NCBI GenBank assembly: GCA_023481165.1
Contig: JAMCWO010000307.1
Span: forward strand, 5,921 to 66,488
DNA: 60,568 bases
DNA from: Planctomycetota bacterium
GTDB taxonomy: Bacteria; Planctomycetota; Phycisphaerae; Sedimentisphaerales; Anaerobacaceae
Direction: 5' to 3'
Shown here: positions 1-60,568 of the stretch, piece by piece
Position numbering within the stretch: the first letter of the stretch is position 1
How the letters are laid out: each line of letters starts with the position of its first letter
Program-made: the position numbers and the translations under genes
Notes under the pieces: model-generated
Seen by the model: only the letters and a program-made list of their open reading frames with translations
The model's database searches: none
Told to the model about the DNA's origin: nothing

Positions 1-1066
1 CCTCTCGTAGGGGCGGCCCCCCGTGGCCGCCCGATGTTGGGCAGGCACGGGGGCCTGCCCCTACAGATCGGCGTTCCCGGGCCGCAGTCCGAATCCTGGT
101 GGAGGGCTTGACCGGCTCCTGTTCCCGAATCATCCGCTGCATCTCGAGGTAGCCGGCCTTGCGCAGTTCCTCCTCGCTGAAAGGTGTGGTCCCGGTCAGC
201 AGTTCGTAGAGCAGGACACCGAGAGAATAGATGTCCGAGCGGGTGTCGATGTCTGGTAGGGGCGAATAATCATTCGCCCCTACAAGGGCCTGCTCCGGGC
301 TCATGTAGGCAGGGGTGCCGATGATGTGGGTGTAGCGGGTAAAGAGCGTCTTTTCCGTCAGCTTCTGGTTCGTAGCCTTGGCAATGCCAAAGTCAATCAC
401 CTTGGGTACGGGCTTACCATCGTGGTGCGTAACCATGACATTGGAGGGCTTGATATCCCGGTGGATGATGCCCTTTTGGTGAGCGTGCTGCACGGCGTGG
501 CAAACCTGGAGGAACAGCATCAGCCGGTCTTTGGTGCTCAGGCTGTTCTTGTCGCAGTATTCCGTGATGGAGACGCCCTGGACCAATTCCATGACAAAGT
601 AGGGCCTTCCGGTCCCCGTGGCTCCGGCATCGAGGACCTTGGCTATGCTGGGATGGTCCATCAGGGCCAGGGCTTGCCGCTCGGCCTCGAAACGCGCAAT
701 CACCTGGCGGGTGTCCATGCCCAGCTTGATGATCTTGAGGGCCACCTTGCGGCGGATGGGCTCCGTCTGCTCGGCCATATAGACCACCGCCATGCCGCCT
801 TCGCCGATCTTCTCCAGGAGCTTGTAGCGGCCAATGACCGTGCCCGGACCTTCCATGGGTAGGGGCGAATAATCATTCGCCCCCGCATGGTCGAGTACCG
901 GCACGTCCAGGAGGCTGTGGGAATCATGCGACCGGAGCAGCGCCTCCACTTCGCTGCGCAGCTTGAGATCATCCCCGCAGGCCTGCGCGACATAGCGGGC
1001 CCGCGCAGCGGGGTCTTGCAGCTCCACGGCTGCCTCAAAAATCGTTTCTTCGTTCTTGTCTTCCAC
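1..1066 (-). CDS. Serine/threonine protein kinase (3' end outside window), invaded by palindromes
   Basis: Hanks-type kinase, truncated by the window edge, about 355 residues visible. The reading frame shows the glycine loop ([10 protein letters not shown]), the VALK lysine, HRDIKPSN, the DFG motif ([10 protein letters not shown]) and the [17 protein letters not shown] segment, so the domain should be catalytically competent. About 65 residues precede it, rich in acidic and alanine residues ([14 protein letters not shown]), as is usual for planctomycete sigma-linked kinases. No in-frame ATG exists upstream. GTG at 1066 (or TTG at 1069) follows GGGAG, and the frame is otherwise open to a stop near 1157. 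Three palindromic repeats are translated in frame: 859-886, 256-283 (inside the activation/P+1 region) and 7-64. It lies 100 bp downstream of an ECF sigma gene on the same strand, a common pair in this phylum. The substrate is unknown. Confidence 0.9.
7..80. repeat. Composite GC-rich palindromic element, copy 1 (inside kinase gene)
   Basis: Two adjoining hairpins: one starts GTAGGGGCGGCC and pairs with GGCCGCCC, the second runs GGGCAGGCACGG to CCTGCCCCTAC, followed by the tail AGATCGGCGTTCCCGG. Copies with the same architecture are at 22383-22470 and 47393-47479. This copy is translated within the kinase frame. Confidence 0.85.
256..283. repeat. 28-bp palindrome, copy in kinase activation segment
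   Basis: Near-perfect palindrome GTAGGGGCGAAT..ATTCGCCCCTAC. It is translated as V-G-A-N-D-Y-S-P-L in the kinase and lies between SPEQA and DIDTRSD. Related copies are at 859-886 and 1760-1787. Confidence 0.85.
859..886. repeat. 28-bp palindrome, copy before the kinase domain
   Basis: Same unit as 256-283 with one changed base near the right end. It is translated as GANDYSPLP between the N-terminal extension and the glycine loop of the kinase. Confidence 0.85.
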
Positions 1067-1166
1067 CAACCATTCTCCCGGGCCGTTGGCCCTACGAGTA
1101 CAACGCGAGATTTCGAGCCTCAACGGCTCAACTTTTTGCAGAAAAAAATGTGAGGATCAGGACCAA

Positions 1167-1745
1167 TCAGCGGGACGGCGGCTCGGTGGGGCCGCCCATT
1201 TCGCGGATCAGCCACGCCCGGGCGTAAGTCCAGGCGCGCTTGGCCGTCGCCGGCGAAATGCCCAGACTGCAGGCGGTCTGCTCGATCGTCAGGCCGGCGA
1301 AATAGCGGAGCTTCACGACGCTGCCCTTCAGCTCGTCCTTCCGCACGAGCTTCTCCAGGGCCTGGTCCAGGAGGAGCAGGTCGTCGCCCGGGAGGTCATC
1401 CTCCGTCACCGCCTCCGATGCCGCCAGATCCACCCTCCGGTAGCCGCCTCCCTTCTTCTGCGTTTTCTTGTGGCGGGCGTTCTCGACCAGAATCCGGCGC
1501 ATGGCTTCCGCGGCGGCTGCGAAGAAATGGCCCCGACTGTCCCAACCCGGATGGTCCTCGCCCACCAGTCTCAGGTAGACCTCATGCACCAAGGCCGTCG
1601 CCTGGAGGGTCTGACCGGGAGCCTCGTGGGATAGCTTCTGGGCGGCGAGGACCCGCAGTTCCTCATAGACCAGGGGCAAGAGTTCGTCCGTAGCTTTGGC
1701 ATCCCCTCGTTCGATGGCATTCAAGATGCGCGTGACATCACTCAT
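1167..1745 (-). CDS. ECF-family RNA polymerase sigma factor
   Basis: 192-residue extracytoplasmic-function sigma factor of the planctomycete type (the TIGR02999-like group, from memory). Region 2 is at about residues 10-95 (LLPLVYEELRVLA, LVHEVYLRLV, RGHFFAAAAEAMRRILVE). Region 4 is at about 125-185 (VVKLRYFAGLTIEQTACSLGISPATAKRAW), a clear helix-turn-helix. The start is ATG 1745, because GGAGG lies 8 nt upstream; a GTG three codons earlier is less well placed. A TTGAAA-17-CAGAAT promoter lies at 1793-1821, and the palindrome at 1760-1787 falls between its predicted transcription start and the ribosome site. It is followed on the same strand by the Ser/Thr kinase, so the two probably form one signalling unit. 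Confidence 0.93.
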   Translation of the reverse strand: MSDVTRILNAIERGDAKATDELLPLVYEELRVLAAQKLSHEAPGQTLQATALVHEVYLRLVGEDHPGWDSRGHFFAAAAEAMRRILVENARHKKTQKKGGGYRRVDLAASEAVTEDDLPGDDLLLLDQALEKLVRKDELKGSVVKLRYFAGLTIEQTACSLGISPATAKRAWTYARAWLIREMGGPTEPPSR

Positions 1746-1759
1746 GGCCACCACCTCCC

Positions 1760-1787
1760 GTGGGGGCGAATGATGATTCGCCCCTAC
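1760..1787. repeat. 28-bp palindrome, copy in sigma factor leader
   Basis: Variant GTGGGGGCGAAT..ATTCGCCCCTAC. It sits directly upstream of the GGAGG of the sigma gene and would form a hairpin in the 5' untranslated region. Confidence 0.8.
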
Positions 1788-1792
1788 GGGTT

Positions 1793-1821
1793 ATTCTGCC
1801 GGAAAAGGGGCGGCTTTTCAA
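1793..1821 (-). promoter_or_regulatory. Promoter of the ECF sigma gene
   Basis: On the minus strand TTGAAA (1816-1821) and CAGAAT (1793-1798) are separated by 17 bp. The predicted start near 1786 would put the 1760-1787 palindrome at the very 5' end of the message. Confidence 0.5.
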
Positions 1822-1840
1822 GTGCCGGCCGGTGGCACGG

Positions 1841-1988
1841 TTTGTGCAACAGTTGAAAAGGGAAAACGGCCCGGAGCCAGAAATTCTTCAAACCCTTTCC
1901 CCACAAGGGCTTCCGTGAGTTTGCGACCTTCGTTTGACGCGGAATTTCGGCACGATTCGTGCAACAGTGCCCCAGGGTAGAGAGACGC
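1841..1988. repeat. 148-bp intergenic module, copy A
   Basis: Begins TTTGTGCAACAGTTGAAAAG and ends CGGCACGATTCGTGCAAC plus a GGTAGAG.GACGC tail. The same ordered motifs, with diverged sequence between them, recur at 56943-57091. No ORF is supported in either copy. Confidence 0.7.
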
Positions 1989-2264
1989 TCTGACTTGTGA
2001 TTTACGATCTATGATTTGTGATTTGAAAACCCGGCGGCGGGCCCCGGGAGTCTTCCCAAATGGACCGTGATTCCATCATTCCAGGATTCCGTAACGGCGC
2101 GGTCGCGTCGGACGCCCAAGAGCATTCGTGCGAAACGAACCAATTTCAGAAGCAGTTTGAAGTGCCACGTGCGAACTTTGAAGTTGGAGAGCCGGGCGTA
2201 CCAGGGTATACTCGCGGCCTCGTGGGGGTGGAGTGCCCCGCACAACCGCCCGTGGGGCTGATGA

Positions 2265-2378
2265 TTCCTACGGGTCATCGGCTTCATGGGACGTTCCGCT
2301 CTCTATGATCGCGTGATGGGCAGCACGTGCCAGGGCCTCATCCGTCTGGCCGGGTGCTCCGTGCTGGTAGTGAAGTGA
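2265..2378 (+). pseudogene. C-terminal remnant resembling a universal stress (UspA-like) protein
   Basis: A 37-codon open segment directly after an in-frame stop reads VIGFMGRSALYDRVMGST and ends IRLAGCSVLVVK-stop. Universal stress proteins typically end with G-x-x-x-x-x-(L/V)-x-x-x-x-x-CSVLVVK. The rest of such a protein is not recognisable upstream, where frames are broken, so this looks like a decayed gene end. The call rests on one short motif. Confidence 0.4.
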
Positions 2379-2495
2379 TGGAGGGCAAATCAAGGCCCGG
2401 CAGGGCCATCCCCAGAAATACATCGCCCCGGGAACAAAAATCCGAGAAAAAGCTGTAACAGCGGGCCCGTTTCCGCGTCAGTAATAGTGAACTGG

Positions 2496-2528
2496 GCTCC
2501 CAAACGCGGAATTATGCGTTTGGGGACC
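2496..2528. repeat. Small hairpin family (CCCAAACGC stem), copy 1
   Basis: Perfect 9-bp stem CCCAAACGC / GCGTTTGGG with loop GGAATTAT. Relatives are at 19371-19400 and, in inverted orientation, at 31524-31556. Confidence 0.75.
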
Positions 2529-2554
2529 CTCTTATCACTCTCCTGACCTGAGCA

Positions 2555-2587
2555 GGGCCGATACGGCGGAGGTCGGCCCGTTTTCTT
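2555..2587 (+). terminator. Rho-independent terminator
   Basis: Stem GGGCCGA (2555-2561) pairs with TCGGCCC (2573-2579) and is followed by GTTTTCTT. It would end any rightward transcript from the remnant region 2265-2550. No active upstream gene is seen. Confidence 0.6.
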
Positions 2588-2688
2588 GCTGAGGGGCAAG
2601 AAGAGCGCAGGCGATCAGGCGAAAAGGATTGCGGCAGAGGGAGCTTCTGCCTGCGGCCGCTTGATCGCCTGCTCTGCTGGTTTGCCTA

Positions 2689-2717
2689 TTGATTCCCGGC
2701 CCGAGCGCGCATATCAT
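2689..2717 (+). promoter_or_regulatory. Promoter of psd (leaderless)
   Basis: TTGATT (2689-2694), 17-bp spacer, TATCAT (2712-2717). The expected transcription start (about 2724) is within 2 nt of the ATG at 2726, and no Shine-Dalgarno sequence precedes it, so the mRNA is probably leaderless. Confidence 0.65.
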
Positions 2718-2725
2718 AGGTGCCT

Positions 2726-3412
2726 ATGCGAATTCCATTGACCAGGTACGGGCTGCCCGAGGTGGCTGTCTATCCCGCAGTCATTGCCGGACTTATGGCT
2801 GTTGCGGCCTTGCTGGCCCCGTTTCTGCCGGTGGGCGTGACTGTGGCGGTGGAGATCATTTTAGCCCTTGTCTTGGTTTGGGCCTTGATGTTCTTTCGCG
2901 ACCCGCAGCGGCGGACGATCCGGGATGATACCCTGCTGCTGGCGCCCGCCGATGGGCGCATCGCGGATATCGAGACGGTCCAAGAGAAGGACGTCATCGG
3001 GGGCCCGGCCCTGCGGATCGGCGTCTTCTTGAGCATTTTCAACACGCACATCAACCGGGCGCCCTGCGGCGCCAAAGTGGAAAAGATCACCTACCGGCCG
3101 GGCAGATACCTCAACGCGATGAACCGGCTGGCCGGCAAGGTCAATGAGTCCAACAATCTGGCGCTGCGGCGGACCGGCTCGCCCCAGGACCGGCTGCTGG
3201 TCCGCCAGATCAGCGGGGCCATCGCCCGGCGAATCGTCTGTGCCGCCCGCGAAGGTCAGGAGCTTGCCGGCGGTGAGCGGTTCGGCATGATCAAATTCGG
3301 GTCCCGGACCGAACTCTATCTGCCCGCCAACGATAGGATCGAATGTTTGGTCCGGGTCGGAGACAAAGTCAAGGCGGGACTGACCCCGCTGGCACGATAC
3401 CGGCATTTGTGA
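2726..3412 (+). CDS. psd: Phosphatidylserine decarboxylase proenzyme
   Basis: 228-residue short-form phosphatidylserine decarboxylase. It should convert phosphatidylserine to phosphatidylethanolamine using a pyruvoyl group formed by self-cleavage. Two membrane segments are near the N-terminus (about 15-55), then FFRDPQR, LLAPADGRI, FLSIFNTHINRAP and, near the C-terminus, KFGSRTELYLP. In this family cleavage occurs at the Ser of the G-S pair, here GSR rather than the classic GST. The start is ATG 2726 (MRIPLTRYG) rather than GTG 2720, since promoter spacing implies a leaderless message. The next gene, pssA, makes its substrate. Confidence 0.93.
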   Translation: MRIPLTRYGLPEVAVYPAVIAGLMAVAALLAPFLPVGVTVAVEIILALVLVWALMFFRDPQRRTIRDDTLLLAPADGRIADIETVQEKDVIGGPALRIGVFLSIFNTHINRAPCGAKVEKITYRPGRYLNAMNRLAGKVNESNNLALRRTGSPQDRLLVRQISGAIARRIVCAAREGQELAGGERFGMIKFGSRTELYLPANDRIECLVRVGDKVKAGLTPLARYRHL

Positions 3413-3425
3413 AAAGGCGTGGATC

Positions 3426-3500
3426 CTGTAAGTCCTATCGGTCCTGTTGGTCCTGTAGAAACAGGACTCATAGCACGAATAGGACCTATACGAGTGCTCG
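3426..3500. repeat. GGTCCTnT phased short repeats
   Basis: The phrase (G/A)GTCCT recurs about every 10 bp (TCCTGTAAGTCCTATCGGTC and onward) and then appears inverted as AGGACT and AGGACC. A similar block lies at 10529-10590. It occupies the psd-pssA gap. Confidence 0.6.
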
Positions 3501-3597
3501 TTCGGGCACGCTCTTGAGGCGAAACGTGAGCAGATTTCAGATTCCAGATCACAGGTTATCGCGGCCTCGGCCACACAAGAGGAGACTCTTTCGGCGG

Positions 3598-4449
3598 GTG
3601 CGGAAGCGGCGCGTCAAATACATCACCATCCTGCCTTCCCTTATCACAATCTTCAACGGCGCGTTCGGCTTCATCGCCATCGCCCTGGCGAGCAAGGAGA
3701 TGCCGCCCGAGCCGGGCCACTGGTCCTATTTTGCGGTCGCCGGGTACATGGTCCTCCTGGCCATGTTCGCGGACATGCTGGATGGACGGCTGGCCCGGAT
3801 GAGCCAAAGCACGTCCAGCTTCGGGGGGCAGTTGGACAGTCTGTGCGACATGGTCAGCTTTGGCATCGCCCCGGCGTTCATCATGTTCAAGCTCGTGGAG
3901 TACAAGCTGGAGTTGAGCACCGTGCTCATCGGGGGCTTTCTCCACCGGTTCATCTGGCTGGCCGCGTTGGCGTACATTGCCTGTACCGCCATTCGCTTGG
4001 CCCGCTTCAATGTGGAGAACGAGGAAAACGAGGCGGCCCACATGAGCTTTGTCGGTCTGCCCAGTCCCGCGGCGGCCGGTGTCGTGGTCAGCCTGATCAT
4101 CTTCCAGCAGGATGAGGTCCCGGCGTTCGACGTGCTGATCTATCTCCTGCCCTTCTTCACGTTAGGCATGGCGCTGCTGATGGTCAGCCAGATCCGGTAT
4201 CCGCACCTGTTGAACGTGTACCTGGCCGGCAAGAAGCCCTTTGCCTATCTCATTCGGATCCTCTTCCTGCTCGGACTGGCCGTGTGCAACAATCTGCCCA
4301 TCGCGCTGGTGCTGGCGTTTGGCGGCTTTGCCGGAGGCAGTCTCGTGAAGTGGCTCTACAGCGCTGTCATGGGCCGGCGGACGCGACCGGCGCTGACAAC
4401 CGCCGATTTAGCCCCTGGAACCGAGCCCGGACCGGTCACCCATCATTGA
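3598..4449 (+). CDS. pssA: CDP-diacylglycerol--serine O-phosphatidyltransferase
   Basis: 283-residue integral membrane enzyme that makes phosphatidylserine from CDP-diacylglycerol and serine. It has the complete CDP-alcohol phosphatidyltransferase signature (DGxxAR, eight residues, GxxxDxxxD) at DGRLARMSQ..GGQLDSLCD. Multiple hydrophobic helices fill the rest. I chose GTG 3598, which follows GAGGAG by 13 nt and starts the conserved basic stretch RKRRVKYITILPSLIT. GTG 3526, after TTGAGGCGAAAC, is an alternative that adds 24 residues from repeat-like DNA. It directly follows psd, forming a two-gene phosphatidylethanolamine pathway. Confidence 0.93.
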   Translation: MRKRRVKYITILPSLITIFNGAFGFIAIALASKEMPPEPGHWSYFAVAGYMVLLAMFADMLDGRLARMSQSTSSFGGQLDSLCDMVSFGIAPAFIMFKLVEYKLELSTVLIGGFLHRFIWLAALAYIACTAIRLARFNVENEENEAAHMSFVGLPSPAAAGVVVSLIIFQQDEVPAFDVLIYLLPFFTLGMALLMVSQIRYPHLLNVYLAGKKPFAYLIRILFLLGLAVCNNLPIALVLAFGGFAGGSLVKWLYSAVMGRRTRPALTTADLAPGTEPGPVTHH

Positions 4450-4543
4450 CAGAGAGGCGCGGTCCGTTAGGTTCCGCACCGTCCACGAAATCCGCCGCGG
4501 TTGCGGACTACTTGGACCGAGTAGACGTCACGGACGCAAGGGA

Positions 4544-5509
4544 TTATTGGGCTTCGCACGGGACGTGGAAGGTGGTGCTTCCGGCTTGGACCGTGGTCTG
4601 CGGGATCTGCCCTTGGGCTTGGTTGATCTGATGGTAGCGCTCCACGACCTGCGCCAGACGACTGAGCGTCTGCCGGCCGTCTTCGCTGGCCTCCAGGCCT
4701 ACGATCTGCAGGCCCAGACACAGACCCGCGTGGTCGGCCGTGGGCAGAACATTGCGGATCTGGGCGTTGAACATCAGCGGAACCTCGTAGGGCATCGGAG
4801 TGAACCGCACTCCCAGGAACTGCCCTTTGCGAAAGTCGGCGGTACCGGGGGCGTCGGCACGTGGCGCTGCCCCTGCGGGCGGGGCCTGAGCCGCGCCCAT
4901 TACAGTCTGCTGCAAGGCCCCCGCCGATGCGGCGTTCGACGCCGGGGAAGCGGAGTTCGTATCGAGACCGGCCGGGCCGCCCGCGGCGCCATGCTTCAGG
5001 GGAACGACGACTTGGGCGCCTCCGGCAGAGATGTCGACCAGGCGGCCCTCGCAATAGGCGTGCAGCCGGTCATCCGAGGCGCGATGGCCCGTGCGATGCC
5101 AAAGGACCACATTAACCCGCAGGGACGCGGGGACGTTGACGCGGAAGTAGCTGCGTCTCTGGACCACACCGACGCATTGCGGCGCCGCCAGGACGATGGT
5201 TCCCCCCGCCTCGGGATCGGCGGAAGGCTCGAAGCCCACCACGGTGGTGTCAAAGACGAATTTGCCATAGGCATGCTTGAAATTCACGCCCACCGGTTGC
5301 TCCAGGCGGATGTTGATCGGGTGGGGTTTGCCGGCCGTGTGGCAATTCTCGACGTACAGCCGATCGGCGCGCAGATCCTTCATGACGACCTTGGCCACGT
5401 GCCATTTGTCCTTGGAGAGATAGGACATGATGGCCGGTGCCTGGGTCTGCACGACCATCTGCAATACGGTCTGGGACTCCGGCCCCTGGAGCATGACGAT
5501 TTCACTCAT
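4544..5509 (-). CDS. PilZ-domain protein (YcgR-like c-di-GMP receptor)
   Basis: 321-residue cytoplasmic protein. An N-terminal beta-rich region (1-110) resembles the YcgR/PilZN domain. It is followed by QRRSYFRV, containing the RxxxR loop, and LVDISAGG, the DxSxxG motif; together these form the c-di-GMP site of PilZ domains. Between that motif and the last strands there is an Ala/Pro-rich insert of about 50 residues, longer than usual. The C-terminus is Gln-rich. ATG 5509 follows GGGAGG closely. It probably senses c-di-GMP to control motility or surface behaviour; the pilT-containing operon at 44 kb may be relevant, but no direct link is visible. Confidence 0.8.
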   Translation of the reverse strand: MSEIVMLQGPESQTVLQMVVQTQAPAIMSYLSKDKWHVAKVVMKDLRADRLYVENCHTAGKPHPINIRLEQPVGVNFKHAYGKFVFDTTVVGFEPSADPEAGGTIVLAAPQCVGVVQRRSYFRVNVPASLRVNVVLWHRTGHRASDDRLHAYCEGRLVDISAGGAQVVVPLKHGAAGGPAGLDTNSASPASNAASAGALQQTVMGAAQAPPAGAAPRADAPGTADFRKGQFLGVRFTPMPYEVPLMFNAQIRNVLPTADHAGLCLGLQIVGLEASEDGRQTLSRLAQVVERYHQINQAQGQIPQTTVQAGSTTFHVPCEAQ

Positions 5510-5664
5510 AGCAACCTCCCTACGCCTGCAATAGCACGTCTTTGGAGGAAGTGTCGCAGGGGGGTCCCCTGGACGCCCGGCGGCGTCATTGCAGCCCCAG
5601 CCACACCCTCTCTGTCGTCGCCGGTATTGCGGCCGGAAGGGCCTACCGCGACGGGTCCTGGTAA

Positions 5665-5693
5665 AGCATAGAATATGAATCGACCGTCCACAA
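5665..5693 (-). promoter_or_regulatory. Promoter of the PilZ gene
   Basis: Minus-strand TTGTGG (5688-5693), 17-bp spacer, TATGCT (5665-5670), giving a leader of about 150 nt. It overlaps the divergent region shared with the M50 protease gene. Confidence 0.4.
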
Positions 5694-5717
5694 AGGGGAC
5701 ATGAGCCAATGTCACGA

Positions 5718-5746
5718 TTGCCTGTGCGGCGTGGATCAAGTATGCT
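5718..5746 (+). promoter_or_regulatory. Promoter of the M50 protease gene
   Basis: TTGCCT (5718-5723), 17-bp spacer, TATGCT (5741-5746). The start codon is at 5839. Nothing else was recognised in the 5510-5838 gap. Confidence 0.4.
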
Positions 5747-5838
5747 GGCCGCGCCCATGGCCGGTCAGTAGCTGCTCGTTTCTTCGTCCTTTTATCGGGC
5801 CGGACACCGGTTCGGTCCGTATGATGCAGGAGCCAGCG

Positions 5839-6543
5839 ATGTCGCCACAGCAACTCGGACTTGGACTGCTTTGGTATGCCGTGTTCGTCCTTTCCACGAC
5901 GTTCCACGAGGCGGCCCACGGTTTCGCCGCCCTGCGGCTGGGCGATCCGACCGCGCGGGACGCCGGGCTGGTGACCCTGGACCCGCTGCCGCACCTCCAG
6001 AGGTCCCCCTTCGGCATGGTGGTCATTCCGATTTTCTCCTTCCTCGTCGGCGGCTGGATGGTCGGCTGGGCCAGCACCCCTTACGATCCGCGCTGGGCGT
6101 ACTACCACCGCCGGCCCGCGGCATTGATGGCTCTGGCTGGTCCGGGGGCGAACCTCGCCCTGATCCTCGTGGCCGCCCTCCTCATCCGGCTGGGTATGTT
6201 GCTCGGCTTTTTCGCCCAACCCGAGCACATCACCTGGACGCAGACCACGGTCGCCCGATCCCCCGGCTTCGCCGAGGGCGTGGCGATTGCCGTGAGCATT
6301 CTATTTTCCCTGAACCTGATCTTGCTGGTGTTCAATCTTCTGCCGGTGCCCCCGCTGGACGGCAGCGAGGTGCTGTCCCTGTTCCTCCACGAGAGCATGG
6401 CGCAGCGCTATCGGGAGCTTATGGCTCAGCCGGCGGCCCAAATGATCGGGCTGGTCGTCGCCTGGAACGTGATCGACGTCATTTTGAACCCTGTTTACAC
6501 GATTGCCCTGAGCCTCCTTTATCCCGGCAGCAGCTACCGGTGA
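5839..6543 (+). CDS. Site-2-type (M50) zinc metalloprotease
   Basis: 234-residue polytopic membrane protein. The zinc-binding HEAAH (about residues 22-26) lies in the first helix. The third ligand region NLLPVPPLDG, typical of M50 proteases, lies near residue 170. Both are intact, so activity is likely. The compact form without PDZ or CBS domains resembles small site-2 proteases that cleave membrane-bound substrates; the substrate is not inferable. ATG 5839 follows GGAG at good spacing. The longer frame back to 5701 contains the promoter, so it is not coding. Confidence 0.85.
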   Translation: MSPQQLGLGLLWYAVFVLSTTFHEAAHGFAALRLGDPTARDAGLVTLDPLPHLQRSPFGMVVIPIFSFLVGGWMVGWASTPYDPRWAYYHRRPAALMALAGPGANLALILVAALLIRLGMLLGFFAQPEHITWTQTTVARSPGFAEGVAIAVSILFSLNLILLVFNLLPVPPLDGSEVLSLFLHESMAQRYRELMAQPAAQMIGLVVAWNVIDVILNPVYTIALSLLYPGSSYR

Positions 6544-6793
6544 AGTGCCGCTGGGCACGGCCCAACTCTGTTTTTATCATGAATTCACAGGAAATCGGCT
6601 TGACATTCTGGGACGGATGATATTGAATCCCACTCAAAGAGTAGGGTACTAAGCACCACGAACGAGCACCGGTCTATGTGACGCGCTCTTGCGAAGATGG
6701 TTTCCGCAGCCTGAGGAAGAATAGGTCCTTGGGCCGGCCGTGTGGCCGGTCGAGGCGAATCTACTCATTTCAGTGTGCAGAAGGAGATGCATC

Positions 6794-7372
6794 ATGAGAG
6801 AGCAAGTCCCGATCCACCAGGCGAACCGACGCGAGATGTTGAAGCTGTCGGGAATGGGCGTCCTCGGCGGTATGGCCGCCAGTTCGCTCCTACCGACGAA
6901 AGCCCAAGCGGAATCGGCCATCAAGATCGCCCACGCGATGTGGATCCACGGCCACAGTATGGAAATCGAGTACCCGGAACGGGTCGCTTCTCAGTGGCGC
7001 GCGGGATTCAGTATCAACGTGGAAGGCAAACCCGGCAGCACCAACTGGTTCCACTTCGCGATTCCCACGCCCGTGATCGTCAATGACGTCCGTCTGCGGG
7101 CCGACTCGGTCATACTCCGCTTTAAGACCTATTCCGTCGATGCCTGGGTCCGGGACGTCCATGTCTACGACGGCGAGACTCTGATCGCCGCCCACAACGG
7201 CGTCAACCTGTCGAAGGATCATCTCTTCGAGCGTTTCCTGATCCCGGACCGGCCGGAAGTGCTGTGGGGCATCGGAATCTCCATCGGGGTCTCCTGCGGC
7301 GTCGAGAGCATGGACCACCACATGGAGTTCTTTGCCGCCGGCTGCGATTTCATGACCGAGAAGCCCGCCTGA
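6794..7372 (+). CDS. TAT-exported protein of unknown function (DUF6623-like)
   Basis: 192 residues with a twin-arginine-like signal (NRREMLKLSGMGVLGGMAAS) and a probable cleavage after AQA near residue 40. The mature part begins IKIAHAMWIHGHSMEIEYP and looks beta-rich. I associate the AHAMWxHG motif with DUF6623, from memory and at low certainty. AAGGAG precedes ATG 6794. A TTGACA lies at 6600-6605, but its -10 partner is poor. It stands alone between the M50 protease and the convergent APC transporter. Confidence 0.65.
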   Translation: MREQVPIHQANRREMLKLSGMGVLGGMAASSLLPTKAQAESAIKIAHAMWIHGHSMEIEYPERVASQWRAGFSINVEGKPGSTNWFHFAIPTPVIVNDVRLRADSVILRFKTYSVDAWVRDVHVYDGETLIAAHNGVNLSKDHLFERFLIPDRPEVLWGIGISIGVSCGVESMDHHMEFFAAGCDFMTEKPA

Positions 7373-7388
7373 CGGCGTCGGAGCAGAG

Positions 7389-9389
7389 CTACACATAGAT
7401 CGGCAGGATGACGAAGGGAATGCCCAGGCGGTGCAGCCGTTTCTGGATCGTGAAGACGAGCTGGTTGTGCAGCAGTTTATTCAGGAGCGTCTCGTTCAGG
7501 AACAGCAGCTTGCCTCCGAAGAACACCGCGCCGGGGTACTTTTTGATGATGGTCGGGACGATCCGCGTGATCTGCTCGGCGGCATCGACCCCGATGTCCC
7601 AGACGGCTTCCGCGTAGAAGCCCTCTTTGTTCATGAGGTCGACATACCGGTTCAGATCGCTTTGGACCCGCTGTTGCAGGTGCTCGATCTCCTGCGGACC
7701 CTTGAAGGTACCGACGTCCAACTGGCCGATTTCCAGAAAGACGAAGTTCCGGAACGTGTTGCCGAACAGGCGCATGATGGCCAAGAGCGTATGCAGGCCG
7801 GTGCCATTGAAGCCGCTGACGAGCAGCACGGCGGTCTTGGCCCGGGGATCGAACGCCGGCTTTCCTTTCGGCCTCTCGGCCTCCTTGGCCGCGGACTGCC
7901 GGATATAGGATTCGGCCTGCTCAGCCAACTCGTCGAGCCGGCGCAGTTGCTGGGCGATGGTCTCGTAGTGCCGCCGCACCAGGAGCGCCAGCCCGATCAA
8001 TGCCCCGGTGAGCAGAAGGGTGACCCAGCCGCCCTCGAAGAACTTGAAGGCCACCATCGAGATCAGGATGAAAGTCGTCAACACCAAGCCGACCCCGTTG
8101 ATGAGCAGTTTGCCCAGCCAGTCTCGGGACCGGCTGCGGTCCAGCCACCAGTGCCGGACCATACCCAACTGTGACAGGGAGAACGTGATAAACACGTTGA
8201 TACTGTAGAGAACGACCAGCAGCCGCACGGAGCCCTTCGTGAGCAGGATGATGACGATGGACAATCCGCCCATGATCAGGATGCCGTTCTGAATCACCAG
8301 CCGGTCGCTGAGAACGGAGAAGCGCGTCGGAAACCAGCGGTCCAGCGACATGTTGGCCAGCACGCGGGGGCCGTCCAGGAATCCAGCCTGGGCGGCGACC
8401 GCCAACAGGATCGCTTCGGACAGGAGGCTGACCAGGGTGAACACATCGGCGGTATCCCGGTTCCAACCGGCGGTAGCGCGGTTGAACAGGACGGCATTGA
8501 GGGTCTTGCCCGGCTCCGGCCCCACGCCGTACAGGAGATAGCCGACGATCAGGCCCATGACGATGAATGCCAGGGAGACGGCCATATACGACATGGTCAG
8601 CCGGGCCGTGTGGACCTTGGGGTCTCTCAGGACGGGGATGCCATTGCTGACGGCCTCGATCCCGGTGTACGTGCCGGCGCCCATGCTGTAGGAACGCAGC
8701 AGGATGAATACCAGGCCCCAAAAGCCGACGGTGGAAACCGTCTCGTGCACTTCGGCCCCCACGGAATGCGCCACGGTGCCCATCTGGGGCAAGTGAGTGA
8801 AAAGTCCGTACAGAACTACAAAGACGTGCGTCGCCAGAAACGTCAGGAAGATCGGAACCAGCGGAATCACCGATTCCTTCACTCCCCGCATGTTCAGCAG
8901 CATCATCACAATGACAATGACCCCGGCCAATTCAAGCTTGTACTGGTGCCAGTCCAGCGGCAGAAAGCTGAAGATCGCGTCGGCGCCGCTGGCAATGGAG
9001 ACCGAGATGGTCAGAATGTAGTCGATCAACAGCGCGCAACCGGATACCATCCCCACCCAGGGCGACAGCAGCTTGGTAGCGACGAAATATCCACCGCCGC
9101 CCGTGGGAAACAGCTCGACAATCTGAGAGTAGCTGGCCGCGATGACCAGGATCGTGATCACGGTCCCCAAGCCGACGAAGACACCCAGATAAGGGTGGCC
9201 ACCGAGCGTCAGGAATACTTCCGCGGGTCCATAACAGGAGGAGGACAGACCATCTGCCCCCAAGCCTACCCACGCAAAGAACGCCACGAGAGATATGTGG
9301 TGAAAAATGGCCACGTCCCGGGGATCACGCGACTTGCCGAGAAGCAGCCGCTTCAGAGTCAGCCCAAGCCTGCGTTCCGATTGCGCCAA
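7389..9389 (-). CDS. APC-superfamily amino acid permease with C-terminal cytoplasmic domain
   Basis: 666-residue transporter. About 12 hydrophobic segments fill residues 25-490, including the first-helix region GLGADGLSSSCYGP and YTGIEAVSNG. A soluble C-terminal domain of about 150 residues (FDPRAKTAVLLVSGFNGTGL onward) resembles the alpha/beta or UspA-like tails found on some APC permeases. I set the start at TTG 9389, preceded by GGAG. The promoter at 9447-9475 would start transcription near 9440, downstream of the alternative GTG at 9455. The frame continues open for 700 bp into the aldo/keto reductase, but that part is antisense shadow. The substrate is unknown. Confidence 0.85.
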   Translation of the reverse strand: MAQSERRLGLTLKRLLLGKSRDPRDVAIFHHISLVAFFAWVGLGADGLSSSCYGPAEVFLTLGGHPYLGVFVGLGTVITILVIAASYSQIVELFPTGGGGYFVATKLLSPWVGMVSGCALLIDYILTISVSIASGADAIFSFLPLDWHQYKLELAGVIVIVMMLLNMRGVKESVIPLVPIFLTFLATHVFVVLYGLFTHLPQMGTVAHSVGAEVHETVSTVGFWGLVFILLRSYSMGAGTYTGIEAVSNGIPVLRDPKVHTARLTMSYMAVSLAFIVMGLIVGYLLYGVGPEPGKTLNAVLFNRATAGWNRDTADVFTLVSLLSEAILLAVAAQAGFLDGPRVLANMSLDRWFPTRFSVLSDRLVIQNGILIMGGLSIVIILLTKGSVRLLVVLYSINVFITFSLSQLGMVRHWWLDRSRSRDWLGKLLINGVGLVLTTFILISMVAFKFFEGGWVTLLLTGALIGLALLVRRHYETIAQQLRRLDELAEQAESYIRQSAAKEAERPKGKPAFDPRAKTAVLLVSGFNGTGLHTLLAIMRLFGNTFRNFVFLEIGQLDVGTFKGPQEIEHLQQRVQSDLNRYVDLMNKEGFYAEAVWDIGVDAAEQITRIVPTIIKKYPGAVFFGGKLLFLNETLLNKLLHNQLVFTIQKRLHRLGIPFVILPIYV

Positions 9390-9446
9390 ACCGATATTCT
9401 CCAGGATACCCAGCAGGGTCCAACACACAAAACCGAAAGGAGCCGT

Positions 9447-9475
9447 ATTGTACACGGTTCGTGGCTCCACGACAA
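9447..9475 (-). promoter_or_regulatory. Promoter of the APC transporter
   Basis: Minus-strand TTGTCG (9470-9475), 17 bp, TACAAT (9447-9452). It lies back to back with the aldo/keto reductase promoter at 9491, and it decides the transporter start in favour of TTG 9389. Confidence 0.55.
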
Positions 9476-9490
9476 TGGAGCAGGAGGGTA

Positions 9491-9519
9491 TTGATATACC
9501 ACAGAAGGCCCTATATCCT
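9491..9519 (+). promoter_or_regulatory. Promoter of the aldo/keto reductase
   Basis: TTGATA (9491-9496), 17 bp, TATCCT (9514-9519). The start codon at 9549 has GGGGAA upstream. Confidence 0.55.
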
Positions 9520-9548
9520 ATGGAGGAATCTGGAACCTCGCGGGGAAT

Positions 9549-10529
9549 ATGCCTATGCAGACGAGAAAACTTGGGTCTACGGACTTGGCCCTGACCCCGG
9601 TGGGACTGGGCACCTGGGCGATGGGCGGGCCCTGGCAGTATGGCTGGGGACCGCAGGATGACGGCGAGGCCGTCGCGGCCATCCTCGCCGCGCTCGATCT
9701 GGGCATCAACTGGATCGATACGGCTCCGGTGTATGGTGTCGGTCACTCCGAGGAGTTGGTAGGCCGGGCGCTGCGGCAGACGAAGCACAAGCCCTTCATC
9801 GCCACCAAGTGCGGGCGGCTGTGGAACGAGAAGAAGGAGCTGATTCCGTATTTGAAACGGGACAGCGTCCGCCGGGAGTGCGAGGCGAGCCTGCGGCGGC
9901 TGGGCGTCGAGCGGATCGACCTGTACCAGATGCACTGGCCCGATCCGCTGCAGGACATCGAAGAGGCCTGGGAGGAGATGGCCCTGCTGGCCGCCGAGGG
10001 CAAGGTGCGGTACCTGGGCGCCTGCAATTTTGACGTGGAGCAGCTTGAACGGGTCCGCAAGATCTATCCCGTCACCTCGCTGCAACCGCCTTACAGCATG
10101 CTACACCGGGAGCCGGAAAAGGGACTGCTCGGCTACTGCTCGGCGCACAACATCGGGGTGGTCGCGTACAGCCCGATGCAGCGGGGCCTACTGACCGGCG
10201 CCTTCAGCCGCGAGCGGCTGGCGGCCCTCGCGCCGGACGACCATCGTCGGCGGGCGCCGGAATTCCAGGAGCCGGCGTTCTCCGCGAGTCTGGAGTTGGT
10301 CGAAGAGTTGAAGAAGATCGCCGCGCGCCACGGCCGCACCGTCGCCCAGTTGGCAGTCAGTTGGGTCCTGCGCCGCCCTGAGGTCACGGCCGCCATCGTC
10401 GGCGCCCGCCGGCCCACCCAGATCCGGGAAACCGTGGCCGCTGCCGACTGGAACCTGAGCCGGCCGGAGATCGCCGAGATCGAGAAGCTCCTGGCGCAGC
10501 GGGAGAGAAAACTCGCGGGACGCGTTTAG
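9549..10529 (+). CDS. Aldo/keto reductase
   Basis: 326-residue NADPH-dependent oxidoreductase with a TIM-barrel fold. Visible features are RKLGSTDLALTPVGLGTWAMGG at the N-terminus, the catalytic Asp and Tyr in DTAPVYG, the Lys in ATKCG, the His in QMHWPD, and a nucleotide-binding C-terminal segment (AIVGARRPTQIRE). All four catalytic residues are present. The second Met (9555) is an alternative start. The natural substrate cannot be told from sequence. Confidence 0.93.
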   Translation: MPMQTRKLGSTDLALTPVGLGTWAMGGPWQYGWGPQDDGEAVAAILAALDLGINWIDTAPVYGVGHSEELVGRALRQTKHKPFIATKCGRLWNEKKELIPYLKRDSVRRECEASLRRLGVERIDLYQMHWPDPLQDIEEAWEEMALLAAEGKVRYLGACNFDVEQLERVRKIYPVTSLQPPYSMLHREPEKGLLGYCSAHNIGVVAYSPMQRGLLTGAFSRERLAALAPDDHRRRAPEFQEPAFSASLELVEELKKIAARHGRTVAQLAVSWVLRRPEVTAAIVGARRPTQIRETVAAADWNLSRPEIAEIEKLLAQRERKLAGRV

Positions 10530-10590
10530 GTCCTTATGGTCCTTTAGGTCCCTTGTTCTTCAAGGACCAAAAGGACGAAAGGGACCTAAG
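10529..10590. repeat. GGTCCTnT phased inverted block
   Basis: GGTCCTTATGGTCCTTTAGG-type phrases at about 10-bp spacing, followed after TTCTT by the inverted phrases AAGGACC and GGGACC. It resembles 3426-3500 and could form an imperfect hairpin after the aldo/keto reductase stop codon. Confidence 0.6.
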
Positions 10591-10620
10591 GCGAGCCCTT
10601 CACAAGAATAAGGAAAGAAG

Positions 10621-12054
10621 ATGCCGCAAGAAAAAAGCATTTACACCAGCCCGCTGGTCGAGCGGAATGCGTCGCCGGAGATGGCGGAGCTGTTCGGGCC
10701 TCAAAGGAAGTTCAGCACCTGGCGGCGGCTCTGGCTGGAATTGGCCAGGGCGGAGAAGAAGCTTGGCCTGGACATCAAGCAGGGCCAGATCGATCAGATG
10801 GCCCGCCACCTCGACGACATCGATTTCAAGAAAGCCGCCCGCTATGAACAGGAGCTGCGTCACGATGTCATGGCGCATATCCGCACGTTCGGCGACGCCG
10901 CCCCGAAGGCAGCCGGTATCATCCATCTGGGCGCGACGAGTTGTTACGTCACCGACAACACCGACCTGATCCTCATGCGGGACGGTCTGAAGCTGATCGC
11001 CGGCAAGGTCGCGGCGGTGACCGATCTGCTGGGCAAGTTCGCCGCCGAGTACCGCGCGGTGCCCACGCTCTCCTTCACGCACTACCAGCCGGCCCAACTG
11101 ACCACGGTCGGCAAGCGCGCAACGCTCTGGGCCTACGAGTTCGCCATGGACCTGGAGGAGATCGAACACCGCATTGCGATGCTGCCGCTGCGAGGTGTGA
11201 AAGGCGTCACCGGCACGCAGGCCTCCTTCCTGGAACTCTTCGACGGCAACCACGCCAAAGTCAAGCGGCTCGACAAAATGGTCGCCGAGGCGTTCGGATT
11301 CAAGAAGGTCTGCGCCGTCACCGGCCAGACCTACCAGCGCAAAATCGACACCACGGTCGTCAATACGCTCGCCCTGGTCGCCCAGTCGGCCCACAAGGTC
11401 TGCAACGATCTGCGGCTGCTGGCGAATCTCAAGGAAATGGAAGAGCCGTTCGAGAAGTACCAGGTCGGCTCATCGGCAATGCCCTACAAACGGAATCCGA
11501 TGCGCTGCGAGCGGGCGACGGGCCTCAGCCGACTCGTCCTGAGCCTTGCAACCAGCCCGCCGATGACCGCCTCTGAGCAATGGTTCGAGCGAACTCTGGA
11601 TGATTCCTCCAATCGGCGGGTCGTCCTTGCCGAGGCCTTCCTGGCGGTCGACGGCATCCTGCAAATCCTGTCGAACGTCTTCGACGGCCTGGTGGTCTAC
11701 CCGAAGGTGATCGAGGCCCACGTCGCCGCCGAGCTGCCGTTTATGGCGAGCGAGAATATCCTGATGGCGGCCGTCAAGGCTGGCGGCCATCGGCAGGAGT
11801 TGCACGAGAAGATCCGTCTGCACGCGCAGGCCGCCTCCGCCGAGGTCAAGCGCTTCGGCCGGCCCAACGACCTGATCAACCGGCTGCGGACGGACGTCTC
11901 CTTCGCCAAAATTGACTTCGCCAAGGTGCTCGATCCGATGGCCTACGTCGGCCGGGCCCCTCAGCAAGTCGATGAATTCCTCCGAACCATCGTGGACCCG
12001 ATTCGTCGAAGGTACAAGAAGGAACTGGGCCGAAAAGTCGAACTGAAAGTCTAA
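10621..12054 (+). CDS. purB: Adenylosuccinate lyase
   Basis: 477 residues, the usual length for the long PurB type. It catalyses two fumarate-releasing steps of purine synthesis (SAICAR to AICAR, and adenylosuccinate to AMP). The fumarase/aspartase superfamily signature is clear (SSAMPYKRNPMRCE). The N-terminal ATSCYVTDN and the TQASFLELFDG region fit the catalytic histidine and substrate loops of the family. ATG 10621 follows AAGGAAAGAAG. The genes pyrE and ald follow on the same strand, so this is a nucleotide/nitrogen metabolism cluster. Confidence 0.95.
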   Translation: MPQEKSIYTSPLVERNASPEMAELFGPQRKFSTWRRLWLELARAEKKLGLDIKQGQIDQMARHLDDIDFKKAARYEQELRHDVMAHIRTFGDAAPKAAGIIHLGATSCYVTDNTDLILMRDGLKLIAGKVAAVTDLLGKFAAEYRAVPTLSFTHYQPAQLTTVGKRATLWAYEFAMDLEEIEHRIAMLPLRGVKGVTGTQASFLELFDGNHAKVKRLDKMVAEAFGFKKVCAVTGQTYQRKIDTTVVNTLALVAQSAHKVCNDLRLLANLKEMEEPFEKYQVGSSAMPYKRNPMRCERATGLSRLVLSLATSPPMTASEQWFERTLDDSSNRRVVLAEAFLAVDGILQILSNVFDGLVVYPKVIEAHVAAELPFMASENILMAAVKAGGHRQELHEKIRLHAQAASAEVKRFGRPNDLINRLRTDVSFAKIDFAKVLDPMAYVGRAPQQVDEFLRTIVDPIRRRYKKELGRKVELKV

Positions 12055-12107
12055 ATGGATGGCGTGATTCCATGATCCTTTCGTGACGTAAGGAACATCC
12101 TGTGGTT

Positions 12108-12178
12108 TGTCATTCCCGCGAAGGCGGGAATCCACAATCCCCTCGCATGGTCATGGACCCCCACTTTCGCGGGGGGCA
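12108..12178. repeat. REP-like inverted repeat (CATTCCCGCGAAGGCGGGAA)
   Basis: CATTCCCGC / GCGGGAATCC palindrome (12111-12134) followed by a second GC stem (CCCCCACTTTCGCGGGGG). This kind of element is widespread in many bacterial phyla. It fills the purB-pyrE gap. Confidence 0.75.
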
Positions 12179-12201
12179 CAGTCACAACTGAGGACCCGAG
12201 A

Positions 12202-12726
12202 ATGACGAGAAGCGAACTTATCAAGCGTATCAAGGGAACCGCCTATCTCGAGGGCGATTTCATCCTCCGCAGCGGCAAACGCAGCAAATACTACCTCGAC
12301 AAGTACCTCTTCGAGACCAAGCCGGATATTCTCAAGGCGCTCGGGAAGGAATTCGCCAAGCACATGACGGAGGACGTGACGTTGATCGCCGGGGCAGAGT
12401 TGGGCGGCGTGGCCCTGGCCGCCGCCGCGGCCATGCAGACCGGCAAGAACTGGATCATCGTCCGCAACAGTAAGAAGGACTACGGCACAGGCAAGCTGGT
12501 CGAGGGTACGCTCAACGCGGGCGATGTCGTGCTGCTCGTCGAGGACATCGCCACCACCGGCGGCCAGGTCCTCGAAGCGGCCAAGGTCATCACCGACGCC
12601 GGTGCCACGGTCAAGAAGATCGTCTGCGTCATCGACCGCAAGCAGGGTGCCCGCGAGAACATCACCACCGCCGGCTATACCTTTGAATCGATCCTCACGA
12701 AAGACGACCTCGGCATCACAGATTGA
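12202..12726 (+). CDS. pyrE: Orotate phosphoribosyltransferase
   Basis: 174-residue enzyme that joins orotate and PRPP to make OMP in pyrimidine synthesis. The PRPP-binding loop VLLVEDIATTGGQV is at about residues 109-122. The catalytic-loop region is VRNSKKDYGTGKLVEG, and the N-terminal substrate region FILRSGKRSKYYLDKYLFE is well matched. The length is short but normal for this subclass. It lies between purB and alanine dehydrogenase, 50 bp before the latter. Confidence 0.95.
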   Translation: MTRSELIKRIKGTAYLEGDFILRSGKRSKYYLDKYLFETKPDILKALGKEFAKHMTEDVTLIAGAELGGVALAAAAAMQTGKNWIIVRNSKKDYGTGKLVEGTLNAGDVVLLVEDIATTGGQVLEAAKVITDAGATVKKIVCVIDRKQGARENITTAGYTFESILTKDDLGITD

Positions 12727-12776
12727 ACCCGGCAGAACCTCTTGCGTATCTTGCATTGGTCTGCAAAGGGGTAAGC

Positions 12777-13874
12777 ATGATTATCGGTGTGCCGAAGGAA
12801 ATCAAGAAGGACGAATACCGCGTGGGCCTGCTTCCCGTCGGCGCAGAGCTGCTGACGAAGGACGGCCGCGCCGTGTTGATCGAGAAGGACGCCGGCGTCG
12901 GCAGCGGCTTCGACGATGGACGATATTCTTCCGTCGGCGCCCAAATCGCTGCCTCCGCGGAAGAAGTCTATCGGCGCGCCGAGCTGATCGTGAAAGTCAA
13001 AGAGCCGCAGCCGCCGGAAATCGCGAGGCTTCGCCCGGGCCAGATCTTGTTCTGCTATTTCCATTTCGCCGCCTCGCGGGAGTTGACGACCGCCTGCCTG
13101 AAAACCGGCATCACGGCGGTCGCGTACGAAACGCTCAAGGACCCGCAGGGCCGGCTGCCCCTGCTGACCCCCATGAGCGAGATCGCCGGCCGGATGTCGA
13201 TCCAGGAAGGGGCGAAATGCCTCGAACGACCGATGATGGGCCAGGGCATTCTGCTGGGCGGCGTCCCGGGTGTCGCCCCCGCGAACGTGCTGGTCCTGGG
13301 AGCCGGCGTCGTCGGCACGAATGCCGCCCGCATGGCCGCCGGCCTGGCCGCGAACGTCACCCTCATGGACATCAACCTGGACCGCCTGCGCTATCTCGAT
13401 GAGGTCATGCCGGCCAACGTGACAACGATCTTCAGCGATCCGCACACAATCGAAGACTATGCCGTCCGCGCCGACTTGATCGTGGGCGCGGTTTTGATTC
13501 CCGGCGGCCGCGCCCCGATCCTGATCCCCCGCTCACTCCTGAAAAAGATGAAGCCCGGCAGCGTGATCGTGGACGTCTCCATCGACCAGGGCGGCTGCAC
13601 GGAGATGTCGCGGCCCACGACGCACAGCGACCCGACCTACATCGTGGACGGCGTCGTTCACTATTGCGTCACGAATATTCCGGGCGCGGTGAGCCGAACT
13701 TCGACCCTGGCCTTGTGCAATGCCACGTTGCCGTACGTTCGCCCCCTCGCCGCGCTGGGGGTCAGTGCCTTCGCCGCCCTCGACCCCGGCCACGCCGCCG
13801 CCCTGAACATGGCCGATCACAAGCTCACGAACCAAGCCGTCGCCCAAGCCTTCCCCGACCTGCCCAGCGTCTGA
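12777..13874 (+). CDS. ald: Alanine dehydrogenase
   Basis: 365-residue NAD-dependent enzyme that interconverts L-alanine and pyruvate plus ammonia. It has MIIGVPKEIKKDEYRVGL at the start (substrate Arg), the FHFAAS segment, the catalytic Lys/His region, the Rossmann loop VLGAGVVGTNAARMAAG at about residues 170-186, and DVSIDQGGC. ATG 12777 follows AAAGGGG; the frame open to 12723 overlaps the end of pyrE and is not needed. Length and order of motifs are typical. Confidence 0.95.
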   Translation: MIIGVPKEIKKDEYRVGLLPVGAELLTKDGRAVLIEKDAGVGSGFDDGRYSSVGAQIAASAEEVYRRAELIVKVKEPQPPEIARLRPGQILFCYFHFAASRELTTACLKTGITAVAYETLKDPQGRLPLLTPMSEIAGRMSIQEGAKCLERPMMGQGILLGGVPGVAPANVLVLGAGVVGTNAARMAAGLAANVTLMDINLDRLRYLDEVMPANVTTIFSDPHTIEDYAVRADLIVGAVLIPGGRAPILIPRSLLKKMKPGSVIVDVSIDQGGCTEMSRPTTHSDPTYIVDGVVHYCVTNIPGAVSRTSTLALCNATLPYVRPLAALGVSAFAALDPGHAAALNMADHKLTNQAVAQAFPDLPSV

Positions 13875-13883
13875 GGCAGCCTC

Positions 13884-13963
13884 GGGGTGCCATGCTTACG
13901 CGCGCGTAAGCATGTCTTCCTCGCCCGGCCGCGCATGTCTACGCGAGCGTAGACATGGCACCC
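13884..13963. repeat. Nested palindromes (GGTGCCATG..CATGGCACC)
   Basis: Two perfect palindromes, CATGCTTACG/CGTAAGCATG (13891-13914) and CATGTCTACG/CGTAGACATG (13934-13957), are enclosed by GGGTGCCATG and CATGGCACCC. The whole block forms a long inverted repeat between ald and the SPFH gene. Confidence 0.8.
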
Positions 13964-14071
13964 ACGCTCTTTGCCTTGCGTTCAAGGAGAAATGTCGGTT
14001 GGTTGTGTCCTCCACACAGCGGTTGTGGTAGAATACGAGTATATGGGGCGGTTATTCTGAAAGGGAGTTTT

Positions 14072-14971
14072 ATGGGCTCGATGATCGTGGGCATCGTGGT
14101 CGCCGTCTTGTTCTTGTACTTCATCGCGGGCGTGCGGATCATTCGTCCGACGCACCGGGGCCTGATTGAGAGGTTCGGCAAGTATCATCGGTTCGCCCCG
14201 CCGGGGTTTCACTGGATCATCCCCGGCGTCGACCGCATGATCCAGATCAATACGACGGAGCAGATGGTCAACGCCGAGCCGCAGGAGATCATTACCAATG
14301 ACAATCTCAATGCGCGGGTCGATGCCCAGGTGTACTTCAAGGTCAAGAGCGACGAGGACAGCGTCAAAAGCTCGCAGTACAATGTCAACAACTACCAATA
14401 TCAGATCGTCAACCTGGCCCGCACGACGCTGCGCAACATCATCGGCACCCTGACGCTCAAGTCCGCCAACAGCGAGAGGGATAAGATCAACACCTCGCTG
14501 CTGGAGACCTTGGCCCGGGAGACCAGGAACTGGGGCATGGAGATCGTCCGGACGGAACTCAAGGAGATTGACCCGCCCAAGGATGTCCAGGAGACCATGA
14601 ACAAGGTGGTCAAGGCGGAGAACGAGAAGGTCGCCGCCCTGGATTTCGCCAACGCGATGGAGCGGCAGGCCGACGGCAAGAAGCGGGCCGCCATCAAGGA
14701 GGCGGAGGGAATCAAACAGGCCAAGATTCTCGCGGCGGAAGGCGAGGCCGAAGCGATCCGGCTGGTCAACGAGGCGGCCAACGCCTACTTCGTGGGCAAC
14801 GCCCAGCTTCTCCGCAAGCTCGAGGCCCTGGAGAGGTCCCTGAGCGAGAATGCGAAGATCGTCGTCCCTAGCGGCACCGAGTTGGTCAACGTGATCGGCG
14901 AGATGGCCGGCGTCCTGCCGCTCGTCCGGCAATCCCAGGACATGGCATCGAAAACCAAAACCACGCCGTGA
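14072..14971 (+). CDS. SPFH/Band 7 family membrane protein (stomatin/QmcA-like)
   Basis: 299 residues. One N-terminal transmembrane helix (2-22) is followed by a Band 7 domain (VRIIRPTHRGLIERFGKYHR, PGFHWIIPGVDRM) and a long charged coiled-coil (about 170-235, KAENEKVAALDFANAMERQAD and an AEGEAEAI repeat). Such proteins oligomerise at the inner membrane and organise microdomains or control membrane proteases. No NfeD partner gene is adjacent, although stomatin homologues often have one. AAGGGAG precedes ATG 14072. A TAGAAT lies at 14029-14034, but its -35 is weak. Confidence 0.9.
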   Translation: MGSMIVGIVVAVLFLYFIAGVRIIRPTHRGLIERFGKYHRFAPPGFHWIIPGVDRMIQINTTEQMVNAEPQEIITNDNLNARVDAQVYFKVKSDEDSVKSSQYNVNNYQYQIVNLARTTLRNIIGTLTLKSANSERDKINTSLLETLARETRNWGMEIVRTELKEIDPPKDVQETMNKVVKAENEKVAALDFANAMERQADGKKRAAIKEAEGIKQAKILAAEGEAEAIRLVNEAANAYFVGNAQLLRKLEALERSLSENAKIVVPSGTELVNVIGEMAGVLPLVRQSQDMASKTKTTP

Positions 14972-15120
14972 TATCCCCTCCGGCTGTGATTCCCGCAAGT
15001 GACTTGCGGCGGCAGCAGGTCTTGATAGACTGGTAGGCTGTGGCGTCCGTAGCTGACGGACGGCGGTTGTGGAGACTATGTTCCTGGCATGTATGCCAGG
15101 GATGCAGTTGGGGAATCAAG

Positions 15121-16923
15121 ATGCATGCACTGACGCTCATCATCATCGCTCTGCTGGTCTTCGCCCTAGCGTATCGCTTCTACGCCAAGTTCATCATTAC
15201 GAAGGTGCTGGTCTTTGACCCGTCCCGGCCGACGCCGGCCTATGCGCTGCGCGATGGGCGGGATTACCACCCCACGAATCGCTACGTCCTCTTCGGCCAC
15301 CATTTCGCGGCGATCGCGGGGGCGGGACCGCTCGTGGGTCCCGTGCTGGCCGCCCAATTCGGGTACCTGCCCGGCTATCTCTGGATTCTCATCGGGGCCG
15401 TGCTGGGCGGGGCCGTGCACGACATGGTTATCCTCTTCGCGTCCGTGCGGATGAACGGCCTGTCCCTGACGCAACTGGCCCGGGGCCACATCAGTTCCAC
15501 GGCGGGGATCGCCACCGCGTTTGCCATTCTGTTCATCATCGTCACCGCCCTGGCGGGCCTGGCCCTGGTGGTGGTCAATGCCCTGAACGAAAGCGCCTGG
15601 GCGACGTTCACCATCGCCGTGACCATTCCGGCGGCCTTGTTGGTCGGGCTATACATGTACAGGCTCCGGCCCGGCAAGATCGTCGAAGCCTCGCTGATCG
15701 GCGTGGCCATCGTGGTCCTGGGGGTAATCCTGGGCGAACCGCTGTCCAAGACGAGTTTGGGGGCGGCGGCTTTCACCTTCTCGAAGCCCACCCTGTCCAT
15801 CCTCCTGCCCGTCTACGGCTTTATCGCCTCGACGTTGCCGGTCTGGGTCTTACTGTGCCCGCGGGATTATCTGAGCTCGTACATGAAGCTGGGGACCATC
15901 GGCCTGCTGGTAGTGGGCATTTTCTGGGTCAATCCGACGATCCACATGCCGGCGATCACTTCCTTCGTACACGGGGGCGGACCGATTATCCCCGGCAAAG
16001 TCTGGCCCTTCGTGTGCATCACCATCGCCTGCGGGGCCATCAGCGGCTTTCACAGCCTCATCGGCTCCGGCACCACGCCCAAGATGATCCGCAGCGAGGG
16101 GGACATCCTCTTCATCGGTTACGGCGCCATGCTCACGGAGGCGGTCGTCTCGGTGATCGCCCTGATCGCGGCCTGCGCCATGGCGCCCGGCGATTATTTC
16201 GCGATCAACCTGACGCCGGAAGCCTTCAGCCATCTGGGGTTGAGCCTCGACCGCCTGAAGGAGATCGAGGCGATGACCGGCGAGTCGCTCGTCGGACGCT
16301 CGGGAGGAGCGGTGTCGCTGGCGGCCGGGATGTCGCTGATCCTCTCGGGGATTCGCGGCATGAGCCACCTGATGGGCTACTGGTACCACTTCGCCATCAT
16401 GTTCGAGGCGCTGTTCATCCTGACCACGGTCGATACGGGAACCCGCGTGGCCCGCTACATCCTGCAGGAGATGCTCAAGCCGCTCCATCCGAAGCTGGGC
16501 AGCAGCACATGGATGCCGGCCGTGATTCTCAGCAGCGGCACGATCACGTTCCTGTGGGGCTATCTGGTGTATAAGGGCGATATTGCGACCATCTGGCCGA
16601 TGTTCGGCGTGGCCAACCAGCTTCTGGCGACGCTGGCCCTGGGCATCGGCACGGTCTTCATTCTCCAGCACTCGCGGAAATGGCAGTACGCTCTGATTAC
16701 GTTTCTGCCGTCGGTTTTCATGTTCGCCACGACGTTCGTCGCGGGGATCAGCAACATCGTGAACAATTATCTGCCCAAGCACACCCTCCAGGACAATCTG
16801 AACGCTCTGCTGTCCGTGATCATGCTGGCGCTCGTGATCGTGATCTTCTTCGAGTCGATCCGCAAGTCGATCGGATTCCTGGGGCTCAAGGCGAAACCGG
16901 CGGGTTCTGCGGCCGCTTCCTGA
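15121..16923 (+). CDS. cstA: Carbon starvation protein A family transporter
   Basis: 600-residue polytopic membrane protein of the CstA/BtsT family, known or proposed peptide or pyruvate transporters. The family core [20 protein letters not shown] and [22 protein letters not shown] is obvious near residues 60-105, followed by many hydrophobic helices. The start ATG 15121 has GGGG upstream; the frame open to 15040 lies in a palindrome-bearing gap (GTCCGTAGCTGACGGAC and CCTGGCATGTATGCCAGG). It faces ybbR convergently. Confidence 0.92.
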
Positions 16924-16991
16924 TCTCGCACGGGATGGGTCTTACAGCGCTGGAAGTCCGAGTCGCGCGTTTCCGGCCCGGGCCGGCAGCC

Positions 16992-18044
16992 TCAGGGTGC
17001 GGACTCGGCGGTGGTCCCCGGGGTCTCGACGATCTGCCGCAGCGTGAACCGCGCCGTCGGAGGCTTTTGGTCCGCTTCGATCTGGCCCTTTTGGACGTAC
17101 TCGGACGGGAGATTGAAGACGACCGGTCGCTGGATCGTCTCCGTAGCCTGCCGGTCCGCGTCCTGGAGGAACAGGATCATCTGGTACGGCATCTGGGCGT
17201 ACGCTTGCTTGGCCTCCGGAGTCGCGCGGATCATGACCCGCGCCCACTCGGTCGGGTCGTTCTCCAGAACGACGCGGTACTTGCCCTGCATGTTTTGGCT
17301 GAAGCACAGGCCGACGGTCGCCGGCACCCAGTCGCTCAGGAGGGCGTTCTGGGCCGGCGCCAGGGTGACTTTGACCTTGGCCGCAACATCGTGCCGCTGC
17401 CCGGGGGCCAGCTCGATGTAGGGCGCCTTCTCCACCGGCTCGTTCTTGGCCCGGTTCTGCTCCTCCGGCGTCAGGCGAATCGTCGCCTTGCGCACGCCGG
17501 CCTCGTCCTTGGGCACATACGCTTCCACCGTCTCCGGCTGGATGCTCCACTGAACCGAGGGATCGAGTCCGGCACACTCGACGGCCACCGACGTTTTAAC
17601 CAGCTCCTGCACGCGCAGGGTCAGGCGCTTGGGCTCACAATCGATCACGGTCAGCCCCAACTGGCGGATCTCGTCGCTGCGCTTGAGAAAGTCCAGCACG
17701 TCCAGCGGGTGGATGTCCGCTTTCGTCATCCCTTCCCGCTCCGGCGAGACAAAGAGATTCAGATCCAGCCTCCCTTTGTTCCGCAGCAGTTGCACGGCCG
17801 CCACCTTGCGGGCCGGGCCTTTCAAAATCACCGATTTGAGGGTCATGGACGGCCGCAAGTCGGGCTCTTCGTGTTCCGCCACAAAGCTCACCCACAACGC
17901 CGGATTGCTCGTTTTGGCCACTTCCACGACGACATCCGGCAGATCCAAGGATTCATCTCGCGCCAGATCGGCCCAGACCCAGATCAGGGCGGTCAGGAAC
18001 ACGACGATGAAGATTTTGCCGAATTTGATCTTCTTGAAGGTCAC
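16992..18044 (-). CDS. ybbR: YbbR-like domain protein (CdaR-like)
   Basis: 350 residues. An N-terminal membrane anchor (about 9-25, GKIFIVVFLTALIWVWADLA) is followed by an extracytoplasmic beta-rich region in which YbbR-type repeats are expected. In Firmicutes the YbbR protein CdaR binds and regulates the diadenylate cyclase CdaA. Here the gene overlaps the 3' end of cdaA by 4 bp (GTGA), so the pair is translationally coupled and the role is probably the same. Sequence similarity to YbbR is recognised mostly through this context and domain shape. Confidence 0.8.
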   Translation of the reverse strand: MTFKKIKFGKIFIVVFLTALIWVWADLARDESLDLPDVVVEVAKTSNPALWVSFVAEHEEPDLRPSMTLKSVILKGPARKVAAVQLLRNKGRLDLNLFVSPEREGMTKADIHPLDVLDFLKRSDEIRQLGLTVIDCEPKRLTLRVQELVKTSVAVECAGLDPSVQWSIQPETVEAYVPKDEAGVRKATIRLTPEEQNRAKNEPVEKAPYIELAPGQRHDVAAKVKVTLAPAQNALLSDWVPATVGLCFSQNMQGKYRVVLENDPTEWARVMIRATPEAKQAYAQMPYQMILFLQDADRQATETIQRPVVFNLPSEYVQKGQIEADQKPPTARFTLRQIVETPGTTAESAP

Positions 18045-18901
18045 TTCTGCTCGACTTCCTCATTGGCCCACTCGCTCGGGCGTCGGAGCCACCGTTCCAT
18101 GAGAGCCACGTGTCCCGTCGGCGCCGTTCCGCTCAGATGCGACCGGACCTGGGATTCGGTGACGTTGCGAATCAACTCCCCGTTGCGGGCCACCGAAATG
18201 GCCCCCGTCTCTTCGCTCACGACCAGGCACATGGCGTCCGAGCCCACGGTGATACCGACGGCCGCCCGGTGGCGGGAGCCCAGCTCCACGCCGGAGACGC
18301 TGCCCGCCTCCGCCAGCGGCAATTGCACGCTGGCCGCCACGATCCGGTCGCCCCGGACGACCACCGCCATGTCGTGCAGCGGCGTACCGGGATAAAAAAT
18401 GGTCTTGAGCAGATCGGACGTGACGCGCGCATCGAGGCGCACGCCCGTTTCAATGAACTCGCCCAAGGCCACCTGCCTTTCGATCACGATGATTGCGCCG
18501 ATGCGGGCGGCGGAAAGCTCGGTCACTGCCGTAACCAGCTCCTCCACCGTCCGGGAAAGCTGATGCGAGGAGCCCGTCCAGATCCGGGGCTGACCGATCT
18601 GGATCAGGACGCGGCGAATCTCGGGCTGGAACCCCGCGACCGCCACGATCAGGATGGCGATCAGGAAGCCCTTGTACAGGTACTGGAGCCGGTCGAATGG
18701 CAACCGCTCGACGACCAGGTTCAGGATCAGAACCCCCGCTACGAGAATGAAGATGACGCCGCGAAAGAGCCGCTCGCCGCGTGTGCCTTCGAGGAAGTTG
18801 ACCACCCACCAGACGACCAAGCCAATGGAGAACAACTCGATCGCGACAATCCACCACTGATTCTGCGCGACCCGATTGAGGTAATCAACGAATGTGTCCA
18901 C
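18041..18901 (-). CDS. cdaA: Diadenylate cyclase, CdaA type (c-di-AMP synthase)
   Basis: 286 residues. Three N-terminal membrane helices (about 15-90) precede a DAC domain. The RHR motif is intact (GVELGSRHRAAVGIT). The other signature, normally LHDGA, reads LHDMA here (TPLHDMAVVV). The product c-di-AMP controls osmolyte transport and cell-wall homeostasis in other bacteria, and murA lies 0.7 kb away. I chose GTG 18901 (VDTFVDYLNR) after AGGGAAAGGG; GTG 18940 would add 13 residues. It overlaps ybbR downstream; no glmM is present in the window. Confidence 0.9.
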   Translation of the reverse strand: MDTFVDYLNRVAQNQWWIVAIELFSIGLVVWWVVNFLEGTRGERLFRGVIFILVAGVLILNLVVERLPFDRLQYLYKGFLIAILIVAVAGFQPEIRRVLIQIGQPRIWTGSSHQLSRTVEELVTAVTELSAARIGAIIVIERQVALGEFIETGVRLDARVTSDLLKTIFYPGTPLHDMAVVVRGDRIVAASVQLPLAEAGSVSGVELGSRHRAAVGITVGSDAMCLVVSEETGAISVARNGELIRNVTESQVRSHLSGTAPTGHVALMERWLRRPSEWANEEVEQK

Positions 18902-19034
18902 CGATCCAAACCCTTTCCCTGGGCGTGGACGACCTATCACCTGTCATTCACGATCTATGATGGCGGGGCACAATGCGCCCACCCCTCCGTCGATATCGGC
19001 CAACCACAGATCGTCGATCAGAAATTGCAGATCC

Positions 19035-19298
19035 CTACGGGATTCTCCTGTCGGTCAGCATGCTGGGCTTGTCAAGCAGCAGGAACTTGTCAATATCTGC
19101 CATCATCATCTGACTGTTGAGACTGCCGACTCGGTGGTGCTTCCGATGGACCTCAGCCGCCGTTTCGCCCGGCTGTCGCGTGGTACAGCCCGCCAGTAGC
19201 AGCAGACAAACGTACAGACCCGCAGCGAACATGAAAAGGCGCAACCTGAAAGTTCTGCGTCGTTCTTTCCTATCATCTACCGCCATCACGCTTTTCAT
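19035..19298 (-). CDS. Small lipoprotein of unknown function
   Basis: 87 residues. A basic N-terminus (DRKERRRTFRLR) precedes a hydrophobic stretch ending in the lipobox LLLAGC (Cys about residue 39). A short hydrophilic tail follows (EVHRKHHRVGSLNSQMMMAD, ending FLLLDKPSMLTDRRIP). AAGGGG lies upstream of ATG 19298; the longer frame to 19463 covers a hairpin repeat and is not coding. It probably anchors in the outer or inner membrane leaflet. It is located between cdaA and murA on the same strand. Confidence 0.7.
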   Translation of the reverse strand: MKSVMAVDDRKERRRTFRLRLFMFAAGLYVCLLLLAGCTTRQPGETAAEVHRKHHRVGSLNSQMMMADIDKFLLLDKPSMLTDRRIP

Positions 19299-19370
19299 CT
19301 TATCCCCTTCTCTAATGTGTCTTTCAGCGGCTGCGATGCTTTCGCGTTGAGGTCCCGGGCAGACACTGGG

Positions 19371-19400
19371 TTCCCAAACGTGACAAGTCGCGTTTGGGAG
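19371..19400. repeat. Small hairpin family, copy 2
   Basis: TTCCCAAACG / CGTTTGGGAG stem with loop TGACAAGTCG, followed by CCCGCTCCAAACCTGG. It has the same stem as 2496-2528. The remainder of the 19299-19617 gap shows nothing else. Confidence 0.75.
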
Positions 19401-19617
19401 CCCGCTCCAAACCTGGCCCAACATGGACTCATTCTGGGGGTAGCGTAAAGCCAGCCCCACCATGCACTTAATTATAACGGCCCGGCCCCGGCAGTGTCAA
19501 GTCCGATACGGATTTTCCACACAATGCAGGTAGCGACGTTGCGACGTTCCCGCCAGAAGGGTCCCCGTAGCCCGGGTCAATCTGCAAGCCTTTCGAGCTG
19601 CTACCAGCCTTTCGGAC

Positions 19618-20895
19618 TTAGACGGTTCCGCCCTCTTCGCGGGTGATTTTGGCACCGATGCGGTTGAGCCGCTCTTCGATCCGCTCGTAGCCCCGGTCGA
19701 TGTGGTAGACGCGGTTGACCGTCGTGGTCCCCTCGGCGGCCAAGCCGGCGATGACCAGGGCGGCCGAGGCCCGCAAATCGGAGGCCATGACGGGGGCCGC
19801 GATCAACCTCTTGACCCCGGCCACCAGCACGGCGGAGCCTTCCTTGCGCAGGTTGGCCGCCATGCGGGTCAATTCCGCCACGTGCATGAAGCGGTCCGGG
19901 AAGATCTTCTCAACCACGACACTGTTGCCGTCGGCCATGGCCAATAGGGCCATGAACTGGGCCTGCAGGTCGGTCGGAAAGCCGGGGTAAGGTTGGGTGG
20001 TGATGTCGGCAGGCACCAGCCGTTCCCCGGCGGCGACGGTGCAGCCATCGCCATTTGTCTCCACCGTAACGCCGATGTTGCGCAGCCGGTCCACGACGGC
20101 CATCATATCGTCGGTCCGGCAATGTCCGATATGAACCTCGCCGCCGGTCATGGCCGCGGCGGCCATGAACGTCCCGGCCTCGATCCGGTCGGGAATGACG
20201 CGGTACTGCACGGGGTGCAGATGGCTGATGCCGTCGATCGTCAGTCGCGGCGAGCCAATCCCGCTGACGCGGGCGCCCATCGCGTTGAGGCAGTGGGCCA
20301 AATCCGCCACTTCCGGCTCGCAGGCTGCCGATTCGATGATGGTCCGGCCCTTGGCCAGCACCGCCGCCATCATCACATTCGCCGTGCCGAGGACCGTCGA
20401 GCCGAACGGGCCGCCCAGAAAGATGCTCGCCCCCTTGAGACCCTGGGGCGCTTCCGCGATGACGTAGCCGGCCTTGAGGTGAATCTGGGCTCCGAGCTGG
20501 CGCAGGCCCAGCAGGTGCAGATCGATGGGCCGGTCGCCGATGGCGCAGCCGCCGGGCATCGAGACCTCCACCCGGCCGCACCGCGCCAGCAACGGGCCGA
20601 GGATGCAGACGCTGGCCCGCATCTGGCGCACGATGTCGTAAGGCCCCACGGGGTTGTCGATCTTCGTGGCGTCGATGGCGAGCGCGCCATCCTCCTGCCT
20701 TTCCACCGGGCAGCCCAACTGCTCAATCAGCTTCTTGAAGACGCTGATGTCGGCCAATACGGGAACCCCGATCAGGGTCGAGCGGCCGGGGGCCAGAAGA
20801 GTCGCCGCCATGATCGGCAGCGAAGCGTTCTTGGAACCATTGACGTCAACGTGGCCACGGAGCCGGACCGGTCCTTCGATCTGAAATACGTCCAT
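19618..20895 (-). CDS. murA: UDP-N-acetylglucosamine 1-carboxyvinyltransferase
   Basis: 425 residues, normal length. It catalyses the first committed step of peptidoglycan synthesis, transferring enolpyruvate from PEP to UDP-GlcNAc. The N-terminal Lys-Asn pair (NGSKNASLPIMAA) and the catalytic Cys in MPGGCAIGDRP are present; cysteine rather than aspartate at this site is the fosfomycin-sensitive state in other MurA enzymes. The second half contains PGFPTDLQAQ and the DLRASAALVIAGL segment. Its presence supports a peptidoglycan wall in this planctomycete. The start ATG 20895 has no Shine-Dalgarno sequence. Confidence 0.96.
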   Translation of the reverse strand: MDVFQIEGPVRLRGHVDVNGSKNASLPIMAATLLAPGRSTLIGVPVLADISVFKKLIEQLGCPVERQEDGALAIDATKIDNPVGPYDIVRQMRASVCILGPLLARCGRVEVSMPGGCAIGDRPIDLHLLGLRQLGAQIHLKAGYVIAEAPQGLKGASIFLGGPFGSTVLGTANVMMAAVLAKGRTIIESAACEPEVADLAHCLNAMGARVSGIGSPRLTIDGISHLHPVQYRVIPDRIEAGTFMAAAAMTGGEVHIGHCRTDDMMAVVDRLRNIGVTVETNGDGCTVAAGERLVPADITTQPYPGFPTDLQAQFMALLAMADGNSVVVEKIFPDRFMHVAELTRMAANLRKEGSAVLVAGVKRLIAAPVMASDLRASAALVIAGLAAEGTTTVNRVYHIDRGYERIEERLNRIGAKITREEGGTV

Positions 20896-20907
20896 GTGAG
20901 GATTTAC

Positions 20908-20935
20908 TAATTATGAGTTATGCTTTACTATTCAA
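20908..20935 (-). promoter_or_regulatory. Possible promoter of murA
   Basis: Minus-strand TTGAAT (20930-20935), 16 bp, TAATTA (20908-20913). A start near 20901 would leave a leader of only about 5 nt. It lies in AT-rich filler of a type repeated elsewhere, so the match may be accidental. Confidence 0.3.
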
Positions 20936-21032
20936 ACCCTGCAGGACACAGACAGCCAGACGTCGTCTCCTGCCTCAAAGATGTCAATATAGACAGTCAA
21001 TAGTAAATTGTAAATAGTAAAGTGCGTCGCCT

Positions 21033-21890
21033 GTGTCCAACGGGGTCGAACAACCGGTCAATTCTTTCACGATCGTGGATGCTGTCACGATCTTCGGGGG
21101 TGTCGCCCTGTTCGCCCGGTGGCTGCTGAGCACCTCGTTAGGCCGCCAGTCGCTGGCGCATTCCAAACCCCGGCGCAACTGCATGGCCCCGGCCACCCCG
21201 ATCCTCCTGTTCTTGGCGTGGCTGCTCGGCGGCGGGCTGCTGCTGTCGCTGACTCTCCAGATCATGGGTAATGCCGCTCCCTGGCAAAAGGCCTTCTGGG
21301 GCCAGTTGGCCTCCTCCATCGGCTCGCTGGGCGTGGTCGTTATCATCCTGATCTTGGCGAAGCTCGATTTCGCCCGGGGGCTCAGAGGGCTGGGGCTGCG
21401 GCTCCCAACGGCCCCGAAGGACCTGGGCCTGGCCTTCCTGACCCTGCTGGCGGTCTGGCCCCTGGTCCTGGCGGCCATGAGCCTGACCATTCTCATCACG
21501 AAGAAAGTGTCGGGGGGCGAGTATGAGGTCCCACAACACGAAGCCCTGAAGTTGATCACGGAGTACCCGGCCCTGCCCTTGCAGGTGCTGTTGGTGGTCA
21601 TGGCCGTGGTGGTCGCCCCGATCGTGGAGGAGATGCTGTTTCGCGGCCTGTTTCAGACGACGATTCGCTCCTATCTCCAGCGCCCCTGGCCGGCGATCGT
21701 GCTGACCTCCATTCTCTTCGCGTCCATCCACCCCTACGTGAGCCACTGGCCCTCGCTGTTCGTGCTGGCCCTGGGCCTGGGGTACTCCTATGAGAGAAGC
21801 GGCTCGCTGCTGCGGCCGATCTTCATGCACGCCCTGTTCAACGGCATCAACATAGCCGGCGTCTTGACCCAGCAGCCGGGATGGATATAA
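21033..21890 (+). CDS. CPBP-family intramembrane glutamic protease
   Basis: 285-residue polytopic membrane protein with the Abi/CPBP (Rce1-like) motifs: EEMLFRG (about residues 204-210), the conserved His in ILFASIHPY, and HALFNGI near the C-terminus. All three motifs are intact. About seven to eight hydrophobic helices are visible. Relatives act in membrane proteolysis, bacteriocin immunity or prenyl-protein processing; the substrate here is unknown. The GTG start at 21033 has no ribosome site, and the gap before it is AT-rich filler, so the exact start is uncertain. Confidence 0.85.
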   Translation: MSNGVEQPVNSFTIVDAVTIFGGVALFARWLLSTSLGRQSLAHSKPRRNCMAPATPILLFLAWLLGGGLLLSLTLQIMGNAAPWQKAFWGQLASSIGSLGVVVIILILAKLDFARGLRGLGLRLPTAPKDLGLAFLTLLAVWPLVLAAMSLTILITKKVSGGEYEVPQHEALKLITEYPALPLQVLLVVMAVVVAPIVEEMLFRGLFQTTIRSYLQRPWPAIVLTSILFASIHPYVSHWPSLFVLALGLGYSYERSGSLLRPIFMHALFNGINIAGVLTQQPGWI

Positions 21891-22013
21891 TCGCAGACCC
21901 GGAGTCGGAATTCGCAACCAACGGTTCAAGGGAAGTGTGAAGTGTGATGGTTGATTGCTGAGGGCAGATTCGCCAATCCAAGATCACACTTTACACGGCA
22001 AACTTCGGTGTTT

Positions 22014-22355
22014 ATGGAGCCCACAACAGCCAAGCTCATCGTCGAACACGGTATCGACGTGACCCTCGTCACCCTCGAGGACGAGAACATCCTCGAAGAG
22101 CAGCAGATCCGCCAGCTCGAACGGGCTTTGCTGCCGGTCGTCCGCCAGAACGAGCAGAAGCGGCTCGTCCTGAACTTCCAGAACGTCAAGTTCATGTCCT
22201 CCTCGTTCCTGGGCCTGCTGGTGAAGATTCATAAGCGGGTCATCGAAGCCGGCGGCCATCTGCAACTGTTCAACCTCGACCCGAAAATCCACAAGGTCTT
22301 CGAGATCACGCAACTGGTCAAGGTCTTCGACATCGTCCCGCCGGCGCAGGAATAG
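22014..22355 (+). CDS. STAS-domain protein (anti-sigma factor antagonist-like)
   Basis: 113-residue single STAS domain. The central strand-loop-helix FQNVKFMSSSFLGLLVKIHK carries the serine that is phosphorylated in SpoIIAA/RsbV-type antagonists. Such proteins release a sigma factor from an anti-sigma kinase when dephosphorylated. No kinase or phosphatase partner is adjacent, so the target is unknown. ATG 22014 starts MEPTTAKLIVEHGIDVT; the upstream frame runs into filler DNA. Confidence 0.85.
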   Translation: MEPTTAKLIVEHGIDVTLVTLEDENILEEQQIRQLERALLPVVRQNEQKRLVLNFQNVKFMSSSFLGLLVKIHKRVIEAGGHLQLFNLDPKIHKVFEITQLVKVFDIVPPAQE

Positions 22356-22382
22356 CCGCCCGGAGCCTGGGAACGCCGCCGT

Positions 22383-22470
22383 GTAGGGGCGGCCCCCTGT
22401 GGCCGCCCGATGTGGGCAGGCACGGGGGCCTGCCCCTGCGGAACGCCGATCGGGAGATCGGCGTTCCCGG
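22383..22470. repeat. Composite GC-rich palindromic element, copy 2
   Basis: Same two-hairpin unit as 7-80 (GTAGGGGCGGCC.. and GGGCAGGCACGG..CCTGCCCC). It is followed by GAACGCCGATC gggaGATCGGCGTTC, a further hairpin at 22441-22466. It sits between the convergent STAS and DUF1080 genes. Confidence 0.85.
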
Positions 22471-22492
22471 GCGGGCGGGTGCCGCCACTACC

Positions 22493-23146
22493 TCACAATG
22501 CCTTCAACAGCACTTCGCGGACGATGATCTTCATCGGGGCGAATTCAGCGCCCGGGTGGACCTGGAAGCCGATCTTGCCGGAGTCGCTCCGGGTGTCGTG
22601 CACATCGGCCGTCTGGCGGCTGTTGAGCCAGATCTGGAGATGGTCGCCCTGGGCCCGAATCTGGATCGTGTTCCAGCCGCTGCGGTTCTCCAGCGTCTGG
22701 TCGAGGTTGGCGGCCAGGAAAAGCCCGCTGTAGCCGGGGCAATACAATGTCCCCGAGTAGGCCTCCGGCTTCTTGTACTCCAGGATGTCGGCCTGATACG
22801 CCTTGCCCGGGTTCTGGAACCGGAACCACACGCCGCTGTTGCACGGCCATTCGGCGCGATAGGTGACGGTCGCCTCGAAGTCGCGGAAGCTCTGGCTCGT
22901 GAACAGATCGCCCGGCGCGTTCTTGTCGCCTTGAGTCCCGACAAGCAGACCATTTTCGACAACCCACCGGGCCTTGCCGGTGGCTTCCCAGCCGGTCAGA
23001 TCTTTGCCATTGAACAGCTTCATGCCCGCCTTTTCACTGGCCGCTGCCGGCGCATCGGACTTCCCGGCCGGTTTCTCCATCGACTTCTGGCACCCACTCA
23101 ACACCAATGCCATCATCACGACTGCAATAGACGCTCTCTTCAACAT
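22493..23146 (-). CDS. DUF1080 (3-keto-disaccharide hydrolase-like) lipoprotein
   Basis: 217 residues. A lipoprotein signal (MLKRASIAVVMMALVLSGC, Cys 19) is followed by a concanavalin-like beta-sandwich of the DUF1080 family (LFNGKDLTGWEATGKARWVV, NSGVWFRFQNPG, HPGAEFAPMKIIVREV). Members are abundant in planctomycetes and Bacteroidetes and are linked to oligosaccharide binding or hydrolysis. AAGGGA precedes ATG 23146. It is on the same strand as the GH172-like gene upstream, suggesting a small carbohydrate-use pair. Confidence 0.88.
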   Translation of the reverse strand: MLKRASIAVVMMALVLSGCQKSMEKPAGKSDAPAAASEKAGMKLFNGKDLTGWEATGKARWVVENGLLVGTQGDKNAPGDLFTSQSFRDFEATVTYRAEWPCNSGVWFRFQNPGKAYQADILEYKKPEAYSGTLYCPGYSGLFLAANLDQTLENRSGWNTIQIRAQGDHLQIWLNSRQTADVHDTRSDSGKIGFQVHPGAEFAPMKIIVREVLLKAL

Positions 23147-23185
23147 CGATGTCCCTTTCTCTTGTTTCGTCATTGCTTGGATCGC

Positions 23186-23246
23186 AGGGTGGGCTGTGCC
23201 CACCATTTTCTCATGCTCAATTGGAATGGTGGGCACAGCCCACCCT
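23186..23246. repeat. Inverted repeat (AGGGTGGGCTGTGCCCACC)
   Basis: Arms of 22 bp, at 23186-23207 and 23225-23246, are exact inverted copies separated by 17 bp. It lies just upstream of the DUF1080 gene. Similar GGTGGGCA-type elements occur in many bacterial genomes. Confidence 0.8.
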
Positions 23247-23275
23247 ACGGACTGAGCCACGGAGTCTGCGCGAGA

Positions 23276-24400
23276 CTACTTCTTGTCCTGCCAGATATCG
23301 GTCGTCCGAGCCTCGACGTTGGGCAGCGGCGGCAGCGGCGCGCTCGGCACCGGCTCGTACCAGAACGTCGCCGTGGACCAGTCGTCCTGCGTCTCGGCCA
23401 GGCCGTCTTTCCAGGCGATCTGCTGAATCGTGATCCGGGCCTCCTTCTGCCAGTAGATCGGATCGGGCAGATGCCAGCGGTACATCGAAACGAAATTGTT
23501 CTGGTCGAGATTGCAGCCATTATAGAAGTACGGCGTCTGCTGCATGCCGTAGGACAGGCACACGTAGTCCTCGCTGCCGGTGCCGACGATGGTCGGGAAC
23601 TCCTGGTCCCCATCCATATAGATCTTGATCTCGCCCTCGCCCCACCATTGGCCCGGGTGCAGGTTACGGATGCCGATCAGAGCGCCGACGTAGCGGCCCT
23701 TGCCGGTCCGCTGGGGCAATAGCTCGAAATCCCGCTTCTCCGTAGTCGGATTCTCCCGCCGGAACAGCACGTGCAGCCGGCCCACATCGGACGGGAAACT
23801 GTCCCGAATGGTGTAGTCGATCTGGTAAAACAGGGGGACGTTCTCCGTGCCCTCGTTGGTCAGAGTGAGCTTCGCCCGCTTCGCAAAGGGCATGGGCAGC
23901 CAGATGTTCATGCCCGCGTTGCGGCCCAGCGAGTGAACCGCGGAGAAATACGGCATCACCTTGCCATGGGCGAAGCCCATGAAATCTCCGATAGGACACT
24001 CGATACTCGGATGCTTCTGGCCATCCCACCAGGCCCGGATCACGATGCTGCGGAGACTGGCGGGGCTCCGGGGCCCGGTGATCCAGATGTGCCGAATCGT
24101 GCCGGGACCTTCGACGTCACAAAGCTGGACGTCCTGCCCGGCCTTGAGCGTGATCGAGGGCGCTCCTTTGCGGCCCGGGCCGAGGTTGCTCGCCGCCTTA
24201 CCGCCCGCGCCCGGCGCTCCCGTCGGATTCTCGAAGGAAATCGACCGCGAGACCAAGCCGGTATTCAGCAGGTACGGCGCATGAATCACGTCCCCCTGGC
24301 CGGCAACAGCCGGCGTGGTGGACTGGCACCAGGCGCCGGTCGGCACAAGCAGAATCACGCTCAGAGAAAGAAGCGTCCGCCGCAGAACCTCTTTGTTCAT
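23276..24400 (-). CDS. DUF2961 / GH172-like exported glycosidase
   Basis: 374 residues with a signal peptide (about 1-25, ending AWC). The DUF2961 fold is recognised from GPGTIRHIWITG, the SIECPIGDFMGFAHG segment, GMNIWLPMPFAKRAKLTLTN, GEGEIKIYMDGD and IVGTGSEDYV. Family GH172 includes difructose-anhydride and D-arabinan-cleaving enzymes, acting as oligomers. The acidic residues around EGEIK and GSEDY are likely catalytic, by analogy only. It is followed by the DUF1080 lipoprotein gene. Confidence 0.88.
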   Translation of the reverse strand: MNKEVLRRTLLSLSVILLVPTGAWCQSTTPAVAGQGDVIHAPYLLNTGLVSRSISFENPTGAPGAGGKAASNLGPGRKGAPSITLKAGQDVQLCDVEGPGTIRHIWITGPRSPASLRSIVIRAWWDGQKHPSIECPIGDFMGFAHGKVMPYFSAVHSLGRNAGMNIWLPMPFAKRAKLTLTNEGTENVPLFYQIDYTIRDSFPSDVGRLHVLFRRENPTTEKRDFELLPQRTGKGRYVGALIGIRNLHPGQWWGEGEIKIYMDGDQEFPTIVGTGSEDYVCLSYGMQQTPYFYNGCNLDQNNFVSMYRWHLPDPIYWQKEARITIQQIAWKDGLAETQDDWSTATFWYEPVPSAPLPPLPNVEARTTDIWQDKK

Positions 24401-24463
24401 GATTTCCCCTTTCCATGCCGATTGCCGGTGTCGTCCATCGCCAGTCCGGCGAGCTCGACGATG

Positions 24464-24492
24464 AGTCTATAACGGGCAGCAGATGACGTCAA
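24464..24492 (-). promoter_or_regulatory. Promoter of the GH172-like gene
   Basis: Minus-strand TTGACG (24487-24492), 17 bp, TAGACT (24464-24469), about 60 bp from the start codon. It is divergent from the promoter at 24526. Confidence 0.55.
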
Positions 24493-24525
24493 GGCGGTCC
24501 GCGAAGTCGCTGTCAACGCCGGATC

Positions 24526-24554
24526 TTGCCGACTTGGAATCCAGCGGGTATGAT
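24526..24554 (+). promoter_or_regulatory. Promoter of the DUF1848 gene
   Basis: TTGCCG (24526-24531), 17 bp, TATGAT (24549-24554). The ATG is at 24600 after AGGGAAGTGGG. Confidence 0.6.
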
Positions 24555-24599
24555 TGCCGCGGTGTCGATCTGGGATTCTTGCCTGCGCAGGGAAGTGGG

Positions 24600-25562
24600 A
24601 TGAGTCGAATCATTTCAGTATCGCGGCGGACGGATATTCCCGCCTTCTATGGCGAGTGGTTCGTGCGCCGGGTCCAGGAGGGCTTTGCCGGAGTCGTCGC
24701 GCCCTATGGAGGCAAACGCTATCTCGTCTCCCTGGCGCCGCAGGACGTGGACTGCTTTGTGTTCTGGTCGAAGGACTTCACGCCTTTCGTGCCGCACCTG
24801 GATACGCTCGACCGCCTCGGCTACCGATTCTACTTCAACTACACCCTCACGGCCCTGCCGGCGGTTTTTGAAACTAACGTCGACAAGGCAGCGGCGTTGA
24901 AGACGCTCCAATACCTCGGCGAACGGTATTCGCCGCGGCATCTCAACTGGCGGTTCGATCCCATCATCTTGTCCAACATCACGGACGCGGAATTCTACCT
25001 GAACCACTTCGAGCGTCTGGCGGCACAACTGGCCGGCCGGGTCGAGCGGTGCTATTTCAGCTTCGTGACCGAGTACGAGAAGGCCAAGCGCAACCTCCTT
25101 CCCCTGCAGGCCGATCAGGGCATTCGCCTTCTTCAACCGCACCGGGAAGAGAAGATCGCGCTGGCCGATCGGCTGGCGGCCAGCGCGGATCGCTATGGCA
25201 TTCGCATGTACTCCTGCTGCGGCGACTACCTGCTGGGTCCCCGGATTCATAAGGGCCACTGCATCGACGGGACGATCATCGAGCAGTTGTTCTTTCCGCA
25301 GGGGTTTGCGCACAAGACCAAGCCCACGCGCAAGGAATGCGGCTGCACCGAAAGCATCGACATCGGCACCTATGACACCTGCCCGCACGGCTGCCTCTAC
25401 TGCTACGCTAATGCCAACAAGGCCGTAGCCGGGGAGGCCTTCCGGCGGCACGATCCAAATTCCGCGTTCTTGGGCTTTGATAAACCCCAGTCCGACTCCT
25501 GGGTGGCCGAACTCCGCCAGGCCGACACGAACGAGCAAGCAAACAGCTCCACACTGTTCTAA
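24600..25562 (+). CDS. DUF1848 family protein with cysteine cluster
   Basis: 320 residues. It begins MSRIISVSRRTDIPAFYGEWF, the typical DUF1848 opening, followed by SKDFTPF and NYTLTALP segments that suggest a TIM-barrel core. The C-terminus carries ECGCTESIDIGTYDTCPHGC and LYCYAN, five closely spaced cysteines of the kind that binds an iron-sulfur cluster or zinc; CCGD lies further upstream. The biochemical role of the family is not established, though radical-SAM-like chemistry has been suggested from the cysteines. It precedes the PRTase-kinase fusion by 160 bp and may be cotranscribed with it. Confidence 0.85.
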   Translation: MSRIISVSRRTDIPAFYGEWFVRRVQEGFAGVVAPYGGKRYLVSLAPQDVDCFVFWSKDFTPFVPHLDTLDRLGYRFYFNYTLTALPAVFETNVDKAAALKTLQYLGERYSPRHLNWRFDPIILSNITDAEFYLNHFERLAAQLAGRVERCYFSFVTEYEKAKRNLLPLQADQGIRLLQPHREEKIALADRLAASADRYGIRMYSCCGDYLLGPRIHKGHCIDGTIIEQLFFPQGFAHKTKPTRKECGCTESIDIGTYDTCPHGCLYCYANANKAVAGEAFRRHDPNSAFLGFDKPQSDSWVAELRQADTNEQANSSTLF

Positions 25563-25723
25563 GCGCCGGCCGCCCGGACTTCCACGAGACCAATGACAGT
25601 ATTTCCCTGACTGTGCACCCCTGCTTCAACACGGTAATAGTGCCACAGGAAACGTGCGTGCCGGGTCGCACAACAAGGGCAGAGGGGACCGATGGCCGGT
25701 CTCCGGAGGAATGCCGTCGAACG

Positions 25724-27457
25724 ATGATCGTCTATCGAGCACAACAGCAGGAGGAAAGAGCCTCGGCGTGTCTGGGCGCGATCGGCGATCTATTCCGGCG
25801 GTTCGAGCAAGGCCGGTGCGTGGCGCACGAGCTTGCGGTCGAGCTCCTGATCGACTACGGACGGTTCGAGGCCGCCACCGCGGATCTTCTCAGCACTGAC
25901 GCGAACACCGTCCATCCGATCGTGACCCTGCTGCGCCAGGCCGCCACCTTGACCGGCCACCTGCTCTACCATTGCTGGCAGGGATCGGCCGACAGCTCCG
26001 GCCTCTACGCGCGGCGATTCCAGGAGGCCCTGGAGCAGATCGCCGCTGTGCCTCTGCCCCAGACACTGCACATGCGCGTGCCGGAGGGATACGCTTACTA
26101 CGGTCTCTACCCCGAAACCTATCTCGAAGCGGCCAACGCTTTCTGGCATGAGCACCAGAGCCGCGAGGTCACATGCATCGGGATACGAAGTATTGGGACC
26201 AGTCTTTCGGCCATGGTCGCCGCGACCCTCGAGGAGTGCGGCTGCTCCGTGCACTCGTACACGGTCCGCTGTCAGGGACATCCGTTCGACCGCCGCCTGG
26301 TGCTCGCGCTCGAACTGGAGGAACGCTGGCGGGCCTCGGGCCACGGACATTTTCTGATCGTGGATGAGGGCCCCGGGCTCAGCGGTTCCTCGCTGTGCAG
26401 CGTGGCCCAGAAGCTGGCGGATCTCGGCATTCCGGATGACAGGATTGTTTTTCTTCCCAGCCGCAGCACCGATGGGACCGACCTGGTCTCCGCAACCGCC
26501 CGCCGGCGCTGGCCGAGACACCGCCAGTACCTGGTCAGCTTTGCGGATCTCTGGATCAAGAGCGGATGCATGGCGCGCTGGCTGCCCGGGGGCCGGATCA
26601 CGGATGTCTCGGCGGGCCAATGGCGTCCCTTGTTCTTCCCGCAGGAAGCGCAGTATCCCGCCGTGCAGCCCTGGCACGAGCGGCGCAAGTACCTTTGCGT
26701 CATGGAGCCCGCCCCGACCCTGCTGCTCAAGTTCGCCGGCCTGGGCCGGTACGGGCAATCGATCCATGCTCGCGCTCGGGCCCTCGCCGAAGCCGGCTTC
26801 CATCCGCCCGTCGTCGGCCTGGCCCACGGATTCCTGGTGATGGAGTTCGTCCACGGCCGGGCGATGACGCAGGAACACCTCGACGCCTCATTTCTGGACC
26901 GGGTCGTACAGTATTTGGCGCACCTGAGCCGCCTACCGGCGGTCGGCACACCCATGCCGCACGAGGAAGTAATCCAGATGATCGAGGGGAACGTGGCCGA
27001 AGGATTGGGGCAATCGTGGGCCCACACATTCGCTCACGCCAGGTTTCCCCATGCCACCCAAGACGTCTTGTCGGGAGCGACAGATGGTCGCATGATGCTG
27101 CACGAATGGCTGCACCTGGACAGCCGCTATCTCAAGACGGATGCGGTCGATCACGCGGTGGACCATTTCTCGCCCGGGTGCCAGGATCCGGCCTGGGACA
27201 TGGCGGGCTGCCTGATGGAGTGGGGTCTTGATCGCCCGCGACAGAATTACCTCCTCGGGCAGTACCGCGCGGCGACCGGTGACAGCACCCTGCCCCAGCG
27301 GCTGCCCTTCTACACGATCGCCTACCTGGCCCATCGCCTGGGCTATGCCACCCTGGCGGCGCAAACGCTCGGTCCGCAATCCCCCGACGGCCGGCGTTTC
27401 CAGACTCTGGCAGCCCACTACAACCGCCTGCTGCAACGGGAGTTGTCGCAGCTCTGA
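25724..27457 (+). CDS. Fusion of phosphoribosyltransferase-like and aminoglycoside-phosphotransferase-like domains
   Basis: 577 residues, product not recognised as a named family. Residues 1-130 are helical. Residues 140-270 look like a type I phosphoribosyltransferase: GIRSIGTSLSAMVAATL would be the pyrophosphate loop and FLIVDEGPGLSGSSL the PRPP loop. From about 320 the protein resembles an APH-type kinase: LLLKFAGLGRYG.. (N-lobe), VGLAHGFLVMEFVHG (hinge), LKTDAVDHAVDH and QDPAWDMAG (catalytic and metal region). ATG 25724 (MIVYRAQQQ) lacks a well-spaced ribosome site; GTG 25613 is an alternative. Ordering and spacing suggest a nucleotide or ribosylated small-molecule modification pathway with the DUF1848 protein upstream, but this is speculation. 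Confidence 0.6.
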   Translation: MIVYRAQQQEERASACLGAIGDLFRRFEQGRCVAHELAVELLIDYGRFEAATADLLSTDANTVHPIVTLLRQAATLTGHLLYHCWQGSADSSGLYARRFQEALEQIAAVPLPQTLHMRVPEGYAYYGLYPETYLEAANAFWHEHQSREVTCIGIRSIGTSLSAMVAATLEECGCSVHSYTVRCQGHPFDRRLVLALELEERWRASGHGHFLIVDEGPGLSGSSLCSVAQKLADLGIPDDRIVFLPSRSTDGTDLVSATARRRWPRHRQYLVSFADLWIKSGCMARWLPGGRITDVSAGQWRPLFFPQEAQYPAVQPWHERRKYLCVMEPAPTLLLKFAGLGRYGQSIHARARALAEAGFHPPVVGLAHGFLVMEFVHGRAMTQEHLDASFLDRVVQYLAHLSRLPAVGTPMPHEEVIQMIEGNVAEGLGQSWAHTFAHARFPHATQDVLSGATDGRMMLHEWLHLDSRYLKTDAVDHAVDHFSPGCQDPAWDMAGCLMEWGLDRPRQNYLLGQYRAATGDSTLPQRLPFYTIAYLAHRLGYATLAAQTLGPQSPDGRRFQTLAAHYNRLLQRELSQL

Positions 27458-27491
27458 ACTGGATCGTGACCCTCTGTCCCCTGGCGACTCT

Positions 27492-27570
27492 GAGATTGCT
27501 TCGTCGCAAGGCTCCTCGCAATGACATAACTGGGCCATCTATGTCATTGCGAGCGCCGTGAAGCAATCTC
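27492..27570. repeat. Inverted repeat (GAGATTGCTTCGTCGC / GAAGCAATCTC)
   Basis: Left arm GAGATTGCTTC.. with GCAATGACAT, right arm ATGTCATTGCGAGCG..GAAGCAATCTC. It lies between the convergent fusion gene and holA. A half-copy (gattacttcgctgcgctcgc then aatgacat) is at 32109-32138. Confidence 0.8.
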
Positions 27571-27574
27571 CTCT

Positions 27575-28570
27575 CTACCGTGGGCGGATTTGCAGATTCG
27601 CGGCAGCGCCGGTGCCGGCGAGGCGCAGAACCAGTTGCTCGATGAGGATGGGGGCCTGACCCTGGCCCGTCTTGGTGGCGTGATCGACGGCGGCCAGTTC
27701 CTCCAGGAGGGCGGCAATCTGGACGAGCGAGATCCGTTGGAGCTGGGCGAAGAACCGGTCCTTGTTGCTCCAGATGCGCAGTTGCTTGGCGATCGCGTCG
27801 GGATAGGTCCGCTTTTCCAGCAGGGTCTTGGCCTGGAACATTCGGCGCAGGTGGAAGGCGAAGGCCCCGACGGCGGTGTACTCGGCGCTTTTGTCTTCCT
27901 CGAACATGTTCCGCAGCCGGCTCACCGCCTGGCCCGCGTGGCCGCCGATCATGGCGTCGATCACCTCGAAGGCGCCGTAAATGTGTTGGTGGCCCGTCAG
28001 GGCCTCCACGTGATCGGCCCGGATTGCCGCCTCGCCCCGCGTGAAGAGAACCAGTTTCTCGATCTCGTTATAGAGCTGCGCCGGCTCCTCCCCGATCAAC
28101 TCGACCAGCATCTCGGCGGCATCCTTGTTGAGCCTGACCTTGTGCTTGCTGGCCGCGTGCTGCACCAGATGGTCCGGCAGCTTCCAGCGCGGCGGCGGGG
28201 TCAGCTCGATCATCGCGCCGACCTTCGGCAGCATCTTGGACAGCCGGGTCCGCGCATCCCACGTCGAGACGGTCAGCACGAGAACGCCGGTCGAGGCCGG
28301 CTTCTCGAAGTATTTCTCCAGGATTTCGCGGTTCTTCGAGACAAAGCCGTCGGCCCCCCGGATCGCCACGACGCGCTTATCCGTCAGGAAGGGGGTGGTC
28401 TTGAGCTCATCCAGGACCTCGGCAATCGCGGCCTCGCCGCCATCCACCGAGAACAGGCCGGTCATGCGCTGCTCCGGTTCGAGCAACTCATCCAGCAACT
28501 CCTGGCACCGGGCGCCGACCAGCGACTCGTCCTTGCCCACGATGACGTAGATGCGCTCACCCATTGGCAT
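27575..28570 (-). CDS. holA: DNA polymerase III subunit delta
   Basis: 331 residues, the normal size of HolA, the clamp-loader subunit that opens the beta clamp. The pattern is the three-domain AAA-like fold without Walker motifs. Visible family features are YVIVGKDESLV at the N-terminus, TTPFLTDKRVVAIRGAD (about 57-73), VLTVSTWDARTRLSKML, and the helical C-terminal collar (HLRRMFQAKTLLEK). No ribosome site is seen before ATG 28570; ATG 28564 is equally possible. It lies 96 bp downstream of gyrA on the same strand, with an imperfect inverted repeat between. Confidence 0.88.
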   Translation of the reverse strand: MPMGERIYVIVGKDESLVGARCQELLDELLEPEQRMTGLFSVDGGEAAIAEVLDELKTTPFLTDKRVVAIRGADGFVSKNREILEKYFEKPASTGVLVLTVSTWDARTRLSKMLPKVGAMIELTPPPRWKLPDHLVQHAASKHKVRLNKDAAEMLVELIGEEPAQLYNEIEKLVLFTRGEAAIRADHVEALTGHQHIYGAFEVIDAMIGGHAGQAVSRLRNMFEEDKSAEYTAVGAFAFHLRRMFQAKTLLEKRTYPDAIAKQLRIWSNKDRFFAQLQRISLVQIAALLEELAAVDHATKTGQGQAPILIEQLVLRLAGTGAAANLQIRPR

Positions 28571-28578
28571 TGATTAAA

Positions 28579-28639
28579 GATTATTGATGATTGATTATTG
28601 AAGAGGAGGTTCCGATTTCCTCTTCAATCATCAATAATC
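28579..28639. repeat. Imperfect AT-rich inverted repeat between gyrA and holA
   Basis: GATTATTGATGATTGA.. on the left pairs with TCAATCATCAATAATC on the right; the inner stem is GAAGAGGA / TCCTCTTC, with a 7-nt extra segment in the left arm. It could act as a processing or attenuation hairpin. It belongs to the 'ATCATCAATAATC' filler phrases. Confidence 0.5.
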
Positions 28640-28666
28640 CATCATCGATCATCAATCCACACGGTC

Positions 28667-31282
28667 CTATTGATTCTTCTTGTTGTCTTCCGGTCCTGCC
28701 TCGTCCTCGCCTTCGAGGTCTTCGGCGGCGATCTTCTCGGCGGCTACGAGCTTGTCCTCCGGCTTGAGCTTGATCAGCCGCACGCCCTGCGTGTTGCGGC
28801 CGATCGAGCGGATCTCGTCTAGGCCGGTGCGGATAATCATGCCGCCGGCCGTGATCAGCATCAGATCGTCGCCGGGCTGCACCGACTCGAGGGCGACCAC
28901 CTTGCCGTTGCGGGCGCTGGTCTTGATGTTCTTGAGTCCGACGCCGCCGCGGGTCTGGGAGCGGTAGTTCTCGACGCCCGTCCGCTTGCCGTAGCCGTTC
29001 TCGCAAACGGTGAACAGCGACGCCTTTTCCGACGGGATCACCATGCCGACCACCTCGTCATTCGGCCGCAGCTTGATGCCACGCACGCCGCGCGAGGCCC
29101 GGCCCATAGAGCGGACCTCCTGCTCCTTGAACCGGATCGTCATCCCGTCGTGCGTGCCGAGAATGATATGATCCTGGCCCGAGGTCAGCACGACGCCGAT
29201 CACCGCGTCGTTCGGATCGAGATTGATCGCGATCACGCCGGTGGTGCGCGGATTACTGTACGCACCCAAGCGGGTCTTCTTGACGAGGCCGTTCTTGGTC
29301 GCCATGACCAACTGGGGCCCCTGGCTCACGCTGCCGTTTTCCTCATCGTCTTCATTCTCACTCTCGCCGGCACCGACTCCGAAGCCGCTGACGTTGATGA
29401 TCGAGGCGATCTGCTGGTTGGCCAGGTTCAGCAGGTTGGCGATGCTGCGTCCCTTGCTCTGGCGCGGCAGGTTGGGCACATCGTAGACCCGCAGCCAGTA
29501 GCAGCGGCCGCGATTCGTGAAGATCAGCAGGTAATCGTGCGTGGAGGCGACGAACAGGTGCTTGATGAAGTCGCCCTCTTTGGTGTCGGAGCCAATGATG
29601 CCCCGGCCGCCCCGGCCCTGGCGCTTGTACGTGTCGATGGGCATCCGCTTGATGTAGCCATCGTGGCTGACGGTGACGATTACGCTCTCTTCGGCGATCA
29701 GGTCCTCGACCTCAAGGGTCTCCGCCTTGGCGGCGATCTGCGTGCGCCGCTTGTCGCCGTACTTGTCTTTGATCTCGCGGATGTCGTCGCGGATAATATC
29801 GAGCAGGACCTTCTCGTCGCTCAGGATCGCCTCGTAGCCCTTGATCTCCTCGATCAGACCCGAGTACTCCTTGGCCAGTTTCTCGATTTCCAGGCCGGTC
29901 AGCCGCTGCAACTGCATGGCCAAGATGGCGTCCGCCTGCGGGCCGGTGAGGAAATGCTCGCCCTTGGTCCGTTCGCGGACGAACTCCTTGGGCAGGAGCT
30001 TGCGGAGCGTCTCACTCTCGGCCAGACGCAGGGGCTTTTGCATCAAGTTCAGCTTGGCGGTCGGCACATCGGGCGACTTCTTGATCAGCTCGATGATCTC
30101 ATCGATGTCGCTGACGGCCAGGATCAGGCCTTCCAGAATATGGGCTCGGTTGCGGGCCTTCTTCATGAGGAACCGGCTGCGCCGCCGGATGACCTCTTTG
30201 CGGTGCTCGAGGAAATGTTCGAGCAGCTCACGGATATTCAGCGTCTCCGGCCGGTTGTTCACCAGGGCGATATTGGCGATGGCGAAGGTGGTCTGCAGCG
30301 GCGTGTACCGCCACAGCTTGTTGAGCACGATCTCCGCGTCCGCGTCTTTCTTGAGCTCGACCACGATCCGCAGGCCCTGCCGGTCCGATTCATCCCGCAC
30401 ATCGGCCACTTCGGGCAGCGTATTGTCGTGGACGCATTCCGCGATCTTCGAGACGATGGTCGTCTTGACGACGTTGTAGGGGATCTCGGTGATGATGATC
30501 TGGTCCTTGCCCCGATTGCCGGATTCGACTTCCGCCTGGGCGCGGAGAGTCAGGTGGCCGCGGCCGGTCGTATAGGCGTCGACGATGCCCTTGCGGCCGC
30601 AGATGATGCCGCCCGTCGGGAAGTCCGGGCCCGGCAGCACTTTCATGATATCCTTGAACCCGCACTGCGGATCGTCGATCACCAGCAGCAGCGCCTCGCA
30701 CACCTCGCCCAGATTGTGGGGCGGGATGTTCGTCGCCATGCCGACCGCAATGCCAGTCGAGCCGTTGACCAACAGGTTCGGGAACCGCGAGGGCAAGACC
30801 ACCGGCTCCTCGCGCGTGCCGTCATAGTTCGGCACGAAATCGACCGTGTCGTAGTCGAGGTCGGCCATCATCTCCATGGCCGGCGCCGCCATCCTGGCTT
30901 CGGTGTACCGCATGGCGGCGGGCGGGTCGGCGTCGATACTGCCGAAGTTGCCCTGCGGATCGACCAGCGGGTACCGCAGGGCCCACGGCTGCCCCAGCCG
31001 CACGAGCGTGCCGTAGGTGGCCTGGTCCCCATGGGGGTGGTAATTGCCGCCGGTATCGCCGACGATCTTGGCGCACTTGCGGTGGGCACTGCGCGGCCCA
31101 AGGTTCAAGTCGTTCATCGCGACGAGAATCCGCCGCTGCGAGGGCTTGAGCCCATCGCGTACATCGGGCAAAGCCCGCGACACGATAACGCTCATCGCGT
31201 AGTTCAGATACGAATTCTTGATCTCATCAAGAATCGGCATCTCTTCCAAACGGTCTTTCACCGGCTGTTCTGGTTCCTTCAT
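28667..31282 (-). CDS. gyrA: DNA gyrase subunit A
   Basis: 871 residues. It introduces negative supercoils together with GyrB. The active-site tyrosine is in AAMRYTEARM, the quinolone-determining region reads HPHGDQATYGTLVRL, and the GyrA box QGRGGRG that separates gyrase from topoisomerase IV is present (YKRQGRGGRGI). The six-bladed C-terminal wrapping domain is complete and ends in an acidic tail (EGEDEAGPEDNKKNQ), with an acidic insert (GESENEDDEENGS) in the first blades. gyrB is not in the window. The residue equivalent to E. coli Ser83 appears to be Gln in GDQATY, a position linked to quinolone response; alignment is needed to be sure. Confidence 0.96.
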   Translation of the reverse strand: MKEPEQPVKDRLEEMPILDEIKNSYLNYAMSVIVSRALPDVRDGLKPSQRRILVAMNDLNLGPRSAHRKCAKIVGDTGGNYHPHGDQATYGTLVRLGQPWALRYPLVDPQGNFGSIDADPPAAMRYTEARMAAPAMEMMADLDYDTVDFVPNYDGTREEPVVLPSRFPNLLVNGSTGIAVGMATNIPPHNLGEVCEALLLVIDDPQCGFKDIMKVLPGPDFPTGGIICGRKGIVDAYTTGRGHLTLRAQAEVESGNRGKDQIIITEIPYNVVKTTIVSKIAECVHDNTLPEVADVRDESDRQGLRIVVELKKDADAEIVLNKLWRYTPLQTTFAIANIALVNNRPETLNIRELLEHFLEHRKEVIRRRSRFLMKKARNRAHILEGLILAVSDIDEIIELIKKSPDVPTAKLNLMQKPLRLAESETLRKLLPKEFVRERTKGEHFLTGPQADAILAMQLQRLTGLEIEKLAKEYSGLIEEIKGYEAILSDEKVLLDIIRDDIREIKDKYGDKRRTQIAAKAETLEVEDLIAEESVIVTVSHDGYIKRMPIDTYKRQGRGGRGIIGSDTKEGDFIKHLFVASTHDYLLIFTNRGRCYWLRVYDVPNLPRQSKGRSIANLLNLANQQIASIINVSGFGVGAGESENEDDEENGSVSQGPQLVMATKNGLVKKTRLGAYSNPRTTGVIAINLDPNDAVIGVVLTSGQDHIILGTHDGMTIRFKEQEVRSMGRASRGVRGIKLRPNDEVVGMVIPSEKASLFTVCENGYGKRTGVENYRSQTRGGVGLKNIKTSARNGKVVALESVQPGDDLMLITAGGMIIRTGLDEIRSIGRNTQGVRLIKLKPEDKLVAAEKIAAEDLEGEDEAGPEDNKKNQ

Positions 31283-31333
31283 GGTCCTTATCGATTCCCG
31301 AGAGGACTTCTACCCACTGGAGATTGGGCTTAC

Positions 31334-31373
31334 ATTCTTCCAGGAAATCGGCCTTGCGATTTCCTGGAAGAAT
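31334..31373. repeat. Perfect 17-bp inverted repeat upstream of gyrA
   Basis: ATTCTTCCAGGAAATCG, 6-nt loop, then its exact inverse complement. It lies 52 bp upstream of the gyrA start codon and may lie in the gyrA leader; a regulatory role is possible but unproven. Confidence 0.7.
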
Positions 31374-31523
31374 CCACGCAAGTCGTTGGCCATCAGCCTA
31401 GCTCTTAAAGAGGAAGAACCGCGCACCAGATCCTTCCCAAAACAAGCCCAATCTTCCGTTTGCAGAAGTCCATCAACTGTTTTCTAAGCTCTCCAACCGC
31501 ACAAACCGGCGGCAGGGTTCGGG

Positions 31524-31556
31524 TCCTCAAGTGCATAATTCCGCACTTGGGAGCCC
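31524..31556. repeat. Small hairpin family, copy 3 (inverted)
   Basis: TCAAGTGC / GCACTTGG stem with loop ATAATTCC, the exact complement of the loop in copy 1 (GGAATTAT). It is followed by GAGCCCTTCCCAAATC, similar to the tail of copy 2. Confidence 0.7.
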
Positions 31557-32498
31557 TTCCCAAATCTAGGGGTGACGCGCTTGCGTGAAGATCGGCCACC
31601 ATCCATGGGTTCGCCCGACGCGTCTCTATCGCGCCAAGGGGCCCTATCCAAGCCTTTTCCGATGACCGCTACGCTACCCGAAAGGGCGCGAAAAGTCAAC
31701 CTCATTATGCCCGGTAATCACAGGGAAAACAGGCCCCCTCTGCGGCAAGAACACACTATTTTTATACGTTGCAGGGCCCCTCCCTTGTTCTGGCGGACTG
31801 CCTCCGGGCAGCGGTCGTTCCAAGGTATGCAGAAGGCAGAGGTCATCGCCTGCCCAATACTGTTGCATCGGTCCTTCCCGGACCGATACCGGCGTACGAT
31901 CGCATTTTGTCTCGGCCGGAACATGGCGTATACTTTGGGTGAAAGGAGTGGCTGGAAACACAGGATACAAACCAGTTGCTCATAATACTCCTTCCTTCTT
32001 TCCAGGGGGGGCGGCAGACCGAACTACTTGGGGGGGTCGCTGTCTCCCTCTATTTTTGCGCCGGACTCGCCCGCGTGAAGAGACAAACCCTATCAGTCCG
32101 CTGAGTGGGAGATTACTTCGCTGCGCTCGCAATGACATGATTCCTGCCACGTGTTCATTCTGTCAGGCTCTAGGAATGCCGGCACGTACAAACGAGGAAA
32201 TTGCTGTATTGCAGGAGACAACGCAACTGGATACAGGTGTATTGCTTTTGGGCGGCTGATTCGGGATTGAGGTGGGCGGGTCATCCGCGCCATCTGCTCG
32301 GATATGCGAGAAAGGAAGAAGGGGAGCTCAAACCAAGTCCGGGTGCTCGGGCCTCTGGCCGGTTGCTTTGGTGGTGGCATCACTCAACATCTGACCTTGG
32401 TTCACCGGTCCACCATCCCAACGGCCTACCCGCGCCCGACCGGGGCCCGGCGTCCTTGAGAACAAGGATGCGCGGGATCAGGAGGAAGAAGGACACGT

Positions 32499-33737
32499 AT
32501 GCTGCGCTTTGGCAGACAGACGCCGATTCATCGGGGCACATCCAGGCTGGTGGAGATCAAGAACCTCCGTGCGATAGTCGAGGGCCGCACGTCGCGGGTA
32601 TGCGCCGACGTCGATGGCGACCCGCTTTGGTTCGAGTCCGGCGACGCCCCTCTGCAGCCGGCCCCGGAGGCTTTCGGCTGCGCAGCGCTGCCGGTCGCCG
32701 TCGAGCACCATGCCGATGTGGTTCTGGACGCTCCCCTTGACGCCGTCTGGAACACGCACATCCAAGCGATCCAGGAGACGTGGCGCCAATGGTGGCGCAT
32801 CCGCCGCGCCCGGATCTACCCGCGGGCCGAGCACAAGCAACCCTTCGCCAAGGCCAAAGGCGTGGCCCTGTGTTTCAGCAGCGGGGTCGATTCCTTCTAT
32901 TCGCTGCTGCGCGGCGGCTATGCCTTCGACCACCTGGTTTTCGTGCAGGGCTACGACGTGAAGCTGTCGGATACCGCACGGGCACAGGCCGCGGAACGAT
33001 CGCTCCGGGAGGTGGCGGCCGTCGTCGGGGCCAAGGCGGTGATGCTCCGCACCAACCTGCGGGAGCATCCCACCTTCCGTACCGCCGATTGGGAGAGAAC
33101 CCACGGCGGTGCCCTGGCGGCCCTCGGGCACCTGCTCGGCCGGACGATCGGGATACTCGTGATCTCCGCTTCGTATCCCTACTATCTCGATACTCCCTGG
33201 GGATCGCATTGGAAGATCGATCCCTTGTGGTCTTCCTCGCAAGTGGAGATTGCGCACGCCGGCGCCTGGCTGTGGCGGAAGGAAAAGCTGGAAGCTCTCG
33301 CCGGGGAGGACTTGGTGCGCCAACACTTGCGTGTCTGCTGGCAAAGCGGCGGCTCCGAGGTCAACTGCGGCTTTTGCGAGAAGTGCGTGCGCACGATGCT
33401 GATCCTGGCCTTGGCCGGGCAACTGGAGCACTTTCCGATCTTTGGCGGCTCCGCGCCTTTGGCCGAGCGGATCAACCGTCTGCCGTCGTTGGTACCCACG
33501 TACTTTCCCAACTATGAACAGTTCTTCCGCGAAAGCAAGGATCCGCAGGTCGCCGAAGCGTTATGCGGACTGCTGCGGCGCAGCCGGGCGACAGTGCCGG
33601 GTCTGAGGGGACGGACGTGCCGACTGGCCCAGCGCTTCCAGGGCCTGATCCGCCGGCGCGGGTGCGAAGGGCGTGCCGTTGACACTCATCCGGAACGGAT
33701 CGGGATACCTGCGGTCGAGCCGGCCAAGGTCGCCTAG
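32499..33737 (+). CDS. PP-loop ATPase-like protein (QueC-like) of unknown role
   Basis: 412 residues. A beta-rich N-terminal part (1-110) precedes a PP-loop: VALCFSSGVDSFYSLL at residues 122-137, the SGG/SGVDS pyrophosphate loop of adenylating enzymes. A zinc-type cluster VNCGFCEKCVRTM lies about 165 residues later, as in QueC. The start of the C-terminal part resembles sugar/amino acid-pathway PP-loop proteins rather than classic QueC, and no other queuosine genes are nearby. ATG 32499 follows AGGAGGAAGAAGG. The next gene is a polysaccharide pyruvyltransferase-like protein, so a role in activating or tailoring a surface glycan precursor is plausible but inferred from context only. Confidence 0.7.
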   Translation: MLRFGRQTPIHRGTSRLVEIKNLRAIVEGRTSRVCADVDGDPLWFESGDAPLQPAPEAFGCAALPVAVEHHADVVLDAPLDAVWNTHIQAIQETWRQWWRIRRARIYPRAEHKQPFAKAKGVALCFSSGVDSFYSLLRGGYAFDHLVFVQGYDVKLSDTARAQAAERSLREVAAVVGAKAVMLRTNLREHPTFRTADWERTHGGALAALGHLLGRTIGILVISASYPYYLDTPWGSHWKIDPLWSSSQVEIAHAGAWLWRKEKLEALAGEDLVRQHLRVCWQSGGSEVNCGFCEKCVRTMLILALAGQLEHFPIFGGSAPLAERINRLPSLVPTYFPNYEQFFRESKDPQVAEALCGLLRRSRATVPGLRGRTCRLAQRFQGLIRRRGCEGRAVDTHPERIGIPAVEPAKVA

Positions 33738-33825
33738 GCTCCTGCCGAAACATGCCGCGCCACGGCGGGGCCCGCGACATGGCGGTCCAGGGACATCATC
33801 TTTCTTATGGAGGAGAAACTGGCCT

Positions 33826-34773
33826 ATGAGTGTGGATTCTCTCCCAACCTGCTGTCCGGCGATAAGCTCTCCTTCGATCCCGTTATTCGGTTGCGACGAT
33901 CCGTACGTGCAATTCCTGCAAAGCAACAGACAGCGTGCCTTTTACATGAAGCCTTGGAACGGCAATAGCGGCGATGTTCTCATCTGGCTCGGCACCGAGC
34001 AACTGCTGGAAGACCTGCACGTCAACCGGACCCTGGACCCGCACGCGGCGCAGATCATTCTCATCCCGGGCGGCAATCAGACCATGTGGCAGGAAAACAT
34101 CGAGGTCTGGAAGGATGCCTGGTCACGGTGGCCCGGGAAGGATTTTGTCGTGGGTCCGACCACCATATGGCTGGGCCTCACCCGGTGGGACCGTGAGATC
34201 CAGCGCCGGCACATCCGCGTCACGGCGCTGTTCGCGCGCGACCCGGCGAGTTATGCGATCCTGCAGACCTGCCGGCTGAACGGCAACACCATCATCGGAT
34301 TATCGCACGATCCGGCTCTGTACCTGCGCGATTCCGACCTGATCGGCCGCCACCGGGAAGCCGCGACGGACGAGTTCGTGCTGGCGGCCTTCCGGGGCGA
34401 TTTTGAGGGCGGGAAGCAGCCGCCGAGCCGCTGGGGCTCCTGGCTGCGTCTGATCCCCTCGCGCCTGCAGAAACGGATCGAAAGCTGCGATCGGACCGCC
34501 CGCCGGCAGCACAAGATCGCCCGCGCGCGCCAGTGCACGCGCAGCACCAAGCCCTTGCGCGTGTGTGATGTCTCGACCTTCCCTTTGCCCTACTTCCTCG
34601 AGACCGTCCGCTCGGCCGAGGAAGTCCACACGGACCGCCTGCACGTCATGCTCCTGGCGGCCATGCTGGGCAAACCGATCTTCGCGTACGGGACGCACTT
34701 CCGCAAGTTGGAGAGCATCTATGAGCACAGTGTGAAGAACTGGGCGCACGTGGAATTCATCGAGGACGTATAA
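33826..34773 (+). CDS. Polysaccharide pyruvyl transferase family protein
   Basis: 315 residues. Recognised from the family pattern: NGNSGDVLIWLGTEQLL near the N-terminus, ILIPGGNQTMWQ (the GG(N/G) donor-binding loop), FVVGPTTIW, FARDPASYAIL, LSHDPALYL, and near the C-terminus VHTDRLHVMLLAAMLGKPIFAY with the conserved His-x-x-Arg-x-His-x-x-x-hydrophobic segment. Members add ketal-linked pyruvate from PEP to cell-surface sugars. GGAGGAG precedes ATG 33826. It probably forms an operon with the PP-loop gene 90 bp upstream, and a terminator follows. Confidence 0.85.
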   Translation: MSVDSLPTCCPAISSPSIPLFGCDDPYVQFLQSNRQRAFYMKPWNGNSGDVLIWLGTEQLLEDLHVNRTLDPHAAQIILIPGGNQTMWQENIEVWKDAWSRWPGKDFVVGPTTIWLGLTRWDREIQRRHIRVTALFARDPASYAILQTCRLNGNTIIGLSHDPALYLRDSDLIGRHREAATDEFVLAAFRGDFEGGKQPPSRWGSWLRLIPSRLQKRIESCDRTARRQHKIARARQCTRSTKPLRVCDVSTFPLPYFLETVRSAEEVHTDRLHVMLLAAMLGKPIFAYGTHFRKLESIYEHSVKNWAHVEFIEDV

Positions 34774-34775
34774 AC

Positions 34776-34815
34776 GGCACGGGCCGCGGCCGAGAGTCCG
34801 CAGCCCGTGCTCTTC
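34776..34815 (+). terminator. Terminator after the pyruvyltransferase gene
   Basis: GGCACGGGC (34776-34784) pairs with GCCCGTGC (34803-34810), followed by TCTTCC. The hairpin follows directly on the stop codon. The U-tract is weak. Confidence 0.5.
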
Positions 34816-35429
34816 CAAGGTAAGGGGGGCCTACAGATCCGTTGTTTCTGGGACGCCGGCGGATTCCGCTCAGGACGTCAGAAGTCTGGTGCCGGAAGGA
34901 GAGAACTTCAAGCACCCCCCAGATGAAATCAACTCCCATAGGCGATTCACAACAGTAAGTCTACTCGATTGGCGAGAAAATGTCAATGAAATTGCCCGCC
35001 GCAGGCCGGTGCGCCGCCGCCCGGTCCCACGATGCCGTCGGTGTGCTCCCGGCGCCCATCTTTATCGGAATCACCACCCTTTCTTCCAGAGCGATTGCGA
35101 GATTTTTTTCAGGGGGAGCTCTCGTCGCAAGAGCCAGTTCAGGTCCGAGAACCGCAGGGCCCCGGCAGAAAGTCCCGGGATAGACGAGGCAGGGTGCGCC
35201 ATTCGCGCCGGTCATGGGCCGAACGCGGCGTGAGCCGGCGGGGCATGGGATGTCCACCTTCCCTACCACCTTCATAGGAACAAGGCGGTCCGGACGACAG
35301 TAGGGACGTCGGACCGTGGCAAAGGTCTTCTGGCGGCCGCCACGTGCCGGCATTACAGTAGAGGATGGAATCATGGTCTGGCCGCAGACTAGCCGTGAAA
35401 GGGAAGGTCCTTTGGTGGTGAGGAGAAAG
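34816..35429. other. Intergenic region before the GH30-like gene
   Basis: About 610 bp without a supported gene. A GC hairpin CGGTCCG (35286-35292) / CGGACCG (35310-35316) lies about 115 bp before the ATG and may belong to the leader. No clear -10/-35 pair was found. Confidence 0.5.
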
Positions 35430-37664
35430 ATGAAAGCCCCTGTTCGTTATGAGAGTCTGTGCGTAATTCTGGCCGCGGCAGCAATGGGGACGGGGGGAGC
35501 GGTCGCCTCCGCCGCCGTGAACGTCACGCTGGACCCGCCCGTGCAGTACCAGACGATTCGAGGTTGGGGCGCTGCATCTTGGACTCCGCCCTGGCTTTGC
35601 TCTTCGCTGCGGGAGGCCGGGATCCGCGAGGTCGTCAATGAACTGGGCCTCACGCGGCTGCGCTTGGAGATTCCCGCCGGCAACAGCAGCGAGGGGACGG
35701 GCTGGGAGCAATCCAACGACGATGGGGACCCCCTGAACATCCACGGGCCCGCTTTCCATACGGCCGCCGTGGACCGGCGGGTCACCGAGGTGGTGCTTCC
35801 TTTCAGGCAGGCCGTCGAAGCGAACGGCGAGCCGTTCAACCTCTATGTGAGCCCATCGTTCTTCAACAGCGGCAGTACCGGCGCTGCGCCGAGCTGGCTG
35901 CAGAACAGTCCCGGCGAATACGCCGAGTTCGCCCTGGCCTTTCTGCTGTATCTGCGGGACACCTACGGGATCGAGGCGGACTATTATTGCATTTTGAACG
36001 AGGCCGGGAACGACAACTCCTTCAACGCCGCGGTGGTGGCCCAGATGATCAAGACGCTGGGGCCGCGTCTGCAGGCCGCGGGCCTGTCCACCCGGATCCA
36101 GTTTCCCGAATCCGTGAACGCTCAGACCGCCTGGAGCAGTTATATCCAGCAGGTGCAGAACAACGACGACGTGTGGCCGTACATCGGTTGCCTGAGCTAT
36201 CACCTGTACGGGACCAACGACCCGTACCGCAGCCAGATCGGCAATCTGGGTGCATCGCTGGGTCTGCCGACCGCGCAAACCGAGTTCATGGACCTGACCA
36301 TGAATCACCTGTATGACGACCTGACGCTCGGGCGTGTCTCGTACTGGGAGATTTACGGGCTGACCCAATGTATTCAATGGAACCCGAGCAACACCTCGTT
36401 CAGCCGCATCCGCCAGTACTGGAGTTTCCGGCAGGTGATGCACTTCGTCCGTCCCGGCGCGGTCCGCATCGGGGCCGCCTCCAGCGACGCCCACCTGCGC
36501 ATCTTGGCCTTTGCGCGCGACGGCCGGATCACCGTGGTGCTGATCAACGGTTCCGGCGCGCGGGCGGTCAATATCGGCAACCTGCCGGTAGGGACCTACG
36601 GCGTTTGTCAATCCGTGGGCGGCGGCGTCTACGAAGAACTGGGGGTGCAGGTCACCGCGGCCCCGCGCGGCAACACCGCCATGGGCACACTCGCCGTCAC
36701 CGTGCCCGCCAACGCCGTCATGACGGTGTACGCCTATCCCGGCGCGAATCAGCCGCCCATCGTGACCGACTTCAAGGCCACGCCGGATTTCGTGACCCTG
36801 CCGGGGTCGGGCCGCTCCGGGCCCGCGACGACCCTGTCCGCCTCGGCTACAGACCCCGAGCGTGACCCGCTGGCATATCGGTGGTCCGTCACGAGCCAGC
36901 CCGCCGGAGCCGAGGTACAGCTCACGAATCCCGATTCCGCCACGACCGCCGCGACCGGACTGACCGTGGCGGGCGCGTATGTCTTTACCGTCGCGGTCAG
37001 CGACAGCACCCACGCGGTGGAGCGCAACGTCCTGCTGAACGTCCATGCGGGGAACGAGCCGCCGATCCCCCTCGACGTCCACAACCGCGCGCCGGTGACT
37101 GTGACCTTGCCGGCCAGCAGTACCGTCCTGCGGTCTGCGGGTCTTGACCTGGAGAACGATCCGCTGACCTATCGGTGGACCATCTTGAGCCAGCCAACGG
37201 GCGCCGCCGCCTTGCTGGCCAGTCCCGCCACGGCCAAGTGCCAGGTCACCAATTTGACCATCGCGGGAGACTACATCTTCCAAATCGAGGTAAGCGATCC
37301 GACCCACACCGTCGCGGCGAAGCTGCCCGTGACGGTCTATCCGCCCAACCCGTCGGCGCCGACCATCGCCAACGCGCTGGCTTCCCCCGCCACGCTTACG
37401 CTTCCCGTGGAGACGACCCGGCTGTCCGCAACCACCAGCGACGCGGACGGCGACCCCTTGAGCCACTGGTGGTCGGTCAAGAGCAAACTCGCCGGCGCTG
37501 CGCCGGCGTTTTCCGCGCAGGGCTCCCCCAGCACCACGGTCACAGGCCTGACGGTGCCGGGCACCTACGTCTTCACCCTGACGGTCGTGGACCGGACGAA
37601 AGTGGCCAAGCAGGACGTTACGGTGACCGTCCTGGACGCGGGGACAAGCAGAACCGGAGAATAA
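35430..37664 (+). CDS. Exported GH30-like glycoside hydrolase with Ig/PKD-type repeats
   Basis: 744 residues. Signal peptide at 1-29 (ending ASAA). Residues 30-430 form a (beta/alpha)8 barrel plus a beta-sandwich in GH30 style: YQTIRGWGAASWTPPW at the start, YYCILNEAGND (acid/base Glu after Asn) and PTAQTEFMD (nucleophile Glu). Three Ig-like repeats of about 95 residues follow (each with LSA/RSA..D.E.DPL.YRW and a final YVFTV/YIFQIEV strand), PKD-like carbohydrate-binding or spacer modules. It is probably secreted and cleaves a glucuronoxylan or beta-1,6-type glycan; specificity is not inferable. AGGAGAAAG precedes ATG 35430. Confidence 0.85.
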   Translation: MKAPVRYESLCVILAAAAMGTGGAVASAAVNVTLDPPVQYQTIRGWGAASWTPPWLCSSLREAGIREVVNELGLTRLRLEIPAGNSSEGTGWEQSNDDGDPLNIHGPAFHTAAVDRRVTEVVLPFRQAVEANGEPFNLYVSPSFFNSGSTGAAPSWLQNSPGEYAEFALAFLLYLRDTYGIEADYYCILNEAGNDNSFNAAVVAQMIKTLGPRLQAAGLSTRIQFPESVNAQTAWSSYIQQVQNNDDVWPYIGCLSYHLYGTNDPYRSQIGNLGASLGLPTAQTEFMDLTMNHLYDDLTLGRVSYWEIYGLTQCIQWNPSNTSFSRIRQYWSFRQVMHFVRPGAVRIGAASSDAHLRILAFARDGRITVVLINGSGARAVNIGNLPVGTYGVCQSVGGGVYEELGVQVTAAPRGNTAMGTLAVTVPANAVMTVYAYPGANQPPIVTDFKATPDFVTLPGSGRSGPATTLSASATDPERDPLAYRWSVTSQPAGAEVQLTNPDSATTAATGLTVAGAYVFTVAVSDSTHAVERNVLLNVHAGNEPPIPLDVHNRAPVTVTLPASSTVLRSAGLDLENDPLTYRWTILSQPTGAAALLASPATAKCQVTNLTIAGDYIFQIEVSDPTHTVAAKLPVTVYPPNPSAPTIANALASPATLTLPVETTRLSATTSDADGDPLSHWWSVKSKLAGAAPAFSAQGSPSTTVTGLTVPGTYVFTLTVVDRTKVAKQDVTVTVLDAGTSRTGE

Positions 37665-37754
37665 GGTCCGGCCGCTGGACCACCAGTTCGAGGGCATGGT
37701 CCTTGGGGACGACGAGACAGGCAGGGTGTATGTCCATCTGCGTTTCAGTTAGCC

Positions 37755-37784
37755 TTGACCGGCGGCCCAAGACGTGCATAGAAT
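37755..37784 (+). promoter_or_regulatory. Promoter of the Gfo/Idh oxidoreductase
   Basis: TTGACC (37755-37760), 18 bp, TAGAAT (37779-37784). ATG 37831 follows GGAGGATTTC. Confidence 0.55.
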
Positions 37785-37830
37785 CCCTCTCGTGACGAAG
37801 AAGTTGATAAAGCCGTCGAAGGAGGATTTC

Positions 37831-39075
37831 ATGTCTACCCGTCGTGAGTTTGTCGGCAGCGTGCTGGCCGGGGCAGCGGCCCTGACCGTCAGCGGAGCAT
37901 TCCCCTCCCGCCGTGTGCTGGGGGCCAACGAGCGCATTCGCGTGGGCCTGATCGGCGCGGGCGGCCGGGGCCAGGAGATCTTCAAATCGGCCCTGCAATG
38001 TCCCGGTACGGAAGCCGCCGCCGTGGCGGATGTCTATACCCGCCGCCTGGAGGAAGTGAAGAAATACGCGCCCCAGGTCAAGACCTACCAGGACTTCCGC
38101 AAACTGCTGGATGACCGGAGCATCGACGCCGTGCTGATCGCGACGCCCCAGCACCAGCACGTGCTGAACTTCGTCCCGGCGCTCCAGGCGGGCAAGGACG
38201 TGTACCAGGAAAAGACGATGGCCTTCAATCCGGACCACGCCAAGCGAATGCGCAAGGCCTTCCAGGGCTCGGGCCGGGTGGTCCAGATCGGCATTCAATC
38301 CACCAGCAGCGACGCCGTCGCGCGGGCGAAGGAGCACCTCACGCCCGACAAAATGGGGACGATCACCGCGATCCATACGCACCACTATCGCAACGCCCCC
38401 TACGGCGGCTGGAAGCGGGCGGTCCCCGCCGACTGTGATGAGCAGCACGTCGATTGGCTGCTCTTCCAGGGCGAGGCCAAGAAATACCCCTTCGATCCCA
38501 ACCGCGTCATCAACTGGCGCTTCTACTGGGACTACGCCGGCGGCAATGTGTACGAGAACATGGTCCACCAGGTGGGCTTCTGGTACAAGCTGCTGGGCCT
38601 CAAGATCCCCGCGCGTGTCACGATGACCGGCGCCAACTACTTGTCGCCGGAAATGCAGGTCCCCGATACAATGGATGTCTCCATGAGTCAGCCGGAGAAC
38701 CTCTTGTTCACCTGGAACTCCATGTTCGGCAACCGCTACTTCGGTGAAGGCGATGACCTGGTCCTCGGCAATAAGGGCACGGTCCTCCGCGACGACCACG
38801 ACCAGGTCCGCTACGAGCCCCAGAACAGGCCCCGCGGCGCCACACCCGCGGCGCCGGCCGGCCCCGGCGGCAAGAAGAGTGCGGACATTGTCGCCGGCGG
38901 CGACGCAACAGTGGCGCACCTGCAGAACTTCTTCGATTGCCTGCGGACGCGCCGGGACCCGAATTGTCCCTTCGAGATCGGCTTCCGCTCCGCGATCGCC
39001 TGCTACATGGCGATTACGTCCTATCGCCAGAACCGAACCGTCCGCTGGGATGAGAAAACCGAAGAGGTTGTCTGA
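37831..39075 (+). CDS. TAT-exported Gfo/Idh/MocA-family oxidoreductase
   Basis: 414 residues. A twin-arginine signal (MSTRREFVGSVLAGAAALTV) ends near residue 30. The Rossmann domain opens RVGLIGAGGRG, with DVYTRRLEE and AVLIATPQHQHV, and the family EKTMAF replaces the usual EKP motif. The C-terminal domain has WRFYWDYAGGNVYENMVHQ. Many such exported dehydrogenases occur in planctomycetes and act on sugars in the periplasm, carrying tightly bound NAD(P). The substrate is unknown. It is next to glycoside hydrolase genes, consistent with glycan use. Confidence 0.9.
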   Translation: MSTRREFVGSVLAGAAALTVSGAFPSRRVLGANERIRVGLIGAGGRGQEIFKSALQCPGTEAAAVADVYTRRLEEVKKYAPQVKTYQDFRKLLDDRSIDAVLIATPQHQHVLNFVPALQAGKDVYQEKTMAFNPDHAKRMRKAFQGSGRVVQIGIQSTSSDAVARAKEHLTPDKMGTITAIHTHHYRNAPYGGWKRAVPADCDEQHVDWLLFQGEAKKYPFDPNRVINWRFYWDYAGGNVYENMVHQVGFWYKLLGLKIPARVTMTGANYLSPEMQVPDTMDVSMSQPENLLFTWNSMFGNRYFGEGDDLVLGNKGTVLRDDHDQVRYEPQNRPRGATPAAPAGPGGKKSADIVAGGDATVAHLQNFFDCLRTRRDPNCPFEIGFRSAIACYMAITSYRQNRTVRWDEKTEEVV

Positions 39076-39164
39076 GCCCCGGTTGCTCTGCCGGCGTCCC
39101 GAAGCCTCGATCCGGATTCTCCTACCCGCCTGAAGGTGGCACTCCCAACAGGGGCTCCGAACGG

Positions 39165-40346
39165 TCAGGGCTTCTCAGGGGCGTTCTTCACGTCCCAGAG
39201 CATGGCGTCGGGCCAATGGTTCTCGGCCAGGAAAGTCCAGTATTCCCTTTGGCTCTTCAGAAAGTAGCCGAGGAAGGCCACGCTGTAGGAGTTGAGGATC
39301 TGGTAGGTCGGCTCCATCGAGGTGTACTCGAAGGGCTCGTTCGTGTCGCGGCGCTTGCCGCTGCCGATGCCGTCGCCGAAGTTCTTGTTGATTTTGAAGA
39401 CGTCGGTGAAGGAGTAATGGCCGCCATTCTTCAACTCCAGCAGGAACGAGGGGCCGGTGTGCGCGGCGTGGTTGCTGCGGATCAGGCCGTTGCCGAGGGT
39501 GCCGAGCGTGCGGTCCTCCGTGCCCAGCATCCGTAGCGAAGGAACCGTGAGGTTCGTGTGGATGGGCGGTGCGCCGGATAGCGCGACCACCGCTTTGAAA
39601 CGCGGCTCGCGATCGGCGGCCCAGTGGGCGGTGAAGGAGCCGTAGGACATGCCCGCGATGGCGGCATGGCCCGTGTCGATATGGCCGGCGAAACGCGGGT
39701 CCCCGCCCTGGTCCCAGCGGATCATCTGGTCGAGCAGGAAGACCACGTCGAGCGGCCGGTCGGTAGCGGAGCGGAGCCGCTCGCCGGACTGAAAGGGGAT
39801 GACTTTGCCGTCGATGATCGTCCAGCGGGCGTTGCCGGTGTGGTCGGCGGAGACGATGATGTAGCCGTGGCTGGCAAGATAGTCGCACCAGAAGGTGTTC
39901 TGATGGCGCGAGCCACCGTTGCCGTGCGAGAAGACCACCAGCGGGAACCGGCCCTCGCGCACCGGGGCGTTGCGATGCGCTTCGTTCCAGTAGAGCTTGT
40001 CCACCTCGGCGGCATTCATCTTGTAGGTCTTGACGATCAGCTCGTCGATCTCGGGCGTGACGCCGCCGGGGATGAAGTCGGAGTACTTGTTCTTGGGCAT
40101 GTGCTTCGCTTCGTCCGTCGCGGGGTACCAGATCTCCGTGACGAGCGTCCGCCGCTGCTTCGTGAAGTTGTCCGTGCGGCCGGAATCGACGAATACTGTG
40201 GTCGTCACGCCCACCGGGAACGGCCCCGCCGCCAGCGGGTCCGGCGGCTTCGTACCGGCGGTCTCGCCTGCCATCCCAACCGGCGCGAGGAGCGCAACGA
40301 GCCCCAACAGCAACGTTACCGACGTGATCATGCGCAGATGCATCAT
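39165..40346 (-). CDS. Exported alpha/beta hydrolase (PAF-acetylhydrolase/dienelactone-hydrolase-like)
   Basis: 393 residues with a signal peptide (about 1-26, ending GMAG). The alpha/beta-hydrolase core shows LVVFSHGNGGSR (oxyanion region), the GMSYGSF nucleophile elbow and GHYSFTD with the likely catalytic His. A helical lid segment of about 40 residues lies between strands. GGAGG precedes ATG 40346; ATG 40343 is equivalent. Substrate and pathway are unknown. It converges with the Gfo/Idh gene. Confidence 0.85.
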   Translation of the reverse strand: MMHLRMITSVTLLLGLVALLAPVGMAGETAGTKPPDPLAAGPFPVGVTTTVFVDSGRTDNFTKQRRTLVTEIWYPATDEAKHMPKNKYSDFIPGGVTPEIDELIVKTYKMNAAEVDKLYWNEAHRNAPVREGRFPLVVFSHGNGGSRHQNTFWCDYLASHGYIIVSADHTGNARWTIIDGKVIPFQSGERLRSATDRPLDVVFLLDQMIRWDQGGDPRFAGHIDTGHAAIAGMSYGSFTAHWAADREPRFKAVVALSGAPPIHTNLTVPSLRMLGTEDRTLGTLGNGLIRSNHAAHTGPSFLLELKNGGHYSFTDVFKINKNFGDGIGSGKRRDTNEPFEYTSMEPTYQILNSYSVAFLGYFLKSQREYWTFLAENHWPDAMLWDVKNAPEKP

Positions 40347-40455
40347 CTTATCCTCCGAGTTACTACCAGCATTATGGTTGAAGCAACCGCGCGAGGCAAG
40401 GGGAAAGAGGCGACAAGTAAGAGCCCGGCCGGGCCGGGCAAAGGCGAAGAACTCC

Positions 40456-40476
40456 AACCGCGAAATACGCGAACCA
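40456..40476. repeat. 21-bp inverted repeat, left arm
   Basis: AACCGCGAAATACGCG.. is the exact inverse complement of 41624-41644. Together the arms enclose the orphan gene 40647-41513. No target-site duplication was identified. Confidence 0.6.
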
Positions 40477-40646
40477 CGCGAAAAATGATTGAAGAGGTAG
40501 CTCTCCCTCTGCATTTCGTGTTGGAGCCTTCCTCCTCGGAACGGCCGTGTAGAAGGAGTACCGGGCGACGTATCGCGACTGCTCTACCAGCCAGGCTTGC
40601 CTTCGCACTGCTACTTGTCAGAATCTTGTTTTCTTGCGCAAATTTA

Positions 40647-41513
40647 TCAGGCTGGTATCTTGCTAAGTTGTTGCAGGGTCGCACTTTGATACCGCAGAAC
40701 GGCCGTGGTGATTCTACGGCCCTTTGAGGTCAGACGGTAGTGATGCGTGCCCGTGATCTTGCGGACCAGACCGTGGGCGCGCAAGAGCCGCAGTAGACGC
40801 GTGACCCGGGCTAAAGCTTTGGCCGAACCAAACATCACGTCCGTGGCCCATTCACTTTCCGTCCTCGACCAGTAATACTCGGTCCGGAACCCCTGGAGGA
40901 TGTCCTTCTGGAGGGGATGAACCTGCTCCGCCAAGGACCGCAAGAAGGCGGGCCAACGGAACCGACGCAGTTGCTCCATGAGCCTTTGACTGGCCGCGAC
41001 GTCTTCCAGCCACGTAAAACAGTTGTCCCGCTGGCGATAGCCCAGCCCTTGTTTATCCATCTGCCGCGCCAGCCAAGAACGGCCGTTGAAACAGACTTCC
41101 ATCGTGAAAGGAAACCAAGTCTGCAAGCGGGCGTGCATCAGGCCGAAGTCCTGGTGCATCCAGTAGTGGTACAGATGCACGCATTTCCGCGGCGCCAGCA
41201 CCAGCGAGATCATCTTGGTCGCACGGTCCGGTCGCACCTGGTAGGCCAGACACGGCTCGACACAACTGAACACGCATACGAGCCCTTCTTTCACTTGGTC
41301 CCGACGGGCGATGTTCTGGGCCTCCTGATATTTATCCAGAGCCGAGGAGAACAGGTACTGCACCGGTCGATCCAACCGCCGGGCCGCTGGTTCGGAGGCC
41401 TGTCGGACTTGGAGGCAGGTCCGCTCGACAAAGGCACCAAAATCCTTCAACCACACGCCCACGTGGGACAGATCGCTCATCATGCCTCCCACATTGGCCA
41501 GGATGCGTTGCAT
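40647..41513 (-). CDS. Uncharacterised family protein, possibly a mobile or multi-copy gene
   Basis: 288 residues, not assignable to a named function. The sequence is aromatic- and Arg-rich, with patches I have seen repeatedly in planctomycete and other metagenomic hypothetical proteins: YLFSSALDKYQEAQNIARRD, CVFSCVEPCLAY, YHYWMHQDFGLMHARLQTWFPF and SWLARQMDKQGLGY. The last 60 residues look like a winged helix (RVTRLLRLLRAHGLVRKITGTHHYRL). I know of no catalytic motif. ATG 41513 is chosen; GTG 41528 or ATG 41483 are alternatives. It is flanked by an exact 21-bp inverted repeat at 40456 and 41624, compatible with a small mobile unit, although similar filler phrases occur elsewhere. Confidence 0.55.
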   Translation of the reverse strand: MQRILANVGGMMSDLSHVGVWLKDFGAFVERTCLQVRQASEPAARRLDRPVQYLFSSALDKYQEAQNIARRDQVKEGLVCVFSCVEPCLAYQVRPDRATKMISLVLAPRKCVHLYHYWMHQDFGLMHARLQTWFPFTMEVCFNGRSWLARQMDKQGLGYRQRDNCFTWLEDVAASQRLMEQLRRFRWPAFLRSLAEQVHPLQKDILQGFRTEYYWSRTESEWATDVMFGSAKALARVTRLLRLLRAHGLVRKITGTHHYRLTSKGRRITTAVLRYQSATLQQLSKIPA

Positions 41514-41623
41514 GCCTCGAAGGCGCACGCGATCCCAGCCGCTGAGAACCCCCGTGAGCGAAAGGACGCATAGCAGAGCGCCAGCCTCATCTCTCTTTGG
41601 TTGCGGCCGAAGGCCGCGCTGGG

Positions 41624-41644
41624 TGGTTCGCGTATTTCGCGGTT
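41624..41644. repeat. 21-bp inverted repeat, right arm
   Basis: TGGTTCGCGTATTTCGCG.., exact inverse complement of 40456-40476. It lies 110 bp after the start of the orphan gene and 52 bp past the end of the ClpN fusion gene. Confidence 0.6.
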
Positions 41645-41696
41645 TGATTCTTCTCTTCTTCCGGTTTTGATATCCTCCGGACCCCTCGGGGTGGCG

Positions 41697-43664
41697 TCAA
41701 GGGCCCGGCGCGGCGTAGAAAGACCGCAGCAGATGGTCGACCTTCTCGGCGAGGTTGTCCAGCCTTTGATGGTCCTCGGGTTTGAGGAACTCCAGCCGTT
41801 TCGCGAAATCCAGCAGGTAACGCAACTCCCGGAGGGAGCCGAAAGCGGCGTTGAGGAACCACCTTGCTTCGGCAGGAATCGGTCGGCTGTGGGCCTCCGC
41901 AATGTGAGGCGGGATGGACAGGGCCAGCTCCCGCAGGCGCGAAGTCACGGTGGGGATCGGCACCGGCGGGAACGTGGCTGTCACGGCGTAGATCTGCCGG
42001 GCCAATTCATCCGCTTCCCGCCAGACCGGCAGGTCTTTGTAGCTCGTCACGCGCGGTAGTTCCTCGCTGCTCTCATCCTCGATGGTAGAGGCTTCCCGTG
42101 ATTCGACCGCCTCCGGTGGCCGAGCGGTGTCTTGGATGCCGGCCCCCAGCAGATTGAGGACCTCTTGCCGGACGTCAGTCAACTGCAGACCCAGATTCAT
42201 CAACACCTGGGCGGCGATCCCATCCCTCTCCCGCAGCAGGCCCAGCAGGATATGCTCGGTGCCCACATAGTTGTGGTTCAGGGCCCGGGCCTCCTCGATG
42301 GCGTACTCGATGACGTGTTTCGCCCGCGGCGTCTGCGGCAGCTTGCCTGCCGTGACCATCTCCGAGCCGCTCTGGACCAGCTTCTCCACCTCAGCGCGCA
42401 GTGCGGCGAGGTCCACGCCCAGGTTCTTCATCACCGTCGCCCCGGTCGCGCTGCCTTCCAGCACCAGGCCCAGTAGGATGTGCTCGGTCCCGATATACTC
42501 GTGATTGAAACGCCGCGCTTCCTGATTGGCCAGGGCCATCACCTTTCGCGCCCGGTCCGTAAAACGCTCGTACATAGGATCGTCTCCGCCTGTACCTATC
42601 CACTTTCCCGCCCGGCTCCAGAAACGCCCGAACAGGGAACGTCCCCTGCCTCTCTTTGCCGGCTGCCGCACGCCGCTCTGGGCGAGTCTTGTTTCGACGC
42701 TATAACGCGGACGCGGCTCATCGTTGCAGCCACCGGCGCGCAGCTCCAGCACTTTCGCGCGGACGGTGTCGAGTTGGGGCCCCAGGCTCGTGAGGGCTTG
42801 CGCCGCGGTGGACTGGGGGTCCTGGATCAGACCGATCAAAAGATGCCCGGTGTCGACAAAGGGGCAATCCTGGCCGTAGGCGTCTTCCGCCGCCCGCCAG
42901 ATCGCTTCTTTGACCGGGTGGCTTGGCGCGGGCCCGCCGGGCGGGGCCGTGGCCGGCGCGCTCGGGACGAGCTTCTCCACGGCTGGCCGCAGTTTCTGGG
43001 TATCCACGCCCAGGCTTCTGAGCGCGACCACGGCGAGCCCGTTGCTGTCCTCGACCAGGCTCAGCAGGACGTGCTCGGTCCGGATGTGCTCCTGCTGGGA
43101 TTGCTGCGCCTCCCGGCGCGCCGACACCATCACCCCCAGGGCGCGATCCCCCAGCCGCACGGGCATTTCGATCCAGGGCATATCCGGGCCCATGCCTGCC
43201 AAGGGCACGCCGCTGTTCTGTCCGCTGCCGGCCCCGAGCAGGTTAAGGACTTCCTGGCGGACGTCCTCCAGCTTCAGACCAAGGTTCATTAGCATCTGGG
43301 CCGCGATCCCCTCGGTCTCCCGCAGCAGGCCCAGCAGGAGGTGCTCGGTACCGACATAATTGTGGCCCAGGGCACGGGCCTCTTCGATGGCATATATGAT
43401 GACCTGTTTGGCACGCGGCGTCTGCGGTAGTTTGCCCATCGTGACCATGTTCGGGCCACTCTTGACACGCTTTTCCACTTCCAGACGGAGCTTCTTGATG
43501 TCCACACCCATGGTCTTCAGGACCGTCGCGCCGACCCCGCTGCCTTCCTTTACCAAGCCCAGCAGGATGTGCTCGGTCCCGATGTACTCATGGTTGTAGC
43601 GCTGGGCTTCCTGGTTGGCCAGCGCCATCACCTTGCGAGCCCGATCTGTAAAGCGCTCGAACAT
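41697..43664 (-). CDS. Triple ClpC-type N-domain protein fused to a four-helix-bundle (23S rRNA IVS-like) domain
   Basis: 655 residues. Residues 1-146 form a double Clp repeat (MFERFTDRARKVMALANQEA.. GTEHILLGLV.. TEHLLLGLLRE). Residues 170-311 hold a diverged second double repeat. Residues 364-509 hold a third that is nearly identical to the first. No AAA modules follow, so this is not an unfoldase; it could bind ClpC substrates or adaptors. From about residue 537 (RVTSYKDLPVWREADELARQ onward) the C-terminus looks like the four-helix-bundle protein family encoded in 23S rRNA intervening sequences (TIGR02436-like). An internal ATG at 42575 has GGAG at proper spacing, as at the main start, so a 292-residue short form is possible. 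It is the last gene of the Ycf46-DUF1257-PilT operon. Confidence 0.8.
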   Translation of the reverse strand: MFERFTDRARKVMALANQEAQRYNHEYIGTEHILLGLVKEGSGVGATVLKTMGVDIKKLRLEVEKRVKSGPNMVTMGKLPQTPRAKQVIIYAIEEARALGHNYVGTEHLLLGLLRETEGIAAQMLMNLGLKLEDVRQEVLNLLGAGSGQNSGVPLAGMGPDMPWIEMPVRLGDRALGVMVSARREAQQSQQEHIRTEHVLLSLVEDSNGLAVVALRSLGVDTQKLRPAVEKLVPSAPATAPPGGPAPSHPVKEAIWRAAEDAYGQDCPFVDTGHLLIGLIQDPQSTAAQALTSLGPQLDTVRAKVLELRAGGCNDEPRPRYSVETRLAQSGVRQPAKRGRGRSLFGRFWSRAGKWIGTGGDDPMYERFTDRARKVMALANQEARRFNHEYIGTEHILLGLVLEGSATGATVMKNLGVDLAALRAEVEKLVQSGSEMVTAGKLPQTPRAKHVIEYAIEEARALNHNYVGTEHILLGLLRERDGIAAQVLMNLGLQLTDVRQEVLNLLGAGIQDTARPPEAVESREASTIEDESSEELPRVTSYKDLPVWREADELARQIYAVTATFPPVPIPTVTSRLRELALSIPPHIAEAHSRPIPAEARWFLNAAFGSLRELRYLLDFAKRLEFLKPEDHQRLDNLAEKVDHLLRSFYAAPGP

Positions 43665-43697
43665 GGCACTGTCTCCGCTGGGGCGCAGCAGCCGCGC

Positions 43698-44792
43698 TCA
43701 TTGCTCTTTCGGCAGGGTCTCCTTGTGGAGGCGCTCGCGCAGGCTGCGGGGGTCGTAGGAGTTGCAGATCGCCGTATCGTAGGTGATGTCCCCGGCCTGG
43801 TACAATTCCACGAGGGAGTCCTCCATCGTGTGCATGCCCTGCTTACCGCCCGTCTGGATGACGTTGATCAGCAGGTGCAGTTGCCGGTCGCGGATGTGCT
43901 TGCGGGCCGGCTGGGTCATGATCAATAGCTCCGTGGCGAGCCGGAGGTTCTTGTTGCCGGCCGCCGGCACCAGCCGCTGGGCCAGGATGCCCTGGAGGCA
44001 GTTGGCCAATTGCGTAAAGACCTGGGGCTGCTTGTTCTCCGGGAAGATCGACACGATCCGCTCGACGGTCTGCAGGGTGTTGGGGGTGTGGCAGGTGGCG
44101 ATGACGAGGTGGCCCGTCTCGGCGGCCACCAGGGCGGTCTCGGTCGTTTCCAGGTCGCGCATCTCGCCGACGCAAATGACATCGGGGTCCTGCCGCAGCA
44201 CGTGGATCAGGGCGCTGGAGAAGCTCTTGACGTCCGTGTACAGTTCCTGCTGGACGATGACGGCCTTCTTCTGCTTGTGGACGTACTCCACCGGGTCCTC
44301 GATGGCGATGATCTTGCAGCGCTGCTCGCTGTTGATCAGGTCGATCATGTAATTGAGCGTGGTGGTCTTGCCGCTGCCGGTGGGCCCGGTCAGGAGGATC
44401 AGGCCGCTGGACAGCCGCGTGAATTCATCGATCTGGGGCGGCAGGCGCAGCTCGTCACGGGTCTTGATATGGTCCATCACCGGCCGGATGGCCATTTCCG
44501 GATTGGCACCGTGGTAATAGATCGAGACGCGAAAACGGCCCAGCTTGGCGTCGAAGACGGAGCAGCACAACTGCCAGTTCTGCTCGAAAACCTTCTTCTG
44601 CTCGTCGTTGAGCAGGCTGTAGCACAGCTCGGCCGTCTCCTCGCGGGCGAGGGCGGGCTTGTTCGACAGGATGATCTCTCCATTGATACGGAACATCGGC
44701 GGCAGGCCCGCCACGATGTGGATGTCGGAGGCATTTTCGCGCCGGGCCAGGGACAGGATCTGCTGCATATCCGAGGTGAGATTGACTGCCAT
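43698..44792 (-). CDS. pilT: PilT-like type IV pilus retraction ATPase
   Basis: 364 residues, usual PilT length. An N-terminal PAS-like domain carries SDIHIVAGLPPMFRINGEI. The ATPase has Walker A GPTGSGKTTT (about 135-144), the Asp box IAIEDPVEYVH, the Walker B region VGEMRDLETTETAL and the His box HLVIATCHTPN. All are intact. PilT powers pilus retraction in twitching motility and DNA uptake, but no pilin or pilB gene is near. It starts 3 bp after the TPR gene, so the two are coupled. Confidence 0.93.
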   Translation of the reverse strand: MAVNLTSDMQQILSLARRENASDIHIVAGLPPMFRINGEIILSNKPALAREETAELCYSLLNDEQKKVFEQNWQLCCSVFDAKLGRFRVSIYYHGANPEMAIRPVMDHIKTRDELRLPPQIDEFTRLSSGLILLTGPTGSGKTTTLNYMIDLINSEQRCKIIAIEDPVEYVHKQKKAVIVQQELYTDVKSFSSALIHVLRQDPDVICVGEMRDLETTETALVAAETGHLVIATCHTPNTLQTVERIVSIFPENKQPQVFTQLANCLQGILAQRLVPAAGNKNLRLATELLIMTQPARKHIRDRQLHLLINVIQTGGKQGMHTMEDSLVELYQAGDITYDTAICNSYDPRSLRERLHKETLPKEQ

Positions 44793-44795
44793 GAT

Positions 44796-45560
44796 TCACT
44801 TTCCCATCAGTCGTCTGAAAAAGCCCCTGTTGCCGACCTTGTGGAGCATGTCCTTCGCCTCCGTCCAGTCGGGCCGCAGGTTCACGCACTGCTCCAGGCT
44901 GGAGGTCGCCTCGGACAGGCCCAGGCTCGCCTGGCAGCAGCCCAGCTCATACCAGGCCAGCGGCGAGCGGGACAGGTCCTGCACGGCCTCCTTGAGGTAC
45001 CGGATGGCGAAGACGTAGTTGCGCTTCCGGCGCAGGAGCCGCCCTGCTTCCAGCTTGACGATCGGTCCGAGCTTGCTCGCGCAGCGAATCGCCTTGTTGA
45101 TGCAGCCTTCCGCGATGGGGCCTTTGCGGTCCAGGAAGATCTCAGCGCGGGTCAGCCAGACGCGGGGCGTCAGATTCTCCTTGCCGACGGAGTTGTCCGA
45201 ATACGCGACGGCCTGCTCCAGCTTGGCGTCGCGGAAACAGGCCAGTGCCTTGAGGGCCAGCAGCTCCGGATTCTCGGGAAACAACTCCATCGCCTTATCG
45301 GCCCAGACGCCGGCCTCGCGGTACTCGCCCAACTCGATCAGCATCAGGACCTGTCCGGCCCAGCCCTCGAAGATCGTGCTGTTCTGTTCCAGAATGCGGG
45401 AATAGTTCCGCAGGGCCAGCTCAAAATCGGCGGCCAGCCAGTACTTGGTGGCCTCGCGGTAGTAATACTCCGCATCGCGGACGGTCTCGCCGGGGGACTT
45501 CGCGCCGCCCTTGGGCTCCGTGTCGTCGCCGCCAAACTCCAATTGTGAAAATCGATCCAT
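44796..45560 (-). CDS. TPR-repeat protein
   Basis: 254 residues, soluble, with tetratricopeptide-like helices from about residue 30 (YYREATKYWLAADFELALRN, EYREAGVWADKAMELFPENPEL, SPLAWYELGCCQASLGLSEA). No signal peptide. The short N-terminus is acidic and Gly-rich. It is probably a scaffold or adaptor for PilT, which follows with a 3-bp gap. A promoter at 45570-45598 places the transcription start within a few nucleotides of the ATG, so it can be expressed apart from the genes upstream. Confidence 0.8.
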   Translation of the reverse strand: MDRFSQLEFGGDDTEPKGGAKSPGETVRDAEYYYREATKYWLAADFELALRNYSRILEQNSTIFEGWAGQVLMLIELGEYREAGVWADKAMELFPENPELLALKALACFRDAKLEQAVAYSDNSVGKENLTPRVWLTRAEIFLDRKGPIAEGCINKAIRCASKLGPIVKLEAGRLLRRKRNYVFAIRYLKEAVQDLSRSPLAWYELGCCQASLGLSEATSSLEQCVNLRPDWTEAKDMLHKVGNRGFFRRLMGK

Positions 45561-45569
45561 GCGTCCTAT

Positions 45570-45598
45570 TGTATAACATCCATCCGCTCAAAGGCCAA
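45570..45598 (-). promoter_or_regulatory. Internal promoter of the TPR-pilT genes
   Basis: Minus-strand TTGGCC (45593-45598), 17 bp, TATACA (45570-45575). The start near 45563 is almost at the ATG (45560), implying a near-leaderless message. Confidence 0.5.
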
Positions 45599-45618
45599 AA
45601 GAGTTTACCGGGTGAGGA

Positions 45619-46653
45619 TCATTGTTCCATAAATCTGCGCCTGCTCAGGGGCCACCAGTGCAGGAAGGCCCGTCCGCGAATGTCCGAGGTCCGCGCGATG
45701 CATGCATTGCTGATTGCCTGGTCGGTAACAGCGGCATGGCCGTGTACGGCCACCGCGTAGTCGGTACTGACGAAGTACGAGTGGTCGGGGACGGCAATTC
45801 CGGTGACGGCACGCGGGGGAGATTGCTGCAACCAGTGCGGCACGGGAAACTGGCTCGGTTCCAGCCGCTGGCCGCCGATGACGTAAGCGGTGCCCTCGAC
45901 TCGAACCGTCTCCCCCGCAAGCCCGATGATCTGCCCGATCATTCTCTGGCGCTGATTGAGGCGCAGGTCCCGTTGCGCATTTCGAATTCGTGGCGGCTCA
46001 ATCAGGACGAGGGTCCCGCGCGGCAGCGGCTCTTCCGCACGGGGCACATGCCGTACCAGAAAGTAATCGCCCCGAGAGATGTTCCGCGCTGGAATGGCCA
46101 GAGATGTGTACCCGCCGCCAAAGCCCCGGATCAGCACCCGCGGCACAGCCCAATACACCAGGGCCAAGAAGATAACGACGATCAGGACCAGCGCCACCCG
46201 TTCTCCAAAGCCGCGGATTTCCTCGACGAGCCCGTACCGGACGGCAATCCACGCGTGGACCGCGAGCGTCAGCCCGATCAGTACCGCCCCGGTTGGGCTG
46301 TGGTAGAAGAACAGGCTCGCGCACAGAAGGATAAACCACAAAAGAACCAGCAGCCGCACTTCGCGAAAGCGCCTCCTGATCAGGTGCGGCAGGCCCGGAA
46401 TGATGCTGAGCATGAGTCCGACCAGGCTGTCGGACACGACCAGGTCGAATCCCCGCTGGACCGTCGCCGGCATGCGGGAGAGGACCCGCTGAGTCCGAGC
46501 CCACCGCCGCACCGCGCGAATGGGCTTCCGCCACGCGGGCATCCGCGGCGGGTAGATATCGATCACGGCGCTGCCCGCTTCGAGAATGCTGCCGCAGCGG
46601 ATGCAGCGGGTCTGGCCCGGAATGTTCTCGAACTCACACCTGGCACATCTCAT
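45619..46653 (-). CDS. Zinc-ribbon membrane protein with signal-peptidase-I-like domain lacking the catalytic lysine
   Basis: 344 residues. It has an N-terminal zinc ribbon (Cys3, Cys6, Cys17, Cys20), then about four membrane helices (residues 78-170), then an S26-like beta domain: YTSLAIPARNISRGDYFLVR (Ser184, GD 195-196) and QIIGLAGETVRVEG (243-256), where type I signal peptidases have KRVIGLPGD. The lysine that acts as general base in signal peptidases is absent; the serine region also departs from SMxPTL. It is therefore probably not an active peptidase, although the fold looks retained. It overlaps the DUF2997 gene by 4 bp (ATGA), so it belongs to this operon. Confidence 0.75.
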   Translation of the reverse strand: MRCARCEFENIPGQTRCIRCGSILEAGSAVIDIYPPRMPAWRKPIRAVRRWARTQRVLSRMPATVQRGFDLVVSDSLVGLMLSIIPGLPHLIRRRFREVRLLVLLWFILLCASLFFYHSPTGAVLIGLTLAVHAWIAVRYGLVEEIRGFGERVALVLIVVIFLALVYWAVPRVLIRGFGGGYTSLAIPARNISRGDYFLVRHVPRAEEPLPRGTLVLIEPPRIRNAQRDLRLNQRQRMIGQIIGLAGETVRVEGTAYVIGGQRLEPSQFPVPHWLQQSPPRAVTGIAVPDHSYFVSTDYAVAVHGHAAVTDQAISNACIARTSDIRGRAFLHWWPLSRRRFMEQ

Positions 46654-46871
46654 GTCGCCTCATCTTCCGTCTTGAGATTCTGCTGCAGGTTGATGCGCGA
46701 CTTGACCTCCGGCTCGTACATCTCGCTGGTCGACTGCTGGCTCTTGACCTTGCCGATGACGTGGGTGAGCCACTTGGCGTACTCCAGGCAGGCCTTGCCC
46801 TTGGCCCCCTTGACGTGCACCTTTACCTCGCCGGTCTTCGAGATCGAGATTTCCACTTCATGCTGTGCCAT
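46650..46871 (-). CDS. DUF2997-like small protein
   Basis: 73 residues. It begins MAQHEVEISISKTGEVKVHV, followed by KGAKGKACLEYAKWL, the GxKGxxC pattern of DUF2997. In cyanobacteria such genes lie beside DUF1257/ycf35 and an AAA ATPase; here they do too. Function is unknown. The start codon is 3 bp after the DUF1257 stop, and the gene overlaps the next one. Confidence 0.75.
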   Translation of the reverse strand: MAQHEVEISISKTGEVKVHVKGAKGKACLEYAKWLTHVIGKVKSQQSTSEMYEPEVKSRINLQQNLKTEDEAT

Positions 46872-46874
46872 CGC

Positions 46875-47348
46875 TCAGTCCACCCATCTGCGCACATTGA
46901 TGCGAATGCTCTGGTCCTGCGAGACCTCTTCATTGACGATTTGGAAGTTCTTGCCCTTGAGCTCCTTCATCACCTTGTTGTAGACGAAGCACTGGGTCAG
47001 CTTCTGGGTGAACTCCTCCGCCACCTGCTTGAGCTCGACCTTGCTGTGGCCCTTGCCTGAGGCGCAGACTTTGCACCGCCCGCGGGCATCCCGCTCCACG
47101 ACGATCTTGATGTCGCCCTTGTTCAGGACGATCTGCTGGTTGGTGGCCAGGCTCTGGGCCAGGACCTCGCTCTCGGTCAGCTCAACCTCGACGTTCTGGA
47201 CTTCTTCTTGCGTCTGGGTGCCCGCCATGACCTCCTGCGTGGTCTTTTGCATCACGAAGCCCAGGGCCGTAGCGGCGCCCGCCACCGCCGCCGTAATTGC
47301 CGGCCAACTGCTGATGATCACCGGGGTCAAAATCAATACCGTGCTCAT
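46875..47348 (-). CDS. DUF1257 (Ycf35-like) protein
   Basis: 157 residues. The second half has the Ycf35/DUF1257 pattern (VVERDARGRCKVCASGKGHS, ELKGKNFQIVNEEVSQDQSI and a final VRRWVD). The first 60 residues differ from plastid Ycf35: they start with a hydrophobic stretch (VLILTPVIISSWPAITAAVA) and contain a Gln/Glu-rich helix, suggesting a membrane anchor. Function is not established for the family. AAAGGAG precedes ATG 47348. Confidence 0.72.
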   Translation of the reverse strand: MSTVLILTPVIISSWPAITAAVAGAATALGFVMQKTTQEVMAGTQTQEEVQNVEVELTESEVLAQSLATNQQIVLNKGDIKIVVERDARGRCKVCASGKGHSKVELKQVAEEFTQKLTQCFVYNKVMKELKGKNFQIVNEEVSQDQSIRINVRRWVD

Positions 47349-47392
47349 GCTTGTCTCCTTTCGCAGCGCGAAGCCGAATCTCTGGTAACGCC

Positions 47393-47479
47393 GTAGGGGC
47401 GGCCCCCTGTGGCCGCCCTCTTTGATCCCGAGGATTGTCCCGGGTTATCAGGAGGGCAGGCACGGGGGCCTGCCCCTAC
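47393..47479. repeat. Composite GC-rich palindromic element, copy 3
   Basis: Same hairpin pair as 7-80 and 22383-22470, with a longer spacer (a CCCGAGG..CCCGGG part) between the arms. It lies inside the operon, between the Ycf46 and DUF1257 genes, where it may affect transcript stability. Confidence 0.85.
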
Positions 47480-47505
47480 GGGCGCGCAACAGACCATCGT
47501 TCGCG

Positions 47506-49131
<1,626 letters not shown>

Positions 49132-49287
49132 GAATCTCCAGGTGCTGTTGCTGTTCCGAATCGGCCTGCATCTCGATGGCTTGGGCGATTTCCATGAGGG
49201 TTTCATCCGGTGCGATCATCACCAGCCGCCCATCCTTGAGGATTCGCAGCTCAAAATCGCCCTGTTCTCGTTGGTATGGCTTTTGAC

Positions 49288-50103
49288 TCATTGGATCAGG
49301 TGAAGTCCCAGGTGCCGCGCATAGTCGGTCGCGGCCGCGGCCTCTCGACTGGTTACGTACTGTTTCGGAGCGAACTGCGCCTCGATGGGCGGCACGTAGT
49401 TGGCCCTTAGACTGACTTTGACCTGCGGCAGCTCCGCCGCCAGCCATTGGAGCGTCGGCCGCGTGCAGCAATCGGCGTGCCCGGGCAGGAGCAAGTGGCG
49501 GACAATTACATCCGCATGCTCCGCCGCTCGCCGGATGGTCCGCCGGGCGACCTGGATATAGTCTTCGGCATCCAGTAACTCGGCGGCACACCGGCGGCTC
49601 CCGCACTTCAGATCGGCCAGGCACACGTCGATCAGCCCCCGCAGCAGGTCATCCACACAATCATTGTAATACATATTCGAGTTCAGAACAACCTGCGTGG
49701 TCGTCCGAACCCGCGCCAGCAGGGCCAAAATGCCGGGCAGGCTCACCGTCGGCTCACCGCCCAAGAGATTGACGTTCCTGGCCCCCTGCTGCCGCCGGCG
49801 GCGCTCCACGGCCCGGACCAGCTCTTCCAAGTCCATCTCGGGAACCGTCAGAGGCTGCGCATTCCATTCCGGCACAGTGCAATAGCCGCAGCGCAGGTTG
49901 CACCCGGTAAAGTACACCTGGTGCGAGGGCGATAGTTCCGCCTCCTCCGCCGGATGCAGCATTTCCCGAAAGCAGTGGGCCTTGTCATCCAGGCCGCAGT
50001 AGCCCCGCTCGCCCGCCGTGCGGTCGGCGCCGCAGTCGCGGGGACAAAGCCGGCAGTGGCGTAAATGCCTTGTCGCCGCCTCAAGGGCAGGCTCGACATT
50101 CAA
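49288..50103 (-). CDS. Radical SAM protein (PflA-like, COG1313 type)
   Basis: 271 residues. A cysteine-rich start (CRLCPRDCGADRTAGERGYC) is followed by the radical SAM triad Cys-x3-Cys-x2-Cys in FTGCNLRCGYCTVPEW, GGEPTVSLPG (the GGEP motif) and a TIM-barrel core (VVLNSNMYYND, DVCLADLKCGS). This matches the group often annotated as pyruvate formate-lyase activating enzyme-like; no PflB target is nearby. The start is uncertain: TTG 50103 is used, since further upstream the frame runs into repeated filler phrases (AAACTTCAAACATC). Confidence 0.82.
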   Translation of the reverse strand: MNVEPALEAATRHLRHCRLCPRDCGADRTAGERGYCGLDDKAHCFREMLHPAEEAELSPSHQVYFTGCNLRCGYCTVPEWNAQPLTVPEMDLEELVRAVERRRRQQGARNVNLLGGEPTVSLPGILALLARVRTTTQVVLNSNMYYNDCVDDLLRGLIDVCLADLKCGSRRCAAELLDAEDYIQVARRTIRRAAEHADVIVRHLLLPGHADCCTRPTLQWLAAELPQVKVSLRANYVPPIEAQFAPKQYVTSREAAAATDYARHLGLHLIQ

Positions 50104-50209
50104 GTTTGAAGTTTGATGTTTGAAGTTTGAAGTAAGAGCTACCGCCTCGAAGTGCGAAGCCTCTTCTGACTTCACACTTCTCACTTCAAACTTCACACTT
50201 GTCCTGTTC

Positions 50210-50875
50210 TCAATCGATATCAACGAATTGTCCTTTGCCGCCGGAACGCTGCAGACCGGGGCGGACGGTCGGCCTGGCCTGCAGGCTCCAACGCGCCTTG
50301 ACGTGAACATAGGCGACGATTGCCCCGGCCACCCAGACGAGGGTGATCGGCATCGGGAGGCTGAGAATGACCCCGATGGCAATCAGGCCGATGGCGATAT
50401 GCTGCGCCTCTATCGAACCGAATAACGCAAAGAACCGCTGGCCACGAAAGAGCAGCCCGAACGTCGCGATGAGCCCATAGCCGCCCACGCCGGCCCCCAT
50501 CCCCGCCACGGAGTAGCCCATGAGCAGGTTCAGCACGATCCACAGAAGGCCGCAAGTGACGGTCACTACAAGCCATAGCAGGAGGAAGGACGCCGTCCGC
50601 CACTCCCGCTCGATGGCGCTGCCCAAAAAGAGGATGATCATGCCGTTGCCGATCAGGCCGATTGGGTCGTTCAAGAAAGGATACGTCAGAAGCTGCCAGA
50701 TCTTTCCGTGGAGAACGCCGTAGGGGCTCAGCGCCAGGGCGATGCCGACCGCCTCCCGGGCCAGGGAAAGTCCGAGAAAGCCGGCTACAAGAAGGGAGAT
50801 AAGCACGATGACCCCGGGGGTAAAGAGTTTCTGCGGCGAGGGAAGCATCATCCTCATTTCCTGCATGTCGGCCAT
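50210..50875 (-). CDS. Rhomboid-like membrane protein without catalytic Ser/His
   Basis: 221 residues with about six membrane helices. Rhomboid features include LTYPFLNDPIGLIGNGMIIL (the family His-x-x-x-x-N position reads N-D here) and WRTASFLLLWLVV. The active-site loop, normally GxSG, reads GMGAGVGGYG, so the nucleophilic serine is lost; the final helix has no GH pair. This resembles pseudoproteases (iRhom/derlin-like) that bind substrates. Its ATG 50875 follows GGAGG, and the strong promoter at 50961 makes it the first gene of the long operon. Confidence 0.65.
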   Translation of the reverse strand: MADMQEMRMMLPSPQKLFTPGVIVLISLLVAGFLGLSLAREAVGIALALSPYGVLHGKIWQLLTYPFLNDPIGLIGNGMIILFLGSAIEREWRTASFLLLWLVVTVTCGLLWIVLNLLMGYSVAGMGAGVGGYGLIATFGLLFRGQRFFALFGSIEAQHIAIGLIAIGVILSLPMPITLVWVAGAIVAYVHVKARWSLQARPTVRPGLQRSGGKGQFVDID

Positions 50876-50960
50876 GTCCGAACCTCCGCACTGTTCTGTG
50901 CCCCGCGGCGCGGGGTCAAACCCGGCTCAAAGCTCGCCATCGTCATAAAACCTGTCCTAC

Positions 50961-50989
50961 ATTGTAGTTGCATCGCGCCGCCACGTCAA
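50961..50989 (-). promoter_or_regulatory. Main promoter of the 41.7-50.9 kb operon
   Basis: Minus-strand TTGACG (50984-50989), 17 bp, TACAAT (50961-50966), close to consensus. The start near 50954 gives a leader of about 80 nt. Apart from this promoter and the RhuM promoter at 51266-51294, the 50876-51328 gap holds no recognised feature. Confidence 0.65.
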
Positions 50990-51265
50990 CGTCCGGCCAA
51001 CCCCGGCGCAGCGCCGGCGCAGAGATTGGTCCCATAGTATAGACGGCTATTCGCCGGAATTGTGACAGCATTCGTCGGCCCCGATCAAATCCCCCCTTTC
51101 TTTGCTTACCACGGAGATTACGGAGGCCGCGGAGAGAATTATCAACCTTAGGGCCGCCAATTTAGCAGATTACGCCGATCAGACAAGTGCGAGCGCATCG
51201 CGGCAATCCGAACTGCCTACCGACTACAGGTTACCGATCACCGTCTGTGGCCTTTCAGAATCCCG

Positions 51266-51294
51266 TTGCTCCGGCCGACAATCGGGGGTAGGAT
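51266..51294 (+). promoter_or_regulatory. Promoter of the RhuM-Fic gene
   Basis: TTGCTC (51266-51271), 17 bp, TAGGAT (51289-51294). ATG 51329 follows AGGATTGTGAG. Confidence 0.45.
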
Positions 51295-51328
51295 TCCGGT
51301 GAATTCAAGGTGGTGACAGGATTGTGAG

Positions 51329-52342
51329 ATGGCGCAAAAGCGAGGAAGGAAACGCCGGCAAGAGCCCGAGGTGGTGAGCGGCGGCAAGGGCGAAATCGTC
51401 ATCTACCAGCCTGCGGAGGGCGGCGGCCGGCTGGAGGTGCGGCTCCAGGAGGAAACCCTTTGGCTGAGCCTCAGCCAGATCGCCGACCTGTTCGGACGCG
51501 ATAAGTCCGTCATTTCCAGGCACTTGCGCAACGTGTTCCGAGATGGCGAGCTGGACCGGAAGTCAGTTGTTGCATTTTTTGCAACAACTGCCGCTGACGG
51601 CAAGACCTACAATGTCGAGTATTTCAAGCTCGACGCCATTCTCTCCGTTGGCTATCGCGTCAACTCCGTGCGCGGCACGCAGTTTCGTATCTGGACGACG
51701 GGGGTGCTGCGGGATCATTTGGTCAAGGGCTACTCCGTCAACGCCCAGCGTCTGAAGGAGCTGCGCCAGTCGCTCAAGCTGGTCGGGCAGGTCCTGGAGC
51801 GCTACGATGTGACCTCGGACCAGGCGCGGGGTCTGCTGAGCGTGGTGACGGACTATGCGGCCGCACTCGATCTGCTGGACGACTACGACCACCAGCGGGT
51901 GACCATCGGGCCCCTGAAGCCCCGAAAAGCCAAGGGGATCGACTACGAGGAGGCGATGGCCATCGTTGCGGAGCTTGGCCGCAAGTTCGGCGGCTCGGGA
52001 CTGTTCGGAAAAGAGAAAGATCAGAGCCTGCGCGGGTCGCTGGGCGCGGTGATGCAGTCCTTCGACGGACAGGACCTCTATCCGAGCCTGGAGGAAAAGG
52101 CGGCGCACCTGCTGCACTTTCTCGTTAAGAACCATAGTTTCGTGGACGGCAATAAGCGCATCGCCGCGGCCCTGTTCCTGTGGTTCATGGAGAAGAACGG
52201 CATCCTGTACCGCCCCGACGGCTCCCGGCACATCGCCGATAACGCCTTGGTCGCCATCACGCTCATGATCGCGGAGAGCGACCCGAGTCAGAAGGATATT
52301 CTGACTCGCGTGGTCGTGAACCTGATCGAAGGCAGGACCTGA
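51329..52342 (+). CDS. RhuM-like protein with C-terminal Fic/Doc domain
   Basis: 337 residues. Residues 20-150 match the RhuM/virulence-protein family: VIYQPAEGGGRLEVRLQEET, WLSLSQIADLFGRDKSVISRH (HTH), and a variable region with VVAFFATTAADGKTYNV. Residues 195-335 hold a Fic fold with the motif HSFVDGNKRIAAAL (269-282), the HxFxxGN(K)R form of Doc-like enzymes that AMPylate or phosphorylate targets. The motif is intact. Such genes are often found with restriction systems and defence islands; a separate antitoxin is not seen. It is adjacent to the IetAS-like pair in the opposite orientation. Confidence 0.85.
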   Translation: MAQKRGRKRRQEPEVVSGGKGEIVIYQPAEGGGRLEVRLQEETLWLSLSQIADLFGRDKSVISRHLRNVFRDGELDRKSVVAFFATTAADGKTYNVEYFKLDAILSVGYRVNSVRGTQFRIWTTGVLRDHLVKGYSVNAQRLKELRQSLKLVGQVLERYDVTSDQARGLLSVVTDYAAALDLLDDYDHQRVTIGPLKPRKAKGIDYEEAMAIVAELGRKFGGSGLFGKEKDQSLRGSLGAVMQSFDGQDLYPSLEEKAAHLLHFLVKNHSFVDGNKRIAAALFLWFMEKNGILYRPDGSRHIADNALVAITLMIAESDPSQKDILTRVVVNLIEGRT

Positions 52343-52587
52343 CGGTAGGCTACAGGCTGGAGGACAGACGACGGAGGACGAAAGGCCGAAGGATCAACGG
52401 CCGCAGGCCCCACTTCAGACTTTACACTTCAAACTTGACACTTCCCCTCACGGCTGGGTCGCTTGGGCAAAAAGATAAAGGAAGTCCCGCCAGGGACGAC
52501 AGAAACACGCAAAACTCGGATGAGCCGCGAATGGGAAATACGTAGGTCTGGACCCGGTTTCCTTCACCCTCAAACCGTCTTGGCGTA

Positions 52588-55104
52588 CTAGGTCGAGGTC
52601 CTTCTCGCACGAGCCCGCTGACGGATTCGAAGAGCGACCTGATTGTAGAGGTCAGGATCATCTGCGGACAACGTGACAGCGAGGGCGAAATCCTGTCTCT
52701 CGATATCCAACGGAGCCCACGCCCGCTCGCATCGGACAACAAGATAGTACTCACTGCCATAATCCGCGCTCGGCCTCTCGGGCCGCTTCATCACGCATTC
52801 ACATCTTTGTAGTGTGCTCTGTTTCCTGCGGCAACAAGCGTTACGCGGATTTGCTTTTGGCTCTAATGCCATCTTGGCCGATCCGGTGATCGCTTCTTCT
52901 GGGTCCTCGTCCGGCCCCAGTCTCCTGAAGGCGTCGTATACTTCGCCGATGGTTTTGCCTCGTATCATGAAAACACCCATCTCCACTCCAAGGTAGTCGA
53001 GCCTGCGTCGTCTGACAGGTGGATCGTATGCAAGACAAACAACGACTCTGCGCTTCCCCCTCGCATAACGGAACGCATCCGGAATCGGCACGGCGAACAC
53101 GTCAAAGAAGTCGATCTGGATGGAACCTTGATAGACCATCGTAACACGTCGGCCACGCGACTGTAGAGCATCATCCTCCGACGGAAGACCGTAACCGCAC
53201 ACCCTCGTCGGCGCATCATTGCCGTGCGGCTCGCGCAGGCGGCTTGCGACAGCCTCGGGAATCTCTGCTGATCCAGCCAACACCGCACGGATCAGATTCG
53301 GTGAGGGGACCTCGCCGAGGTCTGTTCGCAACTGGTGTTCGACCAAGGCAGCGGTCCGGGCCACTTGTGGCGCGGCGAAGCTCGTCCCGCAGTCGTACGA
53401 AAACAACCGTTGCGTTGGCTGGTTCGAGAACGACATCACGGCTGTTCCAGGCTCGTGGCCCACCCTCCTTATGCCGCTGCCAAAACCCAAAAACACCAGA
53501 TTGCCAGCGTAGTGCACCAACTCCGGTTTGATGGCACCGTTAATACCGGGTCCGATTCGTGTCATCGGCGACGGTTCATTCGCCCCGGCGAGCGGACGAG
53601 CAATATCAGTGGCAGCTCGTCCTCTAACCAGGGCTGGGACATCGTGTTGTGCAAGACCACCAACAGTCAAGGCTATGGCAGAGGTCGCGGGATCGCAGAT
53701 ACCGGTTGTCGAATTGAAGAGCAGGCCGGGATAGGACCGCAGTGCGGCCTCAGCATCAGTCGCATTGGAGGCTTCCGCCTCTCTATGATTCCCGGCTGAG
53801 ACAACGAGGACAACCTTCAATTCTCTCGCGAGGATATCCAATTCTTCGGCCCAGAGCGTCTGACGTGGTCTACCAGAATCGAGAGCGGGCATTGCGCTCC
53901 CAATCGAGAGGTTGAAGACATGGCAATTGTACGGCGGCTGGAGAAAGGCTGTAATCGCCTCACGCATCTGGTTGATGATCAGTTTTTCGTCATCGAACTC
54001 GTTCTGATCATTCAGCACCCTCGCACTAAAAAGCGTAATGGGAGACGCGAACACCCCTGCATCATAACAGGCTCGTACATCTCCGAACACAGCGAGGCCA
54101 CCGACCATCGTTCCATGGCCGTGGGCGTCGGCGGGCGAAGCTTCCCGAGTTAGAATAGCCTCTTCATGGCCTACGTTGTTGGCCAAGAGGGGGTGATTGG
54201 AGGTGATTCCACTGTCAACAATGCAGAGGCGCGGCCCATCGTCGGGCGGACGTGGGGGCGTTGGAAAGTCACGAGAGGTGATGGTAGAAGCTTGGGAGGG
54301 GTCGAACTCTGGTCTCGGAGGTAGGTCGGCTTCAGCCACAATGTCCATTTCGAGCAGACCGTGAAGCTTCTCACCTAACACTGCGATCTTGGCCAAGATG
54401 ATGAACTCACCTGTAAACGTATCGAGAACCTTCTCACCATCGCGCGGGTTCGTCTCGACCAAAACGCGGATTTCTTCCTGAAACGATCGAGCGCGATCTA
54501 CGCCACCGGGGTGCCAGAGTTCCACTTCGACGACATAGCGCTGCGTGGCGACGATTCTGTCGCCGGCCTCTCCGATCAGCCCGCTGAGCCTTCCCCCAAT
54601 GCGGTCTTCCCTCCTCCAGAGACGCATACCTGACGGCTCAATGTACTCAAGAAAATCTGCCACTGTAGATTTGTATGGTTTGCCAGTCGCGCGGTTGATG
54701 CCTACCCTTGGGCCAGCCTTGTAGGTTTGAACGGCGGCATTGAACTCCTGCAAATCGGCATCGCCTCGGAACGCGACGACAGCACCGTCGGGTTCGATGC
54801 TCACGATTTCGAGGCCTGCCTGCGTTTGTAGGCTCTCGACAAGTTCATCGGCACTTGCCCCTTCAGCATAGGGAATTCGGAACACGAGATGGGGCTGAAT
54901 CCCTCGAAAGGGTGCGCGTTTGGACTGATGCTCTTCCATGACCCTTTGGACCGCCGTCTCCAGTAGCGGGGAGAATGTCTCGCGGCCGCCGCGGTCTACG
55001 CGGCTTCCGCCCCAGCCCGGCTTCTTGCGACGTTCGGCGTTCCTCTCCTCCCGCAAGAGGGGAAGATGGGGGTATGCTTGCTCCAAGGGATTGTCAGCCA
55101 TCAT
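52588..55104 (-). CDS. Subtilisin-like serine protease (S8), IetS-like
   Basis: 838 residues, no signal peptide. About 285 residues of N-terminal domain precede the S8 peptidase. The catalytic triad is complete: Asp297 (LCIVDSGI), His330 (DAHGHGTMVGG) and Ser575 (CGTSFAAPQ), with Asn439 (SAGNH) for the oxyanion hole. The C-terminal 220 residues are an extra domain of unknown fold. The pairing of a large cytoplasmic subtilisin with an AAA ATPase corresponds to the IetAS system, described as a plasmid-stability toxin-antitoxin and in surveys as an anti-phage module (recalled, not searched). It is translated after the ATPase with a 4-bp overlap (ATGA, 55101-55104). Confidence 0.87.
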   Translation of the reverse strand: MMADNPLEQAYPHLPLLREERNAERRKKPGWGGSRVDRGGRETFSPLLETAVQRVMEEHQSKRAPFRGIQPHLVFRIPYAEGASADELVESLQTQAGLEIVSIEPDGAVVAFRGDADLQEFNAAVQTYKAGPRVGINRATGKPYKSTVADFLEYIEPSGMRLWRREDRIGGRLSGLIGEAGDRIVATQRYVVEVELWHPGGVDRARSFQEEIRVLVETNPRDGEKVLDTFTGEFIILAKIAVLGEKLHGLLEMDIVAEADLPPRPEFDPSQASTITSRDFPTPPRPPDDGPRLCIVDSGITSNHPLLANNVGHEEAILTREASPADAHGHGTMVGGLAVFGDVRACYDAGVFASPITLFSARVLNDQNEFDDEKLIINQMREAITAFLQPPYNCHVFNLSIGSAMPALDSGRPRQTLWAEELDILARELKVVLVVSAGNHREAEASNATDAEAALRSYPGLLFNSTTGICDPATSAIALTVGGLAQHDVPALVRGRAATDIARPLAGANEPSPMTRIGPGINGAIKPELVHYAGNLVFLGFGSGIRRVGHEPGTAVMSFSNQPTQRLFSYDCGTSFAAPQVARTAALVEHQLRTDLGEVPSPNLIRAVLAGSAEIPEAVASRLREPHGNDAPTRVCGYGLPSEDDALQSRGRRVTMVYQGSIQIDFFDVFAVPIPDAFRYARGKRRVVVCLAYDPPVRRRRLDYLGVEMGVFMIRGKTIGEVYDAFRRLGPDEDPEEAITGSAKMALEPKANPRNACCRRKQSTLQRCECVMKRPERPSADYGSEYYLVVRCERAWAPLDIERQDFALAVTLSADDPDLYNQVALRIRQRARARRTST

Positions 55105-56195
55105 GGACTCCTTACCTCATCCAGGCACGTTCCTCTCTGGTCGTGCGTCGGGAGTTGAGAGGCGTGTTGCTCAGACTTGGAGGTCATGTTATCCGTAAGA
55201 GACACACGGCGTCGCTGATTCTCAGCGCTCGCGATAAGCGCTTCCGCTTCAATGGGGTGCCTATTCATCAGAATCGAAGCCTTGGTAGCATCCAGTGCTA
55301 TGCGTTCGATGTCTGCATGTGACATTCCGCACAGGCCGCGTGAAAGCCTTTCTAAATCGGTCCCCTGCTCCAATCCCAGTTGTGTCGTATTTCGGACGAG
55401 GATCTCCCGAATGGCCTCGGTGTCGGGCCTGTCAAAGAAGAGAATCTCATCGAAGCGGCGCCACAACGCAGAGTCAAGCAACCCCTGGTGGTTTGTTGCC
55501 GCGATAAGCAGGGTTTCTCCCCTGAATCGATCCAGCATTTGAAGAAACGAGTTGACGACCCGCTTCAATTCGCCGTGCTCCTCTTCGGCAGTCCGGCTTT
55601 TTCCAATGGCGTCAAATTCGTCGAAAAGGGCCACCATAGGGCGAGTCCGGACGAAGTCGAACACTTTTCGCAGATTGGCAGCAGTCTCTCCAAGATAGGA
55701 GGATACGATAGCATCGAATCGGACCAGAACGAGCGGCAGATATAGAGCCTGAGCCACACCTTCTGCCGCAACCGTCTTTCCACATCCCGGCGGGCCACAG
55801 AACAATATCTTCGAAGCAGGTCTTAGCCCGTAGGATCGTAACACGTCTGCGTGTCGATTCTCGTGAATAACAGCGGAAAGCGTGTTGCGGATGCCCTCGG
55901 CCAAGACCAAAGACTCGAGCGTCCGCTTGGGCTCGATGATTTCTACTAGGACCGTCCCACGTTCTTTGTCTCGCGGCAGATCGGAGCTCTGTGTACCAAT
56001 AAGGGCGAGAGTTCGGGCTGAGGCAGTTGTAGAAGCCCCGTTCAGGAGGAGCTTCTCAATATCGCGTGCAAGCACATGATGATTCTTTCGCCGTTCCTCG
56101 GCGATATACTCCTCAGCAGCCGTTCGGAAGGAACTGGCATCGCCGATCATGAAGGCTTGTACTATCCTGCGTACGAGTTCGCCAGTTGTGCTCAT
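55101..56195 (-). CDS. AAA+ ATPase, IetA-like
   Basis: 364 residues. An N-terminal domain of about 90 residues includes SSFRTAAEEYIAEERRKNHH. The AAA module shows Walker A GPPGCGKT (134-141), Walker B VALFDEFDA (188-196), and RFDEILFFDRPDTEAIREIL later. It is intact. By analogy with IetA it would control the neighbouring subtilisin (IetS), inhibiting it or activating it upon phage infection. It is the first gene of the two-gene operon. A good promoter lies at 56286-56314, but no strong ribosome site precedes ATG 56195. Confidence 0.87.
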   Translation of the reverse strand: MSTTGELVRRIVQAFMIGDASSFRTAAEEYIAEERRKNHHVLARDIEKLLLNGASTTASARTLALIGTQSSDLPRDKERGTVLVEIIEPKRTLESLVLAEGIRNTLSAVIHENRHADVLRSYGLRPASKILFCGPPGCGKTVAAEGVAQALYLPLVLVRFDAIVSSYLGETAANLRKVFDFVRTRPMVALFDEFDAIGKSRTAEEEHGELKRVVNSFLQMLDRFRGETLLIAATNHQGLLDSALWRRFDEILFFDRPDTEAIREILVRNTTQLGLEQGTDLERLSRGLCGMSHADIERIALDATKASILMNRHPIEAEALIASAENQRRRVSLTDNMTSKSEQHASQLPTHDQRGTCLDEVRSP

Positions 56196-56285
56196 CGGGT
56201 CTCACAATTCTTTCCATCGAAGTTTTGCAGGCCGAACCGCAATCATACGGTCTGCATGGAGCAGGCAGCACAGACCGTGGCTGTC

Positions 56286-56314
56286 AGTATAGGCATTTCG
56301 TCATCTATGTTCAA
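56286..56314 (-). promoter_or_regulatory. Promoter of the IetAS-like operon
   Basis: Minus-strand TTGAAC (56309-56314), 17 bp, TATACT (56286-56291), near consensus. The leader would be about 85 nt. Confidence 0.6.
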
Positions 56315-57300
56315 TGCTCGGCCGGATCTTCGGGGAGCCCGGGAATCAGAGGCGCCCGGCGCATCTTTCGGGTGAAATCAGCGGCTTTGGGCCAAGAGGG
56401 GCGAGGGTCCCGCAAACTCCTGATGGGCGAAAAAAGGCGGACAGGCCGCCGAGGTTCTGTCGTCCCTACCGGGACTGGCTCGGTTCTTTACCAAGGTGTC
56501 CCGATCACTTCTTCGGTGCCCCGGCAGACAGTCTCCCCGCTGGCACCCGTAAAGCGATAAACGCCTCGGTTCTGGCCGGAGGCCGTGCTGGGTCTATCCC
56601 CGTTCCCTTGCGGTCTCATTGCCCCTGCCTCTCTGTCCTCTGTTTTCCGTCCTCCGCGCCCCTCGGCGGCCTCAGCGGTTGAAAAGCAGTTCCCAGTCTG
56701 CCCTCCGCCATCCGTTTTGCTAACTCGCAACAACTGAAAAAGATTTCCAGATAATTGCGCGACCCTGTTGTAAGTCGTTGTGCTGCGGTACTTTGCGTCG
56801 GTCGAAGGCAAGCCGGTTCTTTTGGTTCCGGCCGGAGGCCGGGCTGGGTTCATCCCCGTTCATCTGTGGTTTCCTTCCGTGGTTGACCTTTTCTCGGCGA
56901 TCTCTGCGGCTGCGCGCGAGGCCGGTTCTGCTTGCGGTCGCGTTTGTGCAACAGTTGAAAAGGTAAAACGCCCCCAGAGCCACAAATTTCTTACTCCTTT
57001 GGACGTAAGGAGTTGCGCCATTTTCAGGCCTCGCGCCAACACAGAATTCCGGCACGATTCGTGCAACGCGGAGCATAGGTAGAGGGACGCCGTGTCCGAG
57101 GCGGAGCCCCTCGGATCTAGGATTTATGAGTTATGATTTGGAGGCAGAAGGAAACTCATGACGACGGAAGCACAAACCCAAGCCAATCGTGCCAACGCCC
57201 AGAAGTCCACCGGTCTGGGCGTGAGATCGGATCGGGTTTCAGGGATCGGGGTCAGAGATGGGACGCTTGGCACTTCGGCCCCTGTACCTTGGGCTTCTGC
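56315..57300. other. Decayed repeat-rich region, no gene supported
   Basis: Contains two related blocks with the phrase CCGGAGGCCG.GCTGGGT (about 56568-56615 and 56814-56866), 'ctctgcggctgcg'-type filler and the 148-bp module copy B (56943-57091). ORFs overlap in all frames, with no recognisable motifs. Confidence 0.55.
56943..57091. repeat. 148-bp intergenic module, copy B
   Basis: Shares its ends (TTTGTGCAACAGTTGAAAAG and GGCACGATTCGTGCAAC) and the tail GGTAGAGGGACGC with 1841-1988. The middle is diverged. Here it leads directly into the AAACAAAGCC array. Confidence 0.7.
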
Positions 57301-57303
57301 GCC

Positions 57304-57915
57304 AAACAAAGCCAATTTGGGCCACGGCAACGCGAAGGGCAAGTGGTTTGCGAGAAAGGAGTTATGGCTGAGCGGACCTGCAACGAGCACTGGAAAAACA
57401 AAGCCAAACTTGGGCAGGACGGGGAATCTGGGGGACGGTGCCCCAGGGAGGGGCCCCATTGCGTCAAACAAAGCCAATTCACCCGGCGGCGCCGGGCTCA
57501 GTCGTACAAACAAAGCCAATTTGCCCGGACGGGGCTCGGGAGACGCCGGGCACGGTTCGTTGTACGAACAAAGCCAATCTGGGGCAGTCCGGGCAGTGGA
57601 TTCTACGGAACAGAGCCACTTCCGGCAGTCGGCCGGGGGTGTCGAGGGCGAAATGTGCCAAACAAAGCCAAACCTGGGCGAACTGGGATATCTGGGGGAT
57701 CGAGCAGGCAATTCTGCCAAACAAAGCCAATTCTTCGATTGCGGATTGCCGATTCAGGGCGGGCCCGTGGCGGGCCAAAGATGCGAAACAAACCCAATTT
57801 CGGCCGTCACGGCCGTCGAGAGGACCCATTATTCCAATATTCCATCATTCCAGTGTTCCAGTCCCCGGACGTGGGACGAGAGACAAATGCGCAAAACAAA
57901 CCCAATTTGCGGCGG
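57304..57915. repeat. AAACAAAGCCAATTTGGG interspersed array (10 units)
   Basis: Units start at 57304, 57396, 57466, 57508, 57566, 57608, 57660, 57719, 57786 and 57894. The core AAACAAAGCCAA(T/A)(T/C)TT-GG varies slightly; the last two units read AAACAAACCCAATTT. Spacers are 24-90 bp, GC-rich and mostly different, though units 2 and 7 share about 35 bp of spacer. The plus-strand frames are open and read NKAN, KQSQF or TKP repeats; the minus strand reads LALFG, WLCL and GFVC. This is not a CRISPR array, because spacing is irregular and units are degenerate. Confidence 0.8.
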
Positions 57916-57932
57916 TAGGGATGGCAGGCGAC

Positions 57933-58007
57933 TCGGGGTGAGTGGATTCGAACCACCGACCTCTTGGTCCCAAACCAAGCGCTCCGACCAAGCTGAGCTA
58001 CACCCCG
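57933..58007 (-). tRNA. tRNA-Pro (anticodon UGG)
   Basis: The minus-strand sequence starts CGGGGTGTAGCTCAGCTTGG and ends CACCCCGA, pairing over seven acceptor bases. The anticodon stem CTTGG/CCAAG encloses the loop TTTGGGA with anticodon TGG; the T arm has GGTTCGAATCC. Length is 75 nt including the discriminator A; CCA is not encoded. It directly follows the AAACAAAGCC array. The nearby defence island at 51-56 kb is consistent with tRNA genes acting as integration sites, but no attachment repeat was seen. Confidence 0.93.
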
Positions 58008-58155
58008 TAACGGCTAACGGCAACTTCCGTCATATTATATGGGCCCCGCCGGGGTTGTGCAACAGCCGGACTTCGAAATGCGCGACGGACCGGAAACATC
58101 CGGCAGGAAATGACTGTCGCGCCCCGTTTGCGAGCAGATTGCCTGCAAAAAGGGT

Positions 58156-58184
58156 TGCATAAACTGCGGGATTGCGGTAAAATA
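58156..58184 (+). promoter_or_regulatory. Promoter of the HTH-membrane protein gene
   Basis: TTGCAT (58156-58161), 17 bp, TAAAAT (58179-58184), near consensus. Transcription would start at about 58191, giving a leader of about 118 nt with structure. Confidence 0.65.
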
Positions 58185-58190
58185 CGTATC

Positions 58191-58308
58191 TTAGAGAATT
58201 ACGTTCGGGGGATTTAGAGGACCCAGACCGGGTGGCCAGACCCGGAAGTCCACAGCCGGGGCGGCTGTGCCACAGGGCCGCGTTTGGGGTTTTTGGAGAA
58301 GGTCGATT
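58191..58308 (+). ncRNA. Structured 5' leader, class unknown
   Basis: About 118 nt between promoter and ATG. A GGAC/GTCC stem encloses CCGGG-8 nt-CCCGG (58220-58252). A second hairpin CACAGCC-GGGGC-GGCTGTG follows at 58252-58270, then CCACAGGGCCGC. This could be a riboregulator or protein-binding leader. It does not match a riboswitch I recognise. Confidence 0.35.
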
Positions 58309-59739
58309 ATGGCTGGTATGTTCTACTCGCTCAAAGAGGCGGCACAGAAGCTTGGCATCAGTGAAGACCAGGTCAAGCAATTGGCCAAGGAGGGCAAGCT
58401 CCGCGAGTTCCGCGATGGATCCAACCTGCTGTTCAAAATCGAGGAAGTCAATGCCCTGCTGGCGGAGGGCGTCGATGTGGGTGCGGGCGAGTTGGAGTTA
58501 TCGGCGGAGGAACCGGCGGCCGAGGCCCTGGGAGACACGGCCGCGCCGGCCCTGGGCGAGTCCGTGGAAGACGACATCTTCAAGCTGGATGAGGAGGCGG
58601 CACCGGCCGCAGAGGCGACGGAAGGCAGCGAAGAGTCGGACCTGGACCTGATCCCCGAATTGGAGGATTCGCAGGCCGCCGAGACCGAGCCCCAAGCGGC
58701 CGAAGAGGCCCCCGAGATCGAACTGGAGCAGCCGGCAACCCCCGAGTCCACCGCCGAAGAGGACCTTCTGCTGGCGGAGGGTCTGTCCGAGACGGCCGCC
58801 GAGGAGCCGGAACAGCCCATCGCGGAAGAGGGGGAAGGATCGACGGCGGCGGGTTCGAGCGAGGAGATTTCCCTCGCCCAGGAATCCGGGGTCCTGGCGG
58901 AAGGCAGTGACATCAGTGATATGGACACCGCCTTGACTGGGGAGGGCGTCAACGTCCTCGGCGAGACGGATACGGGCTACGATGTGACGGAGGATTCGAT
59001 GGCGGAGACGGCGGGAACGGCGGCCTCCGCTTCCGCGGAGACGGGCGCCGAAGCCTCCCTCGAAGAGATTGAAGACGATGTGAACTTGGACAGCTTCGGC
59101 AGCGGCTCCGGCCTGCTGGACCTGTCCCTCCAGGCGGACGACACCTCGCTCGGCGGCATCCTCGACGAGATCTACACCTCCGAGGGCGGCGAGGGCGAAG
59201 CCACGCCCGCCGAGGGTGCGCCGGCGGAAGCGGGTGCCGAGGCCGGCGAAGGGCCGGCGTTCGAGGACATGACGGCGGAGGCCGAGCACGGCGCGGCGGA
59301 AGAGGAGGCAGCGGTCCCCGAGGCGGTCGCCGTGATGCCGGCGGCCATGGTGCCCGCCTACGCGGAAGCCCTGCCGGATGCTCAGAGCAATATTCTCGGC
59401 ATGCTGCTGTTCCTGCCGATGCTCGCACTGCTCTACACGGCCATTGTCGTGGTGGCCGCCATGAAGAACGTCATGCCCACGATTCTTACGTCCGTGCAGG
59501 GCATGATCGCCTACATCATGGGCGGCGGGGTCGTGCTGGCACTGGTGGTCTTCGGCGGGTCCTTCGCCGCCGGCCGCGAAAAGGCCCCGAGAGCGGCGAA
59601 GCCGGCCAAGGACAAGAAAGCCAAGGCCGAGAAGCCCAAGAAGGAAAAGGCTGCGGTCGCCGAGGAATCCGCCAAGCCCACCAAAGAAAAGAAAGGCTTC
59701 AGCCTCTTCGGCAAGAAGAAGGAAAAGGGCGCCAAGTAG
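58309..59739 (+). CDS. HTH (MerR/excisionase-like) protein with acidic linker and C-terminal membrane helices
   Basis: 476 residues. Residues 5-55 form a helix-turn-helix of the MerR/excisionase type (YSLKEAAQKLGISEDQVKQL, with KLREFRDGSNLLFKIEEV). A long Glu/Ala-rich low-complexity linker (about 60-360) follows. Two membrane helices lie near 370-425 (ILGMLLFLPMLALLYTAIVV, MIAYIMGGGVVLALVVFGG). The tail is strongly basic (KDKKAKAEKPKKEKAAVAEE). Proteins of this layout are common in planctomycetes; the DNA-binding domain may have become a structural or signalling module. ATG 58309 follows GGAGAAGG. Confidence 0.8.
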   Translation: MAGMFYSLKEAAQKLGISEDQVKQLAKEGKLREFRDGSNLLFKIEEVNALLAEGVDVGAGELELSAEEPAAEALGDTAAPALGESVEDDIFKLDEEAAPAAEATEGSEESDLDLIPELEDSQAAETEPQAAEEAPEIELEQPATPESTAEEDLLLAEGLSETAAEEPEQPIAEEGEGSTAAGSSEEISLAQESGVLAEGSDISDMDTALTGEGVNVLGETDTGYDVTEDSMAETAGTAASASAETGAEASLEEIEDDVNLDSFGSGSGLLDLSLQADDTSLGGILDEIYTSEGGEGEATPAEGAPAEAGAEAGEGPAFEDMTAEAEHGAAEEEAAVPEAVAVMPAAMVPAYAEALPDAQSNILGMLLFLPMLALLYTAIVVVAAMKNVMPTILTSVQGMIAYIMGGGVVLALVVFGGSFAAGREKAPRAAKPAKDKKAKAEKPKKEKAAVAEESAKPTKEKKGFSLFGKKKEKGAK

Positions 59740-59743
59740 TACG

Positions 59744-59870
59744 GCACAATCTCGCCCCGGTAACGGAGAGCCTGGCCCGGGGTCTTGTGTGCCTTGATAA
59801 GTGCTTAGAAAAAGAGCCCGCGTGGCGATGACCCCGCGCGGGCTCTTGTGATTTACCAAGATTCGGTCAC
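59744..59870. repeat. 127-bp exact direct repeat, copy 1
   Basis: Identical to 60442-60568 over 127 bp, including the terminator at 59812-59847. The base before the repeat differs between copies. The second copy runs exactly to the end of the window. Confidence 0.9.
59812..59847. terminator. Bidirectional terminator between convergent genes
   Basis: AAGAGCCCGCG (59812-59822) pairs exactly with CGCGGGCTCTT (59837-59847). AAAA precedes it on the plus strand, giving a U-tract for the minus-strand gene; TTGTGATTT follows on the plus strand. It would end both the HTH gene and the gene at 59867. Confidence 0.7.
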
Positions 59871-60445
59871 TCCGAGTTGACGGGGACGACGCTGACCAGC
59901 CAGATCAGCTTGAAGGCGTTCACGACCTGAGGCTTGTTCAGATTGTTGCCGGTCAGGTCGATCGTCACGGCGGAGGATGTCACCGTCTCGCCGCGGAAGC
60001 GATCCACGTACCTGGCCGTGCCGGTCAGCGACGGCATGCTCGTGTCCGTGGCGAAGAAGGCGGCTTCGTCATCGGCCTTCTGGAAGACCGCGGCCTCGCT
60101 GCTCGTCGCCTCGGGCTCGTTGCACCGTACATCGAACTCGTACTGGCCCTGGCCGTTGGTCTTGCGCTGCGGGCTCTCCACCCATTTGATGTTGCCCGTG
60201 ATCTTGTCGGTCACCGTTTTGCCTTCGGCTTGGTAGGTCATCGTCAGGCCGCGGAAGTACCAGGCGCTGCGCTCGTAGTCGTACATCATCTCGCCGTTGA
60301 CGGTGGTCTCCGGGTAGGTCCGGACGGGTCCGGCCGCGAGCACCAGGCCCCGCAACGTCATGATGTCGTAGTCCTTCACGATCAGACTGACGGTCTTGCC
60401 TTTGACCTGCCGGGTGAGGGTCTGGGCCTGCTTCTTCACCTGCAC
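59867..60445 (-). CDS. Hypothetical protein, 5' end uncertain
   Basis: 192 residues from a GTG start at 60445 (VQVKKQAQTLTRQVKGKTVS). The first 20 residues are basic, then LIVKDYDIMTLRGLVLAAGP, YDYERSAWYFRGLTMTY and a C-terminal strand-rich end (FKLIWLVSVVPVNSE). No signal peptide or known family was seen. Because the 127-bp repeat covers the first four bases of this ORF and everything upstream, the true N-terminus may be missing. In-frame sequence continues 19 codons further upstream, to a stop at 60503-60505. Confidence 0.45.
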   Translation of the reverse strand: MQVKKQAQTLTRQVKGKTVSLIVKDYDIMTLRGLVLAAGPVRTYPETTVNGEMMYDYERSAWYFRGLTMTYQAEGKTVTDKITGNIKWVESPQRKTNGQGQYEFDVRCNEPEATSSEAAVFQKADDEAAFFATDTSMPSLTGTARYVDRFRGETVTSSAVTIDLTGNNLNKPQVVNAFKLIWLVSVVPVNSE

Positions 60446-60568
60446 AATCTCGCCCCGGTAACGGAGAGCCTGGCCCGGGGTCTTGTGTGCCTTGATAAGT
60501 GCTTAGAAAAAGAGCCCGCGTGGCGATGACCCCGCGCGGGCTCTTGTGATTTACCAAGATTCGGTCAC
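60442..60568. repeat. 127-bp exact direct repeat, copy 2 at the window end
   Basis: Second copy of 59744-59870. Its right end coincides with the last base of the window. The length equals a common assembler k-mer, so it may mark a contig end rather than a true duplication. Confidence 0.85.

Follow-up and report, generated by a model that had tools for sequence, protein, structure and literature searches.

In CRISPR arrays the repeats are nearly identical, every spacer is unique and of uniform length, and cas genes accompany the array, while integron attC arrays consist of sites that fold by imperfect palindromes and come with an integrase and cassette genes. The STAR elements of Staphylococcus are 14 bp direct repeats with the consensus T(G/A/T)TGTTG(G/T)GGCCC(C/A); they are intergenic, often lie 5' of genes and occur at many loci, which differ between species (PMC3532100). 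Their spacers of about 40 bp or more are locus-specific, with no exchange between loci, and a start signature, GTGGGACAGAAATGAT, is found 70-190 bp before the first repeat (PMC3532100). In the intergenic NIME arrays (dRS3 + RS), repeats of ~20 bp delimit several families of 30-160 bp segments; these arrays are 0.2-2.7 kb long and number hundreds per genome (PMC3898611). The dRS3 repeat, ATTCCC(N8)GGGAAT, ends in inverted repeats of 6 bp and serves as a target of phage integration (PMC3898611). REPINs, finally, are inverted repeat pairs that form a hairpin, with a RAYT transposase acting in trans (PMC3116915).

The window, that is the whole analysed stretch of 60,568 nucleotides, stems from a planctomycete genome of 6.05 Mb in 376 contigs and contains an array in which nine boxes reach a score of at least 12 bits with a 24-nt weight matrix (Table 1). 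The original prediction had counted ten repeat units. Indeed, a tenth copy, GGAACAGAGCCACTTCC, is degenerate yet recognisable and stays under the matrix threshold, and the motif is a direct repeat of 22-24 bp. The literal 18-mer with at most three mismatches gave six matches where 0.03 are expected, and the matrix found 352 boxes in the own-genome loci read against none in the reversed sequence, so that chance is excluded. The own-genome consensus of the box is RAWYGTGCVAAACRAASCCAATTY. The proposed partial palindrome CCAAA..TTTGG is not conserved, because the positions after CCAATT are nearly free. A lone box-like sequence, CCCAAAACAAGCCCAATC, was seen at position 31439, remote from any leader. 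We also observed a perfect direct repeat of 127 bp (59744-59870 and 60442-60568), the second copy of which ends exactly at the window end; its length suggests a k=127 assembly-graph overlap and not biology.

Table 1. Positions of the array, its leader and its neighbours in the window.
Feature	Position	Strand	Basis and remarks
Second window leader	1840..1985	+	nhmmer E 1.5e-34; one degenerate box near 2129-2147 follows
Leader, 147 bp	56941..57087	+	nhmmer E 3.6e-42 against the leader model
Remnant, first 19 NAQKSTG codons, MTTEAQTQANRANAQKSTG	57158..57214	+	tblastn, 89% identity to L041 residues 1-19
Two-box module, boxes 92 bp apart	57296..57411	+	Spacer cluster 0; own module consensus
Box 1	57296..57319	+	First A 57304; includes AAACAAAGCCAATTTGGG; 24-nt matrix
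Box 2	57388..57411	+	First A 57396; 24-nt matrix
Box 3	57458..57481	+	First A 57466; 24-nt matrix
Box 4	57500..57523	+	First A 57508; 24-nt matrix
Box 5	57558..57581	+	First A 57566; 24-nt matrix
Degenerate tenth copy	57607..57623	+	Sequence; below matrix threshold
Box 6	57652..57675	+	First A 57660; 24-nt matrix
Box 7	57711..57734	+	First A 57719; 24-nt matrix
Box 8	57778..57801	+	First A 57786; 24-nt matrix
Box 9, array end	57886..57909	+	First A 57894; 24-nt matrix
tRNA-Pro (TGG), not part of the element	57933..58007	-	ARAGORN; conserved neighbour of the downstream gene
Downstream gene, HTH_17 protein	58309..59739	+	Pfam PF12728; same strand as the array

About 40 similar arrays were found in the source genome, where array counts refer to the loci read around the listed core matches. 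The boxes within one array all share the same orientation. Genome-wide, the core AAACAAARCCAAWY has 195 exact matches and none in the reversed control, and its density of about 32 per Mb compares with 0.3 and 4.9 per Mb in the congeners G031 and G056, respectively. The suggestion that other planctomycete genomes would contain the core proved correct for the same GTDB family, in which it is present in 50 of 60 genomes (0 to 206 copies). Elsewhere in the phylum it is near background: counts in the 294 other genomes are mostly zero or similar to the reversed control, with few exceptions such as G201 from the same order. The named core matches belong to MAGs of Sedimentisphaerales, Phycisphaerae and other planctomycetes. 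Rfam gave no match to the repeat, even at E 0.5, and a literature search retrieved no description of it. Three IMG/VR contigs (L199, L200, L201), which may be viral or planctomycete DNA sorted wrongly, contain the 18-mer TGCAAAACAAAGCCAATT. In RBG_13_46_10, a palindromic stretch, CTCTACAATTGTAGAGAATGTTCTACAAATCGGACTTTTTTTGC, lies directly before the first box at all five loci (L109, L125, L146, L167, L171), and close relatives of this stretch occur in other MAGs. Furthermore, G056 harbors another dispersed element of ~85 bp with some 30 matches (query L062, reverse strand 516-602), which sometimes matches both strands at one place and is therefore palindromic.

Spacers in the source genome have a median length of 45 nt between box edges (11-97 nt, 5-95%). 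About half of the 301 spacers belong to families that are common to several arrays, with changed order, and such families occur in up to 11 arrays. Some neighbors recur as well, for instance cluster 9 followed by the 92-bp module. The spacers of the window are hence not mostly unique, as had been assumed: six of the eight belong to families present in other arrays. In line with the original prediction, two units (57396 and 57660) share spacer sequence, with 80% identity over 40 nt. Genome counts and spacer families thus bear out the idea of a dispersed planctomycete repeat with duplicating units, and the array was rightly judged not to be a CRISPR or simple tandem array, and probably also not an attC array.

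The two-box module at the start of the window array is the own-genome counterpart of a 105-bp module that is found across the family in 86 copies of 104-111 bp. The family module has no fold signal and folds no better than shuffled sequence. Its NKAN frame translates as QNKANFxxaqMNVsxxxTKdYEN and contains 59 stops in the 86 modules, versus 204 and 138 in the other two frames; correspondingly, 54 of the 86 copies are stop-free in the NKAN frame versus 8 and 21 in the others. Module lengths are mixed modulo 3 and variation does not peak at third codon positions, so in most copies the module peptide seems to be a relic.

Across the own-genome loci read, the leader model detected 46 copies, of which one is truncated by the end of its contig, and the leader consensus was built from 45 copies. 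The leader holds two direct TTCGTGCAACA-type blocks about 114 nt apart, and it carries a dyad and promoter-like blocks. It may act as a promoter. In its left half, the own box is similar to the block TTCGTGCAACA. Wherever leader and array co-occur, the leader lies 5' of the array on the same strand; most own arrays start 50-400 nt 3' of it, at a variable distance, and a few own leaders have no array. In the window, the region 1840-2150 contains a full leader with a single degenerate box, representing an array that is nearly gone or never formed. Folding of the leader RNA (z +0.3) gave no structured-RNA signal. The leader was considered as a paralogue of the module, and this was rejected since only weak register-consistent matches were found. 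A sigma-54-like sequence, CGGCACGATTCGTGCA, is present in most own leaders and the genome encodes rpoN; the congener leaders have CGACCAATTCGTGCA without the -24 GG, and a sigma-54 promoter was therefore reduced from a main claim to a possibility. Scanning the window for sigma-54 sites (GG-N10-GC, -24/-12) did no better than chance. Among the genomes read, only the source genome has the leader ahead of a box array, and in the other family genomes read outside the genus no such leader was found ahead of the first box. In G036 / CP070675 (L077, L078, L081, L084) runs of N lie directly 5' of several arrays and render the leader region unreadable there.

In the congener G031, which has almost no arrays, at least seven leader homologues occur without arrays. 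These precede a primase/helicase gene (phrog_239, 9e-35), a portal gene (PF05133 5.5e-16, phrog_64 5e-24), four HNH endonuclease genes (phrog_99) and one short ORF. The HNH genes (L225, L226, L229, L231) each have their own leader and lie on different contigs, and one of them has an AP2 domain. This arrangement gives the impression of a leader that moves together with homing-type endonucleases. Array-free leaders of the source genome also precede a primase/helicase gene (48% identity to G031) and a portal gene (75%, 117 residues).

Behind two weaker own leaders lie genes starting MTTEAQIEANRANAQKSTGPRT, which encode what we refer to as the NAQKSTG protein. Members of this family (L041:2655-3776, L116:5635-6234, L170) start with ANRxNAQKSTGPRTxEGKA. 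The protein has no match in Pfam, PHROGs, NCBIfam or PDB and was not found in the phage collection or IMG/VR; partial relatives are hypothetical proteins on plasmids of Planctomyces, Paludisphaera, Picosynechococcus, Marivivens and Sulfitobacter. According to an AlphaFold model (mean pLDDT 63), it is probably all-helical. The C-terminal tail of the longer NAQKSTG gene (L041) is made of the repeat, with four boxes all in one phase and a TKPI tail. In L170 and L194 the module lies within the NAQKSTG reading frame, and in L094 it begins 14 nt past the stop; NAQKSTG genes with terminal boxes are found in the source genome and in other family genomes. The window itself has the order leader, 19-codon NAQKSTG start and array, a placement as in L041 and L063, and tblastn recovered the start remnant with E 2e-4 in the own loci and 1e-3 in all loci. 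The NAQKSTG gene start also holds a box-like stretch of 9.6 bits, a score unreached in 2000 shuffles. Recognisable NAQKSTG coding sequence is kept at the window and two other own loci only, and 14 of 40 arrays have a start codon at the expected place. Most modules of other genomes are nowhere near a NAQKSTG gene, and hence the gene could instead have captured the repeat. By our inference, the gene tail gave rise to the arrays.

Comparison of orthologous sites revealed gain or loss of arrays. The HTH_17 gene downstream of the window array has homologues in 50 of 60 family genomes, and the pair of tRNA-Pro and HTH gene is conserved without an array in G024, G038, G036, G057 and G044; in G055, six boxes precede this HTH gene. 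The source genome has an array ahead of clpX that relatives, among them the congener G031, lack at the orthologous position, where G024 has two boxes. Likewise, the G018 array ahead of tRNA-Leu is absent at the same tRNA in G052. Static arrays across related strains, which would have argued for a true coding sequence, were thus not found; orthologous sites exist without the array. We recovered no empty site complete with its two flanks, and no transposase or recombinase is tied to the element. The proposed link to tRNA genes turned out to be incidental, as a tRNA lies next to about 3 of roughly 150 arrays. Besides the window, the 48 own array loci together contain a single tRNA, which is distant from its array, and two further tRNA-adjacent arrays occur in about 100 loci elsewhere. 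Insertion linked to tRNA genes was rejected, the tRNA frequency being about what intergenic placement gives. The tRNA-Pro has a good sigma-70-like promoter on its own strand (58007-58065; TTGCAC, 17 nt, TATAAT), which is partly conserved in G038.

With slightly better than even confidence, we regard the array as a mosaic of decayed and reshuffled gene-tail copies behind a phage-type control leader. The 147-bp leader recurs in both genomes, ahead of portal, primase/helicase and HNH genes in the congener and ahead of primase/helicase, portal-like and NAQKSTG genes in the source genome. At a handful of loci box modules end, or directly follow, NAQKSTG genes, and in the best preserved case the boxes translate in one frame as the TKPI tail. 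As the anatomy suggests, the middle of the gene would have been lost at many loci, leaving the leader and the box tail and sometimes, clearly so in the window, the gene start. The boxes would then provide short homologies at which cassettes duplicate in steps of 10, 21 and about 90 bp and are swapped between loci by recombination, and other dispersed repeats could be picked up. Leader-array units, spreading as DNA, may reach new intergenic sites, mostly 5' of genes on the same strand, via transposition or recombination. The long stop-free frames look like the leftover of a coding history and not like a current protein, at least in most arrays. The original prediction spoke of fake proteins, but these have a link to coding, since in some NAQKSTG genes the repeat is read in frame as the C-terminal tail. 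Repeat-peptide ORFs of the type it named for planctomycetes are present in relatives.

Alternatively, the arrays might still be expressed. Transcribed from the leader, they would be translated as low-complexity C-terminal or free peptides, and since cassettes of any length shuffle, selection would purge sense stops in every frame. This is unlikely in our view, and it addresses the main unexplained fact of the analysis, namely the depletion of sense stops, which plain decay does not predict. The 145 unclustered own spacers contain 67 sense stops against 118.7 +/- 8.1 expected, compared with 107 against 103.9 on the antisense strand, and in own spacers sense-strand stops are reduced to about half in all frames. 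Such a depletion would fit past or present translation in changing frames. As had been predicted, the window array has long open plus-strand frames: two are stop-free over all 606 bp between its outermost boxes, boxes included, and a single stop at +65 interrupts the third (the open frames measure 261, 334 and 167 aa on the plus and 198 aa on the minus strand). In L041, L170 and L194, in-frame boxes lie at the end of coding genes. However, stop counts relative to the frame of the downstream gene (47/52/63) reveal no frame preference, and on this ground we rejected the idea that the array is fused to the downstream protein. Own modules have stops in every frame (24/28/15), family module interiors show no depletion over all frames together (395 vs 394), and the mixed lengths and unremarkable third codon positions of the modules as well as the loss of most start codons also speak against current translation. 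No protein-level signal was found in own spacers, own modules or family modules. It is quite unlikely that the arrays form a dispersed phage-type regulon, in which the leader would drive shuffling, frame-tolerant coding cassettes, with the arrays still expressed, the sense strand selected to stay open in three frames, and new low-complexity peptides or tails arising by reshuffling at about 40 loci.

The arrays could also be kept as long 5' regions, similar to STAR elements, with protein-binding boxes that tune downstream transcription, which we rate as low as the expressed tails. The box is conserved family-wide, the leader has its dyad and promoter-like blocks, and the gene downstream has the orientation of the array in 37 of 45 loci of the source genome (p 1.5e-5) and in 53 of 77 family loci (p 0.001). 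This strand bias, however, also follows from insertion that avoids terminators or gene bodies, and near relatives have no array at orthologous genes such as clpX and the HTH gene. The downstream genes have no common theme, and a regulon of downstream genes was rejected because their functions are mixed. Very unlikely is a recombinase-driven cassette system with the boxes as site-specific crossover sites, the spacers as tiny cassettes and the leader as entry site. Direct repeats do bound interchangeable cassettes with fixed polarity behind the leader, and the resemblance between box and leader block would suit such a system, but the variable distance of the first box from the leader (50-400 nt) leaves no fixed entry site, boxes spread without a leader in other genomes, no recombinase is linked, and homologous recombination between repeats suffices. 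A miniature transposon of the REPIN/RAYT type is hardly credible and already disfavored: the module is a dispersed extragenic unit of two boxes at fixed spacing, found family-wide, and most of these genomes encode PF01797 proteins, yet the boxes are direct and not inverted, the module lacks a fold signal, and box density and Y1_Tnp density are uncorrelated (rho 0.11, p 0.38), with 19 Y1_Tnp and no box in G045 versus 2 Y1_Tnp and 157 boxes in G036.

If the arrays are indeed a mosaic of gene-tail copies, they would reveal a route in bacteria from the tail of a protein gene to a genome-wide intergenic repeat, and would link arrays of this kind with a leader employed by a relative for its phage-type genes. 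This origin would also account for the repeat-peptide ORFs that pollute the annotation of Sedimentisphaerales-type planctomycetes. Module, leader and cassette families would together offer a concrete system for the origin and spread of STAR- or NIME-like arrays.

Among the known systems, CRISPR arrays differ, as the repeats described here are degenerate and the spacers vary in length and are common to arrays. With regard to attC traits, the modules have no fold signal and the arrays no cassette genes. REPINs are similar in being paired short repeats that form a dispersed extragenic unit; here, however, the pair is direct, has no hairpin and does not correlate with a transposase. Homing-type HNH genes, or dispersed prophage genes with one control region, resemble our case in that the same leader stands before HNH, primase/helicase and portal genes, in G031 across different contigs. 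The G031 genes may represent one split prophage, a gene transfer agent or independent elements. Unlike in prophage genes with shared control, the leader also precedes box arrays, in the source genome only among those read. NIME arrays share the mosaic of ~20-bp repeats and several recurring segment families. In contrast, the box RAWYGTGCVAAACRAASCCAATTY does not fit the dRS3 pattern: it lacks an inverted repeat of that type, its orientation is fixed, and phage integration was not seen at it. Like STAR elements, the arrays combine short direct repeats with spacers of ~40 bp or longer at many intergenic loci and have a leader similar to a start signature. However, the consensus sequences of box and leader are unrelated to the STAR repeat and start signature, the cassettes are common to loci and reshuffled, the leader stands before phage-type genes too, and boxes can form the tail of a gene. 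We conclude that the layout is closest to STAR and NIME and that the arrays are of the interspersed mosaic-repeat kind, as a member of neither family.
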